NCBI RefSeq assembly: GCF_027023985.1
Contig: NZ_JALVTW010000033.1
Span: forward strand, 62,001 to 126,000
Source: Persephonella sp.
GTDB lineage: Bacteria > Aquificota > Aquificia > Aquificales > Hydrogenothermaceae
Direction of reading: 5' to 3'
DNA length: 64,000 nucleotides
Of the stretch, positions 1 to 64,000 are shown in pieces. A model generated the notes under the pieces. The model was not told where the DNA came from and did no database searches. It saw only the letters and a list, made by a program, of their open reading frames with translations. The position numbers and the translations under genes are program-made. Every line of letters begins with the position of its first letter. The first letter of the stretch is position 1.

Positions 1-559
1 TAAAAAATACATTATTGTGGTAAATAGCATATCTTAAGAAAACATCTATTATGTGGTTTAATTCTGTCTTTTCTGATTTTAGGAATTTTTGCCGGACAGG
101 AATATTGAAAAATAGGTCTTTAACTCTAACTGTTGTCCCTTCAGGTGCTCCTGTGTCTGTCAGATGTTTAAAAACTCCACCTTCTATATAAAGTTCCTTT
201 CCCAGTGGAAAACCTTTTGCCCTTGAAATAAGACTAAATTTTGAAACAGAAGCGATACTTGCGAGGGCTTCTCCACGGAAACCATAGCTATCCAGTGCAT
301 ACAGCTGGTCTATAGAAGAAATCTTGCTGGTTGCATGCCTATCAACTGCAAACATAATATCATCAGGGTGTATGCCTGTGCCGTTATCTTTTACCTCAAT
401 TAGTTTTTTTCCGCCTTTTTCAATTTTTATTTCTATTCTATCTGCCTGTGCATCAAGGGAGTTTTCTATTAACTCTTTTAAAACGCTTGCAGGTCTGTCT
501 ATTATTTCTCCTGCAGCTATTTTATTTATTATTTCTACAGGTAATTTTTTAATTCTCAT
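1..559 (-). CDS. mutL: DNA mismatch repair protein MutL, N-terminal part (runs off the left edge)
   Basis: MutL couples mismatch recognition by MutS to strand incision. The visible 186 residues form the GHKL ATPase domain: an opening MRIKKLPVEIINKIAAGE, the metal/ATP motif LIENSLDA at about residues 30-37 with the catalytic Glu, DNGTGI at about 58-63, and the lid motif YGFRGEALASI near residue 95. The start ATG (557-559, read leftward) follows a GAGGAAAA ribosome-binding site. The C-terminal dimerisation/endonuclease domain lies outside the window, so its state cannot be judged. Identification rests on the well-known N-terminal motifs and is secure. Confidence 0.96.
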   Translation of the reverse strand, partial: MRIKKLPVEIINKIAAGEIIDRPASVLKELIENSLDAQADRIEIKIEKGGKKLIEVKDNGTGIHPDDIMFAVDRHATSKISSIDQLYALDSYGFRGEALASIASVSKFSLISRAKGFPLGKELYIEGGVFKHLTDTGAPEGTTVRVKDLFFNIPVRQKFLKSEKTELNHIIDVFLRYAIYHNNVFF

Positions 560-652
560 TTTTTCCTCTTGTAAAACAGTTTCAGGGAAATAATATTATT
601 TATTGCACAGATAATTTAAGAAAACAAAAAAAATTCTCAAGGAGGGCTGAAC

Positions 653-1003
653 ATGGCTGTAAAGAAACTGGAAAAATCTGAATGGGAAAGTTACTTTAAC
701 GAATTTGACAAGAAGTATAGGGAAGGACAAATTCCTGCAAAGGAAGTTCAGATTGAAATTGTAAATGATGAAATTGGCGATCAGGTTGAAACCTGGTGGC
801 AACCACTTGTAGGACTAGCTTATGACCCAAAGGACGATGAGTTTGAAGTGGCTGCAGAAAGACATGACCATCTAATTCACAAACCTGTGGAAATTTATGT
901 TGATGAAGATGTTGATGGTATAAAAACGATTGAAGTTGTTCAGGAAGATGGGACAAAACATATAATCAAACTAAGAACTCCTGAAGCACTTCCAGAAAAA
1001 TAA
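653..1003 (+). CDS. DUF5335 family protein
   Basis: A soluble, strongly acidic 116-residue protein with no signal peptide or membrane segment. The pattern (SEWESYFNEF near the N-terminus, AERHDHLIHKP in the middle, VQEDGTKHIIKLRTP at the end) matches what I know of DUF5335, small proteins of unknown function often found in thermophiles and soil bacteria. The ATG at 653 is 6 bases behind AAGGAGGG, a strong ribosome-binding site, and the gene ends in a clear hairpin terminator, so it is probably monocistronic and well expressed. Function is unknown. Confidence 0.8.
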   Translation: MAVKKLEKSEWESYFNEFDKKYREGQIPAKEVQIEIVNDEIGDQVETWWQPLVGLAYDPKDDEFEVAAERHDHLIHKPVEIYVDEDVDGIKTIEVVQEDGTKHIIKLRTPEALPEK

Positions 1004-1008
1004 AGAAT

Positions 1009-1040
1009 AAGGGGCGAAAGCCCCTTAATTAATTTTTAAG
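1009..1040 (+). terminator. Rho-independent terminator after the DUF5335 gene
   Basis: Stem AAGGGGC/GCCCCTT (1009-1026) closed by a GAAA loop, followed by a T-rich run. It directly follows the stop codon of the DUF5335 gene. Confidence 0.8.
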
Positions 1041-1260
1041 GCAAATTTTTACTATCAGGATTAGATCTACAAAAATATATTAATTACCGGAAATTTTCAC
1101 CTCAGATATCCTAAAAATTAACCATATGGTTTTTTCTTTTAAAGCCTTGGTATTAAATATCCCTAATTGGCAAAAAATAGATGAAAAATAAATCAAAAGA
1201 GAAAATTCTATGAAATTTTGAGATGAAATTATTTGAAAGGGAAAGGGAAGAGTTATATTA

Positions 1261-1336
1261 TGGTGGCCAAGGGCGGAATCGAACCGCCGACACCGCGGTT
1301 TTCAGCCGCGTGCTCTACCAACTGAGCTACCTGGCC
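1261..1336 (-). tRNA. tRNA-Phe (GAA)
   Basis: The reverse complement folds into a complete 76-nt cloverleaf. The acceptor stem GGCCAGG pairs with CUUGGCC (one G-U), the D arm is GCUC...GAGC, the anticodon stem CGCGG/CCGCG holds loop CUGAAAA with anticodon GAA, and the T arm is GGCGG-UUCGAUU-CCGCC. The 3' CCA is encoded (1261-1263). Confidence 0.97.
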
Positions 1337-1358
1337 ACACCTTTATTCTGGATAAAAT

Positions 1359-1387
1359 AGTTTATACCTGTTGCGCCTGAATGTCAA
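1359..1387 (-). promoter_or_regulatory. Promoter of tRNA-Phe
   Basis: On the minus strand there is a perfect -35 TTGACA (1382-1387), a 17-base spacer and TAAACT (1359-1364) as -10; an overlapping TATAAA reading is also possible. It lies about 22 bases before the mature 5' end of tRNA-Phe. Confidence 0.7.
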
Positions 1388-1494
1388 GACTTTTTGTATA
1401 TTTTTCCGGCTTCTTAAATCTTTCCTAATCTTTACTATAAAGAGGTTTTATTCTGGTGTAGAATAATTAATTAAACTTTTCAAGGAGGTTGTCT

Positions 1495-1791
1495 ATGCAA
1501 GGCGATGCGATGAGCAGTATAGTTGGTGCTGTTATATGGATGGTAATTCTTATTGCCATATTTTATTTTCTCCTTTACAGACCACAGCAACAACAGAGGA
1601 AAAAACATCAGGAATTTATTAATTCTCTGAAAAAAGGGGATAAAGTTGTTACCTCAGGTGGAATTATAGGGGAAGTTAAATCTATTGATGAAAAGACAGT
1701 TACTCTCAAAGTTTCTGAAGGAACAATGATAAAAGTCCTCAAATCAGCGATTGCTGCACCATTTGAAGAAAAATCTAAAAAGGAAAGTTAA
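1495..1791 (+). CDS. yajC: Preprotein translocase subunit YajC
   Basis: YajC is the small accessory subunit of the SecDF-YajC complex. The 98-residue protein has the family layout: a short N-terminus, one membrane helix at about residues 9-29 (IVGAVIWMVILIAIFYFLLY), then RPQQQQRKKHQEF and a cytoplasmic domain with GDKVVTSGGIIGEV. I chose ATG at 1495 over an in-frame TTG at 1489 because AAGGAGG (1482-1488) abuts the TTG but sits 6 bases from the ATG. secD/secF are not in the window. The 3' end overlaps the convergent phosphoesterase gene by 4 bases. Confidence 0.93.
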   Translation: MQGDAMSSIVGAVIWMVILIAIFYFLLYRPQQQQRKKHQEFINSLKKGDKVVTSGGIIGEVKSIDEKTVTLKVSEGTMIKVLKSAIAAPFEEKSKKES

Positions 1792-2516
1792 TCTTTCTTC
1801 ATTTTCAAGATATTCGCAAACATTTCCGGCAGACCCGCATTCAGTATGTCTGCCGCCGCTTTTTCAAAATCATAAGGAACTCTTTTAAACTGAATATATC
1901 CTTCATCTGTATCAACTATTGTATAACCTGCCCTTGTATCTCTATCCCTTGGTTGACCTACACTACCAACACTGATTAGATATTGCTGACCTTCTTTTAT
2001 AGGATATGTTTCTACTTTTTCTGCAAAAACATCCTCTTTATCTTTTACAAATAATATCTGTAGATGGGTATGACCATAAAAACAAAATCTATTGTCAAAA
2101 CAGCTAAATGTTTCTTTTGCATCCCTTAAAGAAGTCATAAAACTGTATGTTCCGGGAACGGTAGGTTCATCATGGGTCAAAATAAATTCCGGTTCTTCAT
2201 AAAAGTTTTCCAAAGATTTTATATACTCAAAATCTTTTTCATCAAGCATATCAAAAGTCCAGTCTGCAGCCTGAATTGCATAAGGATTAGATACAAAAAC
2301 CTCTCCTGGATCAGCCACTAAAATGTCATGTTCCCCTTTAAGAACAATATCACAGTTTTCCCTGACCCAATCAAGACATTCTTTAGGATGTGCTCCAAAA
2401 TTGATTATATCCCCAAGACAAAATATACGGTCTATTTGATTTTCCTTTATATCTTTTTCTACTGCCTCAAGGGCATGGATATTAGAATGGATATCAGAGA
2501 TTAATGCTATTCTCAT
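1788..2516 (-). CDS. Calcineurin-like metallophosphoesterase (YfcE/MJ0936-like)
   Basis: A 242-residue cytoplasmic phosphoesterase of the calcineurin-like superfamily. The dinuclear-metal motifs are in order: SDIHSN (about residues 7-12), GDIINFG (35-41), GEHD (61-64, replacing the usual GNHD), THDEP and YGHTH (about 147-151). The substrate cannot be inferred; relatives hydrolyse phosphodiesters. It is the last gene of a leftward operon, and its ATG overlaps the nusB stop by 4 bases. The function class is secure, the specific role is not. Confidence 0.85.
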   Translation of the reverse strand: MRIALISDIHSNIHALEAVEKDIKENQIDRIFCLGDIINFGAHPKECLDWVRENCDIVLKGEHDILVADPGEVFVSNPYAIQAADWTFDMLDEKDFEYIKSLENFYEEPEFILTHDEPTVPGTYSFMTSLRDAKETFSCFDNRFCFYGHTHLQILFVKDKEDVFAEKVETYPIKEGQQYLISVGSVGQPRDRDTRAGYTIVDTDEGYIQFKRVPYDFEKAAADILNAGLPEMFANILKMKKD

Positions 2517-2953
2517 ACTTTCACATCTTGATGATATTTTTTATAAATGGTGCTTAGAACACCGTTTATAAACTTTAGGCTATCTTCATTATCAAGATAA
2601 CATTTTGCAAGGTCTAATATATCAATAAAAACTCTTCCCTTATCTGGAACATCTGAAAAAACAAGCTCATAAGTTCCAAGCCTGAGCAATGCCCTCTCAG
2701 GATATCCTAATCTTTCAAGACGCCAGCCTTTGAGATTTTCTCTAAGTATTTTGTCTATATCATCAAGGGAGTCCATAATTCCTTTAGCAATAGAATAGGC
2801 ATATTCCAGAACTTCAGGAGAGAGTTCATCCCTTATATCTTTTATATGTTCTTCTAATATCTCGAATATATCTCCGCCTTTCAGATCGTATGTGTATAAT
2901 GTTCTGAAAAGTATCTCTCTCGCTTTTTTTCTATACTTACCTGTTTTCTCCAT
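2513..2953 (-). CDS. nusB: Transcription antitermination factor NusB
   Basis: NusB with NusE binds boxA RNA during rRNA transcription. The 146-residue all-helical protein has the family patterns KAREILFRTLYTYDL at the start and ERLGYPERALLRLGTYEL near residue 90, followed by the late helix with KFINGVLSTIYK. It is one base off ribH (stop/start overlap at 2953) and overlaps the next gene by 4 bases. ribH-nusB adjacency is a common arrangement, which supports both calls. Confidence 0.95.
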   Translation of the reverse strand: MEKTGKYRKKAREILFRTLYTYDLKGGDIFEILEEHIKDIRDELSPEVLEYAYSIAKGIMDSLDDIDKILRENLKGWRLERLGYPERALLRLGTYELVFSDVPDKGRVFIDILDLAKCYLDNEDSLKFINGVLSTIYKKYHQDVKV

Positions 2954-3417
2954 TACTCCATTCCTTTAATCACATTTACCATTTCTATAGCTGTCAAAGC
3001 AGCATCAAAACCTTTATTACCCATTTTTGTCCCTGCTCTTTCCACAGCCTGCTCTATTGTATCAGTGGTTAATATACCATATGCCACTGGCACCTCGGTT
3101 TCAAGGGATACAAGTGCAATTCCTTTTGTAACCTCTGCTGCTACATACTCAAAATGGGGTGTTGCACCTCTGATAACAGCCCCAAGACATATAACTGCGT
3201 CGTATTTGCCTGATTTCGCAGCTTTCTTGGCTATTAATGGTATTTCAAATGAACCGGGAACTCTGATAACAGTAATGTTATCCTCTGAACCTCCATGTCT
3301 GACAATACAATCAACTGCCCCTTCAAGAAGCTTTTCTGTAATTAGGTTATTGAACCTGCCGACAACTATGGCAAAGTTTAATCCTTCTGCGGATAATTGA
3401 CCTTCTATATTTCTCAT
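2953..3417 (-). CDS. ribH: 6,7-dimethyl-8-ribityllumazine synthase
   Basis: Lumazine synthase condenses the ribityl-pyrimidine with dihydroxybutanone phosphate, the penultimate step of riboflavin synthesis. The 154-residue length and motifs are typical: [10 protein letters not shown] (about 14-23), VPGSFEIPL (54-62), [14 protein letters not shown] with the catalytic His at about residue 89, and [13 protein letters not shown] near the C-terminus. It is followed without a gap by nusB. The other rib genes are not in the window. Confidence 0.96.
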
Positions 3418-3429
3418 CTTTTCACCCTG

Positions 3430-4485
3430 TTATATATTTTTGACCACATCTTTTACTGTTTCTATGATATAAGACACTTCATCATTTTTCAAAGCAGGAT
3501 GAACAGGTATTGCAAAAATCTCTTTTGTTACTTTTTCTCCAAAGCTACAGTCCAGATGCTCTGCATTTCTAAGCTGATGGAGGGTGTATTCATAATAAAT
3601 TCTTGCACCTATGCCTTTTTCAATAAGCCTTTCAACTATTGTGTCTCTGTCTGGATGTCTTAAAGCATAAATATGGTAAACATGCTTTCTTCCTTCTTCT
3701 TCTTTTGGAAGAATTAGCCCTGGAAGGTCTTTGAATTCTTCATTATAAAGCTGGGCTATTTTTCTTCTTTTCTCATTCATTTCATCCAGTTTTTTAAGCT
3801 GCCAGTATCCAATACCTGCCTGAAACTCTGTTATTCTCAGATTTAGGGCAGGATGGTCTCCAAATTCTATCCAGTTTGAAATTCTTTCATCTATTGCAAT
3901 ACTGTTTGTGAGAATCGCTCCACCTTCTCCCATTGCTACATTTTTTGAAGCATAAAAACTAAATGCGGCTACATCCCCAAGATTCCCTGCTTTTTTGCCT
4001 TTGTATTCTGCTCCATGTGCCTGTGCCGCATCCTCAAGGACATGAATTCCTTTTGGTTCACAAATCGCTTTTATTTTATCCATATCTGCAGGCTGTCCGA
4101 ATAGATGAACAGGTATAATAACCTTTGGCTTATATTTTTCAACAGCCTGTTCCAGCTGGAATGGGTCCATACAGTAGTCTTCTCCTACATCAATAACAAC
4201 GGGAGTCCCACCAGCAAGGATAACAGCGTCTATTGTTGCCATAAAGCTAAGAGATGGAACAATTACTATGTCATCCTTGTTATTTATCCCCAATGCTTTT
4301 AAGGCAATATAAAGTGCAGCTGTGCCACTGCACACTGTATGACAAAAGGATGCTCCTATATAGTTGCTAAACTCTTCTTTAAATTTTAAAGTCCATTTTC
4401 CTCTGGTTATCTGACCATTTTTGATAATTTCCATTACTGTTTTTTCTTCTTCAGCTCCAAAAACAGGTTTTATTATTGGTATCAT
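3430..4485 (-). CDS. DegT/DnrJ/EryC1/StrS family PLP-dependent aminotransferase
   Basis: A 351-residue sugar aminotransferase-family enzyme. N-terminal GQITRGKWTLKFKEEF is the usual substrate/PLP region, HTVCSGTAALYIAL (about 49-62) is the phosphate-binding turn, LEDAAQAHGAEYKG carries the PLP-ring Asp, and SFYASKNVAMGEGG contains the Schiff-base Lys. The family converts nucleotide-linked keto sugars to amino sugars. The next upstream gene, an NAD-dependent oxidoreductase 10 bases away, would supply such a keto substrate, so the pair probably makes an amino sugar for a surface glycan. The precise sugar is unknown. Confidence 0.85.
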   Translation of the reverse strand: MIPIIKPVFGAEEEKTVMEIIKNGQITRGKWTLKFKEEFSNYIGASFCHTVCSGTAALYIALKALGINNKDDIVIVPSLSFMATIDAVILAGGTPVVIDVGEDYCMDPFQLEQAVEKYKPKVIIPVHLFGQPADMDKIKAICEPKGIHVLEDAAQAHGAEYKGKKAGNLGDVAAFSFYASKNVAMGEGGAILTNSIAIDERISNWIEFGDHPALNLRITEFQAGIGYWQLKKLDEMNEKRRKIAQLYNEEFKDLPGLILPKEEEGRKHVYHIYALRHPDRDTIVERLIEKGIGARIYYEYTLHQLRNAEHLDCSFGEKVTKEIFAIPVHPALKNDEVSYIIETVKDVVKNI

Positions 4486-4495
4486 TGCCTCTCCT

Positions 4496-5311
4496 TTATA
4501 TTGAGAATTTATTGAATTCTTTCAGAATATTTAATGCCCTGTAAGCACTTTCAAAAGCAGGATTTGTAAGGAATTCAGAAATCATTAATTCCAATTTATC
4601 CATATTATCTTTTTCTTTTACTGTTCCATCCGGATAAATAATCTTATCCTCTGCAAAATTAAGTTTTGTTTCTTCATTTCTGTTTTTTAGTATCCATTCT
4701 CTTCTTAGAAAATCATGACTCCATGCTACCTGCAGGAAAAACTCACCGGATTGTGTTTCTCCATGAATATCAAATATATCTCCTCTGTCCTTGACAGATT
4801 TTAATCTAAAATCACCAAATAGATAATTCATTATATAAAGGTCATGCCACGCAAGGTCATAAAACGGGTTTATATATCCTCTACCAAGGTTAAGTCTATA
4901 GGCCTCAATCTCTTCTATATCATTTTGAACGTCAAAATTCCTCACTATATTTGATTTTAACTCTATTTCTGAAACTGCAAGAACTGCTTCATTTTTTTTG
5001 GCAAACTCAATAGCTTCTTCAAGCTCGGATGGTTTCATTGATGGTGGTTTTTCAATCATTACATTAATTCCCCTTTCAAGTGCTTTTCTGGCAAGGGGAA
5101 TGTGCGAACGGGGGTCTGTTGCTATAAAAAGGGATTTTATATCTTCTTTTTTCAGTGCTTCATCAAGGTCTGTATACTTTGAAAATTTATCCGGAAATTC
5201 AGAAAGCCTTTTTGCATCAAGGTCTATTAAAACAGCATCAAGGCCAAGTGTATCAAATTTATTTACATACTTTGAACCCATATTCCCGGTGCCAACAATA
5301 CCTACTTTCAA
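4496..5311 (-). CDS. Gfo/Idh/MocA family oxidoreductase (TTG start)
   Basis: A 271-residue NAD(P)-dependent oxidoreductase: Rossmann motif VGIVGTGNMGSKY at the very N-terminus, and EKPPSMKP at about residue 90, the family's EKP signature with the catalytic Lys. It is shorter than typical members (about 330-350), with a reduced C-terminal domain. There is no ATG at the right place; the start is TTG at 5309-5311, 7 bases behind a perfect AGGAGG, and it places the glycine-rich motif at residue 4 as expected. It is the first gene of the leftward operon with the DegT aminotransferase. Confidence 0.82.
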   Translation of the reverse strand: MKVGIVGTGNMGSKYVNKFDTLGLDAVLIDLDAKRLSEFPDKFSKYTDLDEALKKEDIKSLFIATDPRSHIPLARKALERGINVMIEKPPSMKPSELEEAIEFAKKNEAVLAVSEIELKSNIVRNFDVQNDIEEIEAYRLNLGRGYINPFYDLAWHDLYIMNYLFGDFRLKSVKDRGDIFDIHGETQSGEFFLQVAWSHDFLRREWILKNRNEETKLNFAEDKIIYPDGTVKEKDNMDKLELMISEFLTNPAFESAYRALNILKEFNKFSI

Positions 5312-5408
5312 AAAAATTCCTCCTGTGGCTTCTAAATATTTTCAAAACTAAATAAAGCAAAAAACATGCCTATACCAAGTTTTTGAAAAATAAGAAATTT
5401 TCATAGAA

Positions 5409-5434
5409 AGATTTTTGCAATTTTGCAAAAATCT
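5409..5434 (-). terminator. Perfect inverted repeat at the end of dapA, probable terminator
   Basis: AGATTTTTGCA and TGCAAAAATCT form an 11-bp perfect stem around a 4-base loop (5409-5434), touching the dapA stop codon. It is AT-rich and followed on the minus strand by a short pyrimidine run rather than a long T tract, so terminator strength is uncertain. Confidence 0.55.
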
Positions 5435-6314
5435 ATTTGATTAAACCATACTCTTTAAGCACCTGTTTAAGTTTTTCTTCATTTTCTTTTTTCATGTAAT
5501 ATAGTGGAAGTCTCATTTCTATATCATCTATTAGACCTATAAGGTATGCTGCAGTCTTAACAGGGATAGGATTGGTTTCTATGAATAATATTTTGAATAA
5601 TTTCCAATATTTGTCATGGATTTTTCTTGCTTCTTCAAAATTACCTTCCAATGCCAGCCTACACATCTCAGCAATATCTTTTGGAACCAGATTATTTGCC
5701 ACAGATATAACACCTTTTGCTCCTACAGACATCATTGGAAGTGTAAGTGCATCGTCTCCTGAAAGTATAACCACATCTGGATTTGTTAAGGCTATAGTTT
5801 CTGATACCCTTGCCACATTTCCAGTTGCTTCTTTAAGACCTATTACATTTGGAAAATCTGCGTAAAGTCTCGCAAAAGTTTCAGGAAGCATATCTGTTCC
5901 TGTTCTTGATGGGATGTTATATAAAATCAATGGGATGTTAGTTTCCTCACAAATTGCCTTAAAATGCTGATAGATTCCTTCCTGTGTAGGCTTGTTGTAA
6001 TAAGGCACTATCTGAAGCGAACCATCTACACCTGCTTTTTCTGCAGATTTAGTTAATGCTATTGCTTCATGAGTTGCATTTGCGCCTGTTCCTGCAATAA
6101 TTGGAATTCTTTTATCTGCGTATTCAACAGCAAGATTTATCAGTTCTTCATGTTCAGGAAAAGTTAACGTAGCTGATTCTCCTGTGGTTCCTGCTACAAC
6201 AATTGCATCTGTTCCATTTTCCACATGGAAATCTATTAGATTTTTCAAAGATTTTCTGTCTATGGAGCCATTTTTAAATGGTGTTATAAGTGCCACTATT
6301 GAGCCTTTAAACAT
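5433..6314 (-). CDS. dapA: 4-hydroxy-tetrahydrodipicolinate synthase
   Basis: DapA condenses pyruvate with aspartate semialdehyde, committing carbon to diaminopimelate and lysine. Motifs are complete in 293 residues: GSIVALITPF at the start, GTTGESATL (about 43-51) with the Thr-Thr of the proton relay, YNIPSRTGTDM (about 131-141) with the Tyr, and IGLKEATGN with the Schiff-base Lys at about 160. I use the ATG at 6314, preceded by GGAGG; a TTG 12 bases upstream lies inside the ribosome-binding site. It diverges from the mreB operon, so precursor supply and cell-wall elongation share a control region. dapD is at 54.8 kb. Confidence 0.96.
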   Translation of the reverse strand: MFKGSIVALITPFKNGSIDRKSLKNLIDFHVENGTDAIVVAGTTGESATLTFPEHEELINLAVEYADKRIPIIAGTGANATHEAIALTKSAEKAGVDGSLQIVPYYNKPTQEGIYQHFKAICEETNIPLILYNIPSRTGTDMLPETFARLYADFPNVIGLKEATGNVARVSETIALTNPDVVILSGDDALTLPMMSVGAKGVISVANNLVPKDIAEMCRLALEGNFEEARKIHDKYWKLFKILFIETNPIPVKTAAYLIGLIDDIEMRLPLYYMKKENEEKLKQVLKEYGLIK

Positions 6315-6342
6315 AATTACCTCCAACTTGAGAAATTTATAT

Positions 6343-6371
6343 TTAATAATAGTTTATAATATATTTGCCAA
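6343..6371 (-). promoter_or_regulatory. Probable dapA promoter in the dapA/mreB divergent region
   Basis: Minus strand: TTGGCA (6366-6371), 17-base spacer, TATTAA (6343-6348), about 23 bases before the ribosome-binding site of dapA. A plus-strand TATAAT (6355-6360) inside the same stretch may serve mreB but has no well-spaced -35. Confidence 0.5.
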
Positions 6372-6402
6372 TTTATCTTAACTCAAAAAATCTGGAGGGA
6401 TT

Positions 6403-7443
6403 ATGTTTTTAGACAGGTTAATCGGTGCTTTTTCCAATGATATCGGTATTGACCTTGGAACTGCAAATACTCTTGTTTTTGTAAAAGGAAAAGGAATTGT
6501 TTTATCAGAACCATCAATAGTTTCACAGGATACAAGAACCGGAAATGTTATAGCTGTTGGTATAGAATCAAAACAGATGATAGGGAAAACCCCAAAAGAA
6601 ATAGAAGTAATTAGACCTTTAAAGGATGGTGTTATAGCAGATTTTGATGTAACACAGGAGATGCTTAAATACTTTATAAGAAAAGTTCATTCTAATATGG
6701 CTTTATCTAAAATACTTAGACCAAGGCCGAGGGTTATTATAGGAGTTCCTTCAGGTATAACTACCGTTGAAAAAAGGGCTGTTATTGATGCTGCAAAACA
6801 ATCAGGAGCACGGGAAGTATTTTTAATTGCTGAGCCTATGGCAGCAGCTTTAGGTGCCGGCCTTCCTATACAGGAACCCGGCGGAAATATGATTGTTGAT
6901 ATTGGTGGTGGAACATCTGAGATAGCTGTAATATCCCTTTCAGGACTTGTTTTATCTGAAAGTATAAAAATTGCCGGCGATGAAATGAATGAAGCTATAA
7001 TCCAATTTATGAAAAGAAAACACAATCTCTTGATAGGTGAACAATCTGCAGAAAGAATTAAAATAGAGCTTGGTTCTGCATATCCTACAGACAGGGACAA
7101 CAAAACAATGGTTGTTCCCGGTAGAGACCTCAGGGGACTTCCAAGCAGCGTAGAGATAAAAGGTGAAGAAGTTAGACAGGCACTTGAAAATGTTGTCCAG
7201 AGTATAGTTAACGCTGTCAGACTTGCCCTTGAAAAAACTCCACCTGAATTGTCTGCGGACATTGTAGAAAGGGGAATAGTCCTTGCCGGTGGCGGTTCTC
7301 TATTACATGGTCTCGATATAAGACTTAGAGAAGAAACAGACCTGCCTGTTTATTACTGCGATGATCCTCTTACAGCAGTTGCCCGTGGTATAGGAATAGC
7401 TCTAGATGATATTGACCTGATTAAAAGAATTTCATTCCAGTAA
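6403..7443 (+). CDS. mreB: Rod shape-determining protein MreB
   Basis: Bacterial actin that forms membrane-associated filaments directing lateral wall synthesis. All actin-fold nucleotide motifs are present in 346 residues: IGIDLGTANTLVFV (about 14-27, phosphate 1), GVPSGITTVEKRAV (about 106-119), IVDIGGGTSEIAVI (about 164-177, phosphate 2) and VLAGGGSLLHGL near residue 296 (adenosine). The N-terminal MFLDRLIGAFSND could be the membrane-binding amphipathic stretch. GGAGGG precedes the ATG. First gene of a five-gene elongasome operon. Confidence 0.98.
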   Translation: MFLDRLIGAFSNDIGIDLGTANTLVFVKGKGIVLSEPSIVSQDTRTGNVIAVGIESKQMIGKTPKEIEVIRPLKDGVIADFDVTQEMLKYFIRKVHSNMALSKILRPRPRVIIGVPSGITTVEKRAVIDAAKQSGAREVFLIAEPMAAALGAGLPIQEPGGNMIVDIGGGTSEIAVISLSGLVLSESIKIAGDEMNEAIIQFMKRKHNLLIGEQSAERIKIELGSAYPTDRDNKTMVVPGRDLRGLPSSVEIKGEEVRQALENVVQSIVNAVRLALEKTPPELSADIVERGIVLAGGGSLLHGLDIRLREETDLPVYYCDDPLTAVARGIGIALDDIDLIKRISFQ

Positions 7444-8252
7444 TGAAAAAAAAGCTTATTATTATTGGTTTGATTTTGTTACTTGTCGTTGGAGGGGGAC
7501 TTTTAGTCGTAAGAACAGATTTCGTCAAGGGATTAGCCCTTGATATTTCATATCCCTTTATGTATGCCTTTGATAAAGTATCAGGTTTTTTTGATTATAT
7601 ATCTCAGATGATAGCCTCAAAAACAGAACTTATTCAGGAAAATAATAATCTTCAACAAAAACTGGAACTTTTAAAAGCACAGATAATTTACCTCAAAAGA
7701 CTGGAAGATGAAAATGCAGAGCTAAAAAAACAACTTAACATTGTTAACAGATACCCTAATTTCAGGCTTATAACAGGAAGAATTATAGGATATTCACCTG
7801 ATAATTGGAGTGAGTATGTAGTTATCAATCTTGGGAAAAAAGATGGGATAAAAGAAGGAGATATTGTTGTTTCAAATGGATATCTGTTTGGACAGGTATA
7901 TCAGGTAGGTAAGTTTTCATCATCGGTTATTCTAATTTCTGATAAAAATTTTAGAATTTCTGCCAGATGTAGAAAGACCAGAGAATTTGTTTTGTTTCAG
8001 GGAAAAAATGAAAAGGAAGGTCAGCTGATTTTTGTTAAACCTGAACAGGATATTAGGATAGGAGATATCGTAGAAACTTCAGGGATAGAAAATAAAATAC
8101 CTGAAGGAATTCCAATCGGAGAAATATCTTCTGTTTCCTATGAAGAAGGAAATTTTTATAAAAATGTAAGCGTATCCCTTAAAATTAATCCATTTAAAAC
8201 CGAATACGTAGTGGTATTTATTCCGATAACTGAAAATGAGGATAAAAAGTGA
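7443..8252 (+). CDS. mreC: Rod shape-determining protein MreC
   Basis: Periplasmic scaffold linking MreB to PBP2. The 269-residue protein has a short cytoplasmic KKK stretch, one membrane helix (about residues 5-22), a coiled coil at about 60-98 (ASKTELIQENNNLQQKLE onward) and the two beta-barrel domains, with VINLGKKDGIKEGDIV typical of the family. Its ATG overlaps the mreB stop by one base (TAATG), so the two are translationally coupled. Confidence 0.93.
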   Translation: MKKKLIIIGLILLLVVGGGLLVVRTDFVKGLALDISYPFMYAFDKVSGFFDYISQMIASKTELIQENNNLQQKLELLKAQIIYLKRLEDENAELKKQLNIVNRYPNFRLITGRIIGYSPDNWSEYVVINLGKKDGIKEGDIVVSNGYLFGQVYQVGKFSSSVILISDKNFRISARCRKTREFVLFQGKNEKEGQLIFVKPEQDIRIGDIVETSGIENKIPEGIPIGEISSVSYEEGNFYKNVSVSLKINPFKTEYVVVFIPITENEDKK

Positions 8253-8698
8253 AATTTTATATACTGGGAGTTATTTTACTTTTACTTCAGTCCTCGGTTT
8301 TCATTAAAATTTTTTCATATAACGGAATAATTCCTGATTTTTTAACAATTTTTGTAATCATTTATGCCTTAAAGAATAACCTAAAAGACTCTTTAAAACT
8401 TGCTGTATTTTTAGGTATTTTACAGGATTTACTTTCCCCTATAGGTTTAGTTTTTAATACAATAACAAAATCTTTGATTGTTATTGTTACTTTAACCTTT
8501 AAGGATAAATTTTATTATTCATCCCTTTTGATAAAAGGATTTTTGATTTTATTGGTTACCGCAGTTGATGTTGGAATTAAAAGTGCATTGATTTTTTTTA
8601 AAACAGGAGTTTTTGAGTTGTCATACCAGCATCTTATATATTTTTTACTAAATCTTTCAGTATTTTATGCGGTTAGTTTTTTAGATGAAAATAGATAG
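8249..8698 (+). CDS. mreD: Rod shape-determining protein MreD (GTG start)
   Basis: A 149-residue, very hydrophobic protein with about five membrane helices, matching MreD in size and topology. The pattern FLGILQDLLSPIGLVFNTITKS is the family's central conserved region. The start is GTG at 8249, overlapping the mreC stop (GTGA). Sequence is poorly conserved in this family; position between mreC and the PBP2 gene makes the call firm. Confidence 0.88.
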   Translation: MKFYILGVILLLLQSSVFIKIFSYNGIIPDFLTIFVIIYALKNNLKDSLKLAVFLGILQDLLSPIGLVFNTITKSLIVIVTLTFKDKFYYSSLLIKGFLILLVTAVDVGIKSALIFFKTGVFELSYQHLIYFLLNLSVFYAVSFLDENR

Positions 8699-10487
8699 AG
8701 TAAAAATTCTAATAGCTTTCTTTTTAATAGGATTTTCTATACTTGCAGGGAGATTAGTATATCTGCAAATCATAAAAGGCAGTTATTATAGAGAAATTTC
8801 AGAAAAAAACCATATCAGAATATTAATCCAGAATGCCCCCAGAGGCAAAATATACGACAGAAACGGAATACTCCTTGCTTATGATGTTCCCACCTATCAG
8901 ATATATACTTTTCCATATATGGTAAAGAAAAAGGAAAAATTAAATCATTTAATAAAGTCCTTAAATGAAATACTCGGCATTCAATTAGATAAAAAAACTA
9001 TTGAAAAGATTAAAAAAGGATATGCAAACAAAGTTGTAATTGCCAAAAATCTATCTCAAGAACAGGTTCAAAAATTTTTTAACAACTGGATGGATTTTGA
9101 AGGACTTTTTTTGGAAGTTCAACCGCGAAGAGTTTACACCGAGTATGCTAAATACATGCCCCATCTCCTTGGATATGTAGGCTATCCCTCAAAAAATGAA
9201 CTTCAAAATATAGAAGATATAACCCCTGATACTTTAATAGGAAAAAGTGGTGTTGAAAAAATCTTTGATAAATATTTGAGGGGTGAATATGGAGCAAAAG
9301 CAGTTATGGTTGATGCCAGAGGAAGAATCAAAAAAGTCCTATGGGAAAAACAGCCTAAACGTGGAAATGATATATATCTGACTGTGGATGCAAGAATTCA
9401 GAAAATAGCTTATGAAGCTTTTAAAAATTCAGGTCAAAAATCAGGTGCTGTTGTTATTGTGAATCCATATACTTATGAAATACTGGCATTGCTTAGTTAT
9501 CCAATTTATGACATACAAAAATTTTCTGATGGCCTAACAGCTAAAGAGTGGAAAGCACTGATAAAAAATGAATATAAACCTTTGTTTAATAAAGCCCTTT
9601 ATGGTTTATACCCGCCGGGCTCAATATTCAAGATAACTGTTTCCCTTGCAGCACTTCAGGAAGGAGTTATTTATCCCTATCAAAAAATATTTAGCGGCGC
9701 CAGATTCAAGATAGGCAAATGGATTTATAGAAACTGGAACCCGGCAGGTTGTGGAAAAATAAATGTTATAAGGGCTCTTGAGATGTCCTGTGATACATTT
9801 TTCTATCAAGTGGGAATAAAACTGGGAGCTGAAAAAATTAGCTATTATGCCAGATTATTTGGTATAGGTGAAAAGCTAAATCCTCAACTGGAAAAAAGAA
9901 CAGCCAGAGTTCCTGACCCTCAATGGAAACTCTCTCACATAGGTGAACCATGGTATCTCGGGGACACTGTAAACTACAGTATTGGTCAGGGATTTTTAGC
10001 TATTACTCCCTTTGACAGTTCAAAAATACTCGTTCCAGTGGTAAACGGAGGAAAAATTCTTAAGCCGAAACTATTAAAGGCTTACTTTGACACAAAGGAA
10101 AGAAAATTCATTGAAACAAAGCCACAACTAATAAGGAAGTTAGATATAAAAAAATTTTATTACAACATTGTAAAATTAGGATTGTATAAAGTTGTTTACG
10201 GGAAAAGAGGAACAGCAAAAATTCTAAAAGATGCACCTGTAAAAAATGCAGGAAAAACAGGAACGGCACAGGTATTCAGGCATAAAAAACTTAAACAGGA
10301 AATTGAAAAATGGAAACTCCAGAACCACGCATGGTTCGTGGACTTTGCCCCTTATTACAAACCTAAATTTGTGATATCAGTTTTTGTTGAACACGGAATA
10401 GGCGGAAGTAAAACAGCAGCCCCTATAACAAAAGATATTATAGAAAGACTTTATCAGGAAGGATTATTTAATGAAATCCAGAAATAG
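8685..10487 (+). CDS. mrdA: Penicillin-binding protein 2 (elongation transpeptidase)
   Basis: Monofunctional class B transpeptidase cross-linking peptidoglycan during elongation. In 600 residues there is one N-terminal membrane helix (about 7-27), a pedestal domain with APRGKIYDRNGILLAYD, and the transpeptidase domain with YPPGSIFK (SxxK nucleophile at about residue 312), the SCD motif in EMSCDTFFYQVG, and KTGTAQ near 520. The active-site tetrad reads SIFK where most homologues have STxK; the Ser and Lys are intact. The start overlaps mreD by 14 bases and the end overlaps rodA by 17, indicating tight coupling. Confidence 0.95.
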   Translation: MKIDRVKILIAFFLIGFSILAGRLVYLQIIKGSYYREISEKNHIRILIQNAPRGKIYDRNGILLAYDVPTYQIYTFPYMVKKKEKLNHLIKSLNEILGIQLDKKTIEKIKKGYANKVVIAKNLSQEQVQKFFNNWMDFEGLFLEVQPRRVYTEYAKYMPHLLGYVGYPSKNELQNIEDITPDTLIGKSGVEKIFDKYLRGEYGAKAVMVDARGRIKKVLWEKQPKRGNDIYLTVDARIQKIAYEAFKNSGQKSGAVVIVNPYTYEILALLSYPIYDIQKFSDGLTAKEWKALIKNEYKPLFNKALYGLYPPGSIFKITVSLAALQEGVIYPYQKIFSGARFKIGKWIYRNWNPAGCGKINVIRALEMSCDTFFYQVGIKLGAEKISYYARLFGIGEKLNPQLEKRTARVPDPQWKLSHIGEPWYLGDTVNYSIGQGFLAITPFDSSKILVPVVNGGKILKPKLLKAYFDTKERKFIETKPQLIRKLDIKKFYYNIVKLGLYKVVYGKRGTAKILKDAPVKNAGKTGTAQVFRHKKLKQEIEKWKLQNHAWFVDFAPYYKPKFVISVFVEHGIGGSKTAAPITKDIIERLYQEGLFNEIQK

Positions 10488-11568
10488 TTTTTTTGAAAAT
10501 TATGATTGGGTGATACTTACCGCTGTATTTTTTTTGATAGGCTGGAGTGTTTTAAATATATACAGTGCAACAATACATGAATATAGCAATTTATATATAA
10601 AACAGGGAATTTATGCCATTACAGGTATTTTTATTATTCTTCTTATGCCTTTCATCAACTATAAAAAACTGGTCTTTTACTCCCCAGTAATTTATGTGAT
10701 AGCTGTTACCATGTTAATTGCCGTTATCTTTGTTGGAACAACAATACTTGGTGCAAAAAGATGGATAAGTCTGGGATTTTTTACCGTTCAACCTTCTGAG
10801 CTGATGAAATTTGTAATTATATTGACGACTGCATTTATTTTAGGAAACAGGGAAAAGGTTGATACAAAAACATTAATATTGGTTGGAATAACAACTTTAA
10901 TTCCTGTGGTGCTTACTTTAAAACAACCTGACCTTGGGACAGCAATAACAATACTTATACCTGTAGTTTTTATGTTATTTGTTGCAGGTATATCCAAAAA
11001 AATAATAGCAGGAACATTTATAGGGCTAATTATTGCATCTCCGTTTATATGGGAACATCTAAAGGATTACCAGAAAAAAAGAATACTTGCCTTTTTAAAC
11101 CCTGAGGCAGACCCTTTTAGAAGTGCATATCATATTCTTCAGTCTAAAATTGCAATAGGTTCGGGGGAATTAACAGGAAAAGGCTTTTTACACGGCACCC
11201 AGTCAAAATTATTTTTTCTCCCAGAACAGCATACAGATTTTATATTTGCAACCATAGGAGAGGAATGGGGTTTTGTTATATCTTTTACTATACTTCTTGT
11301 TTATTTGATAATAGGACTGCGGCTTATATACTGGGGAAATAAGATTAAAGACTTAGAAGGTAAATTAATTTGCTATGGTGCTGCTGGATTAATTACCACT
11401 CAGGCATTTATTAATATAGCAATGACAGTTGGCCTTGCCCCTGTTGTTGGGATAACACTGCCTTTTATGAGCTACGGCGGAACATCAATGTTAACCTTTT
11501 CTCTGATAATCGGTGCTACTTTAAGCGTAATAAGGGCGCACAAAACCCAGAAACTACACTTTAGATAA
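10471..11568 (+). CDS. rodA: Peptidoglycan glycosyltransferase RodA (SEDS family)
   Basis: SEDS polymerase that extends glycan strands with PBP2. The 365-residue protein has about ten membrane helices and the SEDS landmarks: GAKRWISLGFFTVQPSELMKF (about 92-112), KQPDLGTAITIL, the large loop ending LPEQHTDFIFATIGEEWG (catalytic Asp region) and LPFMSYGGTSML at about 330. Last gene of the mreBCD-mrdA-rodA operon, so the whole elongation machine is encoded in one unit. Confidence 0.96.
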   Translation: MKSRNSFFENYDWVILTAVFFLIGWSVLNIYSATIHEYSNLYIKQGIYAITGIFIILLMPFINYKKLVFYSPVIYVIAVTMLIAVIFVGTTILGAKRWISLGFFTVQPSELMKFVIILTTAFILGNREKVDTKTLILVGITTLIPVVLTLKQPDLGTAITILIPVVFMLFVAGISKKIIAGTFIGLIIASPFIWEHLKDYQKKRILAFLNPEADPFRSAYHILQSKIAIGSGELTGKGFLHGTQSKLFFLPEQHTDFIFATIGEEWGFVISFTILLVYLIIGLRLIYWGNKIKDLEGKLICYGAAGLITTQAFINIAMTVGLAPVVGITLPFMSYGGTSMLTFSLIIGATLSVIRAHKTQKLHFR

Positions 11569-11591
11569 TTTATCTGGAATTATTCCAATAG

Positions 11592-11616
11592 AATTATTCT
11601 TTTAGAATAATTTTGT
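11592..11616 (+). terminator. Possible AT-rich terminator after rodA
   Basis: AATTATTCT/AGAATAATT forms a 9-bp perfect stem with a TTT loop (11592-11612), followed by TTTG. It lacks G-C strength, so it may be weak. It is the only hairpin between rodA and the convergent rpmA end other than the rpmA terminator. Confidence 0.4.
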
Positions 11617-11703
11617 AAAACACTGTTAAAATAATTTATCTTAAGAAAATGTTTAATTTATAGTTTGATTTGAAAATTAGATAAACGAGTTGCAGAGAAA
11701 ATT

Positions 11704-11729
11704 TAAAAGGGGAAAAACTTCCCCTTTTA
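11704..11729 (-). terminator. Terminator of the rplU-rpmA operon
   Basis: TAAAAGGGG/CCCCTTTTA, a 9-bp perfect stem with an 8-base loop. Read leftward it includes the rpmA stop codon and is followed by an A/T run. It could also stop rodA transcripts arriving from the other side. Confidence 0.75.
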
Positions 11730-11984
11730 AGCGTCTAATGGATATACAGAAACAACTTTTTTACCTTTTGATCTTTCAAATTTAACAACTCCATCAATAA
11801 GGGCAAACAGTGTATAGTCTTTTCCAAGACCTACATTTTTACCTGGATATATTTTTGTTCCTCTTTGTCTTACAAGGATATTTCCTGCTTTTACAACCTG
11901 ACCATCATATCTTTTGACACCAAGTCTTTTACTAAAACTATCTCTACCGTTCTTAGCTGAACCACCACTTTTCTTTGAAGCCAT
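11727..11984 (-). CDS. rpmA: 50S ribosomal protein L27
   Basis: L27 sits at the peptidyl-transferase centre. The 85-residue basic protein has the canonical N-terminus [20 protein letters not shown], then [19 protein letters not shown] and the C-terminal [15 protein letters not shown]. There is no cleavable N-terminal extension of the Firmicutes kind. It follows rplU by 14 bases with its own AGGAGG. Confidence 0.98.
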
Positions 11985-11998
11985 ATTAAAATCCTCCT

Positions 11999-12292
11999 TT
12001 AAGCCTTAATGTCTTTAATTTTGATTAAAGTATATGGCTGTCTGTGGCCATTTAATTTTTTGTAATTTTTCTTTCTTTTAAAATGGAATACAAGCACTTT
12101 TTTGTGTTTTCCGTGCTCTACAACTTCTGCTTCAACTTTTCCTTCTGTTTTTATATTTCCTTCATCATCTCTTATAAGAGCAGCATCAAGTTCAACTGTT
12201 TCCCCTGGATTTGCACATAATTTCTCAACTTTTACAAGCATTCCCGGTTCTACTTTATACTGCTTTCCACCTGTTTTTATAACTGCATACAT
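11999..12292 (-). CDS. rplU: 50S ribosomal protein L21
   Basis: L21 is a 23S rRNA-binding protein always paired with L27. The 97-residue sequence starts [17 protein letters not shown] and ends with the conserved [19 protein letters not shown], both signatures of the family. First gene of the rplU-rpmA operon; a good promoter lies 43-71 bases upstream. Confidence 0.98.
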
Positions 12293-12334
12293 TCTGCGAA
12301 TACCTCCTTGGTCTCCTATTTAAAGCAAAAAAAT

Positions 12335-12363
12335 ATTTTATTACAAAAGTTTTTTATTATCAA
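12335..12363 (-). promoter_or_regulatory. Promoter of rplU-rpmA
   Basis: Minus strand: TTGATA (12358-12363), exactly 17 bases, TAAAAT (12335-12340). Each hexamer matches the sigma-70 consensus at five of six positions. The implied 5' untranslated region is about 35 bases. Confidence 0.7.
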
Positions 12364-12374
12364 GAAGATAATAG

Positions 12375-13649
12375 TTATGGATAATGTTTTTTAAATCTTT
12401 TGTTAATCAAATCAATAATCTCTCTGGAGAATACAGATTTCTTAGATGATACTAAATACGAGATTAAAGATGCAATGGCAGCATAATGAATCACATCTGC
12501 ACCGAAAAGTTCAGCAGCCAGTATTGTAGAAGCTATTGGGGTATTTGTTGAACCTGATAAAACTGCAACAAAACCAATTGCAGCAAAAAGGGCTGCGTTA
12601 TCTCCAATTAAATGTCCAAAGAAATTTCCGGAAGTAGCCCCTACAAACAATATAGGTGTTACAAAACCACCACTTCCTCCAAAACCAAGTGTTAAAGCAG
12701 TAAAGAGTATTTTTAAAACAGGCTCAAAAATAGAAGCATGATACTCTGGATTTAAACTCAAAGCGATAATATCTACACCAAGCCCCAAATACTCAGAACC
12801 AAAAATAGTAGCCAATACAACAATTATTGTTCCACCAAACATACCTTTAAAAAATGGATTTATAATAATTACACGGGCAAATTTTGTGGCATATTCCATA
12901 GCTATTATTACAAAATAGGAAATTAAACCAAAGAATATACCGGCAAGTATTACTTTACCAAGCTGTGCTAATTGCCATAAATCCGGAACAAACTCTATTT
13001 CTATTGGTTTATAAATATATGGGACATTAAGCAATTTCATTACCCAAAATGCAACAAAACCAGAGATAAATGCAGGAACACAAACACGGCATAAAATTCT
13101 ACCTGCAAAAAAAGCTTCTATAGCAAATATTGCCCCGGCAATAGGGGCACCAAATACAACAGCAAAACCGGCACTGACTCCTGTTATTATTGTTAAAATC
13201 CGATCAGCATAGGAAAATTTAAGTATTCTTGAAAAAACAAGAGAAATATATCCTCCGATTTGAGCAGATGGAGCTTCTTTTCCTGCTGAACCACCAAAAA
13301 CAATTGTTAAAATAGTGGCAACCTGTTTTACTGTAAAAGTAAATATATTAAGTCTTTTGTTATCTTCCACAGCATCCCGTATAATATCTTCTGTTCCATC
13401 TCCTTCTGCTTCAGGAAGTGTTTTATAGACTATAAAAGCACTTATTCCCATAGCAAATGGTAAGAAAAAATAAAATGGCACATGGAAAGGATAATTCCTT
13501 ACAAAAACAGAGAATTTTTCAAGCATCATAAGAAAAAGACTGACACCGAAACCAACAACAAGCCCTTTAAAGATAGAAATAAAACTCCATTTGAAAATAT
13601 CGTAAAAAACTATTTTATACTCTTTGAGACTTTCCATTTCTTTACGCAT
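12375..13649 (-). CDS. ClC family chloride channel/transporter
   Basis: A 424-residue membrane protein with about ten hydrophobic helices and the ClC selectivity motifs: GGSAGKEAPSAQIGG at about residue 120, carrying the gating glutamate within KEAP (family form GREGP), and GFGGSGGFVTPILFVGATSG near residue 320 (family form GKxxGPxxH). The first filter motif GSGIP is not clearly visible, so ion selectivity is uncertain; a proton/chloride exchanger is the usual reading. No C-terminal CBS domains. MRKEMESLKEY offers two starts; I keep the upstream ATG. It is a single-gene unit. Confidence 0.85.
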   Translation of the reverse strand: MRKEMESLKEYKIVFYDIFKWSFISIFKGLVVGFGVSLFLMMLEKFSVFVRNYPFHVPFYFFLPFAMGISAFIVYKTLPEAEGDGTEDIIRDAVEDNKRLNIFTFTVKQVATILTIVFGGSAGKEAPSAQIGGYISLVFSRILKFSYADRILTIITGVSAGFAVVFGAPIAGAIFAIEAFFAGRILCRVCVPAFISGFVAFWVMKLLNVPYIYKPIEIEFVPDLWQLAQLGKVILAGIFFGLISYFVIIAMEYATKFARVIIINPFFKGMFGGTIIVVLATIFGSEYLGLGVDIIALSLNPEYHASIFEPVLKILFTALTLGFGGSGGFVTPILFVGATSGNFFGHLIGDNAALFAAIGFVAVLSGSTNTPIASTILAAELFGADVIHYAAIASLISYLVSSKKSVFSREIIDLINKRFKKHYP

Positions 13650-13740
13650 AGTTGTTAGTTTAGCAAAGATTTTATCCCTTTACATCTTCCTAAAAATCAA
13701 GGATTGATAGAAATCAATTACAGCACTTTTTAGTATCACT

Positions 13741-13785
13741 ATACTATATGTAGTGGTATTAAAAATTTAATACTATATTTAGGAG
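13741..13785 (+). promoter_or_regulatory. Two NrdR-like boxes upstream of nrdDG
   Basis: Compared with the NrdR consensus as I know it (acaCwAtATaTwGtgt), box 1 ATACTATATGTAGTGG (13741-13756) agrees at 13 of 16 positions. Box 2 ATACTATATTTAGGAG (13770-13785) agrees in its left three quarters and runs into the ribosome-binding site. Box starts are 29 bases apart, close to the roughly three helical turns expected for cooperative binding. NrdR represses ribonucleotide reductase genes. Confidence 0.6.
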
Positions 13786-13791
13786 GGTGTC

Positions 13792-15630
13792 ATGAATATG
13801 AATACACACCTGATAGACAGCTACCTGAAAAAATTAGACTGGAGAGTTTATGAAAATAGCAACACAACATATTCTCTGCAAGGATTAAACTTTTATATTT
13901 CTTCGGAAATAACAAAAGATTACTGGCTTAATAATGTTTATCCTAAAGAAGTGGCATCAGCCCATAAAAACGGAGATTTTCATATACACGACCTTCAAAA
14001 TCTAAGTGTTTACTGCGTTGGTTGGGATTTATATGACCTGCTTATAACAGGTTTTAAAGGTGCTTATGGAAAAATAGAAAGTAACCCTCCAAAACATTTT
14101 ACCTCTGCACTAGGACAGATAGTTAACTTTCTTTATACTTTGCAGGGGGAAGCTGCCGGTGCGCAGGCATTTTCAAACTTTGATACATTACTTGCACCAT
14201 TTGTTAGATATGATAGGCTTTCTTACAAAGAAGTAAAACAGGCTATTCAGGAGTTTGTCTTTAATCTTAATGTTCCAACAAGGGTTGGATTTCAGACACC
14301 ATTCACTAATCTAACCTTTGACCTGAAAGCAGAAAACTCCCCTTATGCAGACCAATATGTCGTAATAGGTGGAGAAATAAAAAAAGAAAAATACAAAGAA
14401 TTCCAGAAAGAAATGGATATGATAAACCAAGCCTTTTTTGAGGTAATGTCAGAAGGGGATGCTTCCGGTAGAGTATTTACATTCCCTATCCCTACATACA
14501 ATATAACAAAGGATTTTGATTGGGATAATCCGGTTCTGGAAAAGCTATGGGAGATTACAGGCAAATACGGTATTCCCTATTTTGCAAACTTCATAAACTC
14601 AGATCTAGACCCAAATGATGCCCGTAGTATGTGCTGCAGGCTTAGACTGGATATCAGGGAATTAAGGAAAAGAGGAGGAGGTCTGTTTGGTGCAAACCCA
14701 TTAACAGGTTCTATAGGAGTTGTGACTATAAATCTGCCAAGAATTGGTTATTTATCTAAAAATAAAGAAGAATTCTTTGACAGACTTAATAATCTGCTGG
14801 AATTAGCGAAAAAAAGTCTAGAAATCAAAAGAAACTTCCTTGAAGAACTAACAGACAAAGGCCTCTATCCTTACTCAAAATTTTATCTAAGAAGCATAAA
14901 ATCCCAAACAGGAAAATACTGGCAGAACCATTTTTCAACAATAGGAATAATAGGTATGAATGAAGCATGTATTAATCTGTTTGGAAAAAGTATAGCTTCA
15001 CCGGAAGGAAAAGAATTTGCAGAAAAGATTCTGGAGTTTATAAATCAAAAGCTTATAAAATTCCAGATGGAAACGGGAAACAATTACAATCTGGAAGCAA
15101 CTCCGGCAGAAGGAGCATCTTACAGACTGGCGAAGATAGATAAAGAGTCATTCTCTGATATTGTTGTAGCAAATGAGAAAGAATACAAAGAATACGGCGC
15201 TGCCCCGTATTATACCAACTCTACACATCTGCCTGTTTACTATAGCGACGACCCTGTGTTTGTTTTAGACCATCAGGATAGTCTGCAAACAAAATATACA
15301 GGTGGAACGGTAATACATTTCTTCTTAGGAGAAAAAATTTCAGATACAGAATCGGTTAAAAATTTTGTTAAATTCGTATGCGAGAATTATCATCTACCTT
15401 ACTTTACTATTACACCTACATTCAGCGTATGTCCGGTTCATGGATATATCTCAGGAAAACATGAAAACTGTCCGGAGTGTGGAGAAGAAACAGAAATATA
15501 CTCCCGTATAGTCGGATATTTTAGGCCTGTTAAACAGTGGAATGATGGGAAAAAAGAAGAATTTAAAAATAGAAAAGGATATAAAATCCCCCTCTCCCCA
15601 TTCCTCCCTCCCCGGGAGGCCTTTTTATAA
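13792..15630 (+). CDS. nrdD: Anaerobic (class III) ribonucleoside-triphosphate reductase
   Basis: Glycyl-radical enzyme that reduces NTPs to dNTPs without oxygen. The 612-residue protein lacks the N-terminal ATP-cone of the E. coli enzyme (712 residues), so allosteric activity control by ATP/dATP is probably absent. Visible: GDFHIHDLQNLSVYCVGWD near residue 62, active-site cysteines in MCCRLRLDIRELRKRGGGLFG, a C-terminal zinc site CPVHGYISGKHENCPECG and the glycyl-radical motif RIVGYF about 37 residues from the end. The last 15 residues are encoded by an odd C-rich stretch. nrdG follows 23 bases later. Confidence 0.95.
   Translation: MNMNTHLIDSYLKKLDWRVYENSNTTYSLQGLNFYISSEITKDYWLNNVYPKEVASAHKNGDFHIHDLQNLSVYCVGWDLYDLLITGFKGAYGKIESNPPKHFTSALGQIVNFLYTLQGEAAGAQAFSNFDTLLAPFVRYDRLSYKEVKQAIQEFVFNLNVPTRVGFQTPFTNLTFDLKAENSPYADQYVVIGGEIKKEKYKEFQKEMDMINQAFFEVMSEGDASGRVFTFPIPTYNITKDFDWDNPVLEKLWEITGKYGIPYFANFINSDLDPNDARSMCCRLRLDIRELRKRGGGLFGANPLTGSIGVVTINLPRIGYLSKNKEEFFDRLNNLLELAKKSLEIKRNFLEELTDKGLYPYSKFYLRSIKSQTGKYWQNHFSTIGIIGMNEACINLFGKSIASPEGKEFAEKILEFINQKLIKFQMETGNNYNLEATPAEGASYRLAKIDKESFSDIVVANEKEYKEYGAAPYYTNSTHLPVYYSDDPVFVLDHQDSLQTKYTGGTVIHFFLGEKISDTESVKNFVKFVCENYHLPYFTITPTFSVCPVHGYISGKHENCPECGEETEIYSRIVGYFRPVKQWNDGKKEEFKNRKGYKIPLSPFLPPREAFL
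15588..15627 (+). repeat. C-rich tract with hairpin at the 3' end of nrdD
   Basis: An almost pure pyrimidine run of C and T followed by CCTCCCCGGGAGG (a short inverted repeat) and CTTTTT, in an otherwise AT-rich setting. It encodes the last residues of NrdD (IPLSPFLPPREAFL), beyond the region usually conserved. It looks like an inserted repeat or an intercistronic attenuator between nrdD and nrdG. I saw no second copy in the window. Confidence 0.45.
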
Positions 15631-15653
15631 AAAATATAGAACTGGAGAAAGAA

Positions 15654-16349
15654 ATGAAAATAGCCGGAATTCAAAAATTCTCTTTGATAGATTTTCCAGG
15701 AAAACTATCTGCTGTTTTATTTGTTCAGGGTTGTAATTTCAGATGTGGTTACTGCCATAACAGAGAACTGGTTCTACCTGAATATTTTTCTTTCACGATA
15801 CCGGATGAAGAAGTTTTCCAGTTTCTCAAAAACAGAATAGGAAAACTACAAGGTGTTGTGATTACAGGAGGAGAGCCTACCATTTTTGCAGACCTTATTC
15901 CCTTTATAAAGAAAATAAAATCTCTGGGATTTAGTGTCAAGCTTGATACTAACGGTTCAAATCCTGAAATTCTAAAAGAAATAATAGAAAATAACCTTGT
16001 GGATTACATAGCAATGGATATAAAAGCCCCTATCAGTAAATACAAAGAAATTACCGGTGTAGAGACCGACACCGAAAAAATTTTAAAATCTGTGGAACTA
16101 ATAAAAAATTCCAAGCTAGATTATGAGTTTAGAACAACGCTTATAAAAAGTTTTCACTCCTTAAAGGAAATCTTACAGATATGCCAGATGATAAAAAACA
16201 GCAAAAAATATGTTTTGCAAAATTTTAATCCTTCAGATTCACTGGTATCGCAAGAGTTCAAAGAAAAAACAGGATTTTCTCAAAAAGAGATTGAAAACTT
16301 AAAAAATCAGCTTAAAAAATTCTGTCCTAATGTTGCTATAAGGAATTAA
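15654..16349 (+). CDS. nrdG: Anaerobic ribonucleotide reductase activating protein (radical SAM)
   Basis: NrdG uses S-adenosylmethionine and a [4Fe-4S] cluster to make the glycyl radical on NrdD. The 231-residue protein has [27 protein letters not shown] (shown in part: the CxxxCxxC motif is CNFRCGYC at about residues 27-34), GGEPT at about 73-77 and DTNGSNP near 100. It is of the longer NrdG/PflA-like type. The ATG follows a GGAG site. Cotranscribed with nrdD; its end overlaps convergent pdxA by 14 bases. Confidence 0.93.
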
Positions 16350-17301
16350 TTGTGGCAAGTTTATATGCCAGTTTAACGGCTTCCACAAAAGATGATGGGT
16401 CTGCAATATTTTTACCTGCAATATCAAAACCTGTTCCGTGGTCTGGGGATGTCCTGATAAAAGGAAGCCCCAGGGTAATATTAATTGCTTTTTTGAAACA
16501 TAAAAGCTTTAGAGGAATTAATCCCTGATCATGATACATGGCAAAATATGCATCAAATTCATCTCTACGGTTAAAGGCTGTATCTGCTGATAAAGCTCCC
16601 ACTACATTAAAACCTTCTTTTTTCAGGGTATCTATCGCAGGCTGGATAATTTCTATTTCTTCTGTTCCTATATTTCCTCCATCTCCTGCATGGGGATTGA
16701 GTCCCAGAACAGCTATTTTAGGGGAGTTTATTCTAAATTTATTTTTAAGTTCTTTATCCAGTAGTTTTATCTTTGAGATTAGGTTTTCTTTTTTAATAGT
16801 TTTAGGAACATCTTTCAGGGGGATATGGGTTGTTGCCAGTGCAACCTTCAACTCATCACACATAAGCATCATAATGTAATTTTTTACACCTGAAACATGG
16901 GCAAGATAATCTGTATGCCCTGCGAATCTAAAGCCTGCTTCCATAACATACTGTTTTGATATGGGAAGTGTTACAAGGGCATCAGCTTTTTTTCTAAGTA
17001 TATCTTTTACTGCATTTTCCAAAAATAAAACAGCTGCTTTACCGGATTTTATATTGGGTTTTCCTATCTGGAAATCTTTATCATAAATATTTATCAGGAA
17101 AAATCCTTTTCGATTGGCTTCTTCAGGAGATGATATTAAGGTGTATTCAAAATTTTGGCCTGTTATCTCTTTAGCTTTTTCAATGGCTTTTTGGCTTCCA
17201 TAAATAACATAAGAGGCTTCAGGTAAATTTTGGCCTCCTTTTACTAAAATTTCAGGTGAAATACCGGCAGGGTCACCAAGGGAGATAGCTATCTTTACCA
17301 T
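16336..17301 (-). CDS. pdxA: 4-hydroxythreonine-4-phosphate dehydrogenase
   Basis: PdxA oxidises 4-phosphohydroxy-threonine in the DXP-dependent pyridoxal phosphate pathway. The 321-residue protein shows [12 protein letters not shown] at the N-terminus, AGHTDYLAH (metal-binding His at about residue 128), [19 protein letters not shown] (second metal His) and [14 protein letters not shown] (third). It is the last gene of the sulfur-relay operon, overlapping the TusB-like gene by 7 bases; the metabolic link is not obvious beyond shared transcription. Confidence 0.95.
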
Positions 17302-17537
17302 ACAATTACTTTATTTGCCTTCTCAATAATATCTATTATTTCTGTGTATTCAAGGAGTTTATCTTCAGGAATTCTTATATTTCTGGCAAGGGCATCCTCT
17401 TTGCAAGCAGCCCAGTTATCTATATAAGGCACCCTTAGAACGGCATCCTGTATAAGAATAATCATATCATCTTCTTCAAGCATATCAGCTTCCGGAAAAT
17501 CAGCAGGTCTTTTTATTATCCACAGATTATTCACCAT
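17295..17537 (-). CDS. DsrH/TusB-like sulfur relay protein
   Basis: An 80-residue cytoplasmic protein of the DsrH/TusB type. It reads [17 protein letters not shown] (the family's strand and loop) and carries one cysteine in [14 protein letters not shown], in the place where DsrH proteins carry a functional Cys. In characterised systems the heterohexameric DsrEFH or TusBCD complex passes persulfide sulfur from TusA to a downstream acceptor. The third consecutive DsrE-superfamily gene here, overlapping both neighbours by 7 bases. Confidence 0.75.
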
Positions 17538-17881
17538 GTTATCACCACCTCAGCTTCTTTGACTATTTCACAGATATCATCTTTTGGCTTTATCTGCACT
17601 TCAACCGGCCATTCTTTTGGTTTTATTCCCCTTTCCCTTATTGCCTCTTCCTCTGCTATCACATTGGCTTCCATCATGCCAAGGGCTTCCATAGATTTGT
17701 CAATAGGTTCTATCCCTATCATCTGTGGTTTCCAATCTGTAAGGGTGTAAACGCCATCTTTAAGGAATATTACCGATAGGGAATGTTCCATTGATAATCC
17801 GACTGATTGTCTGAGAGCTTCAAAGGCTTTCCAGCTGAAAGGATTTGATTTTATTATTACAACTACTTTTTTCTTTGCCAT
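17531..17881 (-). CDS. DsrF/TusC-like DsrE-family protein
   Basis: A 116-residue DsrE-superfamily protein with the Rossmann-like opening KKVVVIIKSNPFSWKAFEALRQSVGL, in the usual family arrangement. Its only cysteine lies near the C-terminus (DDICEIV), not at the persulfide-carrying position of DsrE/TusD, consistent with a structural TusC-type subunit. It lies between the TusD-like and TusB-like genes, as tusC does in known clusters. Confidence 0.72.
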   Translation of the reverse strand: MAKKKVVVIIKSNPFSWKAFEALRQSVGLSMEHSLSVIFLKDGVYTLTDWKPQMIGIEPIDKSMEALGMMEANVIAEEEAIRERGIKPKEWPVEVQIKPKDDICEIVKEAEVVITW

Positions 17882-17891
17882 TTTTTCACCA

Positions 17892-18194
17892 TTAGGAGAG
17901 CATTATAACTTTGTCTGCTTCCGTGATTAGTTTAGAAAGACCATACATACTGCTACTTTCTGCCCATTCTTCCGGTTTAATTTTCCTCTGTTCTGCATTA
18001 TGGGCACAATAATAGACCTGTGCCCCTTTATCTACCAATTCTTTTATCTCAGGGCGAACTATTGAGTAAATACCATTACCCATAAAAAATATTCTTGTTT
18101 TATGGTTTCTTTCTAAAGATGCTGCCGCAAGCTTAACAGCGGTATTAAAATCATGTGAATATGGATTACTCGCCATTATGATTAACAGATTCAT
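17892..18194 (-). CDS. DsrE/TusD-like sulfurtransferase subunit
   Basis: A 100-residue DsrE-family protein: MNLLIIMASNPYSHDF, then FFMGNGIYSIVRPEI and YYCAHNAEQRKI. The Cys at about residue 63 sits where the catalytic persulfide Cys of DsrE/TusD is expected (CxAAxxR pattern), so this is the likely sulfur-accepting subunit. It overlaps tusA by 4 bases. Confidence 0.75.
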   Translation of the reverse strand: MNLLIIMASNPYSHDFNTAVKLAAASLERNHKTRIFFMGNGIYSIVRPEIKELVDKGAQVYYCAHNAEQRKIKPEEWAESSSMYGLSKLITEADKVIMLS

Positions 18195-18433
18195 TTTACC
18201 TTCCTTACAATAACTTCCCAGAGATTATCACCTATCTGGTTTATCTCAAGAACTTCCTGACCTTCTTCTCTCATACTTTTAGGCACATTTTCTACAGAAG
18301 GTTTATAATCAAGGATTACCCTGAGAACCTGTCCAGGCTCCATCTGTTCCATTATTAACTTGCTTTTCACAAAAGTAAATGGGCAAACCTCACCTTTTAA
18401 ATCCAGTTCTCTATCAACCTTTATCTCAGACAT
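18191..18433 (-). CDS. tusA: TusA-family sulfur carrier protein
   Basis: TusA carries sulfur as a persulfide on a conserved N-terminal cysteine. The 80-residue protein has LDLKGEVCPFTFVKSKL, the family CPxP motif appearing as CPFT with the Cys at about residue 17, followed by the beta-alpha-beta-alpha-beta-beta pattern (VLRVILDYKP...VENVPKSM). Placed between a MoeB-like E1 enzyme and three DsrE-family genes, it probably hands sulfur to the TusBCD/DsrEFH-like complex. Confidence 0.88.
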   Translation of the reverse strand: MSEIKVDRELDLKGEVCPFTFVKSKLIMEQMEPGQVLRVILDYKPSVENVPKSMREEGQEVLEINQIGDNLWEVIVRKVK

Positions 18434-18442
18434 CTTTCCTCC

Positions 18443-19261
18443 TTAAAAATGGATATCACAGGCCTGGTCATATTCAATAAGTTCTTTAATTGTCGGGTTT
18501 TCTCCGCAGAGAGGACATTTTTTGTCCTTTCTTAATTTAACAATATTAAACTCAGTTGTCAGGGCATCAAAAACAAGTAGTTTTCCAACAAGTGGTTCTC
18601 CTATTTCCAGTATAAGCTTAAGTGCTTCATTTGCTTGAAGTGTTCCCATTATTCCACCTACTACACCTAAAAGACCTGCTTCCTGACATGATGGAACAAG
18701 TCCCGGAGGTGGAGGTTCAGGGAAAAGACATCTATAGCATGGTGAATTTTCTTTATCTCTATAATCAAATGTTGTTAGCTGTCCCTCAAATCTCAGTATA
18801 GCTGCTGATACAAGCGGTTTTCCAAGAAAATAACATGCATCATTTACAAGAAATCTTGTTGGGAAGTTATCTGAGCCATCCAGGACAACATCATAATCCT
18901 TGATAATATCCAGGACATTGCCTTTATGAATTTTTTCATTGTATGCGATTACCTTAACATCCGGATTTAAGGCTTCAAGGGTCATTTTTGCCGATTCTAC
19001 TTTTGGTTTACCTACCCTTTCTGTGTTGTGGAGTATTTGCCTTTGGAGATTTGAAAAATCAACAACATCAAAATCAACTATTCCTATTGTTCCAACCCCT
19101 GCTGCCGCCAGGTAATATAAAGCCGGTGAACCTAATCCACCTGCTCCAACAACAAGGACTTTTGATTGGAGGAGTTTTTGCTGACCTTTTCCTCCAACCT
19201 CTGGGAGTATTATATGCCTGCTATATCTTTTTATTTGCTCTTCAGTAAATTGGAAAGACAT
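18443..19261 (-). CDS. HesA/MoeB/ThiF family E1-like adenylyltransferase
   Basis: A 272-residue ubiquitin-E1-like enzyme that adenylates the C-terminus of a sulfur carrier such as ThiS or MoaD. Motifs: RYSRHIILPEVGGKGQ at the start, ATP-binding VVGAGGLGSPALYYLA (about 36-51), VDFDVVDFSNLQRQ, DGSDNFPTRFLVND, two zinc CxxC pairs (CYRC and CPLC) and the crossover-loop Cys in PSCQEAG. First gene of the sulfur-relay operon. Its usual acceptor (ThiS/MoaD) is not in the window. Confidence 0.88.
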   Translation of the reverse strand: MSFQFTEEQIKRYSRHIILPEVGGKGQQKLLQSKVLVVGAGGLGSPALYYLAAAGVGTIGIVDFDVVDFSNLQRQILHNTERVGKPKVESAKMTLEALNPDVKVIAYNEKIHKGNVLDIIKDYDVVLDGSDNFPTRFLVNDACYFLGKPLVSAAILRFEGQLTTFDYRDKENSPCYRCLFPEPPPPGLVPSCQEAGLLGVVGGIMGTLQANEALKLILEIGEPLVGKLLVFDALTTEFNIVKLRKDKKCPLCGENPTIKELIEYDQACDIHF

Positions 19262-19451
19262 TTAACCACCTCACAAAAGGAATATATGTAGAAATATATA
19301 AGGCTATATGATATATCAACTTATTTAAAAATTCAATGAATCTTAAACCCCGCAAAACCTTAAAAAAACTGCGTTTTTTCATAGTATCTATTAACCATAA
19401 AAAGTTTATAATAGTTTTATTGATAAAAATTTCAACGAGGTAAGAGGATAA

Positions 19452-21440
19452 ATGGAAAATATTGACTGGCTGTGTATTAACACAATCAGAGTTCTATCAT
19501 TAGACCAGATTCAGACAGCAAAATCAGGACACCCGGGAATGCCCCTTGGTGCATCACCTATGGCTTATGTTCTGTGGGATAAGTTTTTGAAACATAACCC
19601 CCAAAACCCAAACTGGTTTAACAGAGACAGATTTATTTTATCTGCCGGACATGCATCTGCAATGCTTTATTCATTACTTCATCTTTATGGATATGATTTG
19701 CCTCTGGAAGAACTTAAAAGGTTTAGACAATGGGGAAGCAAAACCCCTGGACACCCTGAATATGGACATACTCCCGGTGTTGAAGCCACAACAGGTCCCC
19801 TTGGACAGGGATTTGGAATGGGTGTAGGAATGGCAATTGCAGAATGTTTCCTTGCAAACTACTTTAACAGGGAAGGGTTTAATATAGTTGACCACTACAC
19901 CTATGCTATTGTCTCTGATGGAGATTTAATGGAGGGCATATCCTCGGAAGCAGCTGCACTGGCAGGAAGATTGAAACTCGGGAAGCTTATATACCTGTAT
20001 GATGACAACCATATTACTATAGATGGTCCAACAGATATTACATGGAATGAAGATATAGAGCTTAGATTTAAAGCTCATGGCTGGCATGTGATTACTGTTC
20101 CAAACGGAGAAGATTTAGATGCAATTTACGGTGCAATAAAAGCAGCTCAAGATGAAAAAGAAAGACCTTCTTTAATCAGGGTAAAAACCCATATAGGCTG
20201 GCACTCGCCTAAACAGGACAATCCTGCTGTTCACGGAGCACCTTTATCTGAAGAGGAGGCAAGAGCCACTAAAAAGGCTTTAGGATTTCCTGAAGATAAA
20301 ATGTTCTACATCCCACAAGAGGCTCTAAATCACTTTAGAAAAGCAATAGACAGAGGAAGAGAACTAGAAGAACAATGGAATAAAATGTTTGAAGAGTATA
20401 AAAAAGCTTATCCTGAACTGGCAGTTGAGTTTGAAAGATTCATAAAAGGAGAACTACCTGAAGGCTGGGATGAAGGACTGCCGGTTTATACAGATACATC
20501 AAAAAAAATAGCTACAAGGTCTGCTTCAGGAGAAACATTAAATGCACTTGCAGACAAAATTCCTAATATAATAGGTGGCTCTGCAGACCTTGCTTCATCT
20601 AATAAAGTTGTTTTGAAAGGTAAAGGCGAATTTTATTGTGATTCTCCTTCAGGAAGAAATATTCATTTTGGAATCAGAGAACACGCAATGGGAGCCGCTG
20701 TTAACGGAATGGCTCTCCATGGTGGACTAATTCCTTTTGGTGCAACATTTTTTGTTTTCTCTGATTATATGAGAGCATCTGTAAGACTTGCTGCATTAAT
20801 GGGTGTTCATTCTATATTTGTCTATACCCATGACAGTATCGGTGTTGGTGAAGATGGTCCAACACACCAGCCTATAGAACATCTTATGAGTTTTAGGGTA
20901 ATGCCAGATCTCACAGTTATAAGACCTGCTGATGCTAATGAAACTGTTGAAGCATGGAAAATTGCCATAAAAGAGAAAAAACCGGTTGCCCTTGTTCTTA
21001 CAAGGCAAAATGTTCCGGTTTTAGACCCTCAAAAATATGACATAAAAAATGGTGTTCAAAAAGGAGCATATATATTAGAAGATGATGACAATCCTGATAT
21101 CATCCTAATTGGAACAGGTTCGGAAGTTCATGTATGTCTTGGAGCTGCTGAGATACTAAGAAATGAAGGTAAAAAGATTAGGGTTGTTTCAATGCCTTCA
21201 TGGGAGTTATTCTTTAAACAACCTGAGGAATACAGAAAATCTATTCTTCCTCCAGAAATCCCAAAACTTGCAGTTGAGGCTGGCTCATCACTTGGGTGGA
21301 AAGAAATTGTCGGAGAAAATGGTGCAGTGGTAGGTATGGAAAGTTTCGGTGCATCAGCTCCGGGTAATGTTCTTATGGAAAAATTTGGATTTACTCCTGA
21401 AAATGTTGCAAATAAAGCAAAAGAACTGCTGGGAGATTAA
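19452..21440 (+). CDS. tkt: Transketolase
   Basis: Thiamine-diphosphate enzyme moving two-carbon units in the pentose phosphate pathway. The full-length 662-residue protein has [17 protein letters not shown] (about 27-43), the ThDP motif [18 protein letters not shown] (about 154-171), the catalytic-Glu region [15 protein letters not shown] near 409 and a C-terminal domain. The ATG follows GAGGTAAGAGG-type purine sites. A TATAAT (19407-19412) lies 40 bases upstream but lacks a good -35. Ends in a hairpin terminator. Confidence 0.97.
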
Positions 21441-21456
21441 TCTCTCCCGGCTTTTT
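21431..21456 (+). terminator. Terminator of transketolase
   Basis: GGGAGA/TCTCCC stem with a 6-base loop containing the tkt stop codon, followed by GGCTTTTT. It also touches the convergent DUF481 stop codon. Confidence 0.75.
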
Positions 21457-22171
21457 AATAATCAATAATTAATGAAGTAAGAAAAGTTGTATCTGTTTTT
21501 TCTATGTCATCAGAAGGGGGATTGTTTTGATAAGCAATTCTATAACCAACCCCAAGGGAAAAATGGGAATTGATCTTAACCTGAATTCCAGTATCAGAAT
21601 TTATAAAGTATGTTTCGGTATCCTCTAAATTAACTCTGTATTTAAATTCCTCAATAAATTTTAAGTTATCCAAAATCTGCCAGTTATAATCAAGCTCAAT
21701 TGTTCCGGTAGTATAATCATCGCTACCGCCTGTTTTAAAATCCTCAAATGTCCAACCTAAAGCAGCAAGCCCTTTTAAATAATGCTTTTTAGTTTTAATA
21801 ATGTCATAACCAAAACCTGCCGACCATGTTGTCTGGTAGTCATAACCGGAAAACTTGTCCCTTAAATAGTCACCTTGCAGAAAGATAAATAATCTATCAC
21901 TTAAAAGCTTCTCCCATCTACCGAGAAGATAAAGTTTATTTGTATTTTCTTTATCATCTGTCTTTCCATATAAAAACTCACCTTTACCAAAAAGACGGTT
22001 AAGTTCCAGTTTTTTCTTAGCTTCAATTTTTGTGGCGAAGGTTTCTGTGTCCGAATTTCCGGATGTTTTTACATAAGAAAGTTCACCATGCATCTCAAAA
22101 TCCTTTTGTTGTTCCGCTGCAAATACAACCGTTGACAAACAAAGACTGCTTAATAAAATCTTCTTAAACAT
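21455..22171 (-). CDS. DUF481 outer-membrane beta-barrel protein
   Basis: A 238-residue exported protein of the DUF481 (YdiY-like) family. I place the start at the ATG 22169-22171, preceded by GGAGGTAAG, which gives a clean signal peptide (MFKKILLSSLCLSTVVFAA); a longer reading from 22246 has a poor start. The mature part alternates aromatic and polar residues in amphipathic strands, opens with ELSYVKTSGNSDTETF (typical) and ends in a hydrophobic LIIDY, as outer-membrane barrels do. Function is unknown; relatives are salt-induced porin-like proteins. Confidence 0.85.
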   Translation of the reverse strand: MFKKILLSSLCLSTVVFAAEQQKDFEMHGELSYVKTSGNSDTETFATKIEAKKKLELNRLFGKGEFLYGKTDDKENTNKLYLLGRWEKLLSDRLFIFLQGDYLRDKFSGYDYQTTWSAGFGYDIIKTKKHYLKGLAALGWTFEDFKTGGSDDYTTGTIELDYNWQILDNLKFIEEFKYRVNLEDTETYFINSDTGIQVKINSHFSLGVGYRIAYQNNPPSDDIEKTDTTFLTSLIIDY

Positions 22172-22249
22172 TCTTACCTCCGTATATTTTTCCCTCCCTG
22201 AGAGATATCTCCCTATCCTATAAAAAATGAAAAAAAGTTTCAACACAGG

Positions 22250-22281
22250 TATAATAATTGCAAAATATTTGCATTAGCAAT
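22250..22281 (+). promoter_or_regulatory. -10 box and tandem TTGCAAA-type operator of the TonB-dependent receptor
   Basis: TATAAT (22250-22255) is followed by TTGCAAAATATTTGCA (22258-22273): two TTGCA units 11 bases apart that also form a TGCAAA-ATA-TTTGCA inverted repeat, and then TTGC-ATTA-GCAA (22270-22281). The elements cover the expected transcription start. A near copy lies at the metF promoter (51210-51228). No cobalamin-riboswitch leader is present: only about 40 bases separate the -10 box from the gene. Confidence 0.55.
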
Positions 22282-22294
22282 AAGGAGGGTCAGA

Positions 22295-24115
22295 ATGAAA
22301 AAAGTTTTAATCTCAGCGTTGCTTTCATTTCCGGCTTTTGCCTATCAGCTGGAAAATATAAAAGTTGAATCCGGTTATGGGACAGAATCAGGAATTTCCC
22401 AGATAACCTCTCCTGTGGATGTGATAACAGAAGAAGAAATAAACGAAAAACATCCATTTGATTTTAAGAATACCATTTTTAATAAAAATGGTTTTGCTTT
22501 TAGCTCAAACGGTGGATTTGGTCAGATAACTTCTATATATCTATGGGGAACTAACCCTAAAAGGACTGTTTTATATATCGATGGTATTAGGGCAAATGAT
22601 TTTACAACCCCAAACCAATCAGCCGCTTATGAACTTCTTATGATGGACGATATCCAGAGAGTAGAAATAGTGAAAGGTGTCCAGTCTGGTGTATGGGGTA
22701 CTGATGCTGTAGGTGGAGTGATTAATATTGTTACTCAAAAACCTGAAAAGGGTTTTCATTTGAAAACCTCAGGACTTATCGGAGATTACAACACAAAGAA
22801 AGCAGGTATAACTCTTTCTTATGCCAATGAAAAAATAGATATGATTCTTGGATATCACTGGTTTAGAACTTCCGGATTTTCTGCTGCAGAGCCTTTTAAC
22901 AAAAGATGGGATGAGGCAGGATACGAAAGAGACCCATACAGAAATGAAACTATTAACTTTAAAATGGGCTGGAATATTACGCCAAAGGACAGGGTTGAAG
23001 CTGTGGTGAAAAATATAGATGCGGTTATACATTATGATGCTGCAGCTGCCGTTGATGCAAAGAATTATGATGATCCTTTCGGTTTAGGTTATCCAAGTGA
23101 ATATTTTAACCATTACAGCCAGAAATTTTATAAACTACAGTATGATAAAAAATTGAAAAATAATCATCTTACCTTTTTATTTGCAAAATCTAAGTTCAAC
23201 AGAACCCAATACGGCGGATATGAGGGAGAGTATAGGGAATATACAGCAAAGAATAAATTTAACTACTCCTTTGGATTTGTAAAATTTGGATTTTCCAGAC
23301 AGGATTTTATCCAAAGTAAAGATGGATATTCTGCACCAAAACTTTCCAGATACCACAACAATGGGATTTATCTAACAAACCTTTCAAAAATTAATAGATT
23401 TTACCTTTCCCAGTCTATTAGACACGACAGCTATTCTGCCTTCAAAGACAAAACCACATGGAAATTAGGAGCAAAATATCTTTTTGATAAAGATTTATAT
23501 ATATCCGCAAACTGGGGAACAGGGTATAACGTGCCTACAATAGATCAGCTTTTCAATCCTTATTGGGGAAATGAAAATCTAAAGCCAGAAAATTCTATCC
23601 AATGGGATATTGGGGCAGGATATAAAGGATTTAGCATAAGCTACTTTAAATACTCTATACGAGATATGATTGATTATGATTTTGCCACAAGTAAATATCA
23701 AAATATTCCCGGTAAAACAAAAATAAAAGGAATTGATGCTTCATACTCTAGATACATTAATCTTTTAAATACATTTTTAAGACTAAACTATACCTATTTA
23801 GACTCTAAAGACCCAAAAACAGGAAAAAGGCTTGCAGGAAGACCATTACACCAGCTTGGTTTTGACGTTATCTGGTATCCAGCCGAAGCGATAAATATAG
23901 GATTTTCAGGATTATATGTTGATAAAAGAAAAGATTCAGGTAATAGAGAAACCGGCTACTACACAGTTATAAATGCTTTTGCTAACTTTAATATAAACAA
24001 ATACTTGCTCGCTTATGTAAAGCTGGATAACATAACAGACAAGTTTTACCAGACTGTTGCAGGTTATGCTACACCGGATAGAAGTTTATATGCAGGTATG
24101 CAGCTGAAATGGTGA
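22295..24115 (+). CDS. TonB-dependent receptor, BtuB-like
   Basis: A 606-residue outer-membrane receptor. Signal peptide MKKVLISALLSFPAFA, then a TonB-box-like segment (YQLENIKVESG), a plug domain (about 35-150) with TVLYIDGIRANDF, DIQRVEIVKGVQSGVWGTDA and GGVINIVT, and a 22-stranded barrel ending in an aromatic residue (AGMQLKW). Size and plug motifs are closest to BtuB (cobalamin) among receptors I know, but siderophore or other ligands cannot be excluded. It is followed 3 bases later by a small membrane protein gene. Confidence 0.85.
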   Translation: MKKVLISALLSFPAFAYQLENIKVESGYGTESGISQITSPVDVITEEEINEKHPFDFKNTIFNKNGFAFSSNGGFGQITSIYLWGTNPKRTVLYIDGIRANDFTTPNQSAAYELLMMDDIQRVEIVKGVQSGVWGTDAVGGVINIVTQKPEKGFHLKTSGLIGDYNTKKAGITLSYANEKIDMILGYHWFRTSGFSAAEPFNKRWDEAGYERDPYRNETINFKMGWNITPKDRVEAVVKNIDAVIHYDAAAAVDAKNYDDPFGLGYPSEYFNHYSQKFYKLQYDKKLKNNHLTFLFAKSKFNRTQYGGYEGEYREYTAKNKFNYSFGFVKFGFSRQDFIQSKDGYSAPKLSRYHNNGIYLTNLSKINRFYLSQSIRHDSYSAFKDKTTWKLGAKYLFDKDLYISANWGTGYNVPTIDQLFNPYWGNENLKPENSIQWDIGAGYKGFSISYFKYSIRDMIDYDFATSKYQNIPGKTKIKGIDASYSRYINLLNTFLRLNYTYLDSKDPKTGKRLAGRPLHQLGFDVIWYPAEAINIGFSGLYVDKRKDSGNRETGYYTVINAFANFNINKYLLAYVKLDNITDKFYQTVAGYATPDRSLYAGMQLKW

Positions 24116-24118
24116 TAG

Positions 24119-25003
<885 letters not shown>

Positions 25004-25009
25004 AAATTA

Positions 25010-25037
25010 ATTATAACCCAATAAATTAGCCTGACAA
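25010..25037 (-). promoter_or_regulatory. Promoter of the two-small-protein operon (leaderless type)
   Basis: Minus strand: TTGTCA (25032-25037), 16 bases, perfect TATAAT (25010-25015), then six bases and the ATG at 25001-25003. Transcription should start at or next to the A of the start codon. Confidence 0.65.
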
Positions 25038-25052
25038 TGAAAATGACAGAAA

Positions 25053-26642
25053 CTAAAGGATTTCTTTGAGGGGGTCTATATGTTTATAGAAGGTATATTT
25101 TTCTTGATAGTTTTGGAAGAGGTCTAAAGCGTCTGGAATGAATTTGATAAGGTCTGTTGCCTTCATACTTTCTTTATTTATGTGTCTGGCTGCTATATCC
25201 CCTGAAAGTCCATGGAGATAAACACCTGTTTTGGTTCCTTCTTTTGCACCAAGCCTATAAACCATAGTTCCCAGAATACCTGCAAGAACATCTCCTGTGC
25301 CTGCTGTTGCCATTCCTTCATTTCCACGGATTGAGTAATAAACTTTGCCTTCTGGGGTTGAGATTACTGTCCGTGAACCTTTAAGAACCACATATGTTTT
25401 TGTTTCTGTGGAAAACTCTCTGGCTACATCTTCCATATTGTCCAGTATTTCTTTTGTTGAAATACCTGTTAATCTGGACATCTCTCCAATGTGTGGTGTT
25501 AGCACCGTTGGATATCTTCTTTTTTGCAGAAGATTTTTAAATCCGTCTATTTTGACAAAGTTATTTAGCCCATCAGCATCAATAACAACAGGCATTTTTT
25601 CTTTTAAAATTCTTTCCACAACCTGTATTGTATATTGATTTACAGACATTCCCATACCAATAGCTATAGATGTAAATTTGCCGTTTTTGATAATCTGTTT
25701 AATCTGGTCAGCAGCTTTTCTTCCAAACGTTCCATCTTTGCTATCAACAGGAATACTCATTTCTTCTATCAGGGCTATTTCAAATATAGTATCAAGTTCT
25801 TCAGGAACCACTACAGAAACCAGTCCTGAACCGGCTGCAGTTGCAGATTTTGCAGCCATAATAGGTGCACCTGTTTTGCCTTTTGAACCGCCAATTACAA
25901 GCAAATGACCATAGGTATACTTGTGGCTGTTTTTCTTTCTTTCAGGTAAAACAAGTTCTGCAGGCTCAAGCAGATATCTATGGATTTCTTTTAAATACTG
26001 ATGGTCTATGGATATATCAACCACATAAATATCTCCGCAGAACTCACAGGCAGGATACAAAACATGGGCAACTTTTGGATAAGCAAAGGTTATTGTTATA
26101 TTAGCTTTTGTGTGAACCCCTTCTATTTTTCCTGTATCTGTTGACAGTCCTGATGGTATATCAACTGCTACCACATATTTTGCATAGTTGTTTATAATTT
26201 CAATCGCTTTTTCTCTATAGCCTTTTACAGGTGGCTTAAATCCAGTGCCAAAAATGGCATCAACCACTATATCAGCAGTTTTTATTGCGTTTCTTAGCTT
26301 ACCAAGTTTATCTTTTCCTATCAGAAGAACTGAACCGCCGAAGGTTTCAAATATTTCCAGATTTTTCCTGTTGTCTTCTGATAGCTTTTTAGTAGTATCT
26401 GATAGTATAAAAACTTTTACATCTTTACCGGCAAGGAGCAGATAACGGGCTATTACCAGTCCATCTCCACCGTTATTTCCGCTTCCTGCAACAACAACTG
26501 CAGAGTTAAAATCCTTTTTTTCAAGGATTATCTGGGCTGCTGTTCTACCGGCATTTTCCATTAAAACAAGGGATGGAATTCCTGTCAGCTTTATTGTATT
26601 TTCATCTGCAAAAGCCATTTCGCTGGCTTTTAATAATTTCAT
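25053..26642 (-). CDS. nnrD: Bifunctional NAD(P)H-hydrate epimerase / ADP-dependent NAD(P)H-hydrate dehydratase
   Basis: Repairs damaged NAD(P)HX, important at high temperature. In 529 residues an N-terminal epimerase (YjeF_N) with VVAGSGNNGGDGLVIARYL (about 49-67), VDAIFGTGFKPP and VAVDIPSGLSTDTG is fused to a C-terminal ribokinase-like dehydratase with VIGGSKGKTGAPIMAA, VIDADGLNNF, LTPHIGEMSRLTG and NEGMATAGTGDVLAGILG. Its ATG overlaps the HEPN gene stop by 4 bases. Confidence 0.95.
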   Translation of the reverse strand: MKLLKASEMAFADENTIKLTGIPSLVLMENAGRTAAQIILEKKDFNSAVVVAGSGNNGGDGLVIARYLLLAGKDVKVFILSDTTKKLSEDNRKNLEIFETFGGSVLLIGKDKLGKLRNAIKTADIVVDAIFGTGFKPPVKGYREKAIEIINNYAKYVVAVDIPSGLSTDTGKIEGVHTKANITITFAYPKVAHVLYPACEFCGDIYVVDISIDHQYLKEIHRYLLEPAELVLPERKKNSHKYTYGHLLVIGGSKGKTGAPIMAAKSATAAGSGLVSVVVPEELDTIFEIALIEEMSIPVDSKDGTFGRKAADQIKQIIKNGKFTSIAIGMGMSVNQYTIQVVERILKEKMPVVIDADGLNNFVKIDGFKNLLQKRRYPTVLTPHIGEMSRLTGISTKEILDNMEDVAREFSTETKTYVVLKGSRTVISTPEGKVYYSIRGNEGMATAGTGDVLAGILGTMVYRLGAKEGTKTGVYLHGLSGDIAARHINKESMKATDLIKFIPDALDLFQNYQEKYTFYKHIDPLKEIL

Positions 26643-27013
26643 CCCTTAATCTGCTCCTTCACAAATTCATAAAGGGCATCTACCGCTTCAACAATATCAC
26701 CATACATGTCGTAGTCATAGCATATAGACGCAGCACAGCCATCTGACATAGAAAGTTCTTCCAGCTCTATGATTTGCTCTATCCAGTCTGGAAATTTTAC
26801 AGTGGTTTTCTGTCTTATTAAATCAATTAGATTTCTGATTGAACCCACCTTTTCAACGTCAAGGCCGTAGCTTAATCCGAGTGCTTTTAGTAGTGCCCTT
26901 GTGGCATTTTGAAGATGAAAAAAAACAAGCCCATCATCACAAAAATCAATCTCTAATAGTTCATGGGCTTCATTTAATTCATTTTCCCCCGTTTTAAAAA
27001 ACTCCTCCCTCAT
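26639..27013 (-). CDS. HEPN domain protein
   Basis: A 124-residue all-helical acidic protein. The stretch FFHLQNATRALLKALGLSYG is the HEPN signature helix (usual form YHAQQAAEKALKAL); EEFFKTGENELNEAHELLE is the first helix. The RNase-type Rx4-6H motif of toxin HEPNs is not evident, and no nucleotidyltransferase partner is adjacent. It is overlapped by 4 bases on both sides (525-residue gene upstream, nnrD downstream), so it seems part of a fixed housekeeping operon rather than a toxin module. Confidence 0.75.
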   Translation of the reverse strand: MREEFFKTGENELNEAHELLEIDFCDDGLVFFHLQNATRALLKALGLSYGLDVEKVGSIRNLIDLIRQKTTVKFPDWIEQIIELEELSMSDGCAASICYDYDMYGDIVEAVDALYEFVKEQIKG

Positions 27014-28587
27014 AGCTGAAACCTCAAATCTGAAAGATTTTTTAATGTGTTATCAAAAGGATAAAATCCAAGCAGTCTTAAAATCAAGGTATATGTGCCT
27101 TCTTCCCCAATAATATTAAATATGTCCTGATGGGAAGCTTTAACATTGTAAAGGTCAGCAACATATTTATAAGGATTTTGTTGTGGAATATTATCAAGTG
27201 TCTTACTAAATAGATGATAGAAAAATTCCCCTTCATTTGATTTTATTAAAGCCAGCCAGCCTACAAGCTCATCTTCGGAAATCTGTTTTGTGAAATACTT
27301 TGCAAAAAGCTCTTTTAAACGATTGTCATCATTACTTTCCTTTGGAGTTTCAAGGAATTCTTCATATCTTTGTGTGAAGTATAGATAATCTGCTTTAAAG
27401 GTGTTATCCTCTCCGTAGTAAATATTTACAGGTTTGTCCAGTGTTTTTTTATTGAGATAGCCTTTTGAAAGATATGGATATCTGAATAGCTTTTTAAGAA
27501 AAAGTTTCATACTACCTATAAACTCACCTGTGCTGAAGCCTTCATCCTGTGCCTGCCTGAATAATTCAAACAGATAATATATTATGTCATCCCCGTTATA
27601 ATATCTAATCAGTAAAACCGGATTAACATTTTCTATTCCAAGAAGCCAGAATATTGATTCTATTTTTTCAAATGTATCTACGTCTTGCCTACGCAGGCTT
27701 TCTTCAAAAACATTTTTCTGGGTTTCATAATCCCTTATGGTAACAAGCCTGTTTTCAATTCCTGCCTCTTCATAATAAGAAACAGTTAGCAGATATAAAA
27801 ATTCATCTTTATCTTCAACCTGCTTTTTAACAAAATGCTTGATTTTTACAAACATTTTTGAAAATTCTGCGGTGTAGAAACTGCCTTTGAATTGCTGTTT
27901 TTCTCCTGTAAATATCTCATAAAGGGAAGCAAAAACAGAAACTATTCCAAATAGAATAATATTTTTATCTATTGTAAGTTTTCCTTCTTTTTGGATAACA
28001 ACCTTTTCAAAGGGAATTATTTCTTCATACAAAACCTTGTCAAACAGATTAAGTATTAGGAAATTAAGCTGGGCAAGTTTAAGTGAAACTCCTTCCCTTA
28101 CAATTTCATCATCAGGGAAAAGCTCTAAAACAAGCTGGTGTTTTTTGGTAGCATCTAATTCCTCAATTTTTTGCATAAGTTCAGGTAAAAGATTAAAATC
28201 AATGATTATTCCGTGTTTTTTTACAAGCGGTGTTCCCTGATAGAAAAATACCAGAGGTGCAGGTGTTGGTTGTAACTCACTAAGTGCATCGGTAAATAGC
28301 ATAAATATTATTTTCTCCGGAGTGTCTTCTTCAGGATTAAGCTCCAGTCTATCAAATATATCAATGACTGCCTGCCGAATTTCCCATTTATTGAATTTTT
28401 TGTGTTTAAATTCCTGATTTACGAACCTGACTACTGATTTTCTTTCTTCAAAAAAGCGGTTGCTGTCTGAGACTAGCTCTTCAACAGAAGGAAACTTTGA
28501 TGCTTCTTCCTTTATAAAATTTATGGAGTTCTCTACAGCTAAATCTATTTTTTTACGGTCTTTTATGTGCTTCTGTATTATTTCCAT
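27010..28587 (-). CDS. Unknown 525-residue cytoplasmic protein
   Basis: I do not recognise this protein. It is acidic, predicted largely helical, with no signal peptide, membrane segment or nucleotide-binding loop. Notable parts are an N-terminal helical region (HIKDRKKIDLAVENSINFIK), an aromatic-rich middle (FWLLGIENVNPVLLIRYYNGDD) and repeated YF/LF patches. AGGAGA precedes the ATG. It is followed by the HEPN gene (4-base overlap) and preceded by a small membrane protein gene 7 bases away, suggesting a four-gene unit with nnrD. Confidence 0.7.
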   Translation of the reverse strand: MEIIQKHIKDRKKIDLAVENSINFIKEEASKFPSVEELVSDSNRFFEERKSVVRFVNQEFKHKKFNKWEIRQAVIDIFDRLELNPEEDTPEKIIFMLFTDALSELQPTPAPLVFFYQGTPLVKKHGIIIDFNLLPELMQKIEELDATKKHQLVLELFPDDEIVREGVSLKLAQLNFLILNLFDKVLYEEIIPFEKVVIQKEGKLTIDKNIILFGIVSVFASLYEIFTGEKQQFKGSFYTAEFSKMFVKIKHFVKKQVEDKDEFLYLLTVSYYEEAGIENRLVTIRDYETQKNVFEESLRRQDVDTFEKIESIFWLLGIENVNPVLLIRYYNGDDIIYYLFELFRQAQDEGFSTGEFIGSMKLFLKKLFRYPYLSKGYLNKKTLDKPVNIYYGEDNTFKADYLYFTQRYEEFLETPKESNDDNRLKELFAKYFTKQISEDELVGWLALIKSNEGEFFYHLFSKTLDNIPQQNPYKYVADLYNVKASHQDIFNIIGEEGTYTLILRLLGFYPFDNTLKNLSDLRFQL

Positions 28588-28594
28588 CTTTCTC

Positions 28595-28885
28595 CTACTG
28601 GGACATTAAATATTTAAGTCCTATAAATACTACCCTGTAAACAAAAAACAAAACAACGGTAAAAAATCCTATATTAAGCGCTATTAAAAACAGTGCAAAA
28701 TTAGACCTTCTTTCCTCAGGAGGTTTTTTATTGTTTTTTATCACCATAATTACATAGCTACCTATCCCTGCCACAAGAATAAGAATAAGCAGTATCAAAA
28801 TATCTGTTGAGTGGAGGTCTCCAACCTGTGATAATACACTTTCAGGAGTGCCCTGGTTTAGTCTTAGTTTTGCAGCTTCATCCAT
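28595..28885 (-). CDS. Small two-helix membrane protein
   Basis: A 96-residue protein with a soluble N-terminus (MDEAAKLRLNQG), two membrane helices (about 28-48 and 64-86) and a basic linker KNNKKPPEERRSN between them, placing the linker in the cytoplasm. I use the ATG at 28883-28885, 8 bases behind AGGAGG; an upstream GTG overlaps that site. Lies 12 bases after purA and 7 before the unknown 525-residue gene. Function unknown. Confidence 0.65.
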   Translation of the reverse strand: MDEAAKLRLNQGTPESVLSQVGDLHSTDILILLILILVAGIGSYVIMVIKNNKKPPEERRSNFALFLIALNIGFFTVVLFFVYRVVFIGLKYLMSQ

Positions 28886-28897
28886 TTTTAACACCTC

Positions 28898-30190
28898 CTA
28901 TTTAAGCCAGATATATTCACTTCTTTCTGGCCCTGTGGAGAGCATCACTACAGGAACTCCTGTTTCTTCTTCTATTGTGTTTATAAAATCCCATACTTCT
29001 GCCGGGAGTTGTGATTTATCTTTTAAACGAAATGTGCTTTTATCCCAACCTTTAAGGGTTTTGTATACAGGTTTGCAGTTTTCCAATATTTTTAAAGATG
29101 CAGGGAAATCTTTTATTATCTGGCCTTCATACTCATAAGCAACAGCAACTTTTATTTCATCAAAATGGTCTAAAACATCAAGTTTTGTAATTATAAGACC
29201 ATCCATTCCATTTATTCTTGCTGCAAATCTAAGGGCTACAAGGTCAAGCCAGCCACATCTTCTTGGTCTACCTGTTGTTGTTCCGTATTCATTCCCTTCG
29301 TCTCTGAGTTTCTGGCCTATTCCATCATTTAGCTCTGTTGGGAATGGCCCTGCACCCACCCTTGTAACATAGGCTTTACTTACTCCATAAACTTTTGCCT
29401 GTCCTATTAGTTTTGGAGAAACTCCCGTCCCATTGCACAGACCTAAAGCAGAAGCATTGGAAGAAGTAACATAAGGATATGTTCCCATATCTATATCAAG
29501 CATTGTTCCCTGTGCACCTTCAAATAAAACTCTTTCCCCTTTTGACAGAGCATTATGTAGCATTAAAGATGTATCTGCCACAAGTTCATGAACTTTTTCA
29601 AACATTCTCATTGTGTCTGAATAAACTTCATCTACAGTCAGGTCAAATGTTTCTCCGTATATCTTTTCTGCTATCTCTTTGGCTTCATTTAACGCACTTT
29701 CAAGTCTGTTTTTAAAATATGGAGGGTCAAACAGGTCAACCATTCTTATGCCAGTTCTGGCATACTTTGCCATGTAAGCAGGGCCTATACCTTTTAGAGT
29801 TGTTCCTACTTTGTCTTTACCTTTTTTCTTTTCTGAAAGTCCATCAAGGATTTTATGGTATGGAAAAACTATATGTGCCCTATCGCTTATAAAAAGCCTT
29901 CCTTTAAAGTCATCGCCGACTACGTCCTTTACTTTGTCCATTTCAGCTATAAGCTCTTCAAGGGCAACAACAACACCATTTGTGATTAGATTTTTTTTAC
30001 CTTCTCTGAGAATTCCAGAAGGAATTAGATGCAGTGCGTATTTTTTATCTCCTACGATAACTGTATGCCCTGCATTACTACCACCCTGATATCTAACAAC
30101 ATAATCATAATCAGGGGTTAAAAGGTCAACTATTTTACCTTTTCCTTCATCTCCCCATTGGGAGCCAAGGATAACAAGGCTATTACCCAT
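28898..30190 (-). CDS. purA: Adenylosuccinate synthetase
   Basis: GTP-dependent ligase converting IMP and aspartate to adenylosuccinate in AMP synthesis. The 430-residue protein has the N-terminal GSQWGDEGKGKIVDLL (GTP loop, catalytic Asp), QGGSNAGHTV with the catalytic His at about 41, GTTLKGIGPAYMAKYARTGIR, VLFEGAQGTMLDIDMGTYP, and GTTTGRPRRCGWLDLV. Its ATG overlaps the rph stop by one base (TAATG). Confidence 0.98.
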   Translation of the reverse strand: MGNSLVILGSQWGDEGKGKIVDLLTPDYDYVVRYQGGSNAGHTVIVGDKKYALHLIPSGILREGKKNLITNGVVVALEELIAEMDKVKDVVGDDFKGRLFISDRAHIVFPYHKILDGLSEKKKGKDKVGTTLKGIGPAYMAKYARTGIRMVDLFDPPYFKNRLESALNEAKEIAEKIYGETFDLTVDEVYSDTMRMFEKVHELVADTSLMLHNALSKGERVLFEGAQGTMLDIDMGTYPYVTSSNASALGLCNGTGVSPKLIGQAKVYGVSKAYVTRVGAGPFPTELNDGIGQKLRDEGNEYGTTTGRPRRCGWLDLVALRFAARINGMDGLIITKLDVLDHFDEIKVAVAYEYEGQIIKDFPASLKILENCKPVYKTLKGWDKSTFRLKDKSQLPAEVWDFINTIEEETGVPVVMLSTGPERSEYIWLK

Positions 30191-30975
30191 TAATTTCCTC
30201 CTGTATCAGTATAAACGAACTCTTTAATATCTTTTCTTTTCCAGTGGCCAATAGATGGCATTCCTTCAATAAATTGTTTTTGTATATGTATAAGTTTCTT
30301 AATCCCCAATTTTCCATATTCAAGCATTTTGTCAAACTCTTCCTGTGTAAAGGAGTATTCCTCTCCTGTTGCTTGTATCTCAACAAAATTTCCGCTTCCT
30401 GTCATAACAAGGTTCATATCAACCTTTGCAGCTGAGTCCTCCTTAAAGTTCAGGTCTAAAACCACTTCTTTTCCTACAACCCCTGTAGAAACTGCAGCCA
30501 CATAGTCTTTAAGGGGATTTTGTTGAACTACACCGTTTTCTGTTATTTTTATCATGGCGTCAGCAACAGCTATAAATGCTCCTGTTATAGAGGCAACCCT
30601 TGTTCCGCCATCTGCCTGAATAACATCACAATCAACCCAGAGGGTTCTTTCTCCTAATTTTTTCAGGTCAACTACACCCCTTAATGACCTTCCGATTAGC
30701 CTTTGAATTTCCTGTGTTCTGCCAGATGGTGCACCTCTAACAACTTCTCTTATATTTCTACTTTCTGTAGACCTTGGGAGCATTGCATATTCAGCAGTTA
30801 TCCATCCCTGTCCTGTTCCTCTAAGGAATGGAGGAACTTTTTCTTCTACAGAAGCAGTTATTATTACTTTGGTATTTCCCATCTCAATAAGGACAGAACC
30901 TTCTGCATAGATGTTAAAATCTCTAACGATTTTTACAGGTCTCAGTTGAGTTGGACTTCTTCCGTCTGGACGCAA
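30190..30975 (-). CDS. rph: Ribonuclease PH (TTG start)
   Basis: Phosphorolytic 3'-5' exoribonuclease that trims tRNA 3' ends. 261 residues with [15 protein letters not shown] at the start, [52 protein letters not shown] and the late VVLDLNF. The open frame extends far upstream, but homologues begin at the RPDGR motif. TTG at 30973-30975 sits 6 bases behind GGAGG and gives exactly that start, while the extension would overlap the divergent gene's promoter. Coupled to purA. Confidence 0.93.
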
Positions 30976-31026
30976 GACAAACCTCCAATCATTTTTACAA
31001 ACACAAAATTTTATCATAACTATCCA

Positions 31027-31055
31027 TTGAAAAGTTAAATTAAAGGTAATATGTT
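31027..31055 (+). promoter_or_regulatory. Promoter of the coiled-coil gene
   Basis: TTGAAA (31027-31032), 17 bases, TATGTT (31050-31055), 23 bases before the ATG and upstream of AAAGGAGGG. Confidence 0.5.
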
Positions 31056-31078
31056 GTAAATAAAAAAAGGAGGGCACA

Positions 31079-31600
31079 ATGAGAGAATTAAAAGCACTTT
31101 CAAATGAAACAGCCAAACTTAGTAAAAGGCTGGAGTCTATTGAAAAGCATATGGAACAGGTTTCAAAAAAATTAGAAGAAATTGACAAACAACTGATTTC
31201 TGTAAGAAATGAATTAACTCAGAAAGAAGTAAAAATTATTGAACTTTCCCGCAGGATTAGAGAATTAGAGCATGAACTACATGAAACAAGACAAAAAATT
31301 AAAAAGCACAGAAAACTTCTTCAACAGGCAGATAGTCCAAGGGAATATGAAAAATATCTAAAAGAAAGGGATAAATTGGTTGCAAAAGCTACTCAGCTCA
31401 TGGAAGAAATTGAAAAACTGCGTTCAGAATACCAGGATTTAATTTTTGAAGAAGATAAACTATTAGAAAAAGAGGAAGAACTGGAAAAAGAAAAGGTAAA
31501 ACTACAGCAGGAATATAATTTCCTTTTAAAAGAACTTGAAAATCTGTCTGAAAGATTAAACAGATTAATTCAAAAGCAAAAAGAAAAGCACAATCTATAA
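31079..31600 (+). CDS. Coiled-coil protein
   Basis: A 173-residue, highly charged protein that is almost entirely long heptad-repeat coiled coil, probably a helical hairpin: helix 1 about 1-85, a turn around [12 protein letters not shown] (93-104), and helix 2 to the end. This hairpin with [12 protein letters not shown] resembles the N-terminal part of the CT398/CdsZ family, whose zinc-ribbon C-terminus is missing here. AAAGGAGGG precedes the ATG. Single-gene unit divergent from rph. Function unknown. Confidence 0.7.
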
Positions 31601-32527
31601 CTGATTTTCTTTAAATTTAATTAGCTCAGTTATCGTTTCATTAACAGGGGCTTTTAGCCCCTTCTTTTCTGCCAGCTTTACTATTGCACCATTAAGGGCA
31701 TCTATTTCTGTTTTTTTACCTGCTTTCAGGTCATAATACATAGATGGATAATGTTTTGCCGTTGGAGGAATTAGTTTTTCATAAAAATTTTTTACGTATT
31801 CCTCTGGAGATTTCCAGTTTAGCTTTATGTTATTTGCCTTGGTAACTTCAAATATTTCATAAATGATATTGTTCATAATTTTCCTGGTTTCCGGATTTTC
31901 TGCAAGACTACCGTAATTGCACTCAAGTAATGCTCCCAGCGGATTAAGTGCACAGTTATAAAGAATTTTATCCCATAGTATTTGATAAACATCCGGGGCA
32001 TAAGATACCGGAATTCCCTCTTTGTTAAGGAGATTGATTAGAGGAAGTATTTTTTCCTGTGGAATTGTCCCTGAAGGGTCTCCAATCCTGACATCATCTG
32101 CATTAACGGTGATTTCTGCACAATTTCCATTTATGACTTTTGAGCCAAAAATAACCCTTGCAAGCAAAATCTTATTTTCTCCAAACCTTTCAACTGCCTG
32201 TTCATAATTCCCGTATCCGTTTTGGGCAACAACAAGTAGAGTTTCATTTTTCATCAAAGGAGAAAGCTGTTCTAAAGCCTTTGCCGTATCATAAGATTTA
32301 ACGGTAAGTATTACAAAATCCACTGGTGGCAGAGTTTCCGGTTTATCTGTAATACCATCTAATTTAACCTGATGATTTCCCCATATACCTGTTACACATA
32401 GGGTGTTATCAAGAAATCTACTTAGGTATTCTGACTTAGTAATACCGTAAATTGTGGCACCTGCTTTTTTTAAAAATGTTGCAAATGCAATGCCAAGGGC
32501 TCCAAGCCCGAAAACTGCTATTTTCAT
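31595..32527 (-). CDS. panE: 2-dehydropantoate 2-reductase
   Basis: NADPH-dependent reductase making pantoate for coenzyme A (ApbA/PanE family). The 310-residue protein has [19 protein letters not shown] at the N-terminus, VKSYDT and AQNGYGN (about 100-106) of the catalytic region, a helical C-domain with [17 protein letters not shown] (conserved Lys and Asn), and [21 protein letters not shown] near residue 265. It overlaps thrC by 4 bases. Paralogues acting on other ketoacids exist, so the specific substrate is a family-level inference. Confidence 0.9.
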
Positions 32528-33594
32528 AATCCCAGATATTTTGCAATCTCGTTAAGGTTTGGTGGTAATTCTATTGGTTTTTCACTGGCTTTTATTACTG
32601 TATCCGGGTCTTTTAGTCCGTTTCCTGTAAGGGTGCAGACTATTGTTTCGCCGCCTTTGAATAATCCTCTTCTATAAGATTTAATCACACCTGCAATTGA
32701 TGCTGCTGATGCCGGTTCACAAAATACACCTTCTGAAGAAGCCACAAGTCTATAAGCTTCCAATATTTCTTCATCAGATACGGCATCTATAAATCCGTTA
32801 CTTTCCTGTGCAGCCTTAAGTGCAGGTTGCCAGCTATATGGATTTCCTATCTTAATTGCAGTTGCTATAGTCTGAGGATTTTTTATAGGAAAGCCTTTTA
32901 CTATCGGTGCTGCTCCTTCTGCCTGCCAGCCTATCATATGGGGTAATTTTTTTGACTTTCCTGCCTGATGGTATTCTTTGTATCCTTTCCAGTAAGCTGT
33001 TATATTTCCTGCATTTCCTACAGGAATAAAATGAAAATCCGGGGCATCTCCAAGAACATCTATTATTTCAAATGATGCTGTTTTTTGACCTTCTATTCTA
33101 AATGGGTTTACAGAGTTTACAACTTCTACAGGGAATTTTTCACCGATTTCACGAACAATACTTAAGGCATCATCAAAATTTCCCATAAGGGCTATTATTT
33201 TTGCTCCATAAACCATAGCCTGAGAAAGCTTTCCAAGAGCAACAGCACCTTTAGGAAGAATTACATAGGCATCCATTCCTGCCCTTGCTGCGTAAGCTGC
33301 TGCTGAGGCTGATGTATTTCCGGTGGAAGCACATATTACAGCTGTTTTTCCTGCTTCTTTTGCCTTTGATATGGCAAGGGTCATACCTCTATCTTTGAAG
33401 GAACCTGTTGGATTGAGACCTTCATATTTAAGATATATTTTCAGGTCTAAATCTGGAGCTATTTTTTTAGCAAGATTTGGGGCTTCTATCAGTGGCGTGT
33501 TTCCTTCATGAAGTGTAACTATAGGGGTTTTTTCTGTAACAGGTAAATACTCTTTATAAGCTTTAATGATTCCTTCCCATTTACACAAGCCCAA
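32524..33594 (-). CDS. thrC: Threonine synthase (TTG start)
   Basis: PLP enzyme converting O-phosphohomoserine to threonine. 356 residues: [16 protein letters not shown] near residue 30, [15 protein letters not shown] with the Schiff-base Lys at about 65, [20 protein letters not shown], and the PLP-phosphate loop [14 protein letters not shown]. No ATG precedes the conserved start; TTG at 33592-33594 lies 10 bases after GGAGG, and a second TTG two codons later is an alternative. The short, single-domain form is the archaeal/bacterial class with about 350 residues. Confidence 0.94.
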
Positions 33595-33634
33595 ATTTTG
33601 TAATCCTCCAGAAATTATTAGAGTGATTATTATA

Positions 33635-34435
33635 TCATTTTCCGGTGCTCTCTAAATTCATCTCTTTATAGAGCTCTTCTGTTATAGGTCCCTCTGCTTT
33701 TCTGTTTATGAATTGTTGAACTATTGGGTCTGGATTGTTCCTGATTTCTTCCGGTGTTCCTATAGCATATATTTTTCCTTTATGTATCATTGCTATTCTA
33801 TCTGCTATGCCAAATGCACTATCAAGGTCATGGGTAACCACTATAGAAGTAACTCCTATTCTATCTCTCAATCCCATGATTAGTTTATCTATCATTGCAC
33901 TTGTTACAGGGTCTAAACCTGAAGTCGGTTCATCATATAAAACTATTTCAGGGTCTGTTGAGATAGCTCTTGCAAGGGATACTCTTTTCCTCATACCACC
34001 TGAAAGCTCAGAAGGATAAAGCTCTTCTATCCCTTTTAGACCTACAAGGGCTAATTTTTTCTGTGCCAGTTTGTAAATTTCTTTTACAGGCATGTTAGTA
34101 TTTTCCAGAAAATAAAATCCAACATTTTCCCAGACTTTTAAGCTATCAAAAAGGGCTCCTTCCTGAAATAGATAACCCATTTTCTTCCTAAAATCTATGA
34201 GCTCTTTATCTGATAGTTTTGTTATATCTGTTCCGTCAACAATAATCTGACCACTGGTTGGCTTTAAGAGACCAATTATATGTTTTATAGTGGTGCTTTT
34301 TCCACTACCACTACCCCCCATAAGAACAAATATTTCTCCTTCATAAACATCAAAGGATATACCTTTCAGGACAAGCCTGTCTCCAAACTTTTTTGTAAGA
34401 TTTTTTACCTGAATTTTTTTCTTTTTAGCCTGCAT
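33635..34435 (-). CDS. mlaF: ABC transporter ATP-binding protein, MlaF-like
   Basis: ATPase of an Mla/Ttg2-type phospholipid or solvent-tolerance transporter. The 266-residue protein has Walker [10 protein letters not shown] (about 40-48), Q-loop [13 protein letters not shown] with the family-typical [10 protein letters not shown], signature LSGGMRKRV, Walker [15 protein letters not shown] and the H-loop VTHDLDSA. Partners (MlaE permease, MlaD) are not next to it. The start lacks a clear ribosome-binding site, so translation may begin from a short leader. Confidence 0.85.
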
Positions 34436-34464
34436 AATAGGTTATTTTACTATATTCTTAGATA

Positions 34465-34493
34465 TTGTTTTTGCAGTAAAATTTCCATATAAT
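34465..34493 (+). promoter_or_regulatory. Promoter of tRNA-Leu
   Basis: TTGTTT (34465-34470), 17 bases, perfect TATAAT (34488-34493), ending 12 bases before the mature 5' end of tRNA-Leu. Confidence 0.65.
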
Positions 34494-34505
34494 ATATATT
34501 CCTAA

Positions 34506-34592
34506 GCGAGAGTGGCGGAACTGGCAGACGCGAGGGACTTAAAATCCCTTGGCCGCAAGGCCGTGGGGGTTCGATTCCCCCCTCTCGCACCA
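34506..34592 (+). tRNA. tRNA-Leu (TAA)
   Basis: An 87-nt class II tRNA. Acceptor stem GCGAGAG pairs with CUCUCGC, the anticodon stem GGGAC-region holds loop with anticodon TAA, and the long variable arm GGCCGCAAGGCC is typical of Leu; the T arm is GGGGG-UUCGAUU-CCCCC. CCA is encoded. Confidence 0.96.
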
Positions 34593-34923
34593 CTAAATCA
34601 AAGGTTTCAAAAAATTTCTTGTTTTTCATATCAAAAGCTCATATCACTAATAGATATCAATATCATTTAGATTTAGAAGTTTAGAAAATTAAAAAATTCC
34701 CCTTTTTGTGAGGTTAATAAATTTCTACCTGTCAGGTTTAGAAAATTCTATACTTTCGAGACACTCATTAAAATATTGATATATAGGTATCTAAACAAAG
34801 AAACATTTTAAAATAAAATTTTTTTCGGGACATATCAATAAACGAAAAATTAATTGTATTTAATTGACACATATCTATTTATGTATAAATTTAGGTGTAT
34901 AGACTAAAGCAGAGGGTATTAGT
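34593..34923 (+). other. AT-rich intergenic region between tRNA-Leu and the toxin-antitoxin pair
   Basis: 331 bases with no credible gene on either strand. It holds TTGACA (34864-34869) followed after 14 bases by TATAAA (34884-34889) or after 16 by TAAATT, a possible promoter for the antitoxin gene. I looked for a second copy of the tRNA 3' end (an att site) here and after the toxin gene and saw none. Confidence 0.5.
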
Positions 34924-35187
34924 ATGAAATTAAAAAGTAAAAAGGTAAGAAAAAATATAACTATCTCTAAGGAAGCAGAAAGAAAACTGAAAGAACTGGC
35001 AAAAATAGAAAATAAATCTCAGAGCCAGCTTATAGAAGAGCTTATAGAGGAAGTCTATAAAGAAATAGAAAAAAAGAAAAAATTAGAAGCTTTAGAAAGG
35101 ATTGTTGAAAACAGGAAATACTTCAAAGGAATTGACCCAAACATAACTATACAAAAAATAAAGGAGCAGATGGGAAGTGAATTATAA
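34924..35187 (+). CDS. Ribbon-helix-helix antitoxin
   Basis: An 87-residue, very basic and Lys/Glu-rich protein. KKVRKNITISKEAERKLKELAKIENKS is the ribbon-helix-helix DNA-binding fold (residues about 6-45: one strand then two helices; only part is quoted in motif terms: ITISKEAERKLKEL), and QSQLIEELIEEVYKEIE the second helix. The C-terminal segment would wrap the toxin. The start ATG follows AGAGGG. It overlaps the PIN toxin gene by 11 bases, the standard antitoxin-first order, and likely represses its own promoter. Confidence 0.82.
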   Translation: MKLKSKKVRKNITISKEAERKLKELAKIENKSQSQLIEELIEEVYKEIEKKKKLEALERIVENRKYFKGIDPNITIQKIKEQMGSEL

Positions 35188-35605
35188 AAAGGTATTTGTA
35201 GATGCCAACGTTATTTTAGACCTGTTCTTAGATGATAGGCCATATAGTGAATATTCAAAAAAATCCTTCTTTTATTTACAAAAAAATAATGTAGAGCTAT
35301 TAACCAGTTGTGAGTTAATAACTACCGTTTACTATGTATTAAAAAAGTATAATAAACAAAAAGCTTTAGAAAATTTTTCATACACTTTTGAATTAATGTA
35401 TTTAATCCCATTTTCAAACTATGAAACCCAAAAAGCAATAGAATTGATGCAAAAAGATAAAAAGTTTGAAGACTTGGAAGACACTCTGCAGTATGTCTTA
35501 GCACTGGAAAATGAATGTGATTTAATTTTGTCCAATGATGATAACCTTCTTTCACCTGAAATCAAAAAAACCAGCACTAAAGATTTTATTGAAAAACTTA
35601 TTTAA
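35177..35605 (+). CDS. PIN-domain toxin (VapC-like RNase)
   Basis: A 142-residue PIN-fold nuclease. Acidic metal-binding residues are visible: the first Asp in FVDANVILDLFLDD (about residues 8-9), Glu in LLTSCELITTVYYVL, Asp pair in FEDLEDTLQYVLALE and the last Asp in LILSNDDNLL. Members cleave tRNA or rRNA. The start is GTG at 35177, overlapping the antitoxin stop region, with AAGGAG 10 bases upstream. The longer VDANVILDLFLDRRP-type PIN family is often paired with ribbon-helix-helix proteins. Confidence 0.82.
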   Translation: MNYKKVFVDANVILDLFLDDRPYSEYSKKSFFYLQKNNVELLTSCELITTVYYVLKKYNKQKALENFSYTFELMYLIPFSNYETQKAIELMQKDKKFEDLEDTLQYVLALENECDLILSNDDNLLSPEIKKTSTKDFIEKLI

Positions 35606-35693
35606 CCCCTGAAGATGTAAATAATCATAAAAAGGTTTAAAATATATATTCATATTTTTCATATACCTTAAGAAAACTTAGGAGGAAACATAA

Positions 35694-36980
35694 ATGGGAA
35701 TGACGTTAACAGAAAAAATCCTTGCAGAGCACGCAGGAAGAGATTATGTAGAACCAGGAGAACTGGTCACAGTTAAAGTTGACCTTGCAATAGCCAATGA
35801 TATCACAGCACCACTTGCAATAAGACAGCTTGAAAAATATGGAATAGATAAGGTTCATGATCCGGATAAAATAGCCCTTGTTATGGACCACTTCTTCCCT
35901 CCAAAAGATATTTTATCTGCACAGCAGATAAAAATTTCCAGAGATTTTGCCAAAAAAATGGGAATTAAAAACTATTTTGAAGGTCAGGACTCTGGAGTTA
36001 TGCATACAATTCTGCCGGAAAAAGGATTTATTGCTCCTGGGGATTTAGTAATGGGTGCTGATTCCCATACATGCACATACGGTGCCCTCGGTGCATTTTC
36101 CACAGGAGTAGGTTCAACAGATATCGCATATATATTTGCAACAGGTGAAACATGGCTTAAAGTTCCTGAAACTATGAAATTCACATTCTACGGAAAAAGA
36201 CAAAAATGGGTAGGTGGAAAGGATTTTGTCCTTACAGTAATTGGAAAAATAGGTGTTGATGGTGCTTTATACAGGGCTATGGAATATCACGGGGAAGCTA
36301 TTAAAGATCTTCCTGTTGAGGAAAGACTTACAATAACAAATATGGCAATTGAAGCAGGTGGAAAAAATGCAATAATGGAAGCTGATGAAAAAGTTTTAGA
36401 ATGGCTTAAAGATAAAACCAAAAAACCACTTAGAATGATAAAAGCTGACCCTGATGCAAAATACTGCTGTGAATATGAATTTGATGCTTCAAAAATAGAG
36501 CCTGTTGTTGCAGCTCCAAACCTTCCATCAAATGTAAAACCTGTCTCAGAAGTTGCAGGAAAACCTATTAATCAGGTTTTCATCGGTTCATGCACAAACG
36601 GAAGGATTACAGACCTTAGAATAGCTGCTCAGATACTAAAGGGCAGAAAAGTTCATCCTGATGTTAGATGTATTGTAATTCCTGCATCTGATAGAACATA
36701 CAAACAGGCACTCCATGAAGGAATCCTTGAAATCCTTGCAGATGCAGGATGTCTGATAAGCACATCTACTTGCGGTCCTTGCCTTGGTGGACATATGGGT
36801 ATCCTCGCTGAAGGAGAGGTTTGCGTTTCAACATCTAACAGAAACTTCACAGGAAGAATGGGACATCCAAATAGTGAGGTTTATCTGGCAGGTCCTGCAG
36901 TAGCTGCAGCTTCAGCAGTATTAGGAAGAATTGCACACCCTGAAGAAGTTGTAGGAACAAAAGCAGAAGTAAATGTTTAA
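35694..36980 (+). CDS. leuC: 3-isopropylmalate dehydratase large subunit (LeuC/HacA type)
   Basis: Aconitase-family [4Fe-4S] enzyme isomerising isopropylmalate in leucine synthesis. The 428-residue protein is of the shorter archaeal-like class. Cluster cysteines are in VMGADSHTCTYGALGAF region, IGSCTNGRITDLR (about 300) and STCGPCLGGHMG (about 358-369); the substrate motif ADSHT is intact. AGGAGG stands 8 bases before the first ATG, so I prefer it to an ATG two codons later. leuD is not adjacent. Homoaconitase activity cannot be excluded from sequence alone. Confidence 0.9.
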   Translation: MGMTLTEKILAEHAGRDYVEPGELVTVKVDLAIANDITAPLAIRQLEKYGIDKVHDPDKIALVMDHFFPPKDILSAQQIKISRDFAKKMGIKNYFEGQDSGVMHTILPEKGFIAPGDLVMGADSHTCTYGALGAFSTGVGSTDIAYIFATGETWLKVPETMKFTFYGKRQKWVGGKDFVLTVIGKIGVDGALYRAMEYHGEAIKDLPVEERLTITNMAIEAGGKNAIMEADEKVLEWLKDKTKKPLRMIKADPDAKYCCEYEFDASKIEPVVAAPNLPSNVKPVSEVAGKPINQVFIGSCTNGRITDLRIAAQILKGRKVHPDVRCIVIPASDRTYKQALHEGILEILADAGCLISTSTCGPCLGGHMGILAEGEVCVSTSNRNFTGRMGHPNSEVYLAGPAVAAASAVLGRIAHPEEVVGTKAEVNV

Positions 36981-37003
36981 TATAAACCTTGGAGGGTAGC
37001 AAG

Positions 37004-37210
37004 ATGATAGGCTTATGGGATGCTTTAATTAGAGTTCTAATTGGTGCAATACTGGTTTGGCTCGGTATTGAAGTAGGCGGAGTGTGGAAAATCGGAGAAG
37101 TAGTTGGATTTATCTTTATGTTTACAGCAATAATTGGCTTTTGTCCACTTTATAAACTTACCGGCGTATCATCCAGATGTGATAACTGCCAGGAAGCAGC
37201 TGAAGCATGA
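37004..37210 (+). CDS. DUF2892 (YgaP-like) membrane protein
   Basis: A 68-residue protein with two membrane helices (about 8-25 and 32-50) and the family ending GFCPLYKLTGVSSRC, where the two cysteine positions recur in rhodanese-linked relatives. The ATG at 37004 follows GGAGGG; an in-frame TTG upstream overlaps that site. It sits between leuC (24 bases) and ruvX (4-base overlap). Function unknown. Confidence 0.82.
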   Translation: MIGLWDALIRVLIGAILVWLGIEVGGVWKIGEVVGFIFMFTAIIGFCPLYKLTGVSSRCDNCQEAAEA

Positions 37211-37620
37211 ACAAACGGGTTTTAGCCCTTGATGTTGGTAATAAAAGAATAGGGGTTGCTTATAGCGACCCCTTTGGTATATCTGCAAATCCCCTTCCTG
37301 TTATCCAAAATGATGAAAAAGTATTTGAAAAAATTAAAAACTTAGTCAAAGAATATGACATCGGGACAATAGTAATAGGTCTTCCTTTAACCCTAAAAGG
37401 CGAAGAAGGGGAACAGGCACAGAAAACAAGAGAGTTTGCAGAAAAACTAAAACAGGAAATTCCTGATATTCCTATAAAGTTTGTTGATGAAAGATTTACA
37501 ACAACACTGGCAGAAAGACAGCTCAGAGAAACCACAAAAAAATCAAAAAGAAAACAAAAACTGGACAGTGTATCTGCTGTTTATATCTTAAAAACATATC
37601 TGGATAGTTTGCACATTTAG
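37207..37620 (+). CDS. ruvX: Putative pre-16S rRNA nuclease / Holliday junction resolvase YqgF
   Basis: A 137-residue RNase H-fold protein implicated in 16S rRNA 5' maturation. Catalytic acids are in ALDVGNKRIGVAYSDP (Asp at about residue 8), FVDERFTT (Glu at about 98) and KLDSVSAVYIL (Asp at about 119). The family's VIGLPLTLKGEEGEQA strand-loop is present. The ATG overlaps the preceding stop (ATGA) and the gene abuts mltG, a frequent neighbour. Confidence 0.93.
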   Translation: MNKRVLALDVGNKRIGVAYSDPFGISANPLPVIQNDEKVFEKIKNLVKEYDIGTIVIGLPLTLKGEEGEQAQKTREFAEKLKQEIPDIPIKFVDERFTTTLAERQLRETTKKSKRKQKLDSVSAVYILKTYLDSLHI

Positions 37621-38607
37621 ATGAAAAAGCTTGTTTATTTTTTAGCTGCTTTATTTTTACTAATCTTAGCTATATCCGGAATATCTTATTATGTCCTATT
37701 ATCAAAAATTAATTCATACAATCAACTTTCAAAACCTGTTTTTGTCAAAATACATAAAGGGGAAAGTATAAAAAAGATTGCAGAAAAGTTAGAAAAGAAA
37801 GGAATAATAAAAGACAAAAATCTTTTTATTCTATATGCCAGATACAAAAACAAACCCCTTAAATACGGCTTTTATATGTTCAAAGGAAAACTTAATATTC
37901 CTCAAGTATGGGAAATTCTTTATACAGGTAAAGAAAAATTAATAAAATTTACCATTATTCCCGGTGAAGATTTAATAGACATAGGACAAAAACTGGAAAA
38001 AGCAGGATTTGTTCAAAAAGAGGAATTCTATAAGTATGTCTTTGACCCGAAAAATGTTAGATGGTATGGACTTGAAGGCAAGTCATTTGAGGGATATTTT
38101 CCACCTGATACTTATTACTTTAGAAAAGATTTTACCCTTAGAAATATAATTGAAACATTTTTAGGGGATTTTAAACGAAAATATAAACCTGTTTTGAAAC
38201 CTGTAGAAAATCTCACTCCATATCAAGTTATGATTGTGGCTTCTATGGTAGAAAAGGAAACTGCTGTTCCAGAAGAAAAACCTATAATAGCAGGGGTTAT
38301 AATAAACAGGCTTAAAAAAGGAATGAAATTGCAGATTGACTCGACAATTATTTACGCTCTAAAGCTTAAAAATCAGTGGTATGGAGACCTTACAAAGAAA
38401 AATATGAAAATAGATTCACCTTATAACACCTATTTGTATCAAGGACTTCCACCTACCCCTATATGTAGCTTTTCACTGGAGAGTTTAAAAGCTGTGATTA
38501 ATTATAAAAAGACAGAATATCTATATTTTTTCTCTAAAGATGGCAAAAGACATTCCTTCTCTAAAACATACAGAGAACATCTAAGGAAGGTCAGGGCAGC
38601 TTACTGA
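37621..38607 (+). CDS. mltG: Endolytic murein transglycosylase MltG
   Basis: Membrane-anchored enzyme that cuts nascent glycan strands and sets their length. 328 residues: one N-terminal membrane helix (about 5-27), a LysM-like region (VKIHKGESIKKIAEKLEKKG) and the YceG domain with EGYFPPDTYYF, VASMVEKETAV (catalytic Glu) and LQIDSTIIYAL, ending SFSKTYREHLRKV. It begins immediately after the ruvX stop. The 3' end overlaps a convergent gene by 7 bases. Confidence 0.95.
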   Translation: MKKLVYFLAALFLLILAISGISYYVLLSKINSYNQLSKPVFVKIHKGESIKKIAEKLEKKGIIKDKNLFILYARYKNKPLKYGFYMFKGKLNIPQVWEILYTGKEKLIKFTIIPGEDLIDIGQKLEKAGFVQKEEFYKYVFDPKNVRWYGLEGKSFEGYFPPDTYYFRKDFTLRNIIETFLGDFKRKYKPVLKPVENLTPYQVMIVASMVEKETAVPEEKPIIAGVIINRLKKGMKLQIDSTIIYALKLKNQWYGDLTKKNMKIDSPYNTYLYQGLPPTPICSFSLESLKAVINYKKTEYLYFFSKDGKRHSFSKTYREHLRKVRAAY

Positions 38608-39848
38608 CCCTCCTGCTGGTCTTCAGTTTTCTGGCCGTTGTTTTCTTCAACTCCAGAAGCCTGTTTTATAATGTCATTTAGTATATTGGCAAGGAATTCT
38701 CCTCTATGGAGAATTGTGTGGTTCTGGAATACATTGTCTCTGCCGTGTTTTGCTATTTCTTCCCTTTCTTGAGGTGCATCTTCCAGATAATATGCTATTT
38801 TCCCTTCTATCTCAACGCTATCAATAGGATGGTATGTAATTAAGTCCTGACCATCAACAAGGAATGATTTTGATGCAAGTCTTTCCTCAACCATTGTAAG
38901 TGTGTTTGCCCCAACAGAAGCAAATACTGAATAGGCAAGTCCGGTTGTTATAAATGTCGGATGGGATAGTAGGGATATTTTTGTTTTTGACAGGAAGTTT
39001 ATTACATCTTTGTTTTCTATTACATCTTCATACACAATAACATTTTCTTTGGTTTCTCCCTGAACAGGACCCAGAACATTTATCTCAAAATCCTCAATAG
39101 AATCAATAATATTCCATCTTCTAAGATGCATAGCATATAGGGCTATCTCTATAAGATATTTCATAAAATCATCTTCCCTTTCCTGCTGGAACTTGAACAT
39201 TGCCTGTTGAAAATCCTGTGTATACTGGGAAAGTAAAAATCCTGAGGCATATCTAACAGGCATATCAGGATTTCTGTAAAGCATTCTTCCAAGTTCAACG
39301 GCAAAATCAAATAAAGGCTGGTCAAATCTTTCTTTCCAAGCCTGTTCAATAATATCAGGGTCAGAAACCGGTCCTAAGAATGCAACATCAAACTCTTTTT
39401 CGGTGTTTGGAGGGGGAAAATCTCCGGGATTAATTCCCGGTGCCATAAAGGCAACATTTTTTTTCATGCCCCCAATCCACTGGGCATGTTCTATATCTAT
39501 AGTCAGGAAAAGAAGCTGATTAGAGTGAAGTGTTGATTTTAGTTTTGTAAAATGAATCATAGGGTCTTCTAAAAACCAGCTTACATGGATGTTCCCGATA
39601 ACATCAGGAAGAATTCTTTGTTCTCCATCTTTTTCTGCAAAGATTAGACCATCCAGATTAAAATCAAATGTAAAAAGCGGCTTGTATTCAATGATTTCAT
39701 TAACTACTTCCTGAACATTTTCAGGTGTTGGTTCTACAATTTTTGTTTCAAAATTTCTTGCAGAAAGTGATTTTGCAAGACCTTCCATAAGAGAGTCAAC
39801 AATTTTTTTAGGGTCTGGTGTTTTTATAAAGACAATTCTTGGTTTCAT
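38601..39848 (-). CDS. CgeB/DUF3880-like glycosyltransferase family protein
   Basis: A 415-residue soluble protein resembling GT-B-fold glycosyltransferases of the CgeB/DUF3880 type: an N-terminal Rossmann domain (IVFIKTPDPKKIVDSLMEG), IHVSWFLEDPMIHF (typical of this family), FDVAFLGPVSD opening the second domain and a C-terminal ISLLSHPTFITTGLAYSVF followed by YYLEDAPQEREEIAKHGRD. GGAGG precedes the ATG. Single-gene unit. The sugar and acceptor are unknown; some relatives glycosylate flagellin. Confidence 0.7.
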   Translation of the reverse strand: MKPRIVFIKTPDPKKIVDSLMEGLAKSLSARNFETKIVEPTPENVQEVVNEIIEYKPLFTFDFNLDGLIFAEKDGEQRILPDVIGNIHVSWFLEDPMIHFTKLKSTLHSNQLLFLTIDIEHAQWIGGMKKNVAFMAPGINPGDFPPPNTEKEFDVAFLGPVSDPDIIEQAWKERFDQPLFDFAVELGRMLYRNPDMPVRYASGFLLSQYTQDFQQAMFKFQQEREDDFMKYLIEIALYAMHLRRWNIIDSIEDFEINVLGPVQGETKENVIVYEDVIENKDVINFLSKTKISLLSHPTFITTGLAYSVFASVGANTLTMVEERLASKSFLVDGQDLITYHPIDSVEIEGKIAYYLEDAPQEREEIAKHGRDNVFQNHTILHRGEFLANILNDIIKQASGVEENNGQKTEDQQEGQ

Positions 39849-39908
39849 ATAGCCTCCGTTTTCTTCTGTTATAATGTTTGAAAATTATTTTACTACAGGA
39901 TTTGATTT

Positions 39909-41342
39909 ATGGTCTCTGAAGGAAAAAAGAAAAAAATAATAATATTTGGGCTGGGATTTTTTGGTAAAAAACTGATTGAAAAATTATCAAAAAACTGGGA
40001 AATAATCGGAGTTGATATAAATGAGTCTGTAATCTCACAACTCTCCGGCGAATTTGAAAACGTTGAATTTCTCCATGGTGATGCCTCCAGTATCCTCACA
40101 TGGAAAAAGATAGAACTGGCATCAATTGGTCATATTATTTCTACCATAAAGGATACAGATGTCTCTCTGGAAGTATGCAGAATAGCTAGAGAGGTTTTTA
40201 AGCTTGATAGTCCGGTTATTGTTTTACTTTTTGATGAGGATAGGGCTGAAGATTTTGAAAGTTTTGAAGCCACAATTATAAAACCTGCAGAAATAATAAC
40301 AAATGCTGTTGTATCAAAGATAGAAAAAAATTACACCGTCGCCACAAATATTGGTCTTGGGAAAGGGGAGATTATTGAGGTTAACATACTTGCCCGCTCA
40401 CATCTTGTAGATAGAAAACTCAAATATTTGAAACCTACCAGATGGAGAATTGCCGCCATTTACAGAAATGGCGAACTTATCATACCTACAGGAAATGAGA
40501 GAATAAAGGTAGGAGATAAAGTTGTAATTATAGGTGACCCTAAAGTACTGGAAAATCTGGTTAATATTTTAATTAAAGGTATTCCCCAATTTCCTCTCCA
40601 GTTTGGCTCAGATATGGCCACAATTTATGCCCCTAAATTCAGAAAAAGCCTTGAAGAAGCAGCTTATCTAAAAAAACATACAAAAGCCCATAAATTACAG
40701 ATATATCCGTATAAAAAATATGACATAAGAAAAGATTTTGAGTTTATAAAAGAGACTGTTGATAATTTTGAGATAAAAAATCCTGTTAATAGCCATCTGC
40801 AGCTTTTCAAATTAGAAGAAGATATAGGAACAGTTATAATCCCATTTATAAAAGAACCATTTTTCAAATGGTTTAAGCTGAAAGCTATATTCGAAGAGGC
40901 AACAAAGCCATTTTTAATCAGCAGGGGAAGTTCTCCTTATAAAAGTATTGTTGTTTCTTTTAACTGCTCCGAACCTGCTTTCATTCTTGAGATGGGAATT
41001 GAACTATCAAGGCTTATGAAACTGCCTGTTGAGGTTGTTTACGGTGTCATGCCTGAGGAGTTAAGGGGTATAGAGGAAGAAGAAGCCATAAAAGAAAGGA
41101 ATGAGATTATCTCAGATTTTGAACATATATACAAAACAGGGATTAAATACTCTGTTTTAGAGGGAAATCCTGTAAAGGAAACACTGAAATATATGAAAGA
41201 TAAAAAGGATTCATTGCTTTTGACAGTTTATGACAAAAAGGAAAAAATATCCGTATTTTCTCCGAATGTTCCATTTTATATAACCAAAAATGTAAAATCC
41301 TCGGTTTTATGTTTTCCTTTAGAGGAAATGACCTATGAGTAA
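39909..41342 (+). CDS. TrkA-type NAD-binding regulator with C-terminal stress-like domain
   Basis: A 477-residue soluble protein. Residues about 8-125 form an RCK/TrkA-N domain (IIIFGLGFFGKKLIEKL, VDINES, FLHGDASSIL), about 145-230 a TrkA-C domain (VNILARSHLVDRKL, GDKVVIIGDP), and the remainder a poorly conserved region ending in a universal-stress-like fold (SIVVSFNCSEPAFILEMG). It overlaps the antiporter gene by 8 bases, so it is the likely cytoplasmic gate of that transporter, a Kef system split in two genes with NAD(H) control. Confidence 0.82.
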   Translation: MVSEGKKKKIIIFGLGFFGKKLIEKLSKNWEIIGVDINESVISQLSGEFENVEFLHGDASSILTWKKIELASIGHIISTIKDTDVSLEVCRIAREVFKLDSPVIVLLFDEDRAEDFESFEATIIKPAEIITNAVVSKIEKNYTVATNIGLGKGEIIEVNILARSHLVDRKLKYLKPTRWRIAAIYRNGELIIPTGNERIKVGDKVVIIGDPKVLENLVNILIKGIPQFPLQFGSDMATIYAPKFRKSLEEAAYLKKHTKAHKLQIYPYKKYDIRKDFEFIKETVDNFEIKNPVNSHLQLFKLEEDIGTVIIPFIKEPFFKWFKLKAIFEEATKPFLISRGSSPYKSIVVSFNCSEPAFILEMGIELSRLMKLPVEVVYGVMPEELRGIEEEEAIKERNEIISDFEHIYKTGIKYSVLEGNPVKETLKYMKDKKDSLLLTVYDKKEKISVFSPNVPFYITKNVKSSVLCFPLEEMTYE

Positions 41343-42501
41343 AGAAGAATCTATATTGCTTCTTGTGGTCTCTGTAGGTGCATTTATAATGCCTTTTATC
41401 AGTAAAAGGCTTATGCTTCCTTCTGCTGTAGGGGAAATATTATTTGGGCTGATAATAGGAATATTTTTCAAACAGTTTGCAGCTGAAAGCAGTCTTAGTA
41501 TTCTCCATTTTTTAGGTAGCCTTGGTTTTCTTATCCTGATGTATCTTGCAGGTCTGGAAATTAATTTTGAAAAAATTAAAGTTACCCCAAAGAAAAATCT
41601 GTTTATATACATACTATCTATACTGATAATTGTTATCCTTTCCTTTGTAATAGTATTTTATACAGGTCAGCCTAAAATTAATATACTGATTTATCTTACC
41701 GTAGCTGTGGGGTTGCTTTATCCTGTTTTGAAAGATGCCGGACTCCTTGAAACAGAATTTGCCCAATCAATGTTAATAATCGCCAGTATAGGAGAAGTCC
41801 TCAGTCTTCTTTTTATATCCGGATTTTTTATGTATTTTGAACACGGTTTATCAAAGGAAACATTTATCCAGCTAATAGAGATATACATCTTCTTCTTTAT
41901 TGCATATATTGTGTTGAAACTTCTACAGCTTTATGCATGGTGGAATCCTAAAAAAATGTTTTTGTTTATAAAAACAGATGACCCAACAGAAACAGCGGTC
42001 AGGGCTAATTTTGCAAATATGTTTGTTTTTGCAGCACTTGCAAACATACTGGGACTTGAATATATAATAGGTGCATTTTTCGGTGGAATGCTATTTGCAA
42101 TGATTTTCAAAGAAAGACATGAAATTCAAGAAAAAATAGGAAGTTTTGGGTATGGTTTTTTAATTCCTGTGTTTTTTATTGAGGTAGGCTTGAGATTTGA
42201 TATTTTTAGCTTTTTACAAAAAGAAGTATTTTTAGGGGCTCTTAGCATAATAGCTGTTATTTTGCTGATAAGATTTTTTGCTGCTATTCCTCTGATTTTT
42301 TCCGGTTTTTCTGTAAAGGAAATCATATCTTTCCCATTTGCTACCTCAATGCCCCTTACACTGCTTGTTGCTATTGCAACACTGGGTCTTGAAACCCATA
42401 CAATAGATGAAAAATATGCATCAATGATTATCCTTGCTGCCCTTCTAAGTGGAATTTTGTATCCATGGATATTTAAATTTATACTTAAACAAAATACATA
42501 A
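41335..42501 (+). CDS. Cation:proton antiporter (CPA2/KefB-like membrane subunit)
   Basis: A 388-residue membrane protein with about 12 helices and the CPA2 pattern: RLMLPSAVGEILFGLIIGI (about 22-40), LGFLILMYLAGLEINFEKI (about 62-80) and a late FFIEVGLRFDIFSF. The usual KefB/KefC C-terminal nucleotide-binding domain is missing and is supplied by the upstream gene, which overlaps by 8 bases. Probable role: K+ or Na+ exchange for protons at the inner membrane. Confidence 0.88.
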   Translation: MSKEESILLLVVSVGAFIMPFISKRLMLPSAVGEILFGLIIGIFFKQFAAESSLSILHFLGSLGFLILMYLAGLEINFEKIKVTPKKNLFIYILSILIIVILSFVIVFYTGQPKINILIYLTVAVGLLYPVLKDAGLLETEFAQSMLIIASIGEVLSLLFISGFFMYFEHGLSKETFIQLIEIYIFFFIAYIVLKLLQLYAWWNPKKMFLFIKTDDPTETAVRANFANMFVFAALANILGLEYIIGAFFGGMLFAMIFKERHEIQEKIGSFGYGFLIPVFFIEVGLRFDIFSFLQKEVFLGALSIIAVILLIRFFAAIPLIFSGFSVKEIISFPFATSMPLTLLVAIATLGLETHTIDEKYASMIILAALLSGILYPWIFKFILKQNT

Positions 42502-42512
42502 AGGAATAAAAG

Positions 42513-43130
42513 ATGTATAACCTGACAACCGATGAGGCTGTTTTTACAGTTATAGACCTTGAAACAACAGGATTTCATCCTGAAAAGGATTATATAATTG
42601 AGATAGCCGCAATAAAATTTCAGGGAAATGTGGAGATTGACAGATACCATCAACTTGTAAAACCTGATATGGATTTTGTTCCACAGCATATTTCTAAATT
42701 GACCGGTATCACAACAGCAATGGTGATTGACCAGCCAAAGATAAATGAGGTTTTGCCTGAGTTTTTCAAATTTATAAAAGACAGTATAATTGTTGCCCAT
42801 AATGCAAAGTTTGATATTTCCTTTCTAAACTATAACGGAAAACTTTACCTGAACAAAACACTAAAAAATCCGGTGATATGCACAGATAATCTTGCAAGGC
42901 GTATTCTTCCTGATATTGATAGCAAATCTCTGGAAAATATAGCATTCCATTTTAATATCCCTTTTAAACAAAGACACAGGGCTTTATCTGATGCAGAAAC
43001 CACACTTAAGATATTTATAAAAATGCTTCAGTTTCTTGAGGATTATAATGTCAACAGGGTAATTGATATAATAAGGCTATCTGAGGGAAAAAGAATAAAT
43101 GACAGAATGAAGAGGAAGAAATATGTTTAA
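42513..43130 (+). CDS. DnaQ-family 3'-5' exonuclease (Pol III epsilon-like)
   Basis: A 205-residue DEDDh exonuclease. Exo I is VIDLETTGFHPEKDYIIEIAA (Asp, Glu at about 12-14), Exo II HNAKFDISFLN (about 90-100) and Exo III HRALSDAETT with His and Asp. The C-terminal alpha-subunit-binding region of true epsilon is not recognisable, so it may be the polymerase proofreader or a DNA-repair exonuclease. Its end overlaps proC by 8 bases. Confidence 0.85.
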   Translation: MYNLTTDEAVFTVIDLETTGFHPEKDYIIEIAAIKFQGNVEIDRYHQLVKPDMDFVPQHISKLTGITTAMVIDQPKINEVLPEFFKFIKDSIIVAHNAKFDISFLNYNGKLYLNKTLKNPVICTDNLARRILPDIDSKSLENIAFHFNIPFKQRHRALSDAETTLKIFIKMLQFLEDYNVNRVIDIIRLSEGKRINDRMKRKKYV

Positions 43131-43920
43131 GATTGGAATAATCGGCGCAGGAAATATGGGAGAGGCTATAGTCAGAGGGCTAATTGAAAAGAATGTAGTT
43201 AAATCTACAGAAATAGTTGTTTCCGATATTGACCCTGATAGGATTAGTTATCTGGTTGAAAAATACAATGTTGCAGGAAGTTCCAGTAATAAAAGAGTTG
43301 TTGAAAACTCTGAAATAATCTTTCTGGCAGTTAAACCTAAAGATTTAGAAAAAACTTTGGAACCTATAAAGGACAGCTGGACAGAGGATAAAGTTCTGAT
43401 ATCTGTTTTAGCTGGAATAAAAATAGAAAAAATAAGAAAATTCCTTGAAGAACCGGTTATAGTTAGAATTATGCCTAATACACCTGCACTTATCGGTGAA
43501 GGTGCAATAGGAGTGTCTTTTGGGGAAATAGATGAAGATAAGAAGATAGAAATTTTAAATATTCTTAATGCCCTCGGGGTTGTTGTTGAAGTTGATGAGT
43601 CTCTAATGGATGTTGTAACAGGTCTGTCTGGAAGTGGCCCTGCTTATGTATTTATGTTTATTGAAGGACTTATTCAAGGTGGCATTAAAGGAGGGCTGTC
43701 TTACGCTCAGGCAAAAGAACTTGCTGTCCAAACAGTTTTAGGTGCTGCAAAGCTGGTTAAAGAGCTTGATGAACATCCTGCTGTTTTAAGGGACAAGGTA
43801 AGCTCACCTGCAGGAACGACTATTTATGCTTTACATAAACTTGAGGAAAAAGGCCTTAAAGACGCTGTTATTTCTGCTGTGGAGGAAGCAACAAAAAGAA
43901 GCAAAGAGTTATCTAAATAA
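43123..43920 (+). CDS. proC: Pyrroline-5-carboxylate reductase
   Basis: NAD(P)H-dependent last step of proline synthesis. The 265-residue protein has GIIGAGNMGEAIVRGL (about 4-19), VFLAVKPKDL-like FLAVKPKDLEKTL, RIMPNTPALIGEGAIGVSF, and the active-site GLSGSGPAYVFMFIEGL and SPAGTTIYALHKLEE. It overlaps the upstream exonuclease gene by 8 bases and the convergent hemW by 8. Confidence 0.97.
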   Translation: MFKIGIIGAGNMGEAIVRGLIEKNVVKSTEIVVSDIDPDRISYLVEKYNVAGSSSNKRVVENSEIIFLAVKPKDLEKTLEPIKDSWTEDKVLISVLAGIKIEKIRKFLEEPVIVRIMPNTPALIGEGAIGVSFGEIDEDKKIEILNILNALGVVVEVDESLMDVVTGLSGSGPAYVFMFIEGLIQGGIKGGLSYAQAKELAVQTVLGAAKLVKELDEHPAVLRDKVSSPAGTTIYALHKLEEKGLKDAVISAVEEATKRSKELSK

Positions 43921-45052
43921 GGGAAGCGGTTATATAGTTTGATACCATAATACCTTCAGGTGTAAGTTTCAGCCTGTTATTTTCTATTTTGGCAAGACCA
44001 TCAGATACTATCTGATTAACAAAATCCATTTTATCTTTTACCAGTTCTATATCTATACCCTCTGCAAGTCTCAGTCCAAGAATTATTTTCTCTTTCCTTT
44101 TTTCCTCTGGAGAAAGTTTATCTCTGAACAAAACAGCAGACTGACCTTTATTTATTTTTTCCATATATTCATACAGATTTTTTGTATTACCGAATCTTTC
44201 GTTATCCACCAAAGACCATGCAGAAACACCTATTCCCAGAAATTCTTCTCCTGTCCAGTAAAAAAGATTATGTTTGCAGTGATAGCCTTTTTTTGCCCAG
44301 TTTGAAAGTTCATATCTATCAAACCCTTTTTCATTTAAAAAGCCATCAATTAGCTTAAACATATCCAGTAATAAATCTTCCTCTGGCAATGAGTATTCAC
44401 CCCTTTTTACCATCTGACCAAGAGGAGTTTCTTCATAAGCAGTTAACATATACGCAGATATATGTTTTACTGGAAGTTGAGTATATCCTTTTAGGTCTTC
44501 TTCAAGGCCTTTTAATGTTTGCCCCTGAACACCGTAAATCATATCCATATTTATATTTTCTATTCCTGCATCTGCAGCTGAATAAACTGTCTCTACAACA
44601 TCTTTGGGAGAATGCCATCTACCAAGGGATTTCAAAACCTTTTCATTAAGACTCTGTGCACCAATACTTATACGATTAACTCCGGCATTTAATAGCTGTT
44701 TAAATTCTTTGTATCTATAGGTTTCAGGATTAACCTCTATGGTTATTTCCAGATTATTCACGGTTTTGACATTATCGGCAATAAAATCAATAATTTCCTC
44801 TATGTATTCAGGGGGAAAAACCGATGGCGTTCCTCCGCCAAAATAGATAGTCTGGATATTAAAATTTTTGTCCTTATATAAAAGGAACTCTTTTTTTAGA
44901 AGATTTAAATACCTTCTGAAAATATCTTTGTCTACAAATGCGACAGACGTGAAATCACAATAAGGACACTTATTAATGCAAAATGGTATATGGATATATA
45001 TTCCTTTAATCATGCAATCTAAAATAGCATCTTTATTCAAAAAATCAAACAT
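43913..45052 (-). CDS. hemW: Radical SAM heme chaperone HemW (coproporphyrinogen III oxidase-like)
   Basis: HemW binds heme and inserts it into respiratory proteins. In up to 379 residues: GIYIHIPFCINKCPYCDF with the CxxxCxxC cluster motif, YFGGGTPSVF, EVNPETY, GVNRISIGAQSLNEKVLKSLGR and YELSNWAKKGYHCKHN; the Cys that makes a coproporphyrinogen oxidase is not needed here. Start is uncertain: homologues begin at MIKGIYIH (45013), and a TATTTT box stands 7 bases before that ATG; the upstream ATG at 45052 adds 13 residues without a ribosome-binding site. Confidence 0.92.
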   Translation of the reverse strand: MFDFLNKDAILDCMIKGIYIHIPFCINKCPYCDFTSVAFVDKDIFRRYLNLLKKEFLLYKDKNFNIQTIYFGGGTPSVFPPEYIEEIIDFIADNVKTVNNLEITIEVNPETYRYKEFKQLLNAGVNRISIGAQSLNEKVLKSLGRWHSPKDVVETVYSAADAGIENINMDMIYGVQGQTLKGLEEDLKGYTQLPVKHISAYMLTAYEETPLGQMVKRGEYSLPEEDLLLDMFKLIDGFLNEKGFDRYELSNWAKKGYHCKHNLFYWTGEEFLGIGVSAWSLVDNERFGNTKNLYEYMEKINKGQSAVLFRDKLSPEEKRKEKIILGLRLAEGIDIELVKDKMDFVNQIVSDGLAKIENNRLKLTPEGIMVSNYITASLI

Positions 45053-45059
45053 TGTTATA

Positions 45060-45088
45060 TTGCAATTTCCTTATTGTTGACATATACT
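45060..45088 (+). promoter_or_regulatory. Promoter of the [4Fe-4S] ferredoxin gene
   Basis: TTGCAA (45060-45065), 17 bases, TATACT (45083-45088); the same hexamers and spacing as at metF. A consensus TTGACA at 45077-45082 has no matching -10. The implied leader is about 35 bases and contains AAGGAGG. Confidence 0.5.
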
Positions 45089-45131
45089 ATAGGAACTTAA
45101 GATTGACTAACTAACAAGGAGGTTTAGTCCA

Positions 45132-45356
45132 ATGAAAGTAAAAGTATCTGTAGACCAGGATCTCTGCACAGCTTGCGCACTCTGCTACGATGAACTTCCA
45201 GAAGTTTACGAAGACCAGGGTGACGGAATAGCTAAAGTTAAGGACGAAATCGGCGGAGATGGTGCTATCATAGAAGGAGAACTCGCAGAAAGAGCTCTCG
45301 AAATCACAGAAGAATGCCCATCTGGTGCACTCCAAACAGAAGTAGTAGAAGAATAA
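45132..45356 (+). CDS. Single-cluster [4Fe-4S] ferredoxin
   Basis: A 74-residue acidic electron carrier. LCTACALCYDELPEVY supplies three ligands (CxxCxxC) and EECPSGAL the fourth with the usual Pro after Cys; the second cluster motif is degenerate, so one [4Fe-4S] cluster. This resembles ferredoxins that serve 2-oxoacid oxidoreductases in CO2-fixing Aquificota. Codon use is visibly richer in C-ending and CTC/ATC codons than its neighbours, and AAGGAGG with a strong terminator follows the pattern of a highly expressed gene. Confidence 0.92.
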   Translation: MKVKVSVDQDLCTACALCYDELPEVYEDQGDGIAKVKDEIGGDGAIIEGELAERALEITEECPSGALQTEVVEE

Positions 45357-45368
45357 TTTTCTTCACAT

Positions 45369-45391
45369 AAAGGGGGTTATGCCCCCTTTTT
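45369..45391 (+). terminator. Terminator of the ferredoxin gene
   Basis: AAAGGGGG/CCCCCTTT, 8-bp perfect stem with a 5-base loop, followed by TT. It overlaps the stop codon of the convergent small membrane protein gene and is symmetric enough to serve both. Confidence 0.85.
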
Positions 45392-45694
45392 CATTAATTT
45401 TTCCTTTTCAATTTTTTCTATCTTTTCATGAAGTTCAAGTAAATCCGTTTTTGGTTTTTCAATATCATTAAACTGACCTCTAAAATAAAGACCAAGAATA
45501 ATTGCAAGCCATCCAACAATCATAAACAATCTTGCAAATAAAACAATTATATAACCTCTAAAATCTGATTCATTCTGGGCAAATTCTGAATTGAAGAAAT
45601 CAACACTTTTTCCTATCATATATAATCCTACAGATAGAACCATAAGTGATAACATTACGATGGTGACAAACTTTGGGGTGATTTTGAGTTTCAT
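45377..45694 (-). CDS. Two-helix membrane protein
   Basis: A 105-residue protein with two membrane helices (about 9-29 and 50-71) separated by a periplasmic loop (KSVDFFNSEFAQNESDFRG) and a charged cytoplasmic coiled tail (ELHEKIEKIEKEKLMKKG). AGGAGGGGTC precedes the ATG. Single-gene unit between ferredoxin and HU. I recognise no family. Confidence 0.65.
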   Translation of the reverse strand: MKLKITPKFVTIVMLSLMVLSVGLYMIGKSVDFFNSEFAQNESDFRGYIIVLFARLFMIVGWLAIILGLYFRGQFNDIEKPKTDLLELHEKIEKIEKEKLMKKGA

Positions 45695-45749
45695 TTTGAC
45701 CCCTCCTTTATTACTTCACGGGGTCAATATATGCAGATTGGAAAAATTT

Positions 45750-45781
45750 TCAAAAATTTAAAGAAGGGGCATTAATGCCCC
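45750..45781 (-). terminator. Terminator of the HU gene
   Basis: Minus strand: GGGGCATTAATGCCCC hairpin (45766-45781) followed by TTCTTTAAATTTTTG. Confidence 0.8.
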
Positions 45782-45798
45782 TATAAGATAAGGATTAA

Positions 45799-46071
45799 TT
45801 ACTTAACTCTTTCTCTGAGAGACTTAGCAGGACGGAAGGTAACAACTTTTCTGGCAGGGATTTTGATAACTTTTCCAGTTCTTGGGTTTCTTCCTTTTCT
45901 TGCTTTTCTTTCTTTTACGTTGAATACACCAAGTCCTGGAAGTGCAATTCTTTCTCCTCTTTCCAGAGCTTGAGCGAGAGTAAGAACAAATGCATCAACG
46001 CATCTTCTTGCTGCAGCCTTTGTTGTCCCCGCCTGCTCAGCTACTCTTGCTACTAATTCTGCTTTTGTCAT
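45799..46071 (-). CDS. hup: HU/IHF family nucleoid DNA-binding protein
   Basis: A 90-residue histone-like protein. MTKAELVARVAEQAGTTKA is the helical dimerisation part, LPGLGVFNVKERKARKGRNPRTG the beta-arm with the Arg-Asn-Pro tip that intercalates DNA, and VTFRPAKSLRERV the C-terminal helix. It is more basic than many HU proteins. The ATG follows GGGGAGG, with a good promoter 42 bases upstream. Confidence 0.96.
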   Translation of the reverse strand: MTKAELVARVAEQAGTTKAAARRCVDAFVLTLAQALERGERIALPGLGVFNVKERKARKGRNPRTGKVIKIPARKVVTFRPAKSLRERVK

Positions 46072-46113
46072 GGCTTCTAACCTCCCCGTTAGTTGTTATT
46101 TATAGTCCTAAAA

Positions 46114-46150
46114 TTTATAACAAAATTTTCCTTATTTTACAAATATTTGT
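46114..46150 (-). promoter_or_regulatory. Promoter of the HU gene with adjoining palindrome
   Basis: Minus strand: TTGTAA (46137-46142), 17 bases, TATAAA (46114-46119). The perfect 12-base palindrome ACAAATATTTGT (46139-46150) overlaps the -35 box and could be an operator. Confidence 0.6.
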
Positions 46151-46178
46151 TAATTTTATCGTCTAAAATCCCTGTGAC

Positions 46179-46793
46179 TTAATCTTTATCACAATCTTCA
46201 ATACATATTCTTTTTATTTCTACTTTTCCACCGCAAGCCTGATAACAGGCATCAAATATTTCTTTGCAACCACAATCACATTTACATAAAGCCCTTTCTT
46301 TTTCTAAAACTTCCTGATAAGAAATTTCTTCAGGTTTTTCAGGTGCAACAGGGGTGCTATATTCAAGTTTTTTTAATGCTCTTTTTATATTTTCTTTACG
46401 ATAACAGGCTTCCTTATCCTTATACTGTGCACATAACCTTTCATAGAATTTTAAATCTGCTTTTAATCTTTCTATTGTTTTTTCTCTTTCACGAAGCTGG
46501 TTTTGGTAAATTCTGTATTGTTTATAATATTCCTGCAATTTTTGTGTATATTCCTTTTCAAGCTGGTCATAAATTTTTTTGGCTTTCTCAGGAGCTTTTA
46601 ATAAACATTGATTATAGTTTTTTTGACAGGTATCCTGACACTTTAGGAATTCTTCTTGACATTTGTTCACACAGGCTTTATCTGTAGGGGGATGATATAT
46701 CTTTTCTATTTTATATTTAGGTGAAGAACACCCCGAAAAAAACACAGCAAAAAATATTCCAGCTATAATAAATCTAAAAACAGGTTTTACCAT
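46179..46793 (-). CDS. Cysteine-rich lipoprotein with coiled coil
   Basis: A 204-residue predicted lipoprotein. I start at the ATG 46791-46793 (AAGGGC 7 bases upstream), which gives a signal sequence ending FFAVFFSGC-like FFSGCSS lipobox with Cys at about residue 21. Mature part: a Cys cluster spaced C-x3-C-x6-C-x3-C-x6-C (KACVNKCQEEFLKCQDTC...), a Lys/Glu/Gln-rich coiled coil (about 75-145), and a second cluster CKCDCGC followed by CYQAC and CIEDC. Spacing suggests helical hairpins held by disulfides or a metal site. No family recognised. Its start codon overlaps that of the divergent deacetylase. Confidence 0.7.
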   Translation of the reverse strand: MVKPVFRFIIAGIFFAVFFSGCSSPKYKIEKIYHPPTDKACVNKCQEEFLKCQDTCQKNYNQCLLKAPEKAKKIYDQLEKEYTQKLQEYYKQYRIYQNQLREREKTIERLKADLKFYERLCAQYKDKEACYRKENIKRALKKLEYSTPVAPEKPEEISYQEVLEKERALCKCDCGCKEIFDACYQACGGKVEIKRICIEDCDKD

Positions 46794-47661
46794 GAAAAAG
46801 CCCTTAATTCTTTTTTTACTAATGATAAATATCTCGTTAGCACAAATCAAGGATTACAGATTAATACATAAAACATTTGAGTTTAATGGGCATAGATTTT
46901 TAGCAATAAGGGAATTTATCCTCAATAATTCTAAACAGGTTTTGGCTGTTGATATTGATAGCTTAAGAACAAAGATATTCCCTGAAAAACAGATAGAGTT
47001 TAAACAGTTCGAGATAAAAAATAGTAGATATTTTCGCTTAATTCAAAAAAGTATATCAGACAAGTTATACAACGGCGGCTTAAGAAATGGAAACACAGAT
47101 AAAGTTTACTTAACAGTTGATTTATGCCCATCCTCTAAAAAGGAAGCATTTGAAATTAAAACTATGAAAAATTTCTTAAAGAAAGGATATAAAAATATTG
47201 CCTTTTCTATAACAGGAAGATGGTTTTTGAAAAATAAAAAGTTTGTGGAGTGGATTAAAAATAGCGGTTTAAATGTTGTATGGATAAATCATACTTTCAC
47301 GCATTTTTATAAACGGAGATTGCCTTTAGACAAAAACTTCCTGATGAAAAAAGGAACAAACCTGTTTTATGAGATTACTGCAGTTGAAAAACTACTTATT
47401 GAAAATGGGATTACCCCTTCTGTTTTTATCCGTTATCCCGGGCTTGTTGCAGATTACAGGATAAGGAAAACAGTTGCTGAAAAATACGGTCTTATTGCCC
47501 TTGGCAGTGATGCATGGCTTGCTTTAGGACAAAAAGTAAAAGAAGGTTCAATTATACTTATTCACGGGAACAAAAATGAACCTGCAGGAATAAAAATTTT
47601 TAATAAATTATTAGACAGAAAAAAACTGAAATTTGATTATCTGTATAATATAAAGCCATGA
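46792..47661 (+). CDS. Polysaccharide deacetylase (NodB-homology) family protein
   Basis: An exported 289-residue protein: signal peptide MKKPLILFLLMINISLA, then a NodB-type fold with VYLTVDLCP (catalytic Asp, about residue 108), WINHTFTHF (metal His pair HxxxH), RYPG and the terminal IILIHGN. The first motif has TVDLCP instead of TFDDGP, so one metal Asp is replaced and activity may differ. The start codon overlaps that of the divergent lipoprotein gene (CATG). Its stop overlaps aat by 4 bases. Confidence 0.78.
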   Translation: MKKPLILFLLMINISLAQIKDYRLIHKTFEFNGHRFLAIREFILNNSKQVLAVDIDSLRTKIFPEKQIEFKQFEIKNSRYFRLIQKSISDKLYNGGLRNGNTDKVYLTVDLCPSSKKEAFEIKTMKNFLKKGYKNIAFSITGRWFLKNKKFVEWIKNSGLNVVWINHTFTHFYKRRLPLDKNFLMKKGTNLFYEITAVEKLLIENGITPSVFIRYPGLVADYRIRKTVAEKYGLIALGSDAWLALGQKVKEGSIILIHGNKNEPAGIKIFNKLLDRKKLKFDYLYNIKP

Positions 47662-48323
47662 TTTGGTTAGATAAAGAGGATATATGGTTTCCTGACCCTT
47701 ATAATGCCCCGGGGGATTATCCCCTTGCCATAGGTGGAGATTTATCTCCTGAAAGACTTATTTTTGCATATTCTTTAGGGATATTCCCATGGTATTCTGA
47801 AGGGGAGCCTATCTTATGGTGGTCTCCGGACCCAAGAATGGTTTTGTTTCCTGATGAGCTGAAAATATCCAGAAGCCTAAAAAAAGTCCTGAAAAACAAG
47901 GGCTTTGAAGTCAAATTCAACACTGCATTTGAGGAAGTGATAAAAAACTGTGCCACCGTAAAGAGAAAAGGTCAGGATGGCACATGGTTAACTCCAGAAA
48001 TGATAGAAGCTTATATAAGATTACATAAACTTGGATTTGCCCATAGTGTAGAGACATATTTAGATGGAAATCTGGTCGGGGGTTTGTATGGAGTAGCTAT
48101 AGGCGGTGCATTTTTCGGAGAATCTATGTTCCACAAAGTATCTGATGCTTCAAAGGTGGCCTTTGTCCATCTTGTTAACAGGCTAAAAGAAAAAGGATTT
48201 GATATTATCGATTGTCAGCAGTCTACACCCCATATGGCAAGGTTTGGTGCAAGGGAAATTCCAAGGAAAGAGTTCTTGGATATTATTAGTAAGTCAATTC
48301 ACAAAAAAACATCTTTAGTATAA
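47658..48323 (+). CDS. aat: Leucyl/phenylalanyl-tRNA-protein transferase
   Basis: Adds Leu or Phe to N-terminal Lys/Arg, marking proteins for ClpAP. The 221-residue protein is canonical: FPDPYNAPGDYPLAIGGDLSPERL at the start (motif GGDLSPERLI), YSLGIFPWYSEGEPILWWSPDPRMVL, GTWLTPEMIEAY, HSVETYLDGNLVGGLYGVAIGGAFFGESMF (key GGLYGVAIG) and DCQQSTPHMARFGAREI. ATG overlaps the deacetylase stop. Confidence 0.97.
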   Translation: MIWLDKEDIWFPDPYNAPGDYPLAIGGDLSPERLIFAYSLGIFPWYSEGEPILWWSPDPRMVLFPDELKISRSLKKVLKNKGFEVKFNTAFEEVIKNCATVKRKGQDGTWLTPEMIEAYIRLHKLGFAHSVETYLDGNLVGGLYGVAIGGAFFGESMFHKVSDASKVAFVHLVNRLKEKGFDIIDCQQSTPHMARFGAREIPRKEFLDIISKSIHKKTSLV

Positions 48324-48981
48324 TTCCAACTCTTTTTCTTTAATTTCCTCTTTTGATTTTTGGTAAAGTTTTTTTCTTTTTCCTTTTAAATTTTGGGTTA
48401 GTTCTTGAATTTTATTTGCATTACATATTTTTAAGACTTCCAGTCCTTGTATCAAATCATTTTGTTTTTTTACATAACTTTGCCTTCTTTGTGCTACTAT
48501 CTATTTATGAATATGAAATCTTTCTGAAGAAGGTAAAGGAATTTCTACGCCTTCAACATCTACATAAATGATATCCTCCAATAAATCACTTATAAAAGGA
48601 AGAGGAGTAGCATCAATATTTAGATTTTCCAATTTTAAAATTTTGCTTTTATAACCTGCTGGTTCTTCAATTATAAATTCTATATCTATATTTTCCCCTT
48701 TAAATGTTGCATAGCTATAACCTGTTATTGTTCCTATTATTTCTGGAAAAAATCCTAATTCCTCTAATTTTCCCTACAGGTTAAATTTTATTTTTTTATT
48801 TTTTACATATAGCATATAGACTGAAAACAAAATCTATATCTAACGTTCTTAATGCATACTTAAAGTCAGGATATTTAAATCTATAAAAATATAAAACCCA
48901 ACTTCCTCCCAAAACATAATATCCTTTTAGATATTTATTCAATTGATTTATAACTTTTAAAACATCATCAATTTCTGCCAT
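48315..48981 (-). pseudogene. Degraded nucleotidyltransferase gene (one frameshift, two nonsense codons)
   Basis: Starts intact at 48981: MAEIDDVLKVINQLNK, YYVLGGSWVLYFY and TLDIDFVF (the GG and DxD-like motifs of a nucleotidyltransferase), then stops at 48796. A different frame continues the protein: KLEELGFFPEIIGTITGYSYATF, DIEFIIEEPAGYK, DIIYVDVEGVEIPLPS and a long C-terminal helix ending EIKEKELELY at 48315. In that frame TAG occurs at 48774-48776 and 48501-48503. Total length 667 bases, not divisible by three. It overlaps the intact partner gene by 14 bases. Probably a former toxin-antitoxin or defence module. Confidence 0.75.
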
Positions 48982-49288
48982 TAGAAATCCTTAATAGTTT
49001 ATTTAATTCTTCAATTCTTTCTTTTAATCGTTTTTTTTCTGCAATTAACCTTCTTCTTTCATTTATTTGTTTTTCAATATTTTCATCAACTTTTCCTACA
49101 AAAATAGATTTTACTTTTTTACCTTCTCTTTTTGATTTATATAAATATTTATAGGTTTTATCTTCTTTTTTTATTTCTCTTATCCATCCGGAAGGCAAAG
49201 ATTTTAGTCTATGCTCTATTACTTTTAGTCTTCCTAAAAGCCTTTCTCTCTCTTCTATTAAGATATTTTCTATGATTTTGTTCTTCAT
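48968..49288 (-). CDS. DUF6788-like helical protein, partner of the broken nucleotidyltransferase
   Basis: A 106-residue very basic protein: helix (ILIEERERLLGRLKVIEHRL), a central strand region LPSGWIREIKKEDKTYKYLY with GKKVKSIFVGKVDE, and a C-terminal helix (ERRRLIAEKKRLKERIEEL). The pattern resembles DUF6788, small proteins often placed before nucleotidyltransferases in mobile or toxin-antitoxin-like loci. The reading frame is intact although its partner is dead. The ATG is directly preceded by a palindrome, not by a ribosome-binding site, so it may be autoregulated and leaderless or nearly so. Confidence 0.6.
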   Translation of the reverse strand: MKNKIIENILIEERERLLGRLKVIEHRLKSLPSGWIREIKKEDKTYKYLYKSKREGKKVKSIFVGKVDENIEKQINERRRLIAEKKRLKERIEELNKLLRISNGRN

Positions 49289-49326
49289 TACACTACACAG
49301 TGTATATCAAATTAAATGTAGTGTAA
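49288..49326 (-). promoter_or_regulatory. Nested palindromic operator before the DUF6788-like gene
   Basis: TTACACTAC (49288-49296) and GTAGTGTAA (49318-49326) are perfect 9-base inverted arms 21 bases apart. Nested in the left side is TACACT-ACAC-AGTGTA (49289-49304). The sites lie exactly where the promoter of the minus-strand gene should be. Confidence 0.6.
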
Positions 49327-49391
49327 AGATTATACAAACAAAAACTATGTTAAATATATAATTCTCGTTGTTGACACAGATCTAAAAGTTT

Positions 49392-49542
49392 TTAAAAGGT
49401 TTGCTTAGTTTCTAACTTGACAAATCCCAATTCACAGAGGTAAGTTAATACTAACTTACGGCAGGGCCCATCTGCGTTCCATCTTACCCGGAAGGGCTTC
49501 TTCCTGCGCAGATTTCTGGAGGGGGACAACTCCTCCCTTTTT
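49392..49542 (-). mobile_element. GC-rich structured segment: probable 3' relic of an IS200/IS605 tnpB, or an unknown structured RNA
   Basis: GC content rises sharply against the AT-rich surroundings. The minus strand stays open and ends FVKLETKQTF then stop at 49392, much like the low-complexity tails of TnpB proteins (often ending in KQE/KLET-type sequence); upstream similarity is lost at about 49540 where another gene begins. Structure is strong on either strand: an 8-bp stem GTAAGTTA-ATAC-TAACTTAC (49440-49459), a 7-bp stem ATCTGCG/CGCAGAT (49470-49476 with 49507-49513) enclosing CCC-GGAA-GGG, and GGAGGGG/CTCCTCC (49518-49536) followed on the plus strand by TTTTT, a terminator. Such folding is expected of tnpB 3' ends, which give rise to guide RNAs. 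Confidence 0.4.
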
Positions 49543-49550
49543 GGTATAAT
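49523..49550 (+). promoter_or_regulatory. Leaderless promoter of the TPR/SPOR gene
   Basis: GGGACA (49523-49528), 16 bases, perfect TATAAT (49545-49550), then six bases and ATG at 49557. There is no ribosome-binding site. The -35 and spacer coincide with the terminator hairpin of the upstream structured segment. Confidence 0.5.
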
Positions 49551-49556
49551 TTGTTT

Positions 49557-50693
49557 ATGAGGAAAATAGTTCTTATATTTCTTTTTATAGCAGGCCTTTC
49601 CTATGGCTTTTCCGAGAAGGAAAGAAATACACTTCTGAGAGTTATTCAAGGATTATACAAAGACGGGGTATATTCCACTGCTGCACAAAAAGGTCTTGAA
49701 TACTTGAAAAAAGCCCCTAAAAATGACCCCTACAGAGAAAAAATTATAAAGCTCATATTTTCTTCCCTTTACAAAGCTGGAGATAAAAAGCAGTTTCTCA
49801 AATATATTGAGGAAATAAAAAATCAAAAAATATCACCTGAAACAGCTGAATATATTTATATCCTTGGTCTTAAACTGTTTAAAAATTCTCCAGAAAAAAC
49901 AAAAATAATTCAATTTTATATACCATTTGCACCTGAAGATAAACAAAAAGCATTATACAAAGAACTTGCAATTATATATGCAAAAGCAAAAAACTGGAAA
50001 GAAATAGAAAAACTGCCAGATATAAAAGAACTTAGATTATTTAAGGCCTTAGCCCTTTATAAACAGAAAAAATACAAAGAAGTAATAGAATACACCCAGC
50101 GGCTTGGAAAGTTTCCCCCAGAAACAAAAGAAAAGGTGCTTTACTACAGGGCATTATCTTTTATAAAAACAAAACAACCGGAAAAAGCCGTAAAAGAGCT
50201 GGAAGCAATAACATTTAAAACACCGGATATGCTTAAATTTCTGGCAGGATATTATCTGAAAAAGAAAAACTATATAATGGCTGAAAGATACTTAAAACAG
50301 CTTACGACAGAAGAAAAATATAAAGATTTTGCCTATTACTATCTGGGAGTTATTCAGGATTTAAACAAAAACTATAAAAAAGCAGCAAAATACTATCTAA
50401 AAGCTACAAAATATAAATCTAAATACGGCCAGCTTGCTCAAAAAAGATTACAGCAGTTTAAAAAAGCTAAGGTTATATCTGAATACTCTGTGAGGGTTGC
50501 TGTTTTTTCTACAGAAGATAAAGCTAAAAAACTGCTAAAAAAATTAAATCTAAAAGAATGTTTTGTAAAAAAATATAAAAAATATTACGGTGTGTTCTGT
50601 GGAAAATCAATTTCAAAAGAAGAACTGAAACCCTTGCAGCAAAAAATAAAGTCTAAAGGAATAAAAGATAGCATAATCACTCAACTACCATAA
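49557..50693 (+). CDS. Exported TPR protein with C-terminal SPOR-like domain
   Basis: A 378-residue protein. MRKIVLIFLFIAGLSYG is a signal peptide; about residues 20-300 are helical repeats of TPR type (for example KVLYYRALSFIKTKQPEKAV and FAYYYLGVIQDLNKNYKKA), and the end (SVRVAVFSTEDKAKKLLKKL ... KYYGVFCG) has the beta-alpha-beta layout of a SPOR peptidoglycan-binding domain. It may act in envelope assembly or division. I use ATG 49557; an in-frame TTG two codons upstream overlaps the region just after the -10 box. Confidence 0.75.
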   Translation: MRKIVLIFLFIAGLSYGFSEKERNTLLRVIQGLYKDGVYSTAAQKGLEYLKKAPKNDPYREKIIKLIFSSLYKAGDKKQFLKYIEEIKNQKISPETAEYIYILGLKLFKNSPEKTKIIQFYIPFAPEDKQKALYKELAIIYAKAKNWKEIEKLPDIKELRLFKALALYKQKKYKEVIEYTQRLGKFPPETKEKVLYYRALSFIKTKQPEKAVKELEAITFKTPDMLKFLAGYYLKKKNYIMAERYLKQLTTEEKYKDFAYYYLGVIQDLNKNYKKAAKYYLKATKYKSKYGQLAQKRLQQFKKAKVISEYSVRVAVFSTEDKAKKLLKKLNLKECFVKKYKKYYGVFCGKSISKEELKPLQQKIKSKGIKDSIITQLP

Positions 50694-50768
50694 AAAGCTA
50701 ATCTAAATCATTTTTCTGTTTTTCGGTTTTTACTAAGATATTTTTCAAAAAAATGAGGAGGTTTGCTG

Positions 50769-51098
50769 ATGTCAGCAGATTTTAAGCATGTATTTGTATG
50801 TTTACAAAGAAAACCACCTGGAATGCCTTCCTGTGGTGATAAAGGTTCAGACCAGATTTTCCAGAAGTTTCAGGAAGAAATGATGATGAAAAACCTTTTT
50901 GATAAAATGGCTGTTACCCCAACAGGTTGCCTGGGACCTTGTATGATGGGACCAACAGTTGTTGTTTATCCTGATGCTGTATGGTATGGAAATGTAAAAC
51001 CTGAAGATGTTCCTGAAATCATTGAAAAACATATCTTAGGTGGTGAACCTGTAGAAAGACTGGTTACATCCAAAGGTAGACCACCTGCCATGTTTTAA
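50769..51098 (+). CDS. Thioredoxin-like [2Fe-2S] ferredoxin
   Basis: A 109-residue ferredoxin of the Aquifex/Clostridium pasteurianum thioredoxin-fold type. FKHVFVCLQRKPPG, PSCGDKGS and TPTGCLGPCMMGPTVVVYPD provide the four cluster cysteines; GNVKPEDVPEIIEKH and GEPVERLV complete the fold. The similarity to the Aquifex aeolicus protein as I remember it is high across the whole length. ATG at 50769 is 7 bases behind AGGAGG; an upstream TTG in frame is too close to that site. Physiological partner unknown. Confidence 0.93.
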   Translation: MSADFKHVFVCLQRKPPGMPSCGDKGSDQIFQKFQEEMMMKNLFDKMAVTPTGCLGPCMMGPTVVVYPDAVWYGNVKPEDVPEIIEKHILGGEPVERLVTSKGRPPAMF

Positions 51099-51103
51099 AT
51101 CCT

Positions 51104-51129
51104 AAAAGCCCCATCTTTTGGGGCTTTTT
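51104..51129 (+). terminator. Terminator of the [2Fe-2S] ferredoxin gene
   Basis: AAAAGCCCC/GGGGCTTTT, 9-bp perfect stem with a 7-base loop, merging into TTTTT. Confidence 0.88.
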
Positions 51130-51209
51130 ATTTCTAAATTTTTAGCATTCTCAATCTATAACAAATCCAGTAGAGATTTCAGTTTCTTGTCTTTCTATCA
51201 ATAATCTTT

Positions 51210-51250
51210 TTTGCAAATGATTTGCAAAATTTCTCTGACTCTTTTATACT
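51210..51250 (+). promoter_or_regulatory. metF promoter with tandem TTTGCAAA operator (leaderless)
   Basis: TTGCAA (51222-51227), 17 bases, TATACT (51245-51250), then six bases and the metF ATG. Two copies of the 8-base palindrome TTTGCAAA (51210-51217 and 51221-51228), 11 bases apart, cover the -35 box. The same element, with two differences over 18 bases, lies at the BtuB-like receptor promoter. Confidence 0.6.
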
Positions 51251-51256
51251 GTTTTT

Positions 51257-52135
51257 ATGAAGATATCAGAAATCCTTAAGCAGGTTAAAAGAAGTATTTC
51301 TTTTGAGTTTTTCCCTCCTAAAAGTGCAGAGGGTGAAGAAGCTTTATTTAAAACAATCAAAGAGCTTGTGTTTATAAATCCAACTTTTGTTTCTATTACA
51401 TACGGGGCAGGTGGAACTACAAGAGAAAGGACAATAAGAGTTGTCAAAAAGATTCATACCCAGACAAATCTGACTGTAATGGCACACCAGACCTGTATAG
51501 GTCATACCAGAAAAGAAATTATAGATATCCTAAGCCAATATAAAGAAATAGGCGTTCAAAATGTCCTTGCATTAAGGGGAGATATTCCGCAGGGACAGGA
51601 GGAAACATTTGTTTTTCCTCCTGATGGTTGTAGATATGCAAGCGAACTTGTTTCACTGATAAGAGAAACATTTGGGGACTGGTTTAGTATAGGAGTTGCA
51701 GCATATCCGGAAGGGCATCCTGAAAGCCCAGATTTAGATACGGATATATACTACTTTAAAAAGAAAGTGGAAGCTGGAGCAGAATTTGCCATAACCCAGA
51801 TGTTCTTTGACAACAGATATTTTTATAACTATATTGAAAAACTACAGAAAGAAGGTGTTGATATCCCTGTTATCCCGGGAATTATGCCTATTACAAACTT
51901 TAAACAGATTAAAAAATTTGCAGATATGTGCGGCGCAACAATACCCGGGGAATTAATCCAAAAACTGCAAGCTGTGGCAGATAAACCTGAAGAAATTGAA
52001 AAAATAGGAATAGACTATGCTGTTAAACAATGTGAAGACCTCCTTAAAAATGGTGTGAAAGGCCTTCACTTTTATACCCTTAACAAATCAAAGGCTACTA
52101 TAGAGATATACAACCGAATTAAGGAGCTTATATAA
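51257..52135 (+). CDS. metF: Methylenetetrahydrofolate reductase
   Basis: FAD enzyme reducing methylene-THF to methyl-THF, the methyl donor for methionine synthase. 292 residues with [13 protein letters not shown] (catalytic Glu), [39 protein letters not shown] and [10 protein letters not shown], all in the usual TIM-barrel order. The ATG at 51257 has no ribosome-binding site and lies six bases after the -10 box. The shared operator with a BtuB-like gene suits a pathway whose next enzyme (MetH) uses cobalamin. Confidence 0.97.
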
Positions 52136-52170
52136 ACTCATTTTTAATAGGTTTTACAGCAGGAATAATC

Positions 52171-52647
52171 TTATTTATGATGTTCCCTTTTCATAAACTC
52201 TTCCCAGCTTATATTAAATCTGTAATAAAGCCATTTTGCCACTGCTTCTTTTTCTTCCTCTGATAAGCCTTTACCTATAGGTGGCATTGTTCCAAAAACT
52301 TTAAATGCCATAGGAAGACAAACACCTTTATCTTTGGAAGGATTTGTTATGTAATCTTTTACAAAAGCTACAAACTCTTTTTCTGAAGGATAAAACTTTT
52401 TAACCCTTGCAGATACTTCGGCCATAGGAGGTGCACCGAAAGGTGGTCTTCCACCTGCCATAACTGTTTTTTTGATTTTTTCTATCTGCTGGGGTGTTAC
52501 ACTTTCCCAGTGGCAAGCTGAACAAGTTTTTTTATAAACCTGATAACCAAATTTTATTTCTTGCTTAGAGACTTCAGGTTTTTGTTGTGTTTGACAGGAA
52601 AATAATATCGCCGATACAGATAAACCAGCCAAAATATACTTCTTCAT
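52171..52647 (-). CDS. Monoheme c-type cytochrome lipoprotein
   Basis: A 158-residue exported cytochrome. The signal peptide ends at a lipobox (ILFSC, Cys at about residue 18), heme is attached at CSACHW (about 36-41), and the likely axial Met is in FGTMPPIGKGL. A helix with KEAVAKWLYYRF closes the class I fold. Probably anchored to the inner or outer membrane facing the periplasm and acting as an electron carrier. Starts 2 bases after the Yip1-type gene end, so the two form an operon. Confidence 0.82.
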   Translation of the reverse strand: MKKYILAGLSVSAILFSCQTQQKPEVSKQEIKFGYQVYKKTCSACHWESVTPQQIEKIKKTVMAGGRPPFGAPPMAEVSARVKKFYPSEKEFVAFVKDYITNPSKDKGVCLPMAFKVFGTMPPIGKGLSEEEKEAVAKWLYYRFNISWEEFMKREHHK

Positions 52648-52649
52648 TT

Positions 52650-53324
52650 TTACACCCCTAAAATTTTGTATGTAATTAATGTTTCAACCTGTCCAATAAT
52701 ACCGCTGAGAACAATATACAGAATAACAACCACTATAATAAACTGAAAATTTTTAGATTTTTCAGTTGGAATATCGAGGACTTTTTCAGCAGCAACAAAT
52801 ATAAGATAAAAGGTGTAAAACATAGCTATAAACACAACAAACATAGAAATAGGAGAGTTCATTATATAAAAAATCCCTGCTACCCAGGATGGTATCAAGG
52901 CAAAAGTAGCAACGGTAAAAGATTTAACTGGGTCTTTTATTCCTCCAAAGGCTGGAGCAAGGAAAAATATAATGGCCGTTAAAACAACAGGCTTAAACAG
53001 TTCAAAACCATAAGTGGTGAGTGCAATTAATGCCTCCTGGATAATATCATTATCCTGTAGTTCTACCATTAATGCCTGCATATATCTAATTGTGGCTTCA
53101 GATTGCTGAGTGTCTTTCTGTGCCATTTCAAGAAACTTTTTGATTGCATTTACATAATAATCCCTGAATACCACAAAGCCTAAAAAGTGCCCTATAGCCG
53201 GAATTGCAGCAAAAAATATTATGTATTTTAGATAAAGTTGCTGGATTGTGAAATATTTTTCTTTTAGGCTTTCCCATGCTGTTTTAGGTTTTAGATAAAG
53301 GTCTAAAAACTCCTGAAAACTCAT
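52650..53324 (-). CDS. Yip1-domain membrane protein
   Basis: A 224-residue protein with five membrane helices and an N-terminal FQEFLDLYLKPKTAWESLKE, the Yip1-type opening (a short amphipathic region with the PxxxW element). Helices follow at about 30-50, 92-112, 115-135, 145-170 and 190-215. Bacterial Yip1 proteins have no established role. The downstream cytochrome gene is cotranscribed. Confidence 0.7.
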   Translation of the reverse strand: MSFQEFLDLYLKPKTAWESLKEKYFTIQQLYLKYIIFFAAIPAIGHFLGFVVFRDYYVNAIKKFLEMAQKDTQQSEATIRYMQALMVELQDNDIIQEALIALTTYGFELFKPVVLTAIIFFLAPAFGGIKDPVKSFTVATFALIPSWVAGIFYIMNSPISMFVVFIAMFYTFYLIFVAAEKVLDIPTEKSKNFQFIIVVVILYIVLSGIIGQVETLITYKILGV

Positions 53325-53410
53325 TAATACCCTCCGGTAATAATCTTAACTTCTATCTTACTTTTATTCTTTCTGAATATCAATTAAAATTTTGTCCAAG
53401 GAGGTGGCAG

Positions 53411-53875
53411 ATGGACAAATGGGAAAAATACAGAATATTCATCGGGAAAAATGCCGATTACTATATTACCAGATTTAAGAAGTTTGAAGAAACTCAAAGT
53501 GTAGTTAGCTGGAACTGGGCTGCCTTTTTCTTTGGATTACTGTGGATGTTATACAGAAAAATGTATGTTTATACAGCTATTTTTGTTGTTTTTTTATTTT
53601 TATTTGGGATAGTTCTTGAGGTTTTTCATCTTTATAACAATCTGGTAATGTTAGGCGTTCAGATATGGCTATGGGTTGGGTTTGGAGTTTTTGGTAATTA
53701 TGTTTATTACACACATGTTGAGAAAAAAGTAAAAGATATTGAAAACAGATTTCCTGATCCTCAGGTGCAGGTTGCAATCCTTGAAAAAGAAGGAGGGGTA
53801 AGCTGGATAGCACCGATAATATTTTTCCTGATAATCTTTATTCTTCAAATACTAACAGTCAGCCAGATGAGATAA
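53411..53875 (+). CDS. DUF2628 membrane protein
   Basis: A 154-residue protein. The N-terminus (YYITRFKKFEET) and VSWNWAAFFFGLLWMLYRKMY at about residues 36-56 match DUF2628, which has the W-N-W-A/P-A-FFFG-W-LYRKM pattern. Three or four membrane helices; a cytoplasmic YTHVEKKVKDIENRF linker. AAGGAGG precedes the ATG. Function unknown. Confidence 0.78.
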   Translation: MDKWEKYRIFIGKNADYYITRFKKFEETQSVVSWNWAAFFFGLLWMLYRKMYVYTAIFVVFLFLFGIVLEVFHLYNNLVMLGVQIWLWVGFGVFGNYVYYTHVEKKVKDIENRFPDPQVQVAILEKEGGVSWIAPIIFFLIIFILQILTVSQMR

Positions 53876-53978
53876 TTTTCTGATTTATACAAGGTCATGA
53901 AAACTTATTTTAGCACTACATAATGAATGAGTATAATAAATTTTCAATAATAATAAATAATAATTAAGGAGGGCAAGG

Positions 53979-54800
53979 ATGTTCAGACTTGAAAATTTAG
54001 AGGATTTAATCCGCTGGGGAAGAAATTTTATTATTTTTGCAATTTTATTTGCAGCTGTTATTTATATGCTCTACTATTTTAAACTTCCTATTGAAATACC
54101 TCCTGGTAATGTTTCCGATGCAGCAGGTTTATTTGTTTCATTAGCTGGTGTATTATTAGCATTTTTAGCATTTGTTGCTTATATAAAGTTGGAAACAGAA
54201 CAAAAACAATTAGAAAAAGAAATAGCAGAAAAGAAAATTCAAGAAAAAAATATTGAAAAGGAACTAAAAAGGAAAGAACTCTTAGGAAGAATTAGAAATG
54301 CAGATCTTTTTTCAGAAACTCTAATAAAAGGAGTTATACCTAATGCCATAAATTTAAATAAACCTAATATGATATGGGATTATATTTATAATTGGATTAA
54401 AGAATTTGATACCGTTTTTAGAGAATTTATTGCTGTAGGAGGTCATACCAAAGATGCGCAAGATTTAATTTCTAAGTATAACGGAAAAAAAATCACAATT
54501 AGTGAAATCTCCCCTAAAACATTATTGAACATAATAAAGGAAATAGAAGAAAAAGGGGAAGATATTATTAATAATTATTCCCCAAAAGAAACAGTATTTA
54601 AAAGTGACGAAATATTAAGAAAAATAAACGAAATTCGGTTTAATTTATTTTTATTAGAGCATATTACCGAAAATTCGATAAAAATTGAAGATGATGGTGA
54701 GATTTCCATAAGTAATACTTTTGGATCTTTAGTTTCAGATACTAAAAAAAGGTTATATGAACTATATTTGATGTTATCTTACAATATACTAATTGAATAA
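53979..54800 (+). CDS. Two-helix membrane protein with coiled coil, unknown
   Basis: A 273-residue protein with two membrane helices (about 14-33 and 45-66), then a charged coiled coil (ETEQKQLEKEIAEKKIQEKN) and a helical cytoplasmic domain. Composition is more A/T-rich and Asn/Ile/Lys-rich than neighbours, suggesting acquisition. The layout (helical hairpin plus coiled coil plus domain with FREFIAVGGHTKDAQDLISK) recalls phage-defence effectors and putative phage abortive-infection membrane proteins, but no motif settles it. AAGGAGGG precedes the ATG. Confidence 0.65.
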   Translation: MFRLENLEDLIRWGRNFIIFAILFAAVIYMLYYFKLPIEIPPGNVSDAAGLFVSLAGVLLAFLAFVAYIKLETEQKQLEKEIAEKKIQEKNIEKELKRKELLGRIRNADLFSETLIKGVIPNAINLNKPNMIWDYIYNWIKEFDTVFREFIAVGGHTKDAQDLISKYNGKKITISEISPKTLLNIIKEIEEKGEDIINNYSPKETVFKSDEILRKINEIRFNLFLLEHITENSIKIEDDGEISISNTFGSLVSDTKKRLYELYLMLSYNILIE

Positions 54801-54816
54801 AAATCCGGAGGTAAAG

Positions 54817-55632
54817 ATGGAAGAATTAAAAAGTCTTATTGTGGAAGCATGGGAAAACAGGGAACTTTTAAAAGAAAAAAAATATCAGGATGCAGTAAGA
54901 GAAACCATAGACCTGCTTGATAAAGGTAAAGTCAGAGTTGCAGAAAAGAAAAATGGAGACTGGGTTGTAAATGAATGGGTAAAACAGGCAATTCTCCTTT
55001 ATTTCCCAATTCAAGATATGCAGGTTATGGAAGTTGGACCTTTTGAATACTACGACAAAATACCCCTTAAGAAAAACTGGAAAGAAGCAGGGGTTAGGGT
55101 TGTTCCACCTGCAACAGCAAGATACGGTTCATTTATAGAATCAGGGGCAATCTTAATGCCTTCTTATGTAAATATAGGGGCGTATGTTGGAAGCGGAACT
55201 CTGGTTGATACATGGGCGACAGTCGGTTCATGTGCACAGATTGGGAAAAATGTTCACCTTTCTGGAGGTGTTGGAATAGGCGGAGTTTTAGAGCCTCCAA
55301 ATGCTAAACCTGTTATTGTTGAGGATAACTGTTTTATAGGTTCAAGATGTATCATTGTTGAAGGTGCAGTTATTGAAGAAGAAGCTGTTTTAGGAGCTGG
55401 TGTTGTTATAACAGGTTCAACAAGGATAATAGATGTTTCAGGGGATGAACCTGTTGAGTATAGAGGAAGGGTGCCTGCAAGAAGTGTTGTTATTCCCGGG
55501 GTTATGAACAAAAAATTCCCTGCAGGTGAATACGGCGTCCCTGTAGCTCTTATAATTGGAAAAAGAAAAGAATCAACAGACAAGAAAGTTTCCTTAAATG
55601 AAGCGTTAAGGGAGTTTAACGTCCAGGGATAA
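54817..55632 (+). CDS. dapD: 2,3,4,5-tetrahydropyridine-2,6-dicarboxylate N-succinyltransferase
   Basis: DapD succinylates tetrahydrodipicolinate in the succinylase branch of diaminopimelate synthesis. The 271-residue protein has the N-terminal helical domain (EAWENRELLKEKKYQDAV), then hexapeptide-repeat left-handed helix (YVNIGAYVGSGTLVDTWATV, IGKNVHLSGGVGIGGVLEP). I start at ATG 54817 behind CCGGAGGTAAAG; an open frame upstream overlaps the previous gene. With dapA at 5.4 kb this indicates the succinylase route here. Confidence 0.96.
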   Translation: MEELKSLIVEAWENRELLKEKKYQDAVRETIDLLDKGKVRVAEKKNGDWVVNEWVKQAILLYFPIQDMQVMEVGPFEYYDKIPLKKNWKEAGVRVVPPATARYGSFIESGAILMPSYVNIGAYVGSGTLVDTWATVGSCAQIGKNVHLSGGVGIGGVLEPPNAKPVIVEDNCFIGSRCIIVEGAVIEEEAVLGAGVVITGSTRIIDVSGDEPVEYRGRVPARSVVIPGVMNKKFPAGEYGVPVALIIGKRKESTDKKVSLNEALREFNVQG

Positions 55633-55638
55633 ATTCAG

Positions 55639-55660
55639 GCAGGCCTTACGGCCTGCTTTT
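55639..55660 (+). terminator. Terminator/attenuator between dapD and carbonic anhydrase
   Basis: GCAGGCC-TTAC-GGCCTGC, 7-bp perfect G-C-rich stem followed by TTTT, only 12 bases before the next start codon. Confidence 0.75.
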
Positions 55661-55671
55661 AGAGGTATAAA

Positions 55672-56301
55672 ATGGCAGAAATTCCTTTTTTTGAAGGTGT
55701 AAAGCAATTTAAAAATCTTAAATTCAAAGAATATGAAGACATATTTAAGAAACTAATTGAAGAGGGACAACATCCTAAAGCCTTATTTATCACCTGTTCA
55801 GATTCCCGTATCCATCCAGATGAAATAACAGGGGCGGATATTGGTGACCTATTTATCGTCCGTGTTATAGGAAATATGGTTCCCCCTTTTAAACCTGATA
55901 ATGAGTTTCACGGGGTAGCTGCAGCTGTTGAATATGCCGTTTCTGTCTTGAACGTTCCTGACATAATAATCTGTGGTCACTCCCATTGCGGTGCATGTGA
56001 AGCACTTTATAAAGACCTTCCGGACGATATATCCATTATCCATGTAAAAAAATGGCTTGAGCTTGGGAAAGATGTAAAACAAATAGCCCAGCAAACCATA
56101 AAAGAAAAAGGCCGGCCATTGTTTGAACTAACAGAAAGAATAAATATAATCAAGCAGATGGAAAATATCCTTACATATCCGGAAGTTAAAAGAAAAGTTG
56201 AAGAAGGCAAGCTTAGGCTTCATGGATGGTATTATGTGATAGAGAAGGGACAAATTGAGTATTATGACCCAGAAAAGAATGATTTTATTCCGATTGCATA
56301 A
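55672..56301 (+). CDS. Beta-class carbonic anhydrase
   Basis: Zinc enzyme interconverting CO2 and bicarbonate, useful for an autotroph. The 209-residue protein has FITCSDSRIHPDEI (zinc Cys42 with the Asp44-Arg46 dyad) and IICGHSHCGACEAL (zinc His and Cys), then a long family-typical helix. All ligands are present. The stop overlaps the ZIP transporter start by one base; a zinc transporter next to a zinc enzyme is functionally sensible. Confidence 0.95.
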   Translation: MAEIPFFEGVKQFKNLKFKEYEDIFKKLIEEGQHPKALFITCSDSRIHPDEITGADIGDLFIVRVIGNMVPPFKPDNEFHGVAAAVEYAVSVLNVPDIIICGHSHCGACEALYKDLPDDISIIHVKKWLELGKDVKQIAQQTIKEKGRPLFELTERINIIKQMENILTYPEVKRKVEEGKLRLHGWYYVIEKGQIEYYDPEKNDFIPIA

Positions 56302-57041
56302 TGAATGAGATAGTTCTGGCAGGGCTTTTGGTTCTTGTTTTAACCAGTGCAGGTTCGGTATTTGCTGTCCTTTTTAAAAAATTACCTGAATGGGGTCTTG
56401 ATTTTGGTCTTGCGTTTAGTGGTGGTGTTATGCTGGTTGCATCCTTTACCTCCTTAATTCTACCTGCAACCCAGCTTGGAAGTATCTGGAATGTGATAAT
56501 AGGCATATTAATAGGCTTTGGGCTTATTTATATGATAGAAAAATTTGTTCCCCATGAAGAATATTTTCTAAAGTTTAAGTCTGCAAAAGTAGAAAAGGAA
56601 AAACTCAGGGGAATATTTCTTGTTGTCTCGGCAATTGTAATACATAACCTTCCAGAAGGAATGGCTGTTGGTGTATCCATGGCAAATGACATTGAAAAGG
56701 GATGGGCAACTGCCCTTGCAATAGGAATACAGGATATACCTGAGGGTTTTGCTGTATCTTTGCCTTTGATTTTTTTAACTGAGAGGGCGTGGATACCTGT
56801 TTTAATTGGTGTTTTAAGTGGTTTTTCTGAATTTGTTTTCACAGTTTTAGGTGGTTTTATATTCAGCGTTTTTTCTATATTTCTTCCTCTTGGGCTTAGC
56901 ATAGCCGGTGGAGCTATGATTTATGTTACGGTCAAAGAGGTTTTTCCTCAGGTTTATCAAAACAAAAATGAAACCCTCATAACCGCCGGCTTTTTGCTTG
57001 GCCTCCTTATTATGCTTTATCTTGATACTACTCTTGGTTAA
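56301..57041 (+). CDS. ZIP family metal transporter
   Basis: A 246-residue inner-membrane protein with eight helices of the ZIP fold. Metal-site helices are VIHNLPEGMAVGVSM (about residue 115) and GIQDIPEGFAVSLPL (about 150), with HN/PEG and D/PEG motifs. A short cytoplasmic loop (HEEYFLKFKSAKVEKEK) replaces the usual His-rich loop. ZupT/gufA-like; likely Zn2+ or Fe2+ uptake. Coupled to the carbonic anhydrase gene. Confidence 0.9.
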   Translation: MNEIVLAGLLVLVLTSAGSVFAVLFKKLPEWGLDFGLAFSGGVMLVASFTSLILPATQLGSIWNVIIGILIGFGLIYMIEKFVPHEEYFLKFKSAKVEKEKLRGIFLVVSAIVIHNLPEGMAVGVSMANDIEKGWATALAIGIQDIPEGFAVSLPLIFLTERAWIPVLIGVLSGFSEFVFTVLGGFIFSVFSIFLPLGLSIAGGAMIYVTVKEVFPQVYQNKNETLITAGFLLGLLIMLYLDTTLG

Positions 57042-57632
57042 TTACTCGCTAAATGTTTTTGTGTGGTAGATAAACACCTCTATAGGATATGTTAGCCAGC
57101 AGTCTGAAGGAAGTCCTGCTTTCATGCATAAATGGGATAAAAACTGGGTTTTATCTGGCAGTTGTTCCCATACCTCTGGCAAAAATGTTGCCTGATGGTT
57201 TCCGTATTTGATTATTACACCGTCCTTAAATGGCTGTAATTTCTGAAGCAGGTCATAAGGGTCAGAAAACTGTAAAGGCTGAGGATAAGACAAGATAGAA
57301 ACTTTTACTCTTATATTTGATAATTCCTCAGGTCGCACAGGTAAAAACCTTGGGTCAGAAGTTGCCGCAGCTATAGCATTATGTATAACATCTTTGTAAA
57401 GGGGCTGATGTGGAATTATTGAACCTATACAACCTCTAAGCTGATGGGTTGGTGAAACCTCAAGGGTAACAAAGGAAGCCCCCTTTTTCTTCCAGCTTTC
57501 ATAAGGAACTTCCTTTAAATCTATCTCTAATCCTGTTTTTAAATACTCCTCAATTGCCTTTCTGGCAAGCTGAACAAGTTCCTGTCCTTCTTCTTCTGTT
57601 ATCTCATCAAGGGAAATAATTACATCTTCCAT
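57042..57632 (-). CDS. amrA: AmmeMemoRadiSam system protein A (AMMECR1 family)
   Basis: A 196-residue AMMECR1-family protein: GASFVTLEVSPTHQLRGCIGSI contains the family hexapeptide LRGCIGS, followed by AIAAATSDPRFLPVRPEEL and KVSILSYPQPL. The biochemical role is not established. It starts directly next to the MEMO gene (no gap), as in the AmmeMemoRadiSam system, but the radical SAM component is not nearby. Confidence 0.92.
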   Translation of the reverse strand: MEDVIISLDEITEEEGQELVQLARKAIEEYLKTGLEIDLKEVPYESWKKKGASFVTLEVSPTHQLRGCIGSIIPHQPLYKDVIHNAIAAATSDPRFLPVRPEELSNIRVKVSILSYPQPLQFSDPYDLLQKLQPFKDGVIIKYGNHQATFLPEVWEQLPDKTQFLSHLCMKAGLPSDCWLTYPIEVFIYHTKTFSE

Positions 57633-58445
57633 TTATTCCTCCTTATAGAAAATGTAGCTTGCATATCCTACGACAGCAGACCTGTCTCCTGAAGTATCCC
57701 CTGAAGTTTTATAATCAAGGACCTTTCCTTTCCAGCCTACTCTTTTTGAATAATCAATTATTGCCTCAAGACCTATTTTCCCACAGGCTTCACATCTATC
57801 AAGCAGTGACAAATCAAGACGTTCAACAGCCATATTACAGTTTATATCTATCTCCCTTGCCACATGGTCAGGATAATAATGACTTAAATCTGTGCTTATC
57901 ACCGCAACAACATCATCCCTATTATCTTTAATCTGTGCTATAACCTCTTCTACAACAGAATAATGAACCTGTCCATATACAACAGGTATTATTGAAAAAT
58001 CCTGTAAAACCATCTGTAAAAATGGAACCTGAACCTCAAGGGAATGTTCTTTCAGATGTGGAATTGTGTTGAGAGTTATAGGCAGGTGTCTATTATTTGC
58101 CACAAATTTTTCTATTTCCTCTTTATTTACCTTAACCTCCCCAAGAGGCGTTAGCCAATAGTCGTAATATCCAAATGATATTCCTTCAAATGGAACATAA
58201 TGGGAAGGTCCAACAAGCAAGATTGTGTAATGTTTATCTGGGTCAAGATTTAAAAACTGTTTATAACTGACAGCCGCAACAGGTCCAGAGTATATATACC
58301 CTGCATGGGGAGATGCAACAGCTTCAGGTTTATATGGATATAATGGTGCTTTTTCAAGGTAAGCAGTAAGCATCTTTCTCAACTCAACAGGGTCAGCAGG
58401 ATAAAACATATCGCTGACAGCTGGCTCTCTTATTTGAAGGCTCAT
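57633..58445 (-). CDS. amrB: AmmeMemoRadiSam system protein B (MEMO family)
   Basis: A 270-residue MEMO-family protein related to metal-dependent dioxygenases. REPAVSDMFYPADP opens it; SPHAGYIYSGPVAA and LVGPSHYVPF carry the two metal His, and RCEACGKIGLEA the conserved Cys, with STDLSHYYPD in between. I start at ATG 58443-58445, preceded by GGAGGG; the open frame upstream runs into the FlhB-like gene and lacks family similarity. Confidence 0.92.
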   Translation of the reverse strand: MSLQIREPAVSDMFYPADPVELRKMLTAYLEKAPLYPYKPEAVASPHAGYIYSGPVAAVSYKQFLNLDPDKHYTILLVGPSHYVPFEGISFGYYDYWLTPLGEVKVNKEEIEKFVANNRHLPITLNTIPHLKEHSLEVQVPFLQMVLQDFSIIPVVYGQVHYSVVEEVIAQIKDNRDDVVAVISTDLSHYYPDHVAREIDINCNMAVERLDLSLLDRCEACGKIGLEAIIDYSKRVGWKGKVLDYKTSGDTSGDRSAVVGYASYIFYKEE

Positions 58446-58485
58446 CTTTGCCCTCCTTTTTTGATAAAAATATTGGTAGTTTTGT

Positions 58486-58752
58486 TTATTTTTCAATCTT
58501 TTTTGTCTGTCTGTAGATAAAAGCCAAAATTTCTGCAACTGCTTTATAAAGCTCCGGCGGTATTTCCTGATTTATTTCTATCTGTGATAAAGCTTCCACT
58601 AAAACTGGGTCTTCCTTTATGGGAATATTATGTTCTTTTGCTATCTGAATTATTTTTTCTCCGATATGGCCTTTGCCTTTTGCTATTACTCTCGGAGCAT
58701 TATCTTTGCCTCTTTCATATTTTAAAGCAACGGCTTTTTTGTCTTCTGCCAT
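58486..58752 (-). CDS. FlhB C-terminal-like protein (EscU/YscU/HrcU family domain)
   Basis: An 88-residue protein equal to the cytoplasmic domain of FlhB after the autocleavage site: AVALKYERGKDNAPRVIAKGKG, then IPIKEDPVLVEALSQIEINQEIP and LYKAVAEILAFIYR. It lacks the membrane part and the NPTH cleavage sequence, like YlqH of Bacillus. Its start overlaps the stop of a FliK-like gene by one base, reproducing the ylqG-ylqH type pairing outside flagellar operons. Role unproven. Confidence 0.85.
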   Translation of the reverse strand: MAEDKKAVALKYERGKDNAPRVIAKGKGHIGEKIIQIAKEHNIPIKEDPVLVEALSQIEINQEIPPELYKAVAEILAFIYRQTKKIEK

Positions 58753-59813
58753 TAAACCCTGTCAGACATTAGATTTTCATCTATTAATTTCAGGTCATCT
58801 ACAGGGTTTTTCAAGAATCTAAGGGAAACTTCAGAAAATCCATGCTTTTTGATATTTTGGATAAGCTCTTCTGAGTTTTTTCTGATCAGCTCTTTTAACT
58901 GTAGATTTTCCACAAAAAAGTTTAGATACAACTCTCTTCCAAACTGGAATATCCCACCTGAAAATCTGCCTAAATCCTTAAAATCAAGATTTATTCTACA
59001 AAAATAAACATTTTTCCATTTTTTACTTTTTTTCAGTAAAATATCTCCCCTCTCCAAATCATCCCAGAGCAGTGGCAGAAAAATATAAACACTTTCAAAA
59101 GCTTTTGACAAAAGCTGATAACCTTCTATGCCAGTTAAAACCTGTTTTTCATTTTGGGTCAGGTCTTTTTTGTTTAGCAAAATATATTTCAGGTCGTCTT
59201 TTATCTCTGAAAATTTTTTATGTTTGATTTTGTTTTCAAAAAACAGACCTGAGTTTTTTATTATTTTTTCAAATGTTTCCGGAGATACTTCCTTTATTGA
59301 GTGTAATATCTTGCTTATATCTGTATTGTTTATCTGGAGGTTTATCTTCTGGGATGACAAAAATGAATTAAGCAAATTCTGGGCTAATCTCTGTGCTTTG
59401 GTATCTGAATTGTTTATATTCTGAACTATATAAGAAAAAATGGAGTTTAAAACTGTTTCCCTGTTTTTCCCTGTTTGCAAAAAATTTATAATTTCCTCAG
59501 CAGGATATTCTGTTTTGGGATTTATTAAAGTCTCATTTTTGTTGAGAATTCCTATTAGCTGAATTTTTAGCTTGTGGTCTGTTTGGGGGGTGTTCAGGAT
59601 TTTTAGGAGAAGTGAGGTATTTTTCTGAAGGGGAATTTCTGTATTTACAGTAAGAATACCGCCTTTTATCCGAAGAACAACACCACCTGTTGAAAGGACA
59701 TCAATGACTTCTGCTTTTACTGTTTCTCCGGCTTTGAGGGTTATGGAATTTCCAAGGGGTTTTACAATTTGGAAATATTCATAATTATTGAGCAAAGGCT
59801 TAAAATTAATCAT
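58752..59813 (-). CDS. FliK-like hook-length-control family protein
   Basis: A 353-residue soluble protein. The N-terminus has a small beta domain (GETVKAEVIDVLSTGGVVLRIKGG), the middle is a variable helical linker, and the C-terminal region (VYIFLPLLWDDLERGDILL ... RINLDFKDLGRFSGGIFQFGRELYLNFFVE) matches the FliK C-terminal substrate-specificity domain in layout. Paired with the FlhB-like gene just downstream. Sequence similarity is weak, so the family call leans on the pairing. Confidence 0.68.
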   Translation of the reverse strand: MINFKPLLNNYEYFQIVKPLGNSITLKAGETVKAEVIDVLSTGGVVLRIKGGILTVNTEIPLQKNTSLLLKILNTPQTDHKLKIQLIGILNKNETLINPKTEYPAEEIINFLQTGKNRETVLNSIFSYIVQNINNSDTKAQRLAQNLLNSFLSSQKINLQINNTDISKILHSIKEVSPETFEKIIKNSGLFFENKIKHKKFSEIKDDLKYILLNKKDLTQNEKQVLTGIEGYQLLSKAFESVYIFLPLLWDDLERGDILLKKSKKWKNVYFCRINLDFKDLGRFSGGIFQFGRELYLNFFVENLQLKELIRKNSEELIQNIKKHGFSEVSLRFLKNPVDDLKLIDENLMSDRV

Positions 59814-60319
59814 TTTTTATAAACTTTTCGTTTAAATATATCCTTTGGTGATGCCACCCTGTCAATAAAAAGCTTTCCTATTAGGTGGTCCATCTCATGC
59901 TGGATAACAACTGCCTCAAATCCTTCTGTGTCAAATGTTATGGTATTTCCATTTATATCCTCTGCCTCAACTTTTATCCAGTAATGTCTTTTAACGTTTC
60001 CTGTGTAATCTGGAACAGAGAGGCAGCCCTCTCTTATTACAATTTCACCATCATTGGCAATTATTCTTGGGTTAGAGAGTATCATAAGGCCGTGATTGAG
60101 TTTATTATGTTTATGTTTATATTCAGATGCGTCAACGATTATTGTTTTTATATGTTTGTTAACCTGAGGGGCGGCTATACCTACCCCGGCAGGTGAGTTT
60201 TTCATTGTATAAAGGAGTTTATCCACAAACTCTTTAAATTCTTTACCGAAATCCACAACCTCTATTGAGGGTTTTTTAAGCCTCTCATCTGGATATCTTA
60301 AAATCTCAAGTTTTTCCAT
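59810..60319 (-). CDS. def: Peptide deformylase
   Basis: Fe2+ enzyme removing the N-formyl group from nascent proteins. The 169-residue protein has all three motifs: GVGIAAPQVN (about 44-53), EGCLSVPDY (about 98-106, metal Cys) and QHEMDHLIGKLFIDRV (about 140-155, HExxH-type metal His pair). Its ends overlap both neighbours by 1-4 bases. Confidence 0.97.
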   Translation of the reverse strand: MEKLEILRYPDERLKKPSIEVVDFGKEFKEFVDKLLYTMKNSPAGVGIAAPQVNKHIKTIIVDASEYKHKHNKLNHGLMILSNPRIIANDGEIVIREGCLSVPDYTGNVKRHYWIKVEAEDINGNTITFDTEGFEAVVIQHEMDHLIGKLFIDRVASPKDIFKRKVYKK

Positions 60320-60849
60320 TACATCTCCACACTTTCAACTTTTTCTATAGAAAGGTCTATATTAAGCTCATCTTTTAAAGCCTCAAGCTCAGATTTTATA
60401 TCTTCTTCTGTTAAACCTGGAGGAAATTCAACCTGTGCAATCAGGACATAAAGTTCAGGGCTTTTTTCTGTTCTCAGGTCTGCTATGTTTATATTCTTAT
60501 CTGCCAATAGTTTGGCAACTTTATAAACTATTCCCGGTTTATCTGCCCCATACAGGATTATATTGTATACTTCCCCAATCTCTTTTTCTTCTTGAAAGAC
60601 CTCTTCAGGAATTTCCCTTATATTTATCATGAGCCCTTTTTCTTTTGCTATCCGGTTGAAACTTTCTTTTAACTCTTCAGGGGTAATATCATTTTCAAAA
60701 CTTACTATCAGCATAACTGCAAACTCATTGTTTAGCCTTGTCATACTGGAATCTTCTATATTTGCTCCTTTTTCATAAAGAACCTTTGTAAGACCGGCGA
60801 CTATTCCCGGCTGGTCTTCGCCAACTGCTGTTATAACAAAATGTCTCAC
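60319..60849 (-). CDS. Two-ACT-domain protein, GcvR-like
   Basis: A 176-residue protein of two ACT domains (about 1-80 and 90-170): HFVITAVGEDQPGIVAGLTKVLYEKGANIEDSS (first motif DQPGIVAGLT) and YNIILYGADKPGIVYKVAKLL. GcvR in E. coli represses the glycine-cleavage operon by binding GcvA. Position right after gcvH supports a link with glycine cleavage, though no GcvA is visible and a simple amino-acid sensor is also possible. Confidence 0.82.
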   Translation of the reverse strand: MRHFVITAVGEDQPGIVAGLTKVLYEKGANIEDSSMTRLNNEFAVMLIVSFENDITPEELKESFNRIAKEKGLMINIREIPEEVFQEEKEIGEVYNIILYGADKPGIVYKVAKLLADKNINIADLRTEKSPELYVLIAQVEFPPGLTEEDIKSELEALKDELNIDLSIEKVESVEM

Positions 60850-60851
60850 CT

Positions 60852-61268
60852 TTACACCTCTTCTTCGCTTTCTACTTCTTGTATATAAGCCCTGTAATCA
60901 TCTGCTGTCATAAGGTCTTCAAGCTCATTTGGGTCTGACATTTGTATTTCTGCTATCCAGCCATCTCCGTAAGGGTCAACATTAACAAGGCTTGGGTCTT
61001 CTTTCAGGTCTTCATTTATAGAAAGTATTTTTCCTGTAAGTGGAGAATATATATCAATTGCAGCTTTTACAGATTCAACAGATGCTATTTTATCCCCTGC
61101 TTCTACTTCTGAACCAACCTCTGGAAGTTCCACATAAACAACATCCCCAAGCTGATGCTGACCGTAATCTGTTACCCCTATTGTTGCATCATCACCATCA
61201 ACTTTTACCCACAGATGTTCCTTTGTATAGTAAAGCCCATCAACAACCTTGAAATCTTCTGCTGCCAT
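60852..61268 (-). CDS. gcvH: Glycine cleavage system H protein
   Basis: Lipoyl carrier of the glycine cleavage complex. The 138-residue protein has KEHLWVKVDGDDATIGVTDY, LGDVVYVELPEVG and the lipoylation site ESVKAAIDIYSPLTG (Lys at about residue 70), ending DLMTADDYRAYI. gcvT and gcvP are not here; Aquificota often have several H-like proteins, some serving lipoate-linked sulfur oxidation (sHdr), so its exact partner is open. Confidence 0.93.
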   Translation of the reverse strand: MAAEDFKVVDGLYYTKEHLWVKVDGDDATIGVTDYGQHQLGDVVYVELPEVGSEVEAGDKIASVESVKAAIDIYSPLTGKILSINEDLKEDPSLVNVDPYGDGWIAEIQMSDPNELEDLMTADDYRAYIQEVESEEEV

Positions 61269-61330
61269 TATAGCCCTCCTGATTTATAATTTTAAACAGT
61301 CATAATCTATATTAAGCCAGGAGTAATAAT

Positions 61331-62020
61331 ATGGCAATAAGGGAAAATGTGGAAAAAATCAAGGAAAGGATAGAAAAAGCTGCCCAAAGGGCAGGCAGAA
61401 AATCTGAAGATATTATACTTCTGGCTGCTTCCAAAACCCAGCCACCTGAGAAGATAGTTGAGGCCTATGAAGCAGGTATTAGATATTTTGGAGAAAACAG
61501 GGTTCAGGAGGGAATTAAAAAGATAGAAGCCCTTTCAGACCTAAAAGATATCCACTGGCATTTGATAGGAGGACTGCAGACAAATAAAGCCAAATATGCT
61601 GTTAAATATTTTGAACTGATACATTCCCTTGATAGAGAGGCTCTTGCAGATGAAATAGATAAAAGGGCAGGGAAAATAGAAAAAGTTCAGGATGTTCTGA
61701 TAGAAGTTAATGTAGGAGAAGAAGAAACAAAATACGGAGTTAAACCGGAAAATTTAGAAAAGCTATTTGAATATTCTCTGCAAAAGGAAAATCTGAGGAT
61801 TTTAGGACTTATGTGTATTCCTCCGTATTTTGAAGATCCTGAAAAATCCAGACCTTATTTTGCAATGCTTAGAGATATGAAAGAACAACTTGAGAAAAAA
61901 TTTAATGTCAGTCTTCCCCATTTATCTATGGGAATGTCCCATGATTTTGAGGTTGCAATAGAAGAAGGTGCAACTATAGTTAGAATTGGCACAGCTATTT
62001 TCGGTGAAAGGCAATACTAA
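61331..62020 (+). CDS. yggS: YggS/PLPBP family pyridoxal phosphate homeostasis protein
   Basis: A 229-residue PLP-binding protein thought to buffer free PLP. LLAASKTQPPEKIVEAYEAG carries the PLP Lys (about residue 36), followed by YFGENRVQEGIKKIE, HLIGGLQTNKAKYAV and SMGMSHDFEVAIEEGATIVRIGTAIFG. Its stop overlaps the nfeD start by one base. Confidence 0.96.
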   Translation: MAIRENVEKIKERIEKAAQRAGRKSEDIILLAASKTQPPEKIVEAYEAGIRYFGENRVQEGIKKIEALSDLKDIHWHLIGGLQTNKAKYAVKYFELIHSLDREALADEIDKRAGKIEKVQDVLIEVNVGEEETKYGVKPENLEKLFEYSLQKENLRILGLMCIPPYFEDPEKSRPYFAMLRDMKEQLEKKFNVSLPHLSMGMSHDFEVAIEEGATIVRIGTAIFGERQY

Positions 62021-63291
62021 TGAAAAAGTTTTTCTTTGTATTTCTTATCTTAATAGGCTTCTCTTATGGTCAGGTTGTTATCGGAGAATGGAATAAACCT
62101 GTAACACCTGTTATGGCAGATTATGTCAAAAGACTTATAAACAAAGCACAACAAGAAAACGCAAAAGTCGTTATTCTACAGCTGGACACCCCCGGTGGTC
62201 TCGGAAGTGCAATGAGGGATGTTATTAAAACAATGATAAACTCGCCAATTCCTGTGGTTGTTTATGTTTATCCTCCCGGAGCACAGGCAGCATCAGCAGG
62301 GGCAATAATCACAATATCGGCAGATATAGCAGCAATGGCTCCATCCACAAATATTGGTTCTGCATCGCCGGTAAACATGACTGGTAAAGATATAGACAAA
62401 ACCATGAAGAAAAAAGTAATTAATGATATGCTGGCCTTTGTTAGAGCCATTGCAAAGGAAAAAGGGAGAAATATTAAAGTTATAGAAAAGATGATAACAG
62501 AGGCAAAAAATCTATCTGCCGAAGAAGCCTTAAAGCAAAAAGTTATTGACGTTATAGCAACAGACCTAAATGATTTACTAAAAAAGATTAACGGTAGAAA
62601 AATTAAAAAGGCTAGTTTTACCAAAACAATAAAACTTTCTCCTGACGAAAAAATTATTTATGTTAAGCAAAATTTCAAAGAAACCCTTCTCAGTATCCTT
62701 ACAAATCCGGTTGTTGCATACTTGCTTCTTATGATTGGTTTTTACGGAATATTCTTTGAACTTTACCATCCGGGAAGCGTAATTCCCGGTGTTGTCGGTG
62801 CAATATCTATATTACTTGCCCTTTATGCCCTTAACACAATATCTGTCAACTGGCTTGGAGTTCTACTGATATTACTGGGTATTCTGTTTTTTGTTCTGGA
62901 AATAATAACCCCTACATTTGGAGCCCTTGCGGTAAGCGGTGTGATAGCTTTAATATTTGGTTCAATAATACTTATAAGTCCTGATTCACCTTACGGGGAT
63001 ATTCCTGTGAAAATTATACTTCCTGTAGCATTGTTCAGTGCTGCATTTTTCCTGACAATTGCATATCTTGGTATTAAGGCACAGATTAGAAAACCTGTAA
63101 CCGGCAAAGAGGGAATGATTGGTAAGATTGGAGTTGCAGAAACAGATATAAACCCGAAAGGAAAGGTATTTGTAGAAGGCGAAATATGGGATGCTTACTC
63201 TGAAGTTCCTATTAAAAAGGGCGAAGAAGTAAAAATATTATCAGTGGAGGGATTGAGATTAAAGGTCACAAGAGCCCACAGGAAACATTAA
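62020..63291 (+). CDS. NfeD-type membrane-bound serine protease (1510-N family)
   Basis: A 423-residue protein combining a ClpP-like protease and an NfeD domain. Signal peptide, then LDTPGGLGSAMRDVI, PPGAQAASAGAIITISADIAAMAP (catalytic Ser in AASAG) and the Lys in KKKVINDMLAFVRAIA; four membrane helices at about 225-345; a C-terminal OB-fold (GKIGVAETDINPKGKVFVEGE ... VKILSVEGLRLKVTR). Relatives degrade stomatin-type proteins; no stomatin gene follows here. The 3' end is overlapped by the GCS2-type gene. Confidence 0.93.
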   Translation: MKKFFFVFLILIGFSYGQVVIGEWNKPVTPVMADYVKRLINKAQQENAKVVILQLDTPGGLGSAMRDVIKTMINSPIPVVVYVYPPGAQAASAGAIITISADIAAMAPSTNIGSASPVNMTGKDIDKTMKKKVINDMLAFVRAIAKEKGRNIKVIEKMITEAKNLSAEEALKQKVIDVIATDLNDLLKKINGRKIKKASFTKTIKLSPDEKIIYVKQNFKETLLSILTNPVVAYLLLMIGFYGIFFELYHPGSVIPGVVGAISILLALYALNTISVNWLGVLLILLGILFFVLEIITPTFGALAVSGVIALIFGSIILISPDSPYGDIPVKIILPVALFSAAFFLTIAYLGIKAQIRKPVTGKEGMIGKIGVAETDINPKGKVFVEGEIWDAYSEVPIKKGEEVKILSVEGLRLKVTRAHRKH

Positions 63292-64000
63292 ACTTTAAAA
63301 ATTCTAAACCATTTACCGTAGGGGCAGAATTAGAGGTTCAGCTTGTAAATAGGGAAGATTTTTCTTTATCTGATAGTGCAGATATTATTTTTAAAAATCT
63401 GCCTGAGGATTTGAAAGATATAGTCCAACCTGAAGTTCTTACATCAATGGTCGAGATTGTTTCCCCTGTATGTGAAAAACCAGAAGAAGTTGTTTATTAT
63501 CTTAGAAAAGCTCTTAAAGAGATAAATCAGATAGGTAAAGATTATGGTTTCATCATTTCTGCCCTTGGAACCCATACATTTGCCAGAAAAGAAGAAACCC
63601 ATATCACAGCAAAGGAAAGGTATCTTAGGTTATTAAAAGAACTTCAGATAGTCCTTAGACAGTTTTTGATATATGGACTTCATATACATGTAGGCTTTCC
63701 AGACAAAGAAAGTGCAGTCAGAGCATACAACCTGACAATAAACTATCTACCTGTTTTTCTTGGAATATCAACAAGCTCCCCATTTTTCTATGGAGAATTT
63801 ACAGGACTTCATTCATACAGGACAAAAATATTTGAACAGCTACCAAGAGCAGGTATTCCTGAATATTTTAAGGATTTTTCCCAGTTTGAAGAACTATTTT
63901 TCATTTTAAAAGATGAGGGTTTTATTGAAAGCATAAAGGATATATGGTGGGATGTCCGCATTCATCCAGACCTTGGGACTGTCGAGCTAAGGGTATGTGA
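63258..64000 (+). CDS. Glutamate-cysteine ligase GCS2 (YbdK) family, probable ATT start (runs off the right edge)
   Basis: The frame is open from 63216 to the window end. FTVGAELEVQLVNRE is the GCS2 metal-binding start, then VSPVCEKPEEVVYYLRKALK, LGTHTFARKEETHIT, GLHIHVGFPDKE and WWDVRIHPDLGTVELRVC, all typical of YbdK-type carboxylate-amine ligases. No ATG, GTG or TTG occurs in frame between the upstream stop (63213) and the conserved motif. ATT at 63258 lies 7 bases after GGAGG (63246-63250), so I infer an AUU start. It overlaps nfeD by 34 bases. Confidence 0.8.
   Translation, partial: MKGHKSPQETLNFKNSKPFTVGAELEVQLVNREDFSLSDSADIIFKNLPEDLKDIVQPEVLTSMVEIVSPVCEKPEEVVYYLRKALKEINQIGKDYGFIISALGTHTFARKEETHITAKERYLRLLKELQIVLRQFLIYGLHIHVGFPDKESAVRAYNLTINYLPVFLGISTSSPFFYGEFTGLHSYRTKIFEQLPRAGIPEYFKDFSQFEELFFILKDEGFIESIKDIWWDVRIHPDLGTVELRVC

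Follow-up and report, generated by a model that had tools for sequence, protein, structure and literature searches.

In a 64,000-nucleotide stretch of a Persephonella sp. genome (hereafter the window), the region upstream of metF and the region upstream of a gene for a BtuB-like receptor carry similar sequences built on the core TTGCA. This raises the question of whether one transcription factor governs both genes and, if so, which protein it is and what signal it answers. The original prediction described a tandem TTGCAAA element, assigned it to a transcription factor joining metF and the receptor in a B12/methionine regulon, and proposed that this regulator replaces the cobalamin riboswitch.

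The shared palindrome

We found both sequences upstream of metF and the receptor gene as predicted, with TTGCA cores spaced 11 bp apart at each and 14 of 18 positions identical. The notion of a tandem was only partly right: the cores are indeed repeated, but the conserved unit is a palindrome rather than a simple tandem, and because TTGCAA is self-complementary, two TTGCAA cores 11 bp apart also make an inverted repeat. Our motif search left the three central positions of the palindrome unconstrained. Among 63 oriented sites, position 8 was T in 53, position 10 was A in 57, and position 9 was random, which gives the consensus WTGCAAAT-N-ATTTGCAW, a Fur-type 7-1-7 box. On this pattern, the element is a predicted palindromic operator of the Fur type.

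It could be argued that the resemblance is a chance outcome of AT-rich promoter hexamers, given that TTGCAA is plausible as a -35 box and that a two-mismatch scan of the window returned 23 matches against 17 expected, which is no excess. The exact sites contradict this reading. The exact palindrome, WTGCAAANNNTTTGCAW, has three copies in the 1.90-Mb genome, at metF, at the BtuB-like receptor gene and in the region that separates metE from a divergently transcribed Fur-family gene, which we named furC (this last copy lies outside the window), whereas base composition predicts about 0.09 copies and the reversed pattern has none. Across 37 Hydrogenothermaceae genomes, we counted 81 exact sites versus 3 matches to the reversed control. 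Most of these sites lie upstream of metE/furC, metF or the receptor gene, with conserved layouts, in eight genera and beside receptors down to 42% identical. Motif frequency is thus far above chance, the site is present at the metF and receptor orthologues of relatives, and site counts and recurrence together refute the chance explanation, to which we assign virtually no probability. One site with a single mismatch (C8:4833) falls within galT and was set aside as a chance match.

Target genes and B12 supply

Table 1. Features of the metF and receptor loci and of furC, with the evidence for each
Feature	Position	Strand	Evidence
Receptor promoter -10 box, TATAAT	22250..22255	+	Sequence; most relatives have a TATAAT-like box directly next to the site
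Putative FurC operator of the receptor gene, TTGCAAAATATTTGCAT, over the likely transcription start	22258..22274	.	Conserved at receptor orthologues
BtuB-like TonB-dependent cobalamin receptor, 606 aa	22295..24115	+	Profile, PDB, MetH co-occurrence
Six-helix membrane protein, 192 aa, directly 3' of the receptor gene	24119..24697	+	Adjoins receptor in 17 loci
Putative FurC operator of metF, TTGCAAATGATTTGCAA, palindrome	51211..51227	.	Sequence, genome-wide search
metF -35 hexamer TTGCAA, inside the operator	51222..51227	+	Sequence; kept in relatives
metF -10 hexamer TATACT	51245..51250	+	Sequence; layout conserved
metF, methylenetetrahydrofolate reductase, 292 aa	51257..52135	+	PF02219 371 bits; TIGR00676 above cut-off
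furC, Fur-family protein, 135 aa	G000 contig C30:34805-35209, outside the window	-	Divergent from metE

At metF, the second core of the operator doubles as the -35 hexamer and is separated from TATACT by a 17-bp spacer (Table 1), and relatives share this operator layout in 12 of the 14 distinct contexts of metF. Sites at metF are confined to some genera, and several genera have none. The metF start codon lies about 7 nucleotides past TATACT (51245-51257) and has no ribosome-binding site, an arrangement conserved in about a dozen relatives; given how closely the start codon follows the -10 box, the metF mRNA is probably leaderless.

The receptor operator begins 3 bases past TATAAT. The best NCBIfam model for the receptor is TonB-B12 (TIGR01779), at 248 bits under a cut-off of 599.7, and its best PDB relatives are BtuB structures (5e-45). 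In 23 near-complete genomes the receptor and MetH co-occur perfectly, 14 genomes having both and 9 having neither, with the limit that these genomes are related to each other and the counts are not independent. Because BtuB is nearest and the co-occurrence with MetH is perfect, the protein is best read as a B12 receptor serving MetH. The membrane protein encoded directly 3' of it, which probably shares its operon, had no match in Pfam and PDB sequence searches; its predicted structure (pLDDT 79.6) is similar to one half of an MFS transporter, and its best fold matches are all MFS-type transporters, weakly so (E of at least 0.02). Since a search of the window's genome gave no match to a FecCD/BtuC permease, we regard this protein as a candidate inner-membrane importer of cobalamin.

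The cobalamin riboswitch (RF00174) was found in 0 of 41 family genomes, in agreement with its predicted absence, and a search of the window and of the metE and metH loci gave none either. The family genomes that we searched contained no CobS. The organisms concerned are B12 auxotrophs.

The gene beside the third exact copy, metE, encodes the cobalamin-independent methionine synthase (TIGR01371, 1054 bits). In the window's genome, metE has a second copy of the site, with one mismatch, 42 bp closer to the gene. This spacing recurs in 20 distinct contexts and is 41 bp in two more; at four helical turns, it suggests two dimers acting together. In most genomes furC and metE are transcribed divergently, and the site lies in the intervening region. 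In G033 (L047:2101-3402), a 434-aa ORF, which by eye resembles a transposon protein of the TnpB type, stands between furC and metE.

Upstream of metH, we found no site within two mismatches in 15 of the 16 genomes read. The exception is G005, where furC is divergent from metH, a site is present at metH, and metE has a site also; a two-mismatch metH match in G015 was rejected, as it lies inside the gene rather than upstream. In five genomes (G013, G015, G008, G009 and G022) furC was not seen beside metE, and there it has no site of its own. Autoregulation of furC is therefore optional rather than general, and the site is a feature of its target genes.

FurC as the candidate binder and its signal

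The original prediction proposed a ribbon-helix-helix or ArsR-type regulator, a guess that proved wrong in that the candidate is a Fur-family protein. FurC is the third Fur paralogue of the window's genome, next to Fur on contig C15 and PerR on contig C16, and orthologues occur on named contigs of Persephonella, Sulfurihydrogenibium and other Hydrogenothermaceae among the 41 family genomes searched. Its FUR domain (PF01475) scores 91.4 bits (cut-off 23.1). The closest solved sequence relatives are Bacillus subtilis PerR (2FE3) and Campylobacter jejuni Fur (4ETS), at 2e-19 to 3e-19; both are also among the top Foldseek matches of a FurC model of moderate confidence (pLDDT 68.8), which comprise Fur, PerR and Zur structures (best E 3.5e-10). 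FurC belongs to the Fur family by descent, and we do not class it as Fur, PerR, Zur or Nur.

Compared with PerR and Fur, FurC has kept the structural zinc site but replaced every one of the five regulatory ligands known from PerR. The Cys4 motif CxxC...CxxC (C88, C91, C128 and C131) is invariant in 17 orthologues, whereas the B. subtilis PerR ligands H37, D85, H91, H93 and D104 have become P, A/G, K, Y and I, respectively. The His motif that precedes CxxC reads KKNYLVC in FurC, and the segment KKNYLVCEKCGKIVIIDNCPF is nearly invariant across the FurC proteins of the family, while nearly all Fur relatives elsewhere retain the His motif at this place and none was found beside metE. Because the regulatory metal site has been lost, FurC has probably also given up the usual mode of sensing iron, peroxide or nickel.

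To which protein the box belongs is indicated by the genomes that have no FurC. Three near-complete genomes (G001, G032 and G040) and two partial ones (G030 and G031) have no FurC, and all five have metE and other Fur paralogues. They contain zero sites genome-wide, and the best match upstream of their metE genes has 4 to 5 mismatches, which is the chance level. In G007, which is 83% complete, we found two metE sites and did not find FurC. The reading that Fur (C15) or PerR (C16) binds the element instead could draw on the Fur type of the box and on related, seemingly PerR-controlled boxes elsewhere in the order, but it is hard to reconcile with genomes in which other Fur paralogues are present, FurC is missing and the metE promoters have no box, and we consider it very improbable. 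As the predicted binder of the element, FurC is well supported. The idea of one transcription-factor site linking metF and a cobalamin-type receptor holds across the family, with metE as the core target.

The same palindrome also occurs in settings that we do not count as part of the FurC regulon. In a second family of the order (L049, L050, L051, L052, L054 and L095) it precedes rubrerythrin and peroxiredoxin genes, where it probably marks a PerR-type regulon, and in several genomes of a third family (L084, L085, L092, L093 and L094) it precedes leuA-like genes, trpE-like genes or both, the leuA-like genes being, by eye, of the 2-isopropylmalate synthase type. Both sets were rejected as regulon members. 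In G019, a repeat array on a 164-kb contig, possibly a plasmid, contains two copies (L116:2503-2642) and precedes a ParM-like gene; these copies are apparently unrelated to the regulon. Finally, G008 and G009 (L059, L060 and L097-L100) have several near-identical copies of TTGCAAATAGTTTGCATTACTAAAATC with no labelled gene nearby, and these copies are probably a repeat element.

In our proposed mechanism, a FurC dimer would bind WTGCAAAT-N-ATTTGCAW and repress metE, metF and btuB. At the receptor gene, and for the metE-proximal copy, the site adjoins or overlaps the -10 box and the likely start of transcription, and at metF it overlies the -35 box; all three promoter layouts predict repression. 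The regulon would have metE at its core, would include the BtuB-like receptor and its membrane partner only where MetH is present, and would extend to metF in some genera and to metH in one genome. FurC itself would no longer respond to iron, peroxide or nickel in the usual manner. Its signal would instead come from the methionine cycle, as SAM, methionine or homocysteine, and it would release its targets once too little methionine is made, for instance when MetH can no longer rely on imported B12. We consider this account, a FurC operator with methionine-cycle-released repression of metE, metF and btuB, to be probable. The broader formulation, a Fur-fold repressor freed from metal sensing that has a methionine-cycle metabolite or cobalamin as its direct signal and takes on the tasks of MetJ/MetR and the riboswitch in Hydrogenothermaceae, seems to us somewhat more likely true than false.

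Alternatively, FurC may be a cobalamin sensor that represses metE, metF and btuB as long as the cell imports ample B12, and so replaces the riboswitch. The targets would fit such a role by following riboswitch logic, with metE and btuB controlled and metH mostly not (15 of 16 without a site), as would the B12 auxotrophy of hosts that have no riboswitch and the single cluster formed by the receptor gene, its membrane partner, furC and metE in G016, G036 and Sulfurihydrogenibium L169. Nevertheless, six near-complete genomes (G010, G011, G012, G034, G035 and G037) keep FurC and a metE site although they have no MetH, BtuB or CobS; among these MetH-less genomes, the metE site is exact in G010, G012 and others and has one mismatch in G034. 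Given these genomes, B12 could hardly be the common signal. In addition, metH itself has a site in G005, and FurC contains no recognised B12-binding domain. Control by B12 in place of the riboswitch is possible, but we do not favour it and rate cobalamin sensing as unlikely. Because FurC and the metE site persist in the six genomes without MetH and BtuB, a methionine-cycle metabolite is the favoured effector, and such a signal would account for all of the targets, by analogy with MetJ.

It has also to be considered that FurC may have remained a metalloregulator whose site for zinc, nickel or iron was rebuilt, and that the regulon answers metal or oxidative stress. The invariant residues Cys100 and His120 of FurC might together provide a new site for a metal, the box equals the Nur consensus tTGCaa-N5-ttGCAA (PMC3919588), and similar boxes precede the rubrerythrin and peroxiredoxin genes of related Aquificota. 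Moreover, PerR regulates metQIN in Streptococcus suis (PMC3458967), and MetE needs zinc (PMC539065). On the other hand, all of the common regulatory-site ligands are gone, which is unusual among the relatives that we found, the targets are neither metal-homeostasis nor oxidative-stress genes, and cobalt has no obvious role in organisms without cobalamin synthesis. We find a metal-responsive FurC improbable, and we retain the methionine-cycle signal as our working model.

Relation to known regulatory systems

Most descriptions of Fur-family proteins present them as sensors of metals or peroxide. In the present case, a single Fur clade has lost its sensor residues, has kept the rest of the sensor half almost invariant, and has methionine synthesis and B12 uptake as its putative targets, which together would make up a small, conserved methionine/B12 regulon governed by a derived member of the Fur family. 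In the open-access literature that we searched, this regulon is not described, nor is any Fur-family regulator of metE, metF or btuB. If our model is true, a metalloregulator fold has been turned to a metabolic signal, and the management of MetE and MetH without a riboswitch in deep-branching thermophiles that import B12 would be explained, and FurC, its operator and the list of possible ligands would offer ready material to test.

The cobalamin riboswitch RF00174 controls btuB and metE in many bacteria that use B12, so its targets are like those of FurC, although the riboswitch itself is missing from the family. Among protein regulators, the core regulon of MetJ includes metE, metF, metH and btuB, and metR forms a divergon with metE in Proteobacteria that resembles the furC/metE arrangement (PMC4239095). 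MetJ and MetR nevertheless belong to protein families different from that of FurC, and the FurC regulon is much smaller. Nur, the nickel-responsive regulator of Streptomyces, has both the Fur fold and the operator consensus in common with FurC, but its His-rich sensor motif is absent from FurC, and it targets nickel transport and superoxide dismutase genes rather than metE, metF and the receptor gene. The PerR protein of S. suis is like FurC in being a Fur-family protein set over methionine genes, in its case the methionine-acquisition operon; however, it senses peroxide and governs a mixed stress regulon, whereas FurC is apparently dedicated to methionine and B12.
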